A stretch of DNA of 28,175 nt from a virus, in IMG/VR virus record IMGVR_UViG_3300024520_000394, positions 1-28,175 of that record; one strand, written 5' to 3'. A program made the position numbers and the translations under genes. Shown here piece by piece: positions 1 to 28,175 of the stretch. Positions within the stretch are counted from its first letter, which is position 1, and the number at the start of each line of letters is the position of its first letter. The notes beneath the pieces were generated by a model that saw only the letters and a program-made list of their open reading frames with translations, had not been told where the DNA came from and made no database searches.

Positions 1-551
1 ACATCAGATGGCGCGATCTCTACGTTTGCAGTAGCTGAGGTTTCTAATTCGTATTTTTCGATGCCGTTAATTGAACCGTCTCCGGTTCCTGGTTTTATCG
101 TGACAAGGTTCGGTTGCAACAAATGGATTTCGTCTATCCGTGCATTTGGCCCACCAACCCCTGCCCGTTTAAAATATAAATAGGCATTACCAAATATTAA
201 TAACTGTTCTGTTATGTTTTCAATTAAATCAACAGTTGTCCAATCTGGATTCGGTTGCCGTAAAAGTTGACCAAGCGGACCGTCAAAATCTTCATATTCA
301 CCGCTAGGGGTTGCGACAACTGCGTTGAATTCAATACTTGAGACACTGGTAGCAAGCTCTCTAATGCAAGAATAAACGACGGGGTTTTGTGCTATCGTAT
401 CCGCGTAATATGCCAAACCTGCGTCTTGGGTATTTTCTGAATAATTGTCTGTCAGTGATTCAGAACCTAGCGCAACAGTTAGCGCCAAGTTTTGCGCTTT
501 CTCTTCCTTGTTTAATTCCTTAGATCGGAACGGCCAAAAACGGTTAGCCAT
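1..551 (-). CDS. Phage portal protein, HK97 type (N-terminal part, cut by window edge)
   Basis: Portal proteins form the dodecameric ring at the capsid vertex through which DNA is packaged and to which the tail attaches. The first 183 codons are present; the 3' end runs off the left edge. The ATG at 551 follows a good ribosome site (GGAGATAT). Portal-like motifs are visible: NPVVYSCIRELATSVS at residues 56-71, LLRQPNPDWTTVDLIENI at 96-113, GNAYLYFKR at 121-129 and LQPNLVTIKP at 145-154. This matches the N-terminal half of HK97-family portals, which usually exceed 400 residues. It reads away from the plus-strand early genes and would join the structural operon at the right end of the window if the genome is circular. 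Identity is confident from the motif order. Confidence 0.9.
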   Translation of the reverse strand, partial: MANRFWPFRSKELNKEEKAQNLALTVALGSESLTDNYSENTQDAGLAYYADTIAQNPVVYSCIRELATSVSSIEFNAVVATPSGEYEDFDGPLGQLLRQPNPDWTTVDLIENITEQLLIFGNAYLYFKRAGVGGPNARIDEIHLLQPNLVTIKPGTGDGSINGIEKYELETSATANVEIAPSD

Positions 552-646
552 ATATCTCCAAAACGCCAAGCAGTCATAAAGTATCATAGAAAGCATTAAA
601 AAAATACAAATTAGATACCGTTATTATCTTATTTTACTTTTAGGGG

Positions 647-675
647 TTTACAATTAGTTGCTTTGGGTGTACTAT
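647..675 (+). promoter_or_regulatory. Sigma70-like promoter for the left early genes
   Basis: TTTACA (647-652), a 17-nt spacer and TACTAT (670-675), about 30 nt before the first ATG at 706. The -35 lies in the decamer GGGGTTTACA, which recurs ahead of the genes starting at 9308 (-) and 10865 (+). The transcript would start near 682, leaving a short leader with an AAGGAG site. Confidence 0.65.
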
Positions 676-705
676 TGCTTTAGCAAGTTAAGGAGCTAGA
701 AAAAA

Positions 706-1065
706 ATGAGCGTTACAGAATACAACCGATATCAAGCAGATATCAGAAAAGCAGAAAGAGAAGAAGAAGCAGCAGCAGCAGAAAGAAAAGCGGATAAAAT
801 CGAAAGAACAAAGAATGCCGCAATTACTGCATACCTTGCAAAAGTTGGAAAATCAACAAGTGAGACAATAGAGTGGAACCTAAGTACGGTAATAGTAACC
901 AGTGCCGGCGAACCTGTTTACTATGAGGATTTTGAAAAGTACGTAAGACGGGCAGATTATTCTTTAGCCCATTTAGATGATTATCCAAGCCATAAAGAGT
1001 ACTACGCCGCTTATAGTGCAGCAAGAGAAAAAATGGACGAATTAAATATACCGTTCACAATCTAA
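706..1065 (+). CDS. Hypothetical early protein with charged N-terminal helix (119 aa)
   Basis: First gene of the left plus-strand operon, with an AAGGAG site ending about 10 nt before the ATG and a clear promoter upstream. Residues 10-40 are very rich in Glu, Lys, Arg and Ala (EREEEAAAAERKADK), predicting a long charged helix or coiled coil. The rest is a small tyrosine-rich globular part (YYEDFEKYVRRADYS, HKEYYAAYS). I recognise no family, no catalytic motif, no signal peptide and no membrane segment. Its position directly behind an early-type promoter suggests a host-takeover or regulatory role, but that is inference only. Confidence 0.75.
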   Translation: MSVTEYNRYQADIRKAEREEEAAAAERKADKIERTKNAAITAYLAKVGKSTSETIEWNLSTVIVTSAGEPVYYEDFEKYVRRADYSLAHLDDYPSHKEYYAAYSAAREKMDELNIPFTI

Positions 1066-1077
1066 GGAAATAAAAAA

Positions 1078-1536
1078 ATGGAAACAGAAATTCAACCAAA
1101 ATTACATTACAAAACAACAGAAGTGGCAGAGTTACTCAACTGTTCAACCCGTCACGTTACAAATTTAATGAGGGCTGGAAAGCTGAAGTACTGGAAAGAT
1201 GGTACCTACAACAAGGTACCCGCTGTAGAATTAGAGAGATACATAGAAGAAGGTTACCAACGCGCCACAGAAAGGCGGGAGGGAAACCTTTGTACTCATC
1301 GAATGGAAGATGGCGATCTATGTTCTAACTATGTCGCTAGTGAAGACCTTTGTTACACACACAGTAAAGAGAAAGATGACATGAGCGATCCAATTGGAAG
1401 AACATCAGAACAATATACAGAAAGGGAAAAATACAGCGAGTTGCTCATAGTTTTATATAAACTAGGGGAAACAATTCAGGCAACAATTGATGATATCGAA
1501 GAAATTAAAAGAGAGGAATTCCAAGATGCAAACTAA
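1078..1536 (+). CDS. Excisionase-like winged HTH protein with Cys/His knuckle (152 aa)
   Basis: Residues 10-60 match the MerR/excisionase-type helix-turn-helix used to bind DNA (YKTTEVAELLNCSTRHVTNL, then a VPAVELERYIEEG helix). Residues about 72-96 hold a small putative zinc knuckle, CTH-x7-C-x9-C-x2-H, of the short G-x-C...C-x-x-H kind common in actinobacterial and phage proteins. The C-terminal third is helical and acidic. It follows the 119-aa gene by 12 nt with an AAGGAA site and overlaps the next gene, so it belongs to the same operon. Likely a DNA-binding regulator of early transcription or replication. No integrase partner is seen next to it, so a true excisionase role is doubtful. 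Confidence 0.8.
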   Translation: METEIQPKLHYKTTEVAELLNCSTRHVTNLMRAGKLKYWKDGTYNKVPAVELERYIEEGYQRATERREGNLCTHRMEDGDLCSNYVASEDLCYTHSKEKDDMSDPIGRTSEQYTEREKYSELLIVLYKLGETIQATIDDIEEIKREEFQDAN

Positions 1537-1888
1537 AACATGTAAGCAACGAGTTGACGCACACTGGATAAGTAGAAAAAAGGATCTAATTGAATTTATA
1601 GAATCCGAGAATTACGAAGGTTTAGACGAATACTTTTTAGAGGCAGCAGAAGTTGAAGCTATCCCGGCAGTAAGTCCTAAGGGTTTGCATTTACAACACG
1701 CACCATTTAAAAAGCTTTTGATCTCCTGGGGTGGTCCTAGTGAAGAAATCCGGTTCTATGAAGATGGAATCGCCGAATTCGTTTTGTTGGATTGGGGGGA
1801 TAAAGCCGAAATTGAGATCGCACCAAAAGGCGATCTAGGTGATGATCTAATTGCTCATTTCTTGCGAGACTATTTTTTCGATGTTTAG
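1526..1888 (+). CDS. Hypothetical acidic protein (120 aa)
   Basis: Start chosen at ATG 1526 (MQTKTCKQR) because GAGAGGAA lies upstream; a more upstream in-frame ATG at 1487 would lie deep inside the preceding gene. The start overlaps the end of the HTH gene by 11 nt. The protein is acidic and compact, with a beta-rich second half (KLLISWGGPSEEIRFYEDG, AEFVLLDWGDKAEIEIAP). I do not recognise the family. Its size, acidity and position are compatible with a small phage inhibitor or DNA-mimic protein, but nothing in the sequence proves this. It overlaps the lysozyme-like gene by 8 nt (ATGTTTAG). Confidence 0.7.
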   Translation: MQTKTCKQRVDAHWISRKKDLIEFIESENYEGLDEYFLEAAEVEAIPAVSPKGLHLQHAPFKKLLISWGGPSEEIRFYEDGIAEFVLLDWGDKAEIEIAPKGDLGDDLIAHFLRDYFFDV

Positions 1889-2252
1889 TTTTTTCTTCTC
1901 TCTCCTTGTGGTTGCTGGTATTGGCATCTATAGCAGCAACCACGCACCCCTTACAGAACAACAAGCGCGATCCGTACTATATCTAGCAGGATGGCCAGAA
2001 GGGGTTCACAAGCAAGCCTTAAGCGTAATGTCGTGTGAATCTAGTTTAATAACAGATCGGATCGGTGATAGCGGAGACAGTTTAGGATTGTTTCAGATTC
2101 AATGGACACCTAAAACCTGGATGGGGTGGAAATACTACAAACCACTAGAACACCTAAAAAACAAAAACATAATTGGTCCGCTTGTTAATGCACGCGTAGC
2201 GCTAATTATTTATCAAGAATACGGGTGGACACCTTGGGTGTGCAAACCTTAA
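1881..2252 (+). CDS. Membrane-anchored lysozyme/transglycosylase-like protein (123 aa)
   Basis: The chosen start is ATG 1881, overlapping the previous stop by 8 nt. Residues 1-20 are strongly hydrophobic (MFSFFFSLLVVAGIGIYSS), a signal peptide or signal anchor. The mature part has the lysozyme-like transglycosylase pattern: a Glu in MSCESSL, probably catalytic, followed by DSGDSLGLFQIQW, the Gly-Leu-Phe-Gln-Ile signature seen in SLT and related families, then aromatic-rich residues. The domain is small, about 100 residues. It could help degrade peptidoglycan at lysis, or stay at the membrane and act during superinfection or entry. It is the last gene of this operon and converges on the modification operon; no clear terminator is visible in the 35-nt gap. 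Confidence 0.75.
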   Translation: MFSFFFSLLVVAGIGIYSSNHAPLTEQQARSVLYLAGWPEGVHKQALSVMSCESSLITDRIGDSGDSLGLFQIQWTPKTWMGWKYYKPLEHLKNKNIIGPLVNARVALIIYQEYGWTPWVCKP

Positions 2253-2287
2253 ACTGTCCCAGAGAACCAGTAGCCGACCGTTCACCT

Positions 2288-2764
2288 TTACTCATCTTTT
2301 GTTGGTAACTCCACCACTCGGCTGCTGGCTCTTTCAATACTGAATGTCATCTCTTTATCGGCTACAGTAATTGAACGCTGATCAATATTAATTAAAGGTT
2401 GATCCGGAATAACCCCATTAATTGCAGAGACGCGATCCAAGACTTTTAATAAAAATTCGCCATGTTTTAAATCCGGTTCTATCCTGTTGCCGCTAGCATC
2501 TACATATCCAATTGCCTTTGACCAATATGCCTGAACAAGATGCGTCAAACGTTCGTTTTGCAGCGCGCGAACCTTGTCAGCGGCATCGCTATTTTCACGC
2601 GCTAAAACGTCTAAAAGTTTGCGCGTTTCCTGGGACACATATTGTTGCGAAACTCCAAGAACTTCGGCGATCCTTTTTTGGCTGGTTCCTGCTTTTGCAG
2701 CTTGTAACAATTCAAACCTACGAACGTCTGCCTTTGCTGTTGTTTCACCTTTTCGCGGACTCAT
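2288..2764 (-). CDS. HTH protein, small-terminase-like (158 aa)
   Basis: Residues 15-55 form a resolvase/LuxR-like helix-turn-helix ([20 protein letters not shown] then [15 protein letters not shown]). A helical middle region follows, then [19 protein letters not shown] at about 98-116, which resembles the oligomerisation segment of phage small terminases. These bind the packaging site and regulate the large terminase. It is the last gene of the modification operon and overlaps the folE fusion by 4 nt (ATGA). A transcriptional regulator of the operon is the main alternative. No other small terminase candidate is visible near the large terminase at 15187, which favours the packaging role slightly. 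Confidence 0.65.
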
Positions 2765-3591
2765 CTAACTGCCTCGAAAAATTCCGATCGCGCGCTGGGT
2801 TCAGTGCGAAAACAACCAGTCAAATAATTTGTGACCAATGCGTTCTCCTGTTGCGCTACACCCCTTGCCATTGTGCATAAATGCGCGGCTTCCACATGAA
2901 CCGCAACCCCGTTGACAAATGGTTCTAACAGTTCACCAATTTGTCTTGTCATTCTCTCCTGAATTTGTAAGCGTCGCGCGTAACAATTAACGATTCGCGA
3001 AAATTTAGAAAGTCCCAAGACTTTTCCCCTGGGAACATAACCCACAGAAACATGACCATAAAAAGGTAGAATATGATGTTCACAAGTCGAATAAAATTTA
3101 ATTCTTTTGTTTATTATCATTTCGTCAGTATCATCTTCAAACCATTTCAAAAAATGATCGGGGTTTGTTCTGTAACCTTCAAACAATGTGTCCCAAGATT
3201 TAACCACTCGCGCGGGGGTTTCTGCGATTCCCTCACGAAGTGGGTCATCGCCAATATATTCAATCATACGTAAAACACTATCAGATATGTCCTGTTCGCT
3301 TTCCTCTTCCCAAGGGAACCGCACCCACTCCGCGATCTTTTCTTTTTTCTTATCTACCAAAGCGATCACGGGTAATTCATACATTGCCTTAATTTTGCTT
3401 GCTGTTTTCCCGCTATCAATAATGTCATCCAGTGCTATATCTGCAACCTTTGGATCTGATACTACAATAGCGCCAAACCTACGCGCTAGACCACTTACAA
3501 TAGCCCCTCCGCGTGGTATACCCCACACCTTAACCCCAGCCAGTGACAAATCTTTTAATCGTGCATCAACTTCGTCCCAACCAATGTCCAC
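2761..3591 (-). CDS. folE: Phosphoribosyltransferase-GTP cyclohydrolase I fusion (276 aa)
   Basis: Two domains. Residues 1-95 are a purine-type phosphoribosyltransferase: [13 protein letters not shown], the PRPP loop [13 protein letters not shown] (51-63) and the terminal W-x-x-FPWE (89-95) typical of Gpt/Hpt-like enzymes. Residues about 100-276 are GTP cyclohydrolase I (FolE), which turns GTP into dihydroneopterin triphosphate, the first step to queuosine precursors. Zinc ligands are Cys170 and His173 ([10 protein letters not shown]) and Cys239 (HLCTMARGV). The start is GTG 3591, which shares a base with the queE stop (TAGTG) and has GGGGTGGA upstream. The FolE half is complete for a bacterial-type enzyme. 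What the fused PRTase does is unknown: base salvage, or channelling of GTP or a deazaguanine, are guesses. Confidence 0.92.
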
Positions 3592-4217
3592 TATTCCACC
3601 CCTAGAAACTTATGCACTTGTGGGCTTAATTTCCAATCTGGTAATTCGTAAAGTTTTTTAATTGTTGCTTGCGTGATACGTTCATTTTTTTCTTTATCTT
3701 CATAATCAATTGGTTGTAAGAATTTACTGGCTGCTTTTATGTGTTCAAAATTTTCTGGTCTAATTTCTGGGTTCGGGTGTGGATATAACAGTTTCAAGCT
3801 ATCGCATTCTAAAACAACGATCTGATCTGCTGGTAATTTTGGACTCATGGTAAGGTGATCAACTTTTACGTTAATTGGTTTGGTTCCGTTTGTTTCAATT
3901 GCTACCTTGTAATTATAGCGCTGTAACGTGTTCACAAGCTCACTATCAAGCTGTAACGCCGGCTCCCCTCCTGAGATAGTAACCCAGTTCACTTTGCCTA
4001 GCTTGCGCAATCCTTTAACGATTTCTAAAGCTGTCATTTTTGTACCCTTTAGAAAATCCGTATCACAGAATGGGCATAATGAATCCGCGCGAGTTTCTGG
4101 TCTTCCGTCCCACATATTGCAACCAGATAACCGAATAAAATGACAAACGGTTCCGGTCATTGCTCCTTCACCTTGAAGGGTAGGACCGAACAAGTTATGG
4201 ACAGTATATTTTCGCAC
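3591..4217 (-). CDS. queE: 7-carboxy-7-deazaguanine synthase QueE, radical SAM (208 aa)
   Basis: QueE converts 6-carboxytetrahydropterin to 7-carboxy-7-deazaguanine using SAM, Mg2+ and a [4Fe-4S] cluster. Seen here: [10 protein letters not shown] at residues 9-18, the family N-terminal signature; cluster cysteines 33, 48 and 51 in a C-x14-C-x2-C spacing (LSGCNMW ... CPFCDTDF), a known variant of the usual C-x3-C-x2-[13 protein letters not shown], the GGE SAM-binding motif; and VAIETNGT. Start: the GTG at 4217 gives [13 protein letters not shown] and fits the family best. A TTG at 4244 would add nine residues and overlap queD by 50 nt without a ribosome site. Lies between queD and the folE fusion with overlaps on both sides. 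Confidence 0.93.
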
Positions 4218-4647
4218 TAGCTTTGTCTGTTTCGTATAGTTCAAGGGATATCAACTTAACTCCAGGTGGTAGTGTCAATGTCAGATTATCTTTGCTGTGC
4301 CATTCCATTTTTTTTTGGTGAATTCTCTTTATAAAATCGCTGCACAACGCCTCCGCTGTGGGATCGTAGGGAAACGCTACGTAACCAAACCCCCCCCTAA
4401 ACCGATCGTCAGATTCGTTAAAGTAAAACTTGTGGTCCATTTCTTCAACTAGCGGAACTATGTGGCGATCTAATTCGTGAAAGTTAACCACCATATCGGT
4501 GTCAGGGTTTGCTTCTTCATTCTTCCTCGCTACCTCAACAATTAAACGATAATTATGACCGTGTGGCGAATAGCACTTGTCCTCTTTTCCAACCTTGAAA
4601 AGTGCGTGACCCATTTCCCAGGTGTATGTCTTTTTTATCGTGAGCAT
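4195..4647 (-). CDS. queD: 6-carboxy-5,6,7,8-tetrahydropterin synthase QueD (150 aa)
   Basis: QueD converts dihydroneopterin triphosphate to 6-carboxytetrahydropterin, the second step of preQ0 synthesis. Zinc ligands His14 (MGHALF), His29 and His31 (CYSPHGHNY) and catalytic Cys25 are all present. NFHELDRHIVPLVEEMDHK at 55-73 and PTAEAL complete the family pattern; [13 protein letters not shown] near the C-terminus carries the conserved Glu. Start chosen at ATG 4647, which has AAAGG upstream; a TTG 15 nt earlier would lie inside the end of the methyltransferase gene. Two nt separate it from that gene and it overlaps queE. Length is slightly above the usual 120-150. Confidence 0.95.
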   Translation of the reverse strand: MLTIKKTYTWEMGHALFKVGKEDKCYSPHGHNYRLIVEVARKNEEANPDTDMVVNFHELDRHIVPLVEEMDHKFYFNESDDRFRGGFGYVAFPYDPTAEALCSDFIKRIHQKKMEWHSKDNLTLTLPPGVKLISLELYETDKASAKIYCP

Positions 4648-4648
4648 T

Positions 4649-5287
4649 CTATATCCTTTCAACTACTATTAAATAATCTAAAACCGGATCGCGCCACCCT
4701 AAATCCCAAGTACCGGAACCGTTTGCCTTAATTGAAAACACTTGGAACACATCAGAACACAAGCGCGCGATCATTTCCCTGACCTGTATTTCGTACAATT
4801 CGCGTGTGTGGTGTGGGTTGTTTCTTCCTACAAAAAAATTAGTCAAAGGATAGAACCGCATAAAATCGGGATCGGGGGTTGATAAAATCATACGGTGTCG
4901 TGTGCGTTTCCAGGTTTCATAAAGTAGAACGTCTTGAAATGCGGGATCTACGTGTTCTATTATTTCAAGCAAAAAAGTCGTATCAAACAATTCGTCATTG
5001 TTTTCAAAATAGTCTTCTATGGTGCTAGCGTGGGAATCTTCACGGATAATGTCCCCGCTTAATTCTGTATCAACCGCAACATAACGGGTTGCATACTCTT
5101 TGACTAATTCGTGAATACCTTGGTCATCTGCACCAATGTCTAAAAATGTATTACCAGCAGAAAGCGCAACCGCTAGAGATAACCTACGCCCCGTCCATGC
5201 ATTAAAATCTAACCATTCCTTTTTGTTGTGGGTAGCGTTGAATTCATTGGCTGATGAACTGGGACGCTCACCTGATAACTTAGCCAT
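4649..5287 (-). CDS. Class I SAM-dependent methyltransferase in the deazaguanine operon (212 aa)
   Basis: Motif I is NTFLDIGADDQG at residues 47-58, followed by an acidic end of strand 2 (VAVDTE), the FDTTFLLEIIEHVDP block at 101-115 typical of methyltransferase type 11/12 proteins, and MILSTPDPD. No DNA-methylase motif such as DPPY, NPPY or PCQ is visible, so small-molecule or modified-base methylation is more likely than classic N6A/N4C/5C methylation. Start ATG 5287 overlaps the queC stop by 8 nt. It sits inside the preQ0 operon between queC and queD, so a tailoring role on the 7-deazaguanine is plausible. It does not obviously match a family I know as a dPreQ1 methylase, and no QueF is seen to make preQ1. 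Confidence 0.85.
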   Translation of the reverse strand: MAKLSGERPSSSANEFNATHNKKEWLDFNAWTGRRLSLAVALSAGNTFLDIGADDQGIHELVKEYATRYVAVDTELSGDIIREDSHASTIEDYFENNDELFDTTFLLEIIEHVDPAFQDVLLYETWKRTRHRMILSTPDPDFMRFYPLTNFFVGRNNPHHTRELYEIQVREMIARLCSDVFQVFSIKANGSGTWDLGWRDPVLDYLIVVERI

Positions 5288-6056
5288 TCTTTTTTCTTGC
5301 TTTCTTATTTGCAGCATAGGCATAATAATTATTTTTAATCATAGGTAACCAGTAAGTTATTGGCTTCCTTGACAATCCCTTTATCCACTTTCTTACGTTG
5401 GCTTTGTTAACCTTTACAATTTCAAGCTCCCAGGGGTTCACTTCGTAACGTTCTTCTATTCCGTTGTAGTACAGTGCTGCCCACCTTCGATAACAAGACC
5501 AGCAAACACCGCAACCCTTAAAGCCTTTTTTAATTTTCTCCCTGTAGCAAGCAGTCGTTGACTTTAGTGCTTCTAGGTCTTCCGGTGTACTGAACTCTTT
5601 TAAGTATTTTTGTATTAATTGCGCTTTGTATAAGTGATGATAAGGAGCAACACAGACGACTTTTCTCTCCAGACAGAGCGACATCACCTTAGACATTAAC
5701 CATCTGAACCACCGACTTTTGTCGGTGCTACCCTCACCCTTTAACGCGTTTAGGTATATTTTGATCGGTTCGTTTTCTTCCGTTTGATCCACTGAATAAT
5801 TAACCTGAGAGAGTGCGCCAATCATAAAGAAAAAGGCATTACGTAAGGGAACCCAACCGGAAGCCGTTTCGACATCCGCTAAATCAATACGTTTATCAAT
5901 TGTAATTAGTTCTTTAGGGTGCAACTTGTAGAGTTGCTTAATTTCCCGCTTTGCATATTCGTGCCCCGCATCAATATAAAGAATTGGAGGCTCACCAAGT
6001 AATCGCCAACTCATATAAGAATCCATACCACCGGTGTATAACATCACTTCACGCAT
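5280..6056 (-). CDS. queC: 7-cyano-7-deazaguanine (preQ0) synthase QueC-like (258 aa)
   Basis: QueC uses ATP and ammonia to convert 7-carboxy-7-deazaguanine to preQ0. The PP-loop ATP motif LYTGGMDS is at residues 6-13, VPLRNAFF follows at about 69-76, and the zinc cluster is Cys170, Cys182, Cys185 and Cys188 (C-x11-C-x2-C-x2-C, with GCGVCWSCYRRW). The usual S-GG-[LM]-DS loop has Thr in place of the first Ser. Start chosen at ATG 6056 (MREVMLY), overlapping the upstream gene by 8 nt with GGA upstream; the longer reading adds 17 hydrophobic residues not seen in the family. It is slightly longer than typical QueC, with a basic C-terminal tail. Confidence 0.9.
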   Translation of the reverse strand: MREVMLYTGGMDSYMSWRLLGEPPILYIDAGHEYAKREIKQLYKLHPKELITIDKRIDLADVETASGWVPLRNAFFFMIGALSQVNYSVDQTEENEPIKIYLNALKGEGSTDKSRWFRWLMSKVMSLCLERKVVCVAPYHHLYKAQLIQKYLKEFSTPEDLEALKSTTACYREKIKKGFKGCGVCWSCYRRWAALYYNGIEERYEVNPWELEIVKVNKANVRKWIKGLSRKPITYWLPMIKNNYYAYAANKKARKKNG

Positions 6057-6375
6057 TAGTTCCGTCCCCTTTGTGTGTAAAATAATCAGCCAATAAATGA
6101 CTAGCATACCCTAGCACGAAACCCTGCCGGAAGTATACCCCTAACCCTATTACAATTAGCAACCAAAGCACTTGGTGCCTTCTTTTCCCGATCCTAAGGT
6201 GCAGCAAATCATGCCACCTAATTACAGGATGCGAACGGGGTAGCCATTCCTTTTTGTTAATAACTCCTAGCAACATAATGTCAGGAACTACTGCACCCGC
6301 TACAGTTGGGAGCAAATCGGATCCCAGGGTGAGAGAAACGAACCCACCGATTAAAGCATGTTCAAATGTATTCAT
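6049..6375 (-). CDS. Small membrane metal-dependent hydrolase-like protein, YdjM/DUF457-like (108 aa)
   Basis: Two or three hydrophobic segments: residues 8-38 (ALIGGFVSLTLG ... VVPDIMLLGVI) and 70-95 (WLLIVIGLGVYF ... GYASHLLADYF). The residues between carry the conserved polar motifs of YdjM-type membrane hydrolases: HALIGG at the N-terminus, PDI, RSHPVIRWHDLLH at 47-59 and SHLLADYFTH at 91-100, probably a metal site. The family is usually 150-200 residues, so this is a short form. It overlaps dpdA by 14 nt and queC by 8 nt, so it is co-translated with the modification genes. Its function here is unknown. Action on a deazaguanine nitrile, on host lipids or in exclusion are all only guesses. 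Confidence 0.7.
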   Translation of the reverse strand: MNTFEHALIGGFVSLTLGSDLLPTVAGAVVPDIMLLGVINKKEWLPRSHPVIRWHDLLHLRIGKRRHQVLWLLIVIGLGVYFRQGFVLGYASHLLADYFTHKGDGTNA

Positions 6376-7258
6376 TTATATGTTTCCCGTGTATTAAGCC
6401 ATGTAAAATATCGTAATCTGGAAGGATATTAGCCGAATCTTCCGCGAAAAACATATTGACCCCGACGTGTTTTCTCATATCTTCTTGGTAAAGCCATTGT
6501 GAATATAGCGATAAAATCAGCCGTGGTTTTAGTTTTGTACCTTTCCACGCTTCCAATTTTGCGAAGTGATACGGATCAAACCCTAGTTGCCTAATACGTT
6601 TTAGAATCTTCTGTGGTGGTTTCTTCTTGAAAGTATCCCGATCAATTGCTACAAATTCACCCCTACCCATATACAAATGAACCCTGCCGAACTTTCTAGC
6701 GGTTAAATGATTAGTACAATCTGTCGAATACGGTTTTAAGTTCGTGATCCTTCGTGCATCACCCAACCCTAAACAATGATACTTTCGCCCTGCTATGTAT
6801 GGCTGTAGGTTCTTAATGTATGTAGCTATATGACTACCCCCCTGAACCCCTGAGATACCCCCTAGCGCGATTACATCAGAAACCTTGTAGAGTTCTTCTA
6901 TCTCTTCCGGTTCGTGCCCTCTTGTATAAATTGGTATCGGTTCTAATCCCGCTTTTAGCATCTTGTAAAGGTTCTTTCTTGTTTCTTCAGGATTTCCGAT
7001 TACATCTAATTGGAAATACCCCCAAGGTTTAACCGGTAATCCCTTAATAAAATCGATGTACTGTTCGACGCCAAACCTTTGATGCTTTTGATGATATGTG
7101 TACGCTCCTGAATCTATTAATATGCTCACCTCTTGGGGGTGCTTTTCAGAAAACGAAAAAATTTCAGGGGTTATGTATGGATGTGCTACTAGGATTCGTA
7201 GCGGGAGAATTTCACCCCTACTAGATGCTTGGCTCTCCCCTATGAGAGCACTGGTCAC
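6362..7258 (-). CDS. dpdA: DpdA-like DNA 7-deazaguanine transglycosylase (298 aa)
   Basis: DpdA enzymes are tRNA-guanine-transglycosylase relatives that exchange guanine in DNA for preQ0 or a derivative. The TIM-barrel signatures are visible: ILIDSGAYTYH at residues 46-56 with Asp49 as the likely active-site acid, GYFQLDVIGNPEETRKN at 80-96 with Asp85, PIPIYTRG at 107-114, VIALGGISG at 129-137 and a late CLGLGDARRI. The start is GTG 7258 with AAAGGAGC five nt upstream, overlapping the ParB-like stop by 4 nt. The short size resembles phage DpdA rather than the longer bacterial form. No zinc-binding TGT C-terminus is evident. With a complete preQ0 pathway downstream, a DNA-modifying role is far more likely than tRNA modification. 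Confidence 0.88.
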   Translation of the reverse strand: MTSALIGESQASSRGEILPLRILVAHPYITPEIFSFSEKHPQEVSILIDSGAYTYHQKHQRFGVEQYIDFIKGLPVKPWGYFQLDVIGNPEETRKNLYKMLKAGLEPIPIYTRGHEPEEIEELYKVSDVIALGGISGVQGGSHIATYIKNLQPYIAGRKYHCLGLGDARRITNLKPYSTDCTNHLTARKFGRVHLYMGRGEFVAIDRDTFKKKPPQKILKRIRQLGFDPYHFAKLEAWKGTKLKPRLILSLYSQWLYQEDMRKHVGVNMFFAEDSANILPDYDILHGLIHGKHINEYI

Positions 7259-7842
7259 ATACGCTCCTTTACCCTACCGTCAAGGTGTAGCAGTTCCACA
7301 CCTTCCAACCCCTTTAGCGCTTCCGTTACTTTGTTGTTTACTTCTTCCCCTTTTTCCATTGGGTAACGAATGCGCAGTACCTCAAGTACTGCATCACCTT
7401 CCGTATCTTTAAACGTGTAATCGTCAGCTATATCGGTTACCCAATCGGTTGGGGATATATCGCGCAACAGATCGCGCAACTGTTCGCTTTCGATATCCAT
7501 GCCATCTATCAATTCGCTAAGCATGTAGTCATCTGTTCCCGCCATTGCTGAGAGTGGATCAAACGTTGCTAGTAGCTTATCCGCTTCCGCTTCTGTTACA
7601 TCCAGCACCAGCACCGGTACAACTTCGTCCGGTGTAGTTTCTGCACGTAAATGCCCGTTGATTATCTCCAACCCTTTGGGGGTTTCGCGCACTATTAGCG
7701 CATCAGCGTATCCCACTTCTTCAAGTATTCCGCGTAATGCTGCTTGTTGTTCGGGTGGATGAGTGCGCCAGTTCTTTGGGTTGGGTATTAGTTCGGAAGC
7801 TGCAACCCGTTTAAATTCTCTGATTCTATCCCTGGTTCGCAT
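7255..7842 (-). CDS. ParB/sulfiredoxin-fold protein, probable DpdA partner (195 aa)
   Basis: Residues 10-100 have the ParB N-terminal/Srx-like nuclease fold pattern: SELIPNPKNWRTHP, QQAALRGILEEVGYADALIV, then GLEIINGHLRAET, whose G-H-L-R block is the phosphate-binding signature, and VPVLVLDVTEAEADKLLATFD. The C-terminal third is acidic and helical. Start taken as ATG 7842 because a candidate -10 lies at 7890-7895, too near for a GTG at 7881 to be used. It is the first gene of the operon and overlaps dpdA by 4 nt. Bacterial Dpd systems also pair DpdA with a ParB/Srx-like DpdB, so a helper role in base insertion is a good inference. A general phage ParB-like nuclease is the alternative. Confidence 0.82.
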   Translation of the reverse strand: MRTRDRIREFKRVAASELIPNPKNWRTHPPEQQAALRGILEEVGYADALIVRETPKGLEIINGHLRAETTPDEVVPVLVLDVTEAEADKLLATFDPLSAMAGTDDYMLSELIDGMDIESEQLRDLLRDISPTDWVTDIADDYTFKDTEGDAVLEVLRIRYPMEKGEEVNNKVTEALKGLEGVELLHLDGRVKERM

Positions 7843-7889
7843 CCTACTACCTACAAGAACAAGATAGCCAAACCTTAGCACTTCGCAAC

Positions 7890-7918
7890 ACTATAACGCA
7901 ACAAGCTAACAACAATAA
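7890..7918 (-). promoter_or_regulatory. Candidate promoter of the deazaguanine operon
   Basis: On the minus strand, TATAGT (7895-7890) lies 17 nt after TTATTG (7918-7913). The -10 fits well and the -35 is weak. Transcription would start near 7883, giving a leader of about 40 nt to the ATG at 7842. Regulation from a further upstream start inside the structured region is also possible. Confidence 0.4.
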
Positions 7919-8033
7919 GTTATACGTGCTGTAATAAAAAGAAAGCACGTAATAGATACGTAACCTATCTATTTATCTTAAAGGGTATCTATATAATGCT
8001 GTTGGAACGTTTAGCTTATCCAACAGTATACCC

Positions 8034-8064
8034 TTGACAAATCAAAATACAAGAGGGTTAACAT
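8034..8064 (+). promoter_or_regulatory. Possible promoter inside the structured region
   Basis: A perfect -35 TTGACA at 8034-8039 with only a weak -10 (TAACAT at 8059-8064, spacer 19). If used, it would give a plus-strand RNA of about 300 nt ending at the hairpin with a T-run at 8326-8368. A seven-codon frame (MANFVCC) starts at 8124 behind AGGATAAG and could be a leader peptide or chance. Confidence 0.3.
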
Positions 8065-8325
8065 TTAGATAATGAAGACATAATACATATTGTAAACATT
8101 AATCAATACCAGGATAAGAATCATGGCAAACTTTGTATGTTGTTAATTATATCGCGCTTAGAGAACTGGAAGCCAACACTAAGGGGTTGGAATCAGTTAA
8201 ACAATGGTAAAAAAAGCAAAGGCCGCGAGCAGTAATGTATAAAACGACAACACACCAGCAGTGCGGCCAATACTAGGTGGAGAACCTAAGTTTAATTCTA
8301 GCACTGACAGTACTGCAAAGATAGG

Positions 8326-8368
8326 GGGACTGCGCTAGATATGTGGGGTTTTGCGCAGTCCCTTTTAT
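8326..8368 (+). terminator. Rho-independent-type terminator
   Basis: A perfect 10-bp stem, GGGACTGCGC (8326-8335) with GCGCAGTCCC (8353-8362), a 17-nt loop and then TTTTAT on the plus strand. No plus-strand gene lies upstream in this gap, so it would end a non-coding transcript. The loop is longer than usual, which lowers confidence. Confidence 0.5.
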
Positions 8369-8492
8369 AGTGTAAGGGTTTAGGCTGCTAATAGTTATAT
8401 TAGATTTGAATGTATGTCTAAACCCTTGTAGATATGGGGGTTGGTGGGGTATGTATGAGCGGCATACCATTACAAAGGAGCGAGCACCAACC

Positions 8493-9044
8493 CTAGTCAA
8501 CTGTATAGTAACCCAGGATATTAGGCCATTCGTTACCCTGTACAGCTTCCATAACATCACGCTTAAACTGTGGGTGTAGTGCGTGGGTATCCTTGTTAAA
8601 CGCTTCCACTAAGAAGAACTGGCTTTTGTAATGTATCCCATCTTTTACGGAATCATTAGTATGTGGTGGGTTCCGCTGTTTCCATTTGTTATAGTTCTTG
8701 TGTATCGCTATTGTAGGAAGCCACAACATTTTACCCCACTTGGATTTATAAAAGATAACCACATCAGATCTGCACACTTCACCCCATCCAGGAATAGTGA
8801 CAACTCCTTCGTTAATGCTTCCTATAGATTCAATGGCAATGTTTTCCGTATCATAGAAGTCAGTTTTATACTCGGCATAATAAAACTTGTCGGGTGTTCC
8901 GAACACCCTATCAATTGCCTCACTATCCGGTAGAACGTCCAGCTCTGGATCGTTGTAGTAACTTGATAAGTGGGTGCTTATCCACTTATCAATAACACCT
9001 TCGCCATCTTTTCCGCGTTTAGCATCTGTATAGAAGTTACTCAT
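8493..9044 (-). CDS. Putative PD-(D/E)XK-type endonuclease (183 aa)
   Basis: Residues 10-20 (GKDGEGVIDKWI) look like the first helix with its Glu. A variable segment leads to RVFGTPDKFYYAEYKTDFYD at about 46-65, which has the PD-x(n)-ExK arrangement (PDKFYYAEYK) of restriction-like nuclease folds. The rest has mixed strands and helices with several Trp residues and no membrane segment. It follows the 80-aa gene by about 20 nt with AGGGG upstream of the ATG. Such phage enzymes cut host DNA, process recombination intermediates or serve as structure-specific nucleases. Its exact family is not clear to me. The final stem-loop of the structured region overlaps its stop codon. Confidence 0.6.
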   Translation of the reverse strand: MSNFYTDAKRGKDGEGVIDKWISTHLSSYYNDPELDVLPDSEAIDRVFGTPDKFYYAEYKTDFYDTENIAIESIGSINEGVVTIPGWGEVCRSDVVIFYKSKWGKMLWLPTIAIHKNYNKWKQRNPPHTNDSVKDGIHYKSQFFLVEAFNKDTHALHPQFKRDVMEAVQGNEWPNILGYYTVD

Positions 9045-9065
9045 AACTAACTACCCCTTTTAACC

Positions 9066-9308
9066 TTAACGCATCCAACTAGGACCACCTCGTCCGTTTG
9101 CTTGGTTGTGCTTCTTATTTCGTGAGAAGAACGCATCTTCCTCTGCGCGTTCTGCTTCTTTCCATGCTTTCCTTGCGCTTTTTCTTTTTGCGCGTTCTGC
9201 TTGGTTTCGTGCGTTCCATTCACTAGCCGATTCTTTAGATGAATCAAATTCGCCGTTAAACTTCGCTTTCCGTTCTTCTTCTGCTTGCTTCATCTCTGTT
9301 GCGTTCAT
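9066..9308 (-). CDS. Small highly charged helical protein (80 aa)
   Basis: Almost the whole protein is Glu, Lys, Arg, Ala and Asn (EMKQAEEERKAKFNGEF, AERAKRKSARKAWKEAERAE), a predicted long charged helix ending in a Gly/Trp tail (GRGGPSWMR). It is the first gene behind a promoter at 9341-9370, with GGGAG about 10 nt before the ATG. A second frame on the same strand covers part of this region but has no start signal and is less plausible. No family is recognised; it may bind nucleic acid or be a structural or host-interaction factor. Confidence 0.65.
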   Translation of the reverse strand: MNATEMKQAEEERKAKFNGEFDSSKESASEWNARNQAERAKRKSARKAWKEAERAEEDAFFSRNKKHNQANGRGGPSWMR

Positions 9309-9328
9309 TTCTCTGTTCTCCCGTTCCT

Positions 9329-9370
9329 TACTGTATACACAGTATATAACAGAATGCGGTTAACTGTAAA
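9329..9370 (-). promoter_or_regulatory. Promoter with overlapping palindromic operator
   Basis: On the minus strand TTTACA (9370-9365), an 18-nt spacer and TATACT (9346-9341) precede the ATG at 9308. The -35 is inside GGGGTTTACA, shared with the promoters at 647 and 10815. At 9329-9344 the dyad TACTGT-N4-ACAGTA overlaps the -10 end, a likely repressor site. Its half-sites equal those of E. coli-type LexA boxes, but the spacing is shorter. Confidence 0.6.
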
Positions 9371-9393
9371 CCCCTATTTACTAAATAACTATA

Positions 9394-10347
9394 CTATTTG
9401 CCAAATTGGTTGTTATTTATAAAAACGCTTTTAAGTTCTTTGATTGTTCCTAAGGCATCCCGTAATAATCTACGCGCTGCAAAGAGTAGCGGAGGCACTG
9501 CAACCATCACGGTAATTAAAACTTCAATATCTATGTTCACACCTAGCGAATTAATCAATGCCATAATTCCACCAGTTCCACCGGTTGCGCCGATCTCTGG
9601 GATCGCTTTCTTCATGGTTCGCGTACCCTGCACTAATGAAACCGATCCGGCTTGGGGTTGCGGGGTGGGTGTAGGGGTAACACCCGTTACACCCGTTACA
9701 CCCGTTACATTAGACGTCAATATCGGTCGTGGTGGTGGTGGTGGGGGGGTAGGTCTTTCAATCGGTGGCGCAGCTTCTGCACGTACACCAGCACCAACTA
9801 CACCAGTTGGCGGAATCCAAACGTCTTGATCCCCTTCGCTTAACGCTTGGAATGTTACTACACGTTTTAAGAAATCATCCCAAAGGTCACCCTCAAGGAT
9901 TCGGGTCGGACAATTTTTTCCTGACCAAAACTGGTGCGGCACTGTACCCATAAAACCATGACCCTGTTCGTTTAACTCTGCTACTAACTCAGCAGCACGG
10001 TCACGAGTTTTTGAGAAATCAGATCCGTCATTTACGCACAATTCAATTCCAATCGACGTAGTGTTCCCAGGTCCACCACCATCACCGGCATGCCAACCTT
10101 GTTCTTCAGTTTGCAAACTTTGGAAAATTTCAGTCTGATCCACCGTGAAATGCCAACTTTTTTGTGTGGGGTTTCCGTTCGCATCTGGGCATCCCTGGTA
10201 CATATAGCTGGCATGTGCTTCGGCATCGGCAGTTGGTGCAGTGTTGCCGGTTTCATGGATCGTCACATATGCTGCTTTTCCATTGGCAAATAATTCGTTA
10301 GGTCTGTTCTCTGTTCTCTGGACTAATCGTTGTTCGATATTCGTCAT
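9394..10347 (-). CDS. N-acetylmuramoyl-L-alanine amidase endolysin with C-terminal membrane segment (317 aa)
   Basis: Residues 20-165 are an Amidase_2 (PGRP-like) domain that cleaves the MurNAc-L-Ala bond of peptidoglycan. Likely zinc ligands are His31 (VTIHETGN), His138 (VPHQF) and Cys146 (KNCPTR); SWHFTVDQTE and GWHAGDGGGPGN are further conserved blocks. Residues 190-235 form a low-complexity linker with a run of prolines and three GVT repeats. Residues about 272-292 (IDIEVLITVMVAVPPLLFAA) are a strong membrane helix followed by positive charges. A membrane-tethered endolysin is unusual; it may combine export or holin-like behaviour with the enzyme. The ATG at 10347 overlaps the resolvase-like gene by 50 nt. 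Family call is confident; the role of the tail is inference. Confidence 0.9.
   Translation of the reverse strand: MTNIEQRLVQRTENRPNELFANGKAAYVTIHETGNTAPTADAEAHASYMYQGCPDANGNPTQKSWHFTVDQTEIFQSLQTEEQGWHAGDGGGPGNTTSIGIELCVNDGSDFSKTRDRAAELVAELNEQGHGFMGTVPHQFWSGKNCPTRILEGDLWDDFLKRVVTFQALSEGDQDVWIPPTGVVGAGVRAEAAPPIERPTPPPPPPRPILTSNVTGVTGVTGVTPTPTPQPQAGSVSLVQGTRTMKKAIPEIGATGGTGGIMALINSLGVNIDIEVLITVMVAVPPLLFAARRLLRDALGTIKELKSVFINNNQFGK
9681..9707. repeat. Three 9-bp tandem repeats in the endolysin linker
   Basis: CACCCGTTA is repeated three times in a row. It encodes the GVT triplets in the linker of the amidase, so the copy number is probably variable by slippage. Confidence 0.85.
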
Positions 10348-10708
10348 CCTCTGCCACTGCTCCTGTTAAATTACAAAAATCTTCACGACTTAAAATACAA
10401 TAACGCAAATTGGGGTGACCGGCTGGGGTTCTTACTTCCAAACCTAAAACAGGAACCGATCCAAATTCCGCTTTGGCTACTGCTTCTTCATAAAGTGCAA
10501 TACTTGGTCGAACTCTGCTTTTGACTTCTATATCAAAAATAAGACCTGATTTCATGCTTTCAAAACGTAGATCGCTTTGCCTCTTACCTGCACCCGCAAT
10601 TGCGTCTAACCTACGCGTACCAAAACGTTTTGCCCATTCACGTTCGATGTCTTTAGAACGTGATTTGTTAAGCCGTCCTCTTTTTACGTTTGCGGGATCT
10701 GGTTCCAT
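10298..10708 (-). CDS. Holliday-junction-resolvase-like nuclease (136 aa)
   Basis: The pattern resembles archaeal-type Hjc and phage resolvases of the PD-(D/E)XK fold: KSRSKDIEREWAKRFGTRR at residues 15-33 with Glu in the first helix, GAGKRQSDLRFE at 39-50 with Asp46, and IFDIEVKSR at 57-65 with the E-V-K metal motif. These enzymes resolve four-way junctions before packaging. It is the first gene of the minus-strand lysis/nuclease group and overlaps the amidase gene. The C-terminus is acidic. Restriction-like nucleases of other families cannot be excluded. Confidence 0.75.
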   Translation of the reverse strand: MEPDPANVKRGRLNKSRSKDIEREWAKRFGTRRLDAIAGAGKRQSDLRFESMKSGLIFDIEVKSRVRPSIALYEEAVAKAEFGSVPVLGLEVRTPAGHPNLRYCILSREDFCNLTGAVAEDDEYRTTISPENREQT

Positions 10709-10744
10709 TACATGATATTAACATAGCGTTAACAGATTAACAAT

Positions 10745-10779
10745 AAGGGGATATACCCCCCTTAGGGGGTAATACCCTT
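10745..10779. promoter_or_regulatory. Nested dyad in the divergent intergenic region
   Basis: ACCCCC (10755-10760) pairs with GGGGGT (10765-10770) around a 4-nt loop, enclosed by AAGGG (10745-10749) and CCCTT (10775-10779). It lies between the start of the minus-strand resolvase gene and the plus-strand replication operon. The octamer ATACCCTT at 10772 also occurs in the structured region at 8028, with its complement at 7981. Either an operator or a hairpin in a leader. Confidence 0.45.
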
Positions 10780-10814
10780 TATGACTAATTTATTAGATAT
10801 TTAGCGCAAAGGGG

Positions 10815-10843
10815 TTTACATCAAGTTCATACTATGCTACTGT
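10815..10843 (+). promoter_or_regulatory. Promoter of the replication/packaging operon
   Basis: TTTACA (10815-10820) in the shared decamer GGGGTTTACA, spacer 17, and a weaker TACTGT (10838-10843). An AAAGGAG ribosome site follows and the first ATG is at 10865, leaving only a short leader. Confidence 0.5.
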
Positions 10844-10864
10844 TAACCATAACAAAGGAGATAC

Positions 10865-11260
10865 ATGTATATCATACAAAGATTTACAATTGACGTTGGT
10901 GCTGAGGTTAACGAGACAGGTGAACCATTTGAAGAGGTTTTAAGCTACCTGGGAACTAATGGAGACATTAAGGTTCTTGATTACACAAACCCAACAGTTG
11001 TCTACACATCAGAACAGTTAGAAAATAAACCCCCAGTATTAGCCAATATTGTTCCAGCAGTGATTGACACCATACGGGATTTGCCAAACGTGATAGATCG
11101 TGAGCCTGATATAGAAGAAGTCAGAAGAACGTTGCACGCTTTGGAAGCAATCGAGGAAGGACGTAAAAAAGCGAAAGAACATATACAAACAGAGATCCAC
11201 GAAAGATTGGTCGAATCCGATCATAAATTCTACATACACAGCGAGGACGAAAATGCTTGA
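10865..11260 (+). CDS. Hypothetical protein heading the replication operon (131 aa)
   Basis: Preceded by AAAGGAG five nt before the ATG and by a promoter, so the start is secure. The N-terminal half is beta-rich (YIIQRFTIDVGAEVNETGEP, IKVLDYTNPTVVYTS), and the second half is charged and helical (IEEVRRTLHALEAIEEGRKK). No catalytic motif, signal peptide or membrane segment is visible and no family is recognised. It overlaps the following membrane-protein gene by 8 nt (ATGCTTGA). As the first gene of the operon that makes the annealing protein, primase and terminase, it may be a replication accessory. Confidence 0.75.
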   Translation: MYIIQRFTIDVGAEVNETGEPFEEVLSYLGTNGDIKVLDYTNPTVVYTSEQLENKPPVLANIVPAVIDTIRDLPNVIDREPDIEEVRRTLHALEAIEEGRKKAKEHIQTEIHERLVESDHKFYIHSEDENA

Positions 11261-11444
11261 GTTTATCGAAGGGTTGCCCACCTGGATAGCTGCTATGCCG
11301 TTTTTTATAGTTGGGATCGGTGGGTTGCTTCTCGTGTGGGGTTGGAAATACATACAAGCCAAACCGGTTCCGGTTGGTAAGCAAGAAAAAGGATTTAAGG
11401 AGATTTGGAAAGAAAAAGGAAAATACAAAAATGTCAACAAATAA
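11253..11444 (+). CDS. Small single-helix membrane protein (63 aa)
   Basis: Residues 7-32 are a strong hydrophobic segment (PTWIAAMPFFIVGIGGLLLV) with a short acidic N-terminus and a long basic, Lys-rich tail (KEIWKEKGKYKNVNK). The positive-inside rule puts the tail in the cytoplasm. The ATG overlaps the preceding stop by 8 nt. It could be a holin-like or accessory membrane protein. No family can be assigned from 63 residues. Confidence 0.65.
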   Translation: MLEFIEGLPTWIAAMPFFIVGIGGLLLVWGWKYIQAKPVPVGKQEKGFKEIWKEKGKYKNVNK

Positions 11445-11661
11445 TGATGACCTGTATCACCTTCTTAATATCATAATCGAAAGGCAGGACGAATTATCTG
11501 ATTCTATTGACGAATTACAAGTAGACTGCCTGTACGAATTATCTGATTCTATTGACGAATTACAAGAATTCTACAAAGGTAGCTTGGCTGCCATATTTGC
11601 AGATGCTGAGGCATCGGAAATATTCAAAAAACTAATACAAAAAGGACAAAAAGATGGCTAG
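11431..11661 (+). CDS. Small acidic coiled-coil protein with internal duplication (76 aa)
   Basis: Start chosen at ATG 11431, where AAAAGGAA lies upstream; the longer frame would be embedded in the membrane-protein gene. The protein is helical and acidic with hydrophobic residues at heptad spacing (LYHLLNIIIERQDEL). The segment ELSDSIDELQ occurs twice, 15 residues apart, encoded by a 33-nt DNA duplication. It overlaps the end of the membrane-protein gene by 14 nt and the next gene by 8 nt. A partner of the membrane protein or of the annealing protein is possible. Function unknown. Confidence 0.65.
   Translation: MSTNNDDLYHLLNIIIERQDELSDSIDELQVDCLYELSDSIDELQEFYKGSLAAIFADAEASEIFKKLIQKGQKDG
11489..11566 (+). 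repeat. 33-bp direct duplication (period 45)
   Basis: Positions 11489-11521 and 11534-11566 are identical at the DNA level, including silent positions. This points to recent duplication inside the coiled-coil gene rather than selection for similar protein segments. Confidence 0.9.
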
Positions 11662-12505
11662 ATTTAATATTGACGATTATGAAATGGTAAAAGATAGACT
11701 GCCTGTTTTTTATGACAAATATAAAGACGGTAGGGTTACAACTGAAATACACAGCGAAACGGACAACCATGTAACAATTAAGGCGTGCTTGTTTAGCTGT
11801 ATAGACGATCAGGTTAAAAACTCCCCCTTATCCACTGGATACGCTAGAGAAGAACGCGGGGGTCATATTGATAAGTACACCGAAAACGCCGAAACCTCAG
11901 CAATTGGTCGCGCATTGGCAAACCTCAATTTGTACGGTGTACAAGCTGAGGAAACAGGAAATCGACCAAGCAGGGAAGAGATGACCGCAGTTAAGCAACC
12001 AGAAAAAAGCTTGGCTGATTTTGCAAGAGAGGATCTTAAACTTAGGGAAGTTTCAAGCGAAGCAAAACCCGCGCTACCCTTCTCACAAACGAAAGTTAAT
12101 CCTGCCAAACATGCAGATTTGATAACACAGCTTGAAGATAACAAGCCAGGAAGTACGCAAAGCTTCCCACCACAAAAGCAAATAAAAGCCGATCGTTCAA
12201 GCGGAAACATGGCACCGATTGAGATGCCGAACAATTTCAATTGTCCACATGGTTTTTGTGAAGTTGGTGCGGATAATGATCAGCGTACTTTCCTACAACA
12301 AACCGCACCAAGTGCGATCCGTGGTGGGGTTGCAAAAGTAGAAAATTGGGACTGCGACATTATCTCTTGCAGGAAAAGCAACCTAGAAAACGTCCGAGTT
12401 GATGGTGGGCAATGGTGCAATGCACAATGGAAAAAAGAAAATTGGTTCAAACTTGCACAAGCAGGAGAAAACACCGACTGGGACAATGGAAGCCATATCG
12501 CATGA
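11654..12505 (+). CDS. Putative single-strand annealing protein (ERF/Rad52-like) with Cys-rich tail (283 aa)
   Basis: Residues 15-100 contain a strand-rich domain ending in DKYTENAETSAIGRALANLN (73-92). The E-T-S-A-I-G-R-A-L block is a hallmark I associate with phage annealing and recombination proteins of the ERF/Rad52-like group, which pair single-stranded DNA during recombination-dependent replication. A flexible linker follows (about 100-190). The C-terminal part has CPHGFC, CDIISC and a later Cys (QWCNAQWKKENWF), a possible zinc ribbon. It sits just upstream of recombinase-like and primase-helicase genes. The ATG at 11654 overlaps the previous gene by 8 nt. The family assignment is moderate; the operon context supports DNA metabolism. 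Confidence 0.6.
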   Translation: MARFNIDDYEMVKDRLPVFYDKYKDGRVTTEIHSETDNHVTIKACLFSCIDDQVKNSPLSTGYAREERGGHIDKYTENAETSAIGRALANLNLYGVQAEETGNRPSREEMTAVKQPEKSLADFAREDLKLREVSSEAKPALPFSQTKVNPAKHADLITQLEDNKPGSTQSFPPQKQIKADRSSGNMAPIEMPNNFNCPHGFCEVGADNDQRTFLQQTAPSAIRGGVAKVENWDCDIISCRKSNLENVRVDGGQWCNAQWKKENWFKLAQAGENTDWDNGSHIA

Positions 12506-13302
12506 GTGAACACCCAGAAGATTATCAAGAATATAACCTGAACGAATACCTTACCAATTACCAAGATTGGTTAAAAAATAAAGGATATACCACGAGAAAA
12601 ATAAAGACGCATGTTCTTAATGCGCGCGCCTTTCTTATGCAACAACAACCAACCGAAGACGAAAAGTTTCTAGAATTTATGGGTGGCTTTGGTAATGATA
12701 TCGTTGAAAGTTTTAGAAATCACTGGTCAAATCATGATGGTAAAAGGGTTTTACCGTTGAACAAAAAAGAAAAACGTCTTGTGCAATCTGTAGCAGCAAG
12801 GATCGGAGACACCCCCGCTTTACGCTTGCGAAATAGTGCGCTTGTTTCTCTTCTCCTGGAACCCTTACCCGCTTCTGTACGTGTTAGTAGCTTAGTATGG
12901 TTAGCATTTAACGATCTTTACAGAGATGACAACCATGGCGGATTGCAAAAATTTAGCGAATGGCCGGTTCTAGAAATAGATCCAAAATTCAAGATAGCCG
13001 GCGTTAATCTAAACACGAGAAAAGGGAAATATTTAATTACGTTAACCGAAAACGCGTCAGAACATTTAAGTGCTTATGTAATGTGGCCAGAAGGTTGGAG
13101 AAAGGTCAAACCATATTGGTCATCGTATCTGTTCACCCCGATCGGTTTGAACTTATCCATGGCAGGCAATCTTATTGAACCAATCAGTAGGCAAATAGCT
13201 TGGAGATTAGCGAAGCGAGCAGGAGAAGATGCCGAAATTAAAGGAACTTTGTATCCCGAAATTATGAAACAGGCACTAAACCAGGATGACGAAAATGAAT
13301 AA
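12502..13302 (+). CDS. Degenerate tyrosine-recombinase-like protein (266 aa)
   Basis: The ATG at 12502 overlaps the preceding stop by 4 nt (ATGA). Residues 12-47 resemble the SAM-like core-binding domain of integrases (NEYLTNYQDWLKNKGYTTRK). Residues 105-140 resemble the start of the catalytic domain (RLRNSALVSLLLEP, then SVRVSSLVWLAFNDL), with Arg127 at the place of the first catalytic Arg, and RKGKYLITLTENASEHLSAY at 173-192 recalls the beta-hairpin with the catalytic Lys. The expected H-x-x-R box and nucleophilic Tyr are absent; the C-terminus ends with an acidic tail. It therefore looks like an inactive or repurposed recombinase, perhaps a DNA-binding replication factor. It lies between the annealing and primase genes. 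Confidence 0.55.
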   Translation: MSEHPEDYQEYNLNEYLTNYQDWLKNKGYTTRKIKTHVLNARAFLMQQQPTEDEKFLEFMGGFGNDIVESFRNHWSNHDGKRVLPLNKKEKRLVQSVAARIGDTPALRLRNSALVSLLLEPLPASVRVSSLVWLAFNDLYRDDNHGGLQKFSEWPVLEIDPKFKIAGVNLNTRKGKYLITLTENASEHLSAYVMWPEGWRKVKPYWSSYLFTPIGLNLSMAGNLIEPISRQIAWRLAKRAGEDAEIKGTLYPEIMKQALNQDDENE

Positions 13303-15184
13303 TGCCGAAGAAATTAAGTCAGCGCTTTGGAGAGAACGCAACAGATCGCAACCCAGGAACAGCAAAACCGCACCTTGTCCCAGTTCGTGTGCACACGCAC
13401 ACGAAGACAACAATCCGTCTTTCTCTGTTTCAAATGTTAACGGGAAACTTTTATGGCATTGTTTATCTAATAGGTGCTCGCAAATGGAAGCAAAACAAGC
13501 GCTTGATGAACTGGGTTTGTTAGGTAGTAAGGAAACACCCCCGCCACCGCCCCTACAGGCAGCACCACCACCCGAAAACCAAAAACCTAGAGAATGGGTC
13601 TACCGTGATAAAAACGGATTACCAGTAGCCGTACACGGTAGATGGGACACACCCACTGGAAAAGTGATCCGGTGGCGTTTACCTGATGGAGATTACAAAG
13701 GCAGCGGGTTGGGTGATTTAAAAATTGAAGCTATGCCCTTATATGGTGCGGAGTTAATAAAAGAAAGACCAACCGATCCGGTAGTCTTTTGTGAAGGTGA
13801 ATCGGCTGTAGATGCATGCAGGGAAAACGGTTTATTAGCTGTTACAAACGGAGGCGGATCCAGTCAGCAAAAATTCGGATCTAGTTTGGAGATTTTGCGA
13901 AATCGTAAGGTTGAACTATGGCCGGATAACGATCCCCCTGGGCGCATATTGATGAACACGATACAAGAACAATTAAAACCGATCGCTGAATCTGTAAAAA
14001 TCTTAAATGTTGGAAAAGAAATGCCGTTTAAGGGTGATGCCGTTCAATTTTTCGGTGATCTTAAGGGAACCGTTGAAGAACTCCGCACCTACTCAGAACC
14101 AGTTGTCGAACATCTTGATTATGACCGATTACAAATTACTGTCCCTCTGGAACTTTCCGAAAGTGGGGGCGTTGTTACTTTTCTACTTGAGAATATAGCG
14201 TCTTGGGAGGGTTCAATTAATGCGCTGCTCACTATAACCCCACCCAAAAGTCCGATCCATAGCCAAAACTATGGAATGAAAAGAAGGGTCAACCTTTTAT
14301 CAAGTAGCAACATTGCCGCAGTAGTGCGAGAAGCAAAAAACAATTTTAAAGATTATGACTGGGGTTCTTTGATACCTAGTACGCTAGCGCTAGCGAATAA
14401 AGCCGTAATTGATAGCGAACAAAACGCACCGATCGATCTCGCTTCCGGTATGGATTACGCGGTCCAAGAATGGTTAGTGTCTAAGTTGATTCCAATGACT
14501 ACTAATTCAATTATTTTTGGTTCTGGTGCAAGTATGAAAAGTATTGTATTGCATTCTTTGGCGTTGCATGTGGGAATTGGTGAAGATTGGATCGGTCATG
14601 ATGTTGAACACACCAACCAAAAGATACTTGTTTTAGATTATGAGAATTCGGCGGATACCTGGAAACGACAACAAAGGCGTTTGCTTGATGGTATGGGTCT
14701 GCGCAACGTTTGGCCGGAAGATCGGATCACGTATTTACCGATGAGGGGGATCGCGCTTAGTTTGCAAATGGAAAGATTGCAAAGAATCATAAGGGAAAAT
14801 CAGATCAAGTTTTTAATTATAGATTCGGCAGCGCTTGCTGTTGATGGTGATCCCATTGATACGAACGTTGTGACAACGTATTTTAACGCACTACAACGGC
14901 TTAACTTGCTTGGGTGTACCACTATCACGATCGCACACATTCGACAAGATAGTAGCTTAAAAGAAAACGAAGCCGGAACAATGAAGCCGTTTGGTAGTTC
15001 ATTTTGGACGAACAGTGCAAGGGCTACTTTTTATGTGGAAAAAGAGGTCTGGGAAGGGCGATCGGATACATATACACAAATATGGAAATGTCGTAAATTT
15101 AATTTCGGTTATCCCCCTGGTGATTTTACCGTCCGCGTAAGGTTTGATGATCCCGAGGGAGCTATTACAATAGAACGTGACTAG
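13295..15184 (+). CDS. Primase-helicase (zinc finger, TOPRIM, RepA/RecA-like ATPase; 629 aa)
   Basis: Primes and unwinds DNA at the phage fork. Residues about 28-65 are a CHC2-like zinc finger (CPSSCAHAHE, then HCLSNRCSQ). A proline-rich linker follows. TOPRIM lies at about 160-222: PVVFCEGESAVDACRENG with Glu, and LWPDNDPPG with the paired Asp. A middle domain with no recognised motif is followed by a RepA/KaiC-like ATPase: Walker A FGSGASMKS near 408-416, Walker B FLIIDSAAL near 506-514, and TITIAHIRQDS, a motif-3-like His. Start chosen at ATG 13295, which has AGG at proper spacing; the ATG nine nt earlier directly abuts that AGG. It overlaps the recombinase-like gene by 8 nt. No DNA polymerase gene is seen, so the host's is presumably used. 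Confidence 0.88.
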   Translation: MNNAEEIKSALWRERNRSQPRNSKTAPCPSSCAHAHEDNNPSFSVSNVNGKLLWHCLSNRCSQMEAKQALDELGLLGSKETPPPPPLQAAPPPENQKPREWVYRDKNGLPVAVHGRWDTPTGKVIRWRLPDGDYKGSGLGDLKIEAMPLYGAELIKERPTDPVVFCEGESAVDACRENGLLAVTNGGGSSQQKFGSSLEILRNRKVELWPDNDPPGRILMNTIQEQLKPIAESVKILNVGKEMPFKGDAVQFFGDLKGTVEELRTYSEPVVEHLDYDRLQITVPLELSESGGVVTFLLENIASWEGSINALLTITPPKSPIHSQNYGMKRRVNLLSSSNIAAVVREAKNNFKDYDWGSLIPSTLALANKAVIDSEQNAPIDLASGMDYAVQEWLVSKLIPMTTNSIIFGSGASMKSIVLHSLALHVGIGEDWIGHDVEHTNQKILVLDYENSADTWKRQQRRLLDGMGLRNVWPEDRITYLPMRGIALSLQMERLQRIIRENQIKFLIIDSAALAVDGDPIDTNVVTTYFNALQRLNLLGCTTITIAHIRQDSSLKENEAGTMKPFGSSFWTNSARATFYVEKEVWEGRSDTYTQIWKCRKFNFGYPPGDFTVRVRFDDPEGAITIERD

Positions 15185-15186
15185 CT

Positions 15187-16413
15187 ATGGAATCAGAAAA
15201 CGTCGATCCAAAATTCGCACTTTATGACGAACAATATAAAGCGATTTTTTGCGACGAACGTTTCGCAATAATTGAAGCAAGTACGAAAAGTGGCAAAACT
15301 GTGGGTTGCCTAGCTTGGTTATCTAATGAGGCATGGGTCAAGAACCCAATTTTCGTCCATTCTGACGGTTCGGAATCAATCAACGAAGGTCGGATTTTTT
15401 GGTGGGTTGCTCCTGTTTTTTCTCAAGCCATGATCGCATTTCGACGAGCAAAATTAGCAGTTAAACCGGAACTGATGCGCAAGGCAAACGATTCATCTTT
15501 GACTATTGAATTAACAAATGGCAGTCACATTCAGTTCAAAAGTGGCGAGCAGCCTGACAACCTTTATGGCGAGGACGTTTGGGGTTGTGTCATTGACGAG
15601 GCTTCACGTATGCGTGAAGACAGCTGGATCGCCATCCGTTCAACATTAGCAGCGACAGAAGGTCGATGCCGAATAATTGGAAACGTGAAAGGTCGCAGCA
15701 ACTGGGCTTATAAACTTGCGCGACGTGCTGAGAGTGGAGAAGATCCCAATTGGAAATACTCAAGGCTCACCGCATACGATGCGATTATTGGCAACGTGCT
15801 TTCAGAAGCTGAAGTCGCCGACGCGAAAAGAACATTACCAGAAGGTGTCTTCCGTGAACTTTTCGAGGCAATACCAAGTGATGACGAAGGGAACCCCTTT
15901 GGTCATAAATATATTAATAAATGCATAACCGAATCACTATCGCCAAAAGACCCCGTTTCTTATGGGGTGGATTTGGCAAAAAGTTATGACTTCACTGTAA
16001 TTGTAGGTTTAGATGAAGATAACAACGTTTGCCGGTTTCAAAGATTTCAACACGATTGGGACATGACTGAACGTTTAATATCAATAGAGATTGGAAATGT
16101 ACCCACACTAATTGACAGCACCGGCGTTGGCGATCCGATTGTGGAACGCTTGCAAAAAAACCACCACGTCGAAGGGTTTAAGTTCTCGTCAACATCAAAG
16201 CAGCAAATCATGGAAAACTTAGCGATCCAAATTCAGCACGGCGAAATTGGTTTCCCTGACGGAGATATTACGCGAGAGTTACAAGACTTTGGTTACGAGA
16301 TAACCAGAACCGGTACACACTACCAAGCAATTAGCGGTCACGATGACTGCGTTTGTGCTTTAGCGCTTGCAGCTTGGCAATCTAAAGACACCCCAGGTTG
16401 GGGTATTTGGTAA
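15187..16413 (+). CDS. terL: Terminase large subunit (408 aa)
   Basis: ATP-driven motor and nuclease that packages DNA into procapsids. ATPase half: Walker A-like ASTKSGKT at residues 31-38, Walker B CVIDEAS at 134-140 with the catalytic Glu, and the coupling-like region IIGNVKGRSN at 163-172. RNase H-like nuclease half: Asp262 in YGVDLAKSYDF, Asp310 in TLIDSTGVGD, and Asp386/387 in SGHDDCVCA form the acidic metal site. Length is typical of a compact TerL. It starts 2 nt after the primase-helicase stop, in the plus-strand replication operon, separated from the minus-strand head genes. The small subunit candidate is far away at 2288-2764. Confidence 0.95.
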   Translation: MESENVDPKFALYDEQYKAIFCDERFAIIEASTKSGKTVGCLAWLSNEAWVKNPIFVHSDGSESINEGRIFWWVAPVFSQAMIAFRRAKLAVKPELMRKANDSSLTIELTNGSHIQFKSGEQPDNLYGEDVWGCVIDEASRMREDSWIAIRSTLAATEGRCRIIGNVKGRSNWAYKLARRAESGEDPNWKYSRLTAYDAIIGNVLSEAEVADAKRTLPEGVFRELFEAIPSDDEGNPFGHKYINKCITESLSPKDPVSYGVDLAKSYDFTVIVGLDEDNNVCRFQRFQHDWDMTERLISIEIGNVPTLIDSTGVGDPIVERLQKNHHVEGFKFSSTSKQQIMENLAIQIQHGEIGFPDGDITRELQDFGYEITRTGTHYQAISGHDDCVCALALAAWQSKDTPGWGIW

Positions 16414-16420
16414 GCTATTT

Positions 16421-16468
16421 AAGCCCCTCGGAAATCATGATCGCAAGTGTCAAGCACATCGAGGGGTT
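16421..16468. other. Inverted repeat between terL and the membrane protein gene
   Basis: CCCCTCG (16424-16430) pairs with CGAGGGG (16460-16466), extended by a G-T and an A-T pair, around a 29-nt loop. There is no T-run after it. It may reduce read-through or stabilise mRNA. An A-rich stretch and the AAGGA ribosome site of the next gene follow immediately. Confidence 0.5.
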
Positions 16469-16479
16469 AAAAAGGAACT

Positions 16480-17058
16480 ATGCCCCCAGCGAAAAAAAAC
16501 CCCTTAACCGGATACGTCAGCCTTATCGGTGGCTTGATTCCTATTGTCGGAATTTTGCTAGGCATGGTTGTCTACGTCATAAATTTAAACTCCACAATTT
16601 CTGACAACGCTGAAAAACTCGAAACGATAACAGCGCAGTTAAACAACCCAGCCGTCAAGGATTTCCTGGAACCGAACCAATATGGCGAGACAGAAATGAG
16701 CAACCGATTGAACGGCTTTACTTTTGAATTGTACGAGCAGATATACCCCAAACTGGAAGCACTGGAAGAACAACTTCTGCTGATTGAAATTGCATTGCAA
16801 GACTTGGATGAATCGCGAGTCGGGACTCTTCATTTTTTGTATGGCATGAGTGCAGAAGATGGTGGCGTTCAGCAAAGTCTTCAATCGATCAAGACACATT
16901 TAAGTGTGATTGAAAAAGAAATGGAAAATATCATGTCTGACCATTCGTGGTATGCCGAGTACATCTCGAAACTGGATGATCAATTGCTTGATATGGGGAT
17001 TCGTATCCAGACTCCACAAGACACGGGTTATGGTGGTGGTTATAGTACATACCGCTAA
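16480..17058 (+). CDS. Membrane-anchored coiled-coil protein (192 aa)
   Basis: An AAGGA site precedes the ATG. Residues 10-34 are a strong membrane helix (YVSLIGGLIPIVGILLGMVV). Residues about 40-160 are helical with repeated acidic/leucine patterns (LEALEEQLLLIEIALQDLDE) and short LETITAQL-type segments, suggesting a coiled coil. The last 20 residues are Gly/Tyr-rich (YGGGYSTYR). It is the last clear gene of the plus-strand operon. It resembles holin- or spanin-like or superinfection membrane proteins only in architecture, and I cannot assign a family. The topology suggests most of the protein lies on one side of the membrane. Confidence 0.75.
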   Translation: MPPAKKNPLTGYVSLIGGLIPIVGILLGMVVYVINLNSTISDNAEKLETITAQLNNPAVKDFLEPNQYGETEMSNRLNGFTFELYEQIYPKLEALEEQLLLIEIALQDLDESRVGTLHFLYGMSAEDGGVQQSLQSIKTHLSVIEKEMENIMSDHSWYAEYISKLDDQLLDMGIRIQTPQDTGYGGGYSTYR

Positions 17059-17069
17059 TTAGTTCTTAA

Positions 17070-17089
17070 ACGCTCTCAGAGCGTGATCC
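17070..17089 (-). repeat. Stem-loop element, copy 1 of an inverted pair
   Basis: On the plus strand ACGCTC-TCA-GAGCGT forms a perfect 6-bp stem with a triloop just after the plus-strand operon. Read on the minus strand, this 20-mer matches 20660-20679 (plus strand) at 19 of 20 positions. No T-run follows. It sits in the convergent gap between the two large operons and may be a bidirectional transcription block. Confidence 0.6.
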
Positions 17090-17118
17090 CATCTCTTAAA
17101 GTGTTAAAGTGTATCAAT

Positions 17119-17232
17119 ATGCAGAAACCGAAAAAACCCCATACATTGCAGTACTCTTTAGCCTTTTATTTTGAAGCATCAGCACAACCAAAACCCAAGG
17201 AAAAGAAAACCAAAACTAAAAACCGATCTTAG
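17119..17232 (+). CDS. Possible small basic Pro/Lys-rich peptide (37 aa)
   Basis: An ATG-initiated frame in the convergent gap. The peptide starts MQKPKKPHTLQY and ends with a run of Lys, Thr and Asn before the stop; it is strongly basic. The ribosome site is weak (AAAGTG) and the frame overlaps the 3' end of the tail gene by 17 nt on the other strand. It may be chance. Confidence 0.2.
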   Translation: MQKPKKPHTLQYSLAFYFEASAQPKPKEKKTKTKNRS

Positions 17233-18445
17233 ATGTTCCCAAAGTTGCATAGCCTAGAATAAAATTACCGCCAACTTTTCCCGTTTCAGAGTTTAACGTC
17301 AAACCTGCTATAAATTTTTGGGGTCTGAATTGCATATCAATACCAATGACAAAATGGTCTTGTGAAATTGTGCCAGTACCAGGTGGTGAAAATTCAACAG
17401 TCAGAAGATCGCGGATCTCCATAGCTAGCACCTTTGTCATTAATGTGGCATTTGCTTGTGGTGCTAGTTGTATTTTTCTAATTCTTAATTCCGCATCTTT
17501 AAACTGGTCCAAGGCTAAACTTGTCAAGCCTGAAACATCCCCGTCAGTAGCATTTACCAATCCGGATCGCGATAAAGAACGCGTACCATAATCAGTGATC
17601 GACGTGGTGTCTGTATTGGTTTGTTGTGCTCCGCCAGTACGGGTAAAAGCGATACTGTTTTTGACAAGGTCGCTTTCATAAGTCAAATCAACTTTTGTTA
17701 TGGGTAAAGCGGAAGGGCCAAAAGTGCCAACATTGGTTTTCGTCTCCAAACTAATGGCGTCTTCATAAATTAATTGATTTGCCTTTGAACCGTACACAGT
17801 GGCAACGTCCACACCCTCACTGTAGGCAATAGTACGTAACGCGCTTAAGACATTTGTGTTTGCATAAGTTGTTGCCTGCATACTGTGTATACCAGTATCA
17901 ATAGATCGATCAGTCAAATTAATTTCATCCAAAACGCTTATGACCTGTTGCCCGGATAAACCCGCCGAAGTCGTTGTCGAAAACTCAGCTTGCCCCGCGT
18001 CGTACAAAATATCAGAAGCCAAAACTGTAGCGGTTGCGTCTCCTTTGTTAACTCCGGCAGGTTGATAACCATAGTCCCAAGCACGAATTACGCCCTTATA
18101 TATAAGTGTCGTAACAGCAGTTGTCGGATGAGTAGCATAGACCCGCATCATTCTTCCTGGTTTAATATTTCCGTAATTCGGACCCGATGTATAAGTCGGG
18201 TCATATTGCCTCGAATTGTTACCAAGTACGACTTTACAAACGCCAGATCTAAATTCTTCTAACTCACGACTTTTGCCTCGATTAATACCAACCGATCTGA
18301 CATCACTGGAAACGTCAGTATATGTGGCTGACGGATCGCCGAGCCCGCTGACACCCAGAACAAAAGCACCCAAGGAAGCGTCACCCCAATCGGGACCGCC
18401 CGTAAATTTAATCTCGACTTTTATGGTGGGAACTGCGACAGACAT
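17216..18445 (-). CDS. Minor tail (distal tail/baseplate) protein (409 aa)
   Basis: The gene directly follows the tape measure, sharing one base (TAATG), as distal tail and tail-associated proteins usually do. Residues about 40-105 hold the pattern seen in many siphovirus minor tail proteins: DVSSDVRSVGINRGKSREL, then VVLGNNSRQYDPTYTSGPNY and IKPGRMMRVYA. The rest is beta-rich and Gly/Thr/Ser-rich, without catalytic motifs or membrane segments. It probably forms the tail tip or connects tube and fibres. Assignment rests on this motif block and on order after the tape measure. Confidence 0.8.
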   Translation of the reverse strand: MSVAVPTIKVEIKFTGGPDWGDASLGAFVLGVSGLGDPSATYTDVSSDVRSVGINRGKSRELEEFRSGVCKVVLGNNSRQYDPTYTSGPNYGNIKPGRMMRVYATHPTTAVTTLIYKGVIRAWDYGYQPAGVNKGDATATVLASDILYDAGQAEFSTTTSAGLSGQQVISVLDEINLTDRSIDTGIHSMQATTYANTNVLSALRTIAYSEGVDVATVYGSKANQLIYEDAISLETKTNVGTFGPSALPITKVDLTYESDLVKNSIAFTRTGGAQQTNTDTTSITDYGTRSLSRSGLVNATDGDVSGLTSLALDQFKDAELRIRKIQLAPQANATLMTKVLAMEIRDLLTVEFSPPGTGTISQDHFVIGIDMQFRPQKFIAGLTLNSETGKVGGNFILGYATLGTSKIGF

Positions 18446-20628
18446 TATGGTGTCGCGTTCTGTGCGTTCAATACTTCAGCAGGTGTTTGACCTTGACTAA
18501 CTGCATACGCGTCAATAGCTTCGACAATAGCGCGCCCTGATTCATCACTAGCAAAAACATTGCCTTCGACCGTTACATTGTAAAAAACACCTTCGGCAAC
18601 TTCCTGTACACCCGTCCGAGATATCCCACCAACAAGACGATCTAAACCAGAACCACCCAACCCAAGATTGCCACCACGAATTTTGACCATGCCGTGCATA
18701 TCTAATAAATTGGATTCCATTTGCGCATTAAAATCATTTCCCCATTGTGTACCAGCATCTAATTGGGAAACATTAAAACCCCCAATTACACCAGCCGCGA
18801 CCATTGCGTTTTGTATTTCATTAGCGCGGATCTCTGTTTTTCTTCTTTCTTCTGCTCGTAATCCTTCCGCATATCCGTCCTCGATCCCTTCTTTTGATCC
18901 TTCCTTGACGGCTTCTTTCATAGCTTCAATTTCTTTTGCCTTTGCTTTCTTTTGTTCTTCATTAGCTTTAACTAAAAGGTTTAAACCTAGTGCATCATTC
19001 ATGCCGCTAATACCCGCGCTTATTCCTGTTGTCTTGTAACGTTTCCGATCTGCTTCTAGTTTCGGAATGAAAGATCCGGCATCGATCCCTTTTCCTATAT
19101 CACCCATATGTCGACTTAGGTTCCCTAAACCCAAACCAGAGAAAGCCATACTATCAGCCATTGCCTTTTTCTCTTTATCCCAAACCTGATCGTCTCCAAG
19201 GATTGCACGCGCTGCGACAACTCCAGGAGTTACGCCGACGACTTTGGAGAAAATCTTACCGAATAATCCACCCGTTAATTTGTTGCCGATTGCTTCTATT
19301 TTTTCGATGACATCTAAGTAGAGGCGCAGACCTTTTTTGATTAGTTCAAAAGGTCCAGCCAGGTTCGGGGCAATTTTTTTGATTAACGTAATCAAGGCAC
19401 CGATCCCTTTGAAAACCAATTTAATGACTTCGACCCACACTTCAAAACCGGTCTTAACCATGCCAAAAATAATCTTAAAAACCGGCTTAAGCGGTTGGAT
19501 TTTTTTGATTAATTTCGGCAGCAATTCCATACCTTTAGAAATTCCGCGTGCCAATCCATCCATAGCCTTTGCCACCAATGGTAAAACTTTTAAACCGACT
19601 TCAGTCATGGATATTTTCATGGAATTCATCGCGTCTTCCATTTGATCGGACGCGGTGTTTTCCATAGTGTCAAAAGCTTTTTGAGTAGCACCGGTCGCAG
19701 CTTCCATGTTTCCCAATTGCTCGGTAACTTTATCGCTATTTGTTCCGGTAATTTGTAACGCGGCATTCATTGCTTCAACGGAACCGAAAAGATCGGTAAA
19801 TTCCTGCTCTGGCATTGTGCTTCTTAATTCTTCAAATATTTCGCCGGTTGACTTTCCTTCTGCGATCAACTCCCTAAAACTTGACCCAAGTTTTTCGGAT
19901 ATTGCATCAGACAATTTTGTACCGGTTCTACCTGCTTCGACAAGTAAACCGTTCAGACGTGTAACTGATGCGTTAGTGTCTCCAGTTTGTGCGGTCATAA
20001 CTGCAAGATCGGCAGATATGTCTTTGAAATTAACACCCATGGCTGCCGCAGTTGGTAAGACTCGACCAATCGCATTTGCCAATTCTGGCATGGTCGTCAT
20101 TCCACCTTTAACGGTTGTAAACAAAATGTCAGATACTTCTTGCGCACCCCCAACAGAATCGCCGTAGACATTCATTACCCCAGCAAGTGCACCGACAGAA
20201 GTTTCCAGATCGGTCACTCCCCCTGAAGAAGTCTTGGCTGCCTGTGTCATGAACTCCATAACGTTCTCACGAGGGACACCAGCCGAGATTGCATTATATA
20301 AGCCTTTTGTTGCGTCCGCTAAATCGACACCCATTGTTTTGGAAAATTTCAAGACATCCTTGTTCATTTTCCCAAAAGCTTCGTCAGTAATATCGGGTAA
20401 CAGGGTTCTAACTTCCCCCATGCCCTTCTCAAAACCTGCTGCCATTTTTACTGATGCGGTTAAACCAGCAACAGCAGCAGCAGCAGCAACAGCAGGCAAA
20501 GGTCCTTTTGCTAATCCCTTAAGCTTGCCACCAATTTTACCAGCAGTAGAACTGACTTTGTTTAGTTCTCTACTAGCTTGGTCTTTTGCTGTGACAATGA
20601 TTTCTATGCGGTTGGAACCCATAACCAT
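18445..20628 (-). CDS. Tail tape measure protein (727 aa)
   Basis: Sets tail length and is ejected ahead of DNA. It is by far the longest tail gene and follows the frameshifted chaperones. Residues 5-30 begin with IEIIVTAKDQASRELNKVS, the usual N-terminus of TP901/PhageMin_Tail tape measures. Residues 60-330 contain the conserved core (KTMGVDLADATKGLYNAIS, GAQEVSDILFTTVKGG, DISADLAVMTAQTGD). Residues about 345-470 hold hydrophobic helices (IIFGMVKTGFEVWVEVIKLV), which may insert in the host membrane. A charged helical stretch near 560-600 precedes a Gly-rich C-terminus. At about 1.5 angstrom per residue the tail would be near 110 nm. A GGAG site lies nine nt before the ATG. Confidence 0.93.
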   Translation of the reverse strand: MVMGSNRIEIIVTAKDQASRELNKVSSTAGKIGGKLKGLAKGPLPAVAAAAAVAGLTASVKMAAGFEKGMGEVRTLLPDITDEAFGKMNKDVLKFSKTMGVDLADATKGLYNAISAGVPRENVMEFMTQAAKTSSGGVTDLETSVGALAGVMNVYGDSVGGAQEVSDILFTTVKGGMTTMPELANAIGRVLPTAAAMGVNFKDISADLAVMTAQTGDTNASVTRLNGLLVEAGRTGTKLSDAISEKLGSSFRELIAEGKSTGEIFEELRSTMPEQEFTDLFGSVEAMNAALQITGTNSDKVTEQLGNMEAATGATQKAFDTMENTASDQMEDAMNSMKISMTEVGLKVLPLVAKAMDGLARGISKGMELLPKLIKKIQPLKPVFKIIFGMVKTGFEVWVEVIKLVFKGIGALITLIKKIAPNLAGPFELIKKGLRLYLDVIEKIEAIGNKLTGGLFGKIFSKVVGVTPGVVAARAILGDDQVWDKEKKAMADSMAFSGLGLGNLSRHMGDIGKGIDAGSFIPKLEADRKRYKTTGISAGISGMNDALGLNLLVKANEEQKKAKAKEIEAMKEAVKEGSKEGIEDGYAEGLRAEERRKTEIRANEIQNAMVAAGVIGGFNVSQLDAGTQWGNDFNAQMESNLLDMHGMVKIRGGNLGLGGSGLDRLVGGISRTGVQEVAEGVFYNVTVEGNVFASDESGRAIVEAIDAYAVSQGQTPAEVLNAQNATP

Positions 20629-20659
20629 ATCCTAGTACTCCTTTTTTGCTAAAGCGCTA

Positions 20660-20679
20660 GGATCACGCCCTGAGAGCGT
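20660..20679 (+). repeat. Stem-loop element, copy 2 of the inverted pair
   Basis: A 20-mer matching the minus-strand reading of 17070-17089 with one T/C difference. Here CACGC...GCGTG leaves a shorter stem, and it is flanked by two AGCGCT hexamers (20653-20658 and 20682-20687). It lies in the 57-nt gap between the tail chaperone and tape measure genes. Confidence 0.6.
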
Positions 20680-20685
20680 GCAGCG

Positions 20686-21248
20686 CTAATCTTTCCGCTT
20701 ATCTCTACCGGCTTCAACCACAGCAACCAACCGCAAAACTGACACCGGTTCATTTAAAACCTCGCTTGGTAGCTTGTGGTATCGCTGGGCTAATCCATCC
20801 ACCAATTCACTATGTGTCAACTCTAGTGGTTTGCGGGTGACAACACCATCAGTTCGTCGCTGCCCTTCTCCAACGGTGACAAATTGTTGGATGTCGTGGA
20901 GGGTAAAGGGTCTGGCTCTGAAACAGCCGAACTCCATTCTTGAATTATTGTCGTGCAAGCTTGCGGGGGTAATTCAAAAAACGCCTCGACAGTTGGTTCA
21001 ATTCGTATCCCGTGTTCGTCTTCCAAGTTCCAATCTATAAGAATTTTCTCACTAAAAAGAGTGAAGGCATCCCGTATCCCCTCAGTGGCGGAATCATCAG
21101 CAATTGGCGATTCCGATACTGAGGCTTGAAACTCCAGGAAAAGTGACAAGGGTACATCTAATTTAGCCGTGACTTCCAACCCTGAAAGGGTTGTGTCATT
21201 GGCAAATTTAATTACGATTTCGCGACGTTGTAAAGTGAACCCCGCCAT
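20686..21248 (-). CDS. Tail assembly chaperone GT-type fusion made by -1 frameshift (about 187 aa)
   Basis: Siphophage tail chaperones come as a short G form and a longer GT form made by programmed frameshifting; both coat the tape measure during tail assembly. The downstream frame 20686-20904 has no good start of its own and encodes a typical T-like part (VVTRKPLELTHSELVDGLAQ, then a helical charged C-terminus). It is in the -1 frame relative to the 141-aa product. Slippage at CCCTTTA (20910-20904), in the right phase, joins 115 G-frame residues to 72 T-frame residues. Position directly before the tape measure is the canonical site. The exact slip site is inferred from sequence. Confidence 0.8.
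20823..21248 (-). CDS. Tail assembly chaperone, G-type product (141 aa)
   Basis: Zero-frame product of the chaperone gene. The N-terminal half is beta-rich (GFTLQRREIVIKFANDTTL, LEVTAKLDVPLSLFLEF), and the middle is helical and acidic with a domain ending near EAFFELPPQACTTIIQEW. The last 25 residues, after the slip site, read through a low-complexity segment (SEPDPLPSTTSNNLSPLEKG), as expected for an unshifted tail. It starts at ATG 21248, next to the stop of the tail tube gene, with no strong ribosome site, so translational coupling is likely. Called from position, size and the frameshift arrangement. Confidence 0.82.
   Translation of the reverse strand: MAGFTLQRREIVIKFANDTTLSGLEVTAKLDVPLSLFLEFQASVSESPIADDSATEGIRDAFTLFSEKILIDWNLEDEHGIRIEPTVEAFFELPPQACTTIIQEWSSAVSEPDPLPSTTSNNLSPLEKGSDELMVLSPANH
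20904..20910 (-). promoter_or_regulatory. Slippery heptamer for programmed -1 frameshift
   Basis: C-CCT-TTA read on the minus strand fits X-XXY-YYZ exactly and is in phase with the G frame. Downstream, TCCAAC and GTTGGA form a 6-bp stem with an 11-nt loop about 12 nt after the heptamer, and CCCT/AGGG can extend it. Both elements are those of known -1 frameshift signals. Confidence 0.75.
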
Positions 21249-21249
21249 A

Positions 21250-21666
21250 CTAAACGGTTGTCCAAGCTGGTACAGTGCCTGACTGTAAACTCAGATCGGA
21301 AGACCATGTCAGACCGCCATCTGTAGCGCGATCTAAATTATATGACCCGACCAAAACCTCGACGGTTAAAATCGGTTTGCCAGAGGTGTTCCCGCCAACG
21401 GCATAACTCATCGTTCGCGTGCCTGACAATGTAGATAAGACCGCATGACTTTGGTTTGATGCTGAATTAAATACGCCAGATACTGACACAGTGATATCGC
21501 CTAAGCCTATTAATCTTTCGATAGCTGACTTGTCAATACCAGTAATGTCTAGCAAATTTTGACCCTGGTTAAACGTGACGTTTGTTACGTCATTTGAGAT
21601 GTCGCGAAGTGACCCGCTACTGTCGTCTAATGCGAAATAGTCACCGAGACCTGTTTGTTTTGCCAT
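21250..21666 (-). CDS. Tail tube protein, short paralogue (138 aa)
   Basis: Likely main tube subunit or a paralogue of it. It begins with AKQTGLGDYFALDD and has the block IDKSAIERLIGLGDITVSVS followed by GVFNSASNQSHAVLSTLSG. This aligns with LDLAATARLAGLKDGTLSCS and AFFDNAASKGHAIWTALSG in the 239-aa gene upstream, so the two are clear paralogues. The composition (Gly, Ser, Thr, beta-rich) and the location just before the chaperones and tape measure match siphophage major tail proteins. A strong site (TTAGGAG) precedes the ATG. Confidence 0.82.
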   Translation of the reverse strand: MAKQTGLGDYFALDDSSGSLRDISNDVTNVTFNQGQNLLDITGIDKSAIERLIGLGDITVSVSGVFNSASNQSHAVLSTLSGTRTMSYAVGGNTSGKPILTVEVLVGSYNLDRATDGGLTWSSDLSLQSGTVPAWTTV

Positions 21667-21679
21667 GATTTTCTCCTAA

Positions 21680-21725
21680 TTTTTTGACTTTTTAAAGCCT
21701 TATTTTTTTGACTTTTTAAAGCCTT
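21680..21725. repeat. 22-bp direct repeat between the tail tube genes (period 24)
   Basis: Two identical copies, 21680-21701 and 21704-21725; the second overlaps the end of the 239-aa tail gene. Read on the minus strand each copy begins AAGGCTTTAAAAAGTC and ends in an A-run, just before the TTAGGAG ribosome site of the next gene. Probably a duplication scar; a translation enhancer is possible. Confidence 0.85.
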
Positions 21726-22435
21726 GTTAACGCAACACATAAAACAAGGGTACTGAAAGTGCCACTTGTCAAAAGTCTTACGTATCGTTCAACGGTGCCG
21801 CTAACACTTAGCAGCTCAGAAGTCTTGCCAGTCACGGCTGTGAACGTGCCCAGCGTGCCATAAGTAATGTTGTCGGGACTGTCCTGGATGGTGACCGTAG
21901 CCGTTCCTGATGACAAGGAAAATGATTGAATCATTGCACGCATGCCATCAGCAGATGAAGCGGCATTATCAATAGCACTATAAGTCGTGCCACTAGAATC
22001 TGAGACTTTACCACCTGTTAACAATTTACCAAAGTCTGGACTTGTTCCGTTTGTTGCCTGATAATCCACCGAACAAGAAACGGGACCACCAGTTGGTCTA
22101 TCTACATAATAAGTCCCCTGTTTGCTAACTAGCATTAAAACAGGATCGCCAATTGAAGTTCCAAGCGGGACAAAAACGTTCTGATCTGCTGTTGGAATTT
22201 TCCCACTTAACGCCGTCCAAATAGCGTGCCCCTTGCTTGCTGCATTATCAAAGAACGCCGAGCACGATAAAGTCCCATCTTTCAAACCTGCCAATCTTGC
22301 AGTAGCTGCAAGATCCAAAGTTGTGACATCTGTTAGTGCTTGATTTGAACCGATCCCACTTAATGCCGATACATCGCCACTTAAGTCAGTGCCTTCGACA
22401 TAGATTCTTGTGTTTAATCCTGATGTTTTGACCAT
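21716..22435 (-). CDS. Tail tube protein, long paralogue (239 aa)
   Basis: The first 145 residues are homologous to the 138-aa tail tube protein (shared GHAIWTALSG-type block and preceding LAGLKDGTLSCS). The C-terminal 90 residues add a beta-rich domain (SFSLSSGTATVTIQDSPDNI, then GTLGTFTAVTGKTSELLSVS, VERYVRLLTSG), which resembles a surface-exposed decoration or carbohydrate-binding domain. An AAAAAAGGAAG site precedes the ATG. Two tandem tube-like genes suggest a mixed or decorated tube, or that one copy is a terminator or cap. Which is the main tube subunit cannot be told from sequence. Confidence 0.8.
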   Translation of the reverse strand: MVKTSGLNTRIYVEGTDLSGDVSALSGIGSNQALTDVTTLDLAATARLAGLKDGTLSCSAFFDNAASKGHAIWTALSGKIPTADQNVFVPLGTSIGDPVLMLVSKQGTYYVDRPTGGPVSCSVDYQATNGTSPDFGKLLTGGKVSDSSGTTYSAIDNAASSADGMRAMIQSFSLSSGTATVTIQDSPDNITYGTLGTFTAVTGKTSELLSVSGTVERYVRLLTSGTFSTLVLCVALTRL

Positions 22436-22436
22436 G

Positions 22437-22637
22437 TCATTCTTCCTTTTTTAATGTGGCTGTACCACGTCTTACGAGAAAGTCCCAATTCGTCTCAGGT
22501 GGACAACTTTCGGGATCGTCACCTTTTGATATTTCTAACCCATCGACAAAAAATGTTTCTGTGATTTTGTCAATTTGTTCTGCTTTAATTCTAGACGCCT
22601 TAACTTTAGGACGGCCTTTGTACTTATTACTCGCCAT
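22437..22637 (-). CDS. Small basic hypothetical protein (66 aa)
   Basis: Start taken at ATG 22637 (MASNKYKGRPKVKASRIK), which overlaps the holin stop; a longer reading would run through the holin gene in another frame. The N-terminus is basic and the middle acidic (IDKITETFFVDGLEISKGDD), with a short Cys-Pro-Pro segment. No family recognised. It sits between the holin and the first tail tube gene and may be a small tail or head-tail accessory protein. Confidence 0.65.
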   Translation of the reverse strand: MASNKYKGRPKVKASRIKAEQIDKITETFFVDGLEISKGDDPESCPPETNWDFLVRRGTATLKKEE

Positions 22638-22941
22638 TTCGTCTGACCTCTTCTTCTTCATATGATACGCGTCTACTTGTAAACCTACCCGTACTAGGAT
22701 CACGCGACAAATTAAGATCCTTAAGTAGCGATGCCGATTTAGATCCAAATTGAGAAGCTACAGATCCCTTGATAACAGATAAGAAAGCACTGGCTGCGGT
22801 TGCTACCACAACAAGCAACCAACTTAAACCGATTTCATCAGAAACCTGGGTAGCCACAATTACCCCGACAGCAGCTTGGATCGCTGTTGATGCCGCGCGT
22901 TCAATAACGTCTTTTAATGATGCTAAAAATTTATCGACCAT
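22627..22941 (-). CDS. Holin, r1t-like, two membrane helices (104 aa)
   Basis: Holins make the pores that release endolysin and time lysis. From ATG 22941: residues 3-20 are amphipathic (KFLASLKDVIERAASTAIQ), helix 1 is about 18-32 (AIQAAVGVIVATQV), and helix 2 about 41-58 (WLLVVVATAASAFLSVIKG). A Ser/Lys-rich part follows, then an acidic-basic tail. The E-R-A-x-x-T-A-x-Q start and the spacing resemble r1t-type holins of Gram-positive hosts. GGGGGAAGG lies directly upstream; two more upstream in-frame starts are less likely. It overlaps a 28-residue membrane ORF at its start and the 66-aa gene at its end. It is far from the amidase gene (9394). Confidence 0.78.
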   Translation of the reverse strand: MVDKFLASLKDVIERAASTAIQAAVGVIVATQVSDEIGLSWLLVVVATAASAFLSVIKGSVASQFGSKSASLLKDLNLSRDPSTGRFTSRRVSYEEEEVRRNGE

Positions 22942-23017
22942 ACCTTCCCCCATGTGCAATTAACCGCAAACCTAACAAAATAAGAAAGGTCACGAATATA
23001 CCAAATTTAACAATCAT
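22931..23017 (-). CDS. Tiny membrane peptide, 28 aa, coupled to the holin
   Basis: The ATG at 23017 shares a base with the stop of the upstream 105-aa gene (TAATG), and the TAA at 22931 overlaps the holin start by 11 nt, so the frame exactly fills the gap. The sequence MIVKFGIFVTFLILLGLRL is one hydrophobic helix with a short basic end. Exact tiling with overlaps at both ends supports real translation. It could be an anti-holin or second holin. No homology can be judged at this length. Confidence 0.5.
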   Translation of the reverse strand: MIVKFGIFVTFLILLGLRLIAHGGRYGR

Positions 23018-23334
23018 TACAATGCCTCAAGTGCTGCTTCTAATGAGCCATATTCTTCAATCATGCGCTTAAGTGATGCGGCTGTTGCTACATCGTTAGG
23101 ATGTGGTGGTTCCTCGTAATGCGCTGCCTTGAGAACTCCGTCAGATATGTTCGGTTCATCGTCAACGATAACTTCCAAGGTGTCTTCTGCAACGCCTAAA
23201 GATGCAGCGGCATCTCTTAAAACTATTGCCGGATCCATGTCTGCGGAATCTACACAGAACAAAGTAGTCCCGAATTCATCCGCTAACCAGTTTCCTGTTG
23301 CCTTTTCTCGAACATAATATTTATGATGTGACAT
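23017..23334 (-). CDS. Hypothetical acidic protein (105 aa)
   Basis: A strong AAGGAG lies ahead of the ATG. It starts HHKYYVREKATGNWLADEFG and continues with an acidic, Ala-rich part (DAAASLGVAEDTLEVIVDDE) and a helical C-terminus (SLKRMIEEYGSLEAALEAL). No membrane segment or catalytic motif. Located between the fibre and the holin genes. It may be a fibre assembly factor, since such small proteins often follow fibre genes, but no family is recognised. Confidence 0.7.
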   Translation of the reverse strand: MSHHKYYVREKATGNWLADEFGTTLFCVDSADMDPAIVLRDAAASLGVAEDTLEVIVDDEPNISDGVLKAAHYEEPPHPNDVATAASLKRMIEEYGSLEAALEAL

Positions 23335-23343
23335 TATTTCTCC

Positions 23344-24516
23344 TTATGTCATCGCTACAACGTATACATCTTTCACGTATACAGTACCGGATGAAGCTGG
23401 GAAAGCCGTGATGTTAATTGCCGTAATTGGTGAAGTTGTTCCTAATGCGGAACCCGTTCCAGCCGCATCGGCGTTAATCGGTCCAACTACATTAGCCCCC
23501 GGACCAGCCACTCTTTGCGCAAAGAAGTCAGAACCGTTCACGTTATAATTCGTATCAAAGTTTGGAAATGCAAAAGCATAACCAACACCAGTTGTAACGC
23601 CTCCCGCCGTATAAATGAAACCAAGGTTATAGCCCGCAGTACTTTCTACATCTGTAGTACCTGCTGATGTAGTGTATGACCAAGATACATACTTCGATCC
23701 GCCTGTGATGTTCACATCACGCCAACGGCACATAATATAAAATGGCTTAGTAATTGACAGCCCCGTGATGGCTGTAATTGTGGCCTTTGATCCACCAGAC
23801 AATGAATTCTCAGTTGTCGAAGATCCGACAACTGACCAAGCACCACCACCACCAGCGGTAGCCCATTGAGGTGCTGCACTCACGCCCTGCGCGGTCAGCA
23901 CTTCCCCCGCGCCGCCAAGGGCAATTTCTTGAACGTCTCCGCTGCCATCTGTGTGGAATGTTTTCCAAGTCCCGCCGTTGATATCTGTCGCCGTTATATT
24001 TCCAAATGACGGGGCAGATGTTGCGCCGCCACTCTTCAAAACAGTGTTGGCTGCCCCCAAACTTAACTCAGTCACAGCAGAAGAATTATTGCCATAATAT
24101 ACTTTGTTTGCCGATGTTGATAATTCCGTTGATGCAACATTTGACCACGTTGGATTTGACGTTGCTCCCGCGCTTTTGTATACGGTGCCAGATGCGCCTA
24201 AGGCAACCTCAGTTAGCGCGCCAGATGAGTTCGTAAAAAGTGACTTGTCATTTCCCCAACCTGTCAATTCTGACGCTGCAATTGTTCCCCACTCAGGAGC
24301 TGTTGCCCCGCTGTTTGTTTTTAAAACGTTGGAAGCGCTGCCGATTCCTAATCGACTTACTGCATTGGCTCCCGTGCCGTAGACGATATCGCCAGCAGTT
24401 GTGACTTTGCCACCTGCTGTTTCAATAATATTGCCGGATGCGCCAATTAGATTGTTCCAAATTGTGGCTGTAATTACTTGCCCAGTAGTGTAGTCAGCCG
24501 GTGTTGTCCATGCCAT
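23344..24516 (-). CDS. Tail fibre / receptor-binding-like protein with repeats (390 aa)
   Basis: The N-terminus AWTTPADYTTGQVITATIWN is a common start in phage fibre proteins. Residues 56-220 hold four imperfect repeats of about 47-50 residues, each with L-G-x-x-x-x-V-L-K-x-x-x-G-A-T-x-A-P-x-W-type blocks (starts near 56, 106, 153 and 200). This is typical of beta-prism or shaft repeats of trimeric fibres. A Gly-run (AGGGGAW) at about 221-227 separates the shaft from a beta-rich C-terminal domain that probably binds the receptor. The ribosome site AGAGGAG is strong. Placed among the head-tail joining genes rather than after the tail tip. Confidence 0.78.
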   Translation of the reverse strand: MAWTTPADYTTGQVITATIWNNLIGASGNIIETAGGKVTTAGDIVYGTGANAVSRLGIGSASNVLKTNSGATAPEWGTIAASELTGWGNDKSLFTNSSGALTEVALGASGTVYKSAGATSNPTWSNVASTELSTSANKVYYGNNSSAVTELSLGAANTVLKSGGATSAPSFGNITATDINGGTWKTFHTDGSGDVQEIALGGAGEVLTAQGVSAAPQWATAGGGGAWSVVGSSTTENSLSGGSKATITAITGLSITKPFYIMCRWRDVNITGGSKYVSWSYTTSAGTTDVESTAGYNLGFIYTAGGVTTGVGYAFAFPNFDTNYNVNGSDFFAQRVAGPGANVVGPINADAAGTGSALGTTSPITAINITAFPASSGTVYVKDVYVVAMT

Positions 24517-24528
24517 ATTTTTCTCCTC

Positions 24529-24975
24529 TTATGGTGTTATTGTTGTATCACCTAGAACCCATACGTCAAGCGTTTGGGTTGTTTGGATATACCAATTGCC
24601 ATTTATTTCCGAATTTTCAACAGAAGCGTCATTGACTTGGATTTGACTAGCATTACCAGAAAGCGCGGCATCACCTAATAACGCGGAGCGAATACCCGCG
24701 ATCGCGTTCCAGGTTTCAAGTGTCACTTTTTCGTTTGTCGAAGGGTCTAAACTAGCAGGGTGCCAACTTCTAATAGTCACTGTCGTAATTGTTGATTCAT
24801 CACCTAATGTCCTCATGGGTTCAATAACAGATAAACCAGAAACCCAAAACGCACACCAAGGCACAGCGGGTATGTTCAGGGGTTCACCACGGCTCACTGC
24901 TACGAAGGAAGGGGACATACCTGTAACAGTACCCAGAAGCGTGTCAATTGTATCCAGTACGCCGGCTCTGCTCAT
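24529..24975 (-). CDS. Putative tail terminator / minor head-tail joining protein (148 aa)
   Basis: Follows the gp10-like gene with a 4-nt overlap, the usual slot of the tail terminator (gpU-like). Sequence features: an N-terminal helix (GVLDTIDTLLGTVTG), a short strand segment PAVPWCAFWVSGLSVIEP, TTVTIRSWHPASLD, then a helix (TLETWNAIAGIRSALLG) and a strand-rich end. The order of helix, strand, central helix and strands is compatible with the fold of tail terminators. No unique motif is present, so the function is mainly from order. Confidence 0.6.
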   Translation of the reverse strand: MSRAGVLDTIDTLLGTVTGMSPSFVAVSRGEPLNIPAVPWCAFWVSGLSVIEPMRTLGDESTITTVTIRSWHPASLDPSTNEKVTLETWNAIAGIRSALLGDAALSGNASQIQVNDASVENSEINGNWYIQTTQTLDVWVLGDTTITP

Positions 24976-25472
24976 CTGAGAACCCGCATGACTTCATTAC
25001 TCCAAACCTTCAAAAGTGGAGACGCGCTTCCTGTTAACATATCCGCTGTCTTTTTAAACATGGGATTGCCTTTTAGTGAACGCTTAAAAGGTTGGGTCGA
25101 TTTACGATATAGGAATTTTGTCGATGTCCGTGTTTTGAATTTCAACGCTTTGCTTTTGCGGGGGCGGATCTTTTGTGCTGATGCACTCCTGCCATTTTCA
25201 ACGATTCCCGCATAGGGTACGTCAGAGCCATATGCAAAACGACCAGGAGCAATTATTGCCTTAAATGGGTTAAAAACTTTACCGCGTATTCCACGACTAA
25301 GATGTGAAGTCTTTCTGCCACCAATAACATTTGGCGCGGGGCTTGGTTTGTATCCTTTTTTTATATTTGTCTCAGCAAGTAGGACGGTTTTTTTCATTGC
25401 TTTTGTATAAGATAACGCCAAGTTGACTTTAAGCTGAGGATCAAAAATAGGACCTTTTGTTTTAACGCGCAT
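24972..25472 (-). CDS. HK97 gp10-like head-tail joining protein (166 aa)
   Basis: Basic protein with the gp10-family pattern: a helical N-terminus, then VPYAGIVENGRS at about 86-97, IRPRKSKALKFK, FLYRKSTQPFKRSLKGNP and MFKKTADM near the end. The Y-A-x-x-V-E-x-G and N-P-M-F-x-K blocks are characteristic of this family of tail completion proteins. It shares a base with the connector stop (TAATG) and overlaps the tail terminator candidate by 4 nt. Confidence 0.82.
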   Translation of the reverse strand: MRVKTKGPIFDPQLKVNLALSYTKAMKKTVLLAETNIKKGYKPSPAPNVIGGRKTSHLSRGIRGKVFNPFKAIIAPGRFAYGSDVPYAGIVENGRSASAQKIRPRKSKALKFKTRTSTKFLYRKSTQPFKRSLKGNPMFKKTADMLTGSASPLLKVWSNEVMRVLR

Positions 25473-26386
25473 TAGAAAGTGACCCCCGCTGTTGCAGAGT
25501 GTGTCGCAAATGAATCAATGTTATGTAGGATCGTGCGCCTTTCACTTTGCACACTGGAAAAGGTAGCACCAGAAATTGTAATCTCATCTTGCAACCCACC
25601 AACACGGTCAACCCATGATAAGCGGCTTAAATCTAGACAAGTCTGGGTTAGTGTTGCGGGGTATGTGAAGACATAAACCTGATCTGTGTTTGCATGGGTT
25701 GTTGCCGTTGTACCGGCAACGCCACGTTCCACTGTTAAAGTATTTGACGAAATTGATTCAATGTACATGGCTTCACTGTTAACAAGAATAGTCTGCGCTG
25801 CTGATAAATTGCTAGCATCAGTAGTCACTATGGTTTTCGTTGTTGTAGAAGTAACTGCGCCGTTTAATGTGGTATCACTTGTTTTGTTATTTTGCCAACC
25901 CCAGGTTCCAACAATCGAAAGAACTTTTTGACCAACCTCTGAAAATGGATCAGTATTAGATCCGGCATCCTTGTATTTCATCCCAATAAATGGCGAAGCA
26001 AATCCAACAGGTAAACCAGAATATGGCGTAAGAACGTAGTCAGTATTTTCCACGAGCGCAGTCGATGTTGACCGATCTGTTCCAGAATAAAGTGTGGCAC
26101 TTGTTACAGAAACCAACCAAGGCAAAGACATTCGTGATGGGTACAAACCATTCCACAAGACATCCCTTGGATCGTCAAGTAAGGTTCCGGAACCTTCGTC
26201 GAATTCAATGGTTGCATTTATGGGACCAAATGAGCCTTGATTACCACAATAGGCTTCAATTTCCCGCGTTGATACTTCCAACAATCGTCGGATGCTTGCA
26301 GCATCACCTGTCCAACTGGAACTGTACGAGGTTGTTGCCAACCAGTTTCTAAATTCAGATTCTGACGCTAGTGTGTACGCGACCAT
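25472..26386 (-). CDS. Head-tail connector protein, gp6-like, with inserted beta domain (304 aa)
   Basis: The N-terminus (ASESEFRNWLATTSYSSSWT, then IRRLLEVSTREIEAYCG) is the helical connector start, followed by a strand region with LDDPRDVLWNGLYPSRMSL and VTSATLYSG. Residues about 165-245 hold an inserted domain with LTVERGVAGTTATTH, a block seen in many actinophage and Gram-positive connector proteins. The C-terminus returns to helices (LTQTCLDLSRLSWVDRVGG). It shares one base with the 69-aa gene upstream. The protein would form the ring under the portal that seals the capsid. Confidence 0.78.
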   Translation of the reverse strand: MVAYTLASESEFRNWLATTSYSSSWTGDAASIRRLLEVSTREIEAYCGNQGSFGPINATIEFDEGSGTLLDDPRDVLWNGLYPSRMSLPWLVSVTSATLYSGTDRSTSTALVENTDYVLTPYSGLPVGFASPFIGMKYKDAGSNTDPFSEVGQKVLSIVGTWGWQNNKTSDTTLNGAVTSTTTKTIVTTDASNLSAAQTILVNSEAMYIESISSNTLTVERGVAGTTATTHANTDQVYVFTYPATLTQTCLDLSRLSWVDRVGGLQDEITISGATFSSVQSERRTILHNIDSFATHSATAGVTF

Positions 26387-26595
26387 TATTTATTTTTTTT
26401 TGCCTTTAATTCTTTATTTGCTGAGGTTTCGACTTTCTTAAAAAAAGTCGCGTATTGCTTCGCTTGCTTTTCTGTTAACTCTGCTGTATCTCCAATTGCA
26501 AATTTATTGCCACCATATCCTGCGGCATCTTTTTTGCTGTTGATGATATCACCAGCACCAATTGTGACGTTTTTAATTGCTTTATATGTTGTCAT
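26386..26595 (-). CDS. Small head-region protein (69 aa)
   Basis: Basic, Lys/Ala-rich protein beginning TTYKAIKNVTIGAGDIINSK with a central Gly-rich turn (GYGGNKFAIGD) and a helical tail (TEKQAKQYATFFKKV). A site (AAGGAAAAAATA) precedes the ATG. It lies between the major capsid and connector genes. Proteins in this slot are often head decoration or small structural proteins with an N-terminal beta hairpin. No family is certain. Confidence 0.65.
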   Translation of the reverse strand: MTTYKAIKNVTIGAGDIINSKKDAAGYGGNKFAIGDTAELTEKQAKQYATFFKKVETSANKELKAKKNK

Positions 26596-26614
26596 TATTT
26601 TTTCCTTTTTTCTC

Positions 26615-26636
26615 GGGGGTTGCTACCACAACCCCC
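26615..26636. other. Strong stem-loop after the capsid gene
   Basis: GGGGGTTG (26615-26622) pairs with CAACCCCC (26629-26636) around 6 nt. On the minus strand it follows the capsid stop by about 20 nt, but A-rich rather than T-rich sequence follows, so it is not a classic terminator. It may act as an RNA stabiliser or processing barrier that keeps capsid mRNA abundant. T-runs precede it on both strands. Confidence 0.6.
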
Positions 26637-26658
26637 AAAAAAACTACATACCTAAACG

Positions 26659-27996
26659 TTAGGCTTGGACACCTATCACAAAGGCAGACGAGTTACTGGT
26701 AGCACTGCCCATCCTATAAGTGAATTTAAAACCGACAAGTCCAGCGTCCCAATAAACCTCATCTGAACGACTGACTGTGAAGCCTGTCCTTTCAAATAAA
26801 TAGACCCACGACCAGTCACCAAACAAGACGTTGGTCTGACCTGTCGTGACAGCAGTACCTAAACCGTTTCCGGTGTTATCGTCTTGTAAATAGCGCTTGC
26901 CTAAAAGCCATTCTGACGGCCCTTGAGTAAGACTATCTAACGCATGAATTCCCGCTGCCGTACCTGCTATCGCCGCGATTGCCGCAGCAATCTGTGACGT
27001 TGAAATGAACACCGCATTGTCAGAGTCGCGGAAGTCAGCGTCAATTTGATAGTACAAATTTGTCAAGTCAGCAGCCGTTATGGATGCCGCATTGGCAAAG
27101 GTGTATTGAGAGACGCCTACTCCACCAGTCATTACGCCTGCCCAGGCACCAGTCCCGTTCAACAATTTGACGTTCTGATATTGACCGGCTGCCTTACGAC
27201 AAGCCCCTGCTAGAAGGTCGGGGACATTCATTGCCTCGTCTGCCAAAAGCTCATCCGAGACTTGAATAAGTGACCCTGACTTTTCGAGACTATAACTGAC
27301 CTGTCCAATCGTCGGTTTTACGGCTCCTGGTGCAGTGGCTTCAGTCATGGCTGCCCATGTAACGGCTGCCATAGAAGGAGCGTAGCCGTCCTTCCCTGTG
27401 ACACGAATATTGGTCGTTCTGTCTCGTAGCGTGCCTCCTGGCTTGCCTTGATATAGTTCGACGTTGCGGGCAATGAATTCCTCAGGGACATAATAACCGC
27501 CGTCGGCATCTGTACCTTCCGTCATTTGTTTAATTGCCCACTCTGGGGAATTTAGACGAAAGTCAGTTTCTGATTTTTTACTTGACCAGATCCTAAATGC
27601 GTCCGTGTATCTTTGCGCTTCGGCTTTTACATTTTCGCCAACATGATCCATGACATATTGGGGTTGTGCAGCAGCTGGCATATGACTTATGTAATTTTGA
27701 GGTCGATAATTAGGATCATACTTTGATCCTTTTCTCTCTTCCTCTTTTTTGACTATTACCATTTCAGCAGGACTTGGCGTTGCTTCAATGCGGGTGGCAT
27801 CTAGGTCACGCGTATCTGCTTGAAGAACTTTTATTTTGTGTTCTGCTTCATCAAGGTCTGCCGCATTTTTTAGAGACGTTTCCGCTTCTTGTGAATACTT
27901 GATCGCTTGTTCTGCATTACCTGCGTCTAAACTTTCTTGTGCCTTAATGGTTGACGCGTGTGCATCATCCCTAAGACGGGTTGTTTCTTGTGACAT
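26659..27996 (-). CDS. Major capsid protein, HK97 fold (445 aa)
   Basis: Forms the icosahedral shell. Start chosen at ATG 27996 (MSQETTRLRDDAHAS), with AAAAGGAAA upstream and one-base overlap with the preceding stop; an upstream GTG at 28029 lies inside that gene. Residues 1-110 are a coiled-coil, acidic delta-like scaffold domain (AEQAIKYSQEAETSLKNAAD). Residues about 155-445 are the HK97 core: FRIWSSKK, GTDADGGYYVPEEF, TTNIRVTGKDGYAPS, SLEKSGSLIQVSDELLADEA and a long alpha-helical spine region. No separate scaffold gene is seen downstream. The 445-residue length fits a delta-domain-containing member. Confidence 0.93.
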   Translation of the reverse strand: MSQETTRLRDDAHASTIKAQESLDAGNAEQAIKYSQEAETSLKNAADLDEAEHKIKVLQADTRDLDATRIEATPSPAEMVIVKKEEERKGSKYDPNYRPQNYISHMPAAAQPQYVMDHVGENVKAEAQRYTDAFRIWSSKKSETDFRLNSPEWAIKQMTEGTDADGGYYVPEEFIARNVELYQGKPGGTLRDRTTNIRVTGKDGYAPSMAAVTWAAMTEATAPGAVKPTIGQVSYSLEKSGSLIQVSDELLADEAMNVPDLLAGACRKAAGQYQNVKLLNGTGAWAGVMTGGVGVSQYTFANAASITAADLTNLYYQIDADFRDSDNAVFISTSQIAAAIAAIAGTAAGIHALDSLTQGPSEWLLGKRYLQDDNTGNGLGTAVTTGQTNVLFGDWSWVYLFERTGFTVSRSDEVYWDAGLVGFKFTYRMGSATSNSSAFVIGVQA

Positions 27997-28175
27997 TATT
28001 TTTTTCCTTTTGTTTGTGTTTTTAACCACGCTAATTTGACACGTGCAACTTCTCGCGCGGCTGCGGCTTTGATAGCGGCAGCGGCTTGTTGCATCGCGTG
28101 ATCTTGTGTGGTGTCTATATCTTGGGAATATATACCAGTCGTCTCGGTTTCGTTTACAATTGATTCATAAACGTC
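27996..28175 (-). CDS. C-terminal fragment of a head-gene product (59 aa, cut by window edge)
   Basis: Only the last 59 codons are visible; the 5' part lies off the right edge. The residues are acidic and Ala-rich with a helical end (MQQAAAAIKAAAAREVARVK, then LAWLKTQTKGKK) and the stop TAA overlaps the capsid start by one base. Genes directly upstream of HK97 capsids are usually the prohead protease or the portal. No protease motif is in the visible part, and it could equally be the portal C-terminus. It continues off the window and does not rejoin the portal frame on the left edge. Confidence 0.6.
   Translation of the reverse strand, partial: DVYESIVNETETTGIYSQDIDTTQDHAMQQAAAAIKAAAAREVARVKLAWLKTQTKGKK

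Follow-up and report, generated by a model that had tools for sequence, protein, structure and literature searches.

A hairpin-rich non-coding region heads a phage ParB–deazaguanine operon and may serve as its control region

Introduction

What purpose is served by a long non-coding gap, crowded with hairpins, in a phage genome? The window analysed here, a 28 175-nt marine phage sequence (IMG/VR record IMGVR_UViG_3300024520_000394), contains such a gap immediately before an operon that encodes a ParB-like protein, deazaguanine enzymes and a small terminase-like protein. An earlier sequence-only reading had put forward a large structured RNA, a leader of the operon, perhaps ligand-sensing, or a replication origin. 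Our analysis of folding, homologues and related phages points to a control region as the most likely identity of the gap, ahead of a new standalone RNA gene.

Results

Extent and content of the gap

Alignment with relatives (alignment A2) moved the start of ORF 7255–7881 to 7842, and this defines the gap as 7843–8492 (Table 1). Between 7882 and 8492 no convincing gene was found, as this interval contained only ORFs of 20–57 aa and one 95-aa GTG ORF overlapping its neighbour. The gap is the longest between annotated-size ORFs in the window, is flanked by two co-oriented minus-strand genes and immediately precedes the conserved ParB start. No tRNA was found. Purines are enriched on the plus strand of the gap, as they are on the coding strand of the phage's genes, and GC skew across the window mostly tracks the gene strand. 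Iteron-like repeats in the gap were not significant, with 7- and 8-mers repeated no more than in shuffles, and neither were repeated operator motifs; TAGATA occurs six times, a count equalled in 5 of 100 shuffles. AAGGGT was considered as a binding motif and rejected, since its 23 occurrences in the window (15 expected) are not specific to the gap.

Table 1. Features of the gap and its neighbouring genes
Feature	Position	Strand	Description
Upstream gene	8493–9044	−	No family match
Non-coding hairpin-rich region	7843–8492	−	Between the stop of gene 8493–9044 and the ParB-like start codon
H1	8438–8493		Arms 8438–8446/8485–8493, GGGTTGGTG/CACCAACCC; inner stem 8448–8453/8463–8468
H2	8374–8427		Perfect 10-bp outer stem AAGGGTTTAG/CTAAACCCTT; inner CTAATA/TATTAG (8388–8393/8398–8403)
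H3	8326–8362		Perfect 10-bp stem GGGACTGCGC/GCGCAGTCCC; 17-nt loop; followed by TTTTATAG on the plus strand
H5	8210–8268	−	GGCCGC/GCGGCC stem (8221–8226/8263–8268), long loop, followed by TTTGCTTTTTTT on the minus strand
H6	8164–8198		AACTG/CAGTT around CCAAC/GTTGG
Weak promoter-like site	8069–8096	−	TTTACA-N16-CATTAT; the ParB operon transcript may start here
H7	7981–8035		Outer 8-bp stem AAGGGTAT/ATACCCTT; inner CTGTTGGA/TCCAACAG (7999–8006/8019–8026)
H8	7951–7973		AATAGATA/TATCTATT
H9	7923–7951		TACGTGCT/AGCACGTA, 13-nt loop; final stem, about 80 nt before the ParB start
ParB-like gene	7255–7842	−	Opens the downstream operon; ORF 7255–7881, conserved start 7842
Rest of downstream operon	2288–7258	−	tRNA-guanine-transglycosylase-like (DpdA-like), QueC, QueD, QueE, FolE, TerS-like HTH protein

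Folding and inverted repeats

The 570 nt from 7924 to 8493 fold with z scores of −3.85 on the plus strand and −5.16 on the minus strand against dinucleotide shuffles, and none of 100 shuffles folded as well on either strand. When the whole window was divided into 150-nt tiles, tile 8326–8475 ranked first with both strands combined (z −4.84/−7.59), and a 140-nt minus-strand tile at offset 70 (about 7913–8052) reached z −6.0. Perfect, non-overlapping inverted repeats of at least 8 bp number six in the gap, compared to a shuffle mean of 0.42, a count matched in none of 300 shuffles. This structure is distributed over two clusters (approximately 7923–8035 and 8164–8493) rather than one continuous fold, as tiles from 8026 to about 8250 fold approximately like shuffled sequence, and the stems, nine or more of them distinct in about 570 nt, form separate hairpins and not a single architecture.

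Much of the sequence-only reading is upheld by these data. The ORF listing confirms that this is the longest gap and free of genes, with coordinates and anatomy correctly given; gene order places it directly upstream of an operon with deazaguanine genes, as stated; and folding with shuffled controls supports structure beyond chance on both strands. Two of its claims need amending. The excess of hairpins in what it called a nested block is real, whereas the single large block resolves into two clusters with an ordinary middle; and its perfect 10-bp stem with a plus-strand T-run exists, but is one of two perfect 10-bp stems (8326–8335/8353–8362 and 8374–8383/8418–8427).

Transcription signals in and around the gap

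A terminator scan of 7200–9400 returned 4 sites, compared to 1.9 in shuffles. T-runs follow H5 (minus strand) and H3 (plus strand). H1 abuts the stop codon of gene 8493–9044. The U-run that follows H5 on the minus strand makes this hairpin a possible terminator of the upstream minus-strand genes, although its long loop kept it out of the strict scan's list, and H3 is weakly terminator-like on the plus strand. Promoter-like sites around the gap were no more frequent than in shuffles, and the minus strand of the gap contained neither a strong promoter nor a strict terminator above shuffle level. Matching sigma-70-like sites of the form TTTACA-N16-18-TAYWMT, with N17/18 spacers, were seen at 647–675 (plus strand, before gene 706) and 9341–9370 (minus strand, before gene 9308). 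Two such good sites compare with 0.12 expected, whereas the gap holds only the weaker version at 8096–8069.

Searches for known families and homologues

No Rfam family matched the window at gathering threshold, and at E values up to 5 the search of 7850–8560 against Rfam 15 gave only two chance-level matches, none of them to preQ1, ROOL or GOLLD. The sequence-only reading had seen no preQ1 or preQ0 motif, which agrees with the lack of matches to RF00522, RF01054 and RF02680 at E up to 5. Two of its functional suggestions fared less well: a large standalone RNA of the ROOL or GOLLD kind is not supported, as no noteworthy Rfam match appeared even with E values up to 5, and neither is a preQ0-sensing leader, given the absence of a preQ1-class match and the presence of similar blocks in relatives without detectable FolE, QueE or QueD.

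The gap was found in a single other contig (L002/L102, IMG/VR 3300024518_003952), where it is 100 % identical. This contig is 99.88 % identical to window positions 1–8576 over 8576 nt and reaches 192 nt further left. A DNA search of phage records and stem-pattern scans of IMG/VR revealed no homologue of the gap. In IMG/VR the upstream gene and the DpdA-like gene have homologues only in the identical contig; FolE and ParB homologues lead to relatives, none of which shows sequence similarity to the gap. A TerL scan of GTDB genomes reached diverse hosts (Planctomycetota, Chloroflexi, Alphaproteobacteria and others) and no near relative, and literature searches found no report of such hairpin blocks. 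The exact stem of H3 recurs in an otherwise unrelated marine phage in IMG/VR (L211:1245–1284, also L213), where the L211 copy lies just downstream of a major-capsid-like gene, and stems of the H2 type occur elsewhere in unrelated phages as ordinary bidirectional terminators in the same pattern scan. These matches share no context with the gap.

Neighbouring genes

Only by eye does the protein encoded at 8493–9044 show a charged motif like that of PD-(D/E)XK nucleases, and its structure model was uninformative (pLDDT 36). Upstream of this gene lie a small gene, an amidase gene and a gene with a weak match to a Holliday junction resolvase family (10298–10708; PHROG 2002, E 0.002). RusA homologues were absent from the window by tblastn, and the 10298–10708 product may replace RusA in this phage. 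FolE (GTP cyclohydrolase I), encoded at 2761–3591, is extended at its N terminus by approximately 100 residues, in which a phosphoribosyltransferase-like motif was noted by eye; in relatives, L103 among them, the alignment covers this apparent fusion from end to end.

Hairpin blocks in related phages

Relatives identified in IMG/VR through the ParB-like protein have the module order ParB-...-TerS-TerL in common, and some also encode FolE, QueE and QueD. Their strongly structured stretches lie mostly 450–900 nt upstream of ParB, directly before the gene that precedes it. This gene is RusA-like, as 16 of 19 members matched a PHROG RusA family and the best PDB match of an AlphaFold2 model (pLDDT 89) was Escherichia coli RusA (E 1.3e-05). 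The 140 nt before the RusA-like gene had a mean z of −4.31 and fell below −3 in 21 of 24 loci, which are non-identical but not all independent, some being 65–95 % identical upstream. By the same measure, no stretch fell below −3 before TerL (0/18) or before ParB (0/20; 0/38 together).

In the relatives the strongest hairpin precedes the start codon by about 20–60 nt, which is where a leader would lie. The blocks (L005, L049, L050, L059 and others) contain several hairpins, often with repeated short dyads, and in several a GC-rich hairpin with a U-run follows just after the preceding gene. Pairing in the leader hairpin is preserved by two-sided changes in two subfamilies, and the pair L015/L028 differs by a C-G to T-A change in one stem; the relatives' module is headed by a block that covaries and is as structured as the gap. 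In RNAalifold, long stems were not aligned in a mixed set of 13 leader hairpins, whereas a subfamily of 7 was aligned; in alignment A5 one fragment duplicates L013, and counts rest on six rows. Sense and antisense folding were equal (12 of 24, with a mean difference of 0.08). A primase/helicase homologue is often present 2–5 kb upstream.

The best predictor of these blocks was the head of the RusA-ParB-terminase module and not the deazaguanine genes. The window gap likewise is a non-coding block directly upstream of the first gene of its module (ParB, compared to RusA then ParB in the relatives) and, like the relatives' blocks, is significantly structured against shuffles. However, no RusA lies immediately downstream of it, and it has no sequence in common with the relatives' blocks, so homology is not established; the parallel is one of position and character.

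Discussion

Our preferred interpretation, to which we give about an even chance, is that the gap is a hairpin-rich control region heading the minus-strand ParB-DpdA-Que/FolE-TerS operon. Upstream-gene transcripts, from the promoter-like site at 9370–9341, would run into H1 to H6 as terminator-like or processing hairpins. The ParB operon transcript, whether initiated within the gap or continuing from upstream, would have H7 to H9 as its structured leader ahead of the ParB start codon. An action of the hairpins in RNA, their division into those that terminate, process or stabilize the message, and the site of transcription start are points that we infer. The position of the main hairpin in the relatives, 20–60 nt before a start codon, supports a leader.

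Both strands fold equally well in the relatives, and RNA is therefore not favoured over DNA. The foremost alternative, which we regard as unlikely, is a DNA-level element, in which the inverted repeats would form cruciforms or single-strand folds marking an origin, a recombination site or a packaging-linked site, handled by the resolvase that the relatives encode alongside. The stems are almost all perfect Watson–Crick, the module leads to the terminase, and the RusA-like gene adjoining the relatives' blocks keeps this alternative alive, as does the primase/helicase homologue often found upstream. However, the relatives' main hairpin keeps its leader position, the window lacks RusA, the gap has no significant iterons and GC skew mostly follows gene direction. 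Furthermore, the loops span 12–39 nt, a length unusual for extruding cruciforms.

A new standalone structured RNA on either strand ranks next and is also improbable. It would account for the strong folding, the purine-rich plus strand would suit a plus-strand transcript, and H3 would provide a weak terminator for it; however, there is no Rfam match, homologue or convincing promoter, the middle is unstructured, and the stems form individual hairpins, not a single architecture. ROOL and GOLLD RNAs are, like the gap, long, structured, phage-borne and non-coding, but the gap lacks a single compact architecture, an Rfam 15 covariance match and homologues.

We consider it very unlikely that the gap is neutral, a collection of palindromes with no function today that would be decayed operators or terminators or the remains of a mobile element. 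Its sequence is not conserved and is known from a single phage, and the recurrence of H2-type stems as ordinary terminators would fit such an origin, whereas the positionally recurrent blocks and compensatory changes in the relatives argue for selection in the group; the gap is probably functional. Least probable of all is a preQ0/preQ1-type ligand-sensing leader of the deazaguanine operon: QueC, QueD, QueE and FolE do lie downstream, where preQ1 riboswitches would be expected, and the H7 segment ATACCCTTG (8028–8036) could pair with AAGGGTAT at 7981 or CAAGAGGGT at 8050 as a possible switch, but none of preQ1-I, -II or -III was matched, relatives without detectable deazaguanine genes carry similar blocks and the first downstream gene is ParB-like.

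A control region at the head of the operon compares best with phage operon 5′ leaders and intergenic hairpins, such as mRNA-stabilizing 5′ stem-loops, which it resembles in its position before a first gene, its strong simple hairpins and the terminator-like elements after the preceding gene. It differs in the number of its hairpins within so short a span and in belonging to no sequence family. With the RusA-upstream blocks of the relatives it shares a place at the head of a ParB-TerS-TerL module, the order of the z scores and several hairpins in a row, but not the repeated dyads GTTAAC, GTTGAC and CGCAAC seen in several of them. A bolder proposal, which we hold only tentatively and think improbable, is that a marine phage group keeps a fast-evolving, strand-symmetric hairpin array at the head of its resolvase-ParB-terminase module. 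The array would serve either at the DNA level, as an origin or a recombination or packaging-linked site, or as a structured leader of a new class, and the window gap would be a RusA-less variant of it.

In summary, these comparisons shift the focus from a single orphan sequence to a feature that recurs in a phage group. Such blocks are easily missed by sequence search, and the group keeps one, strongly folded and changing rapidly, at a fixed location beside a Holliday junction resolvase gene.
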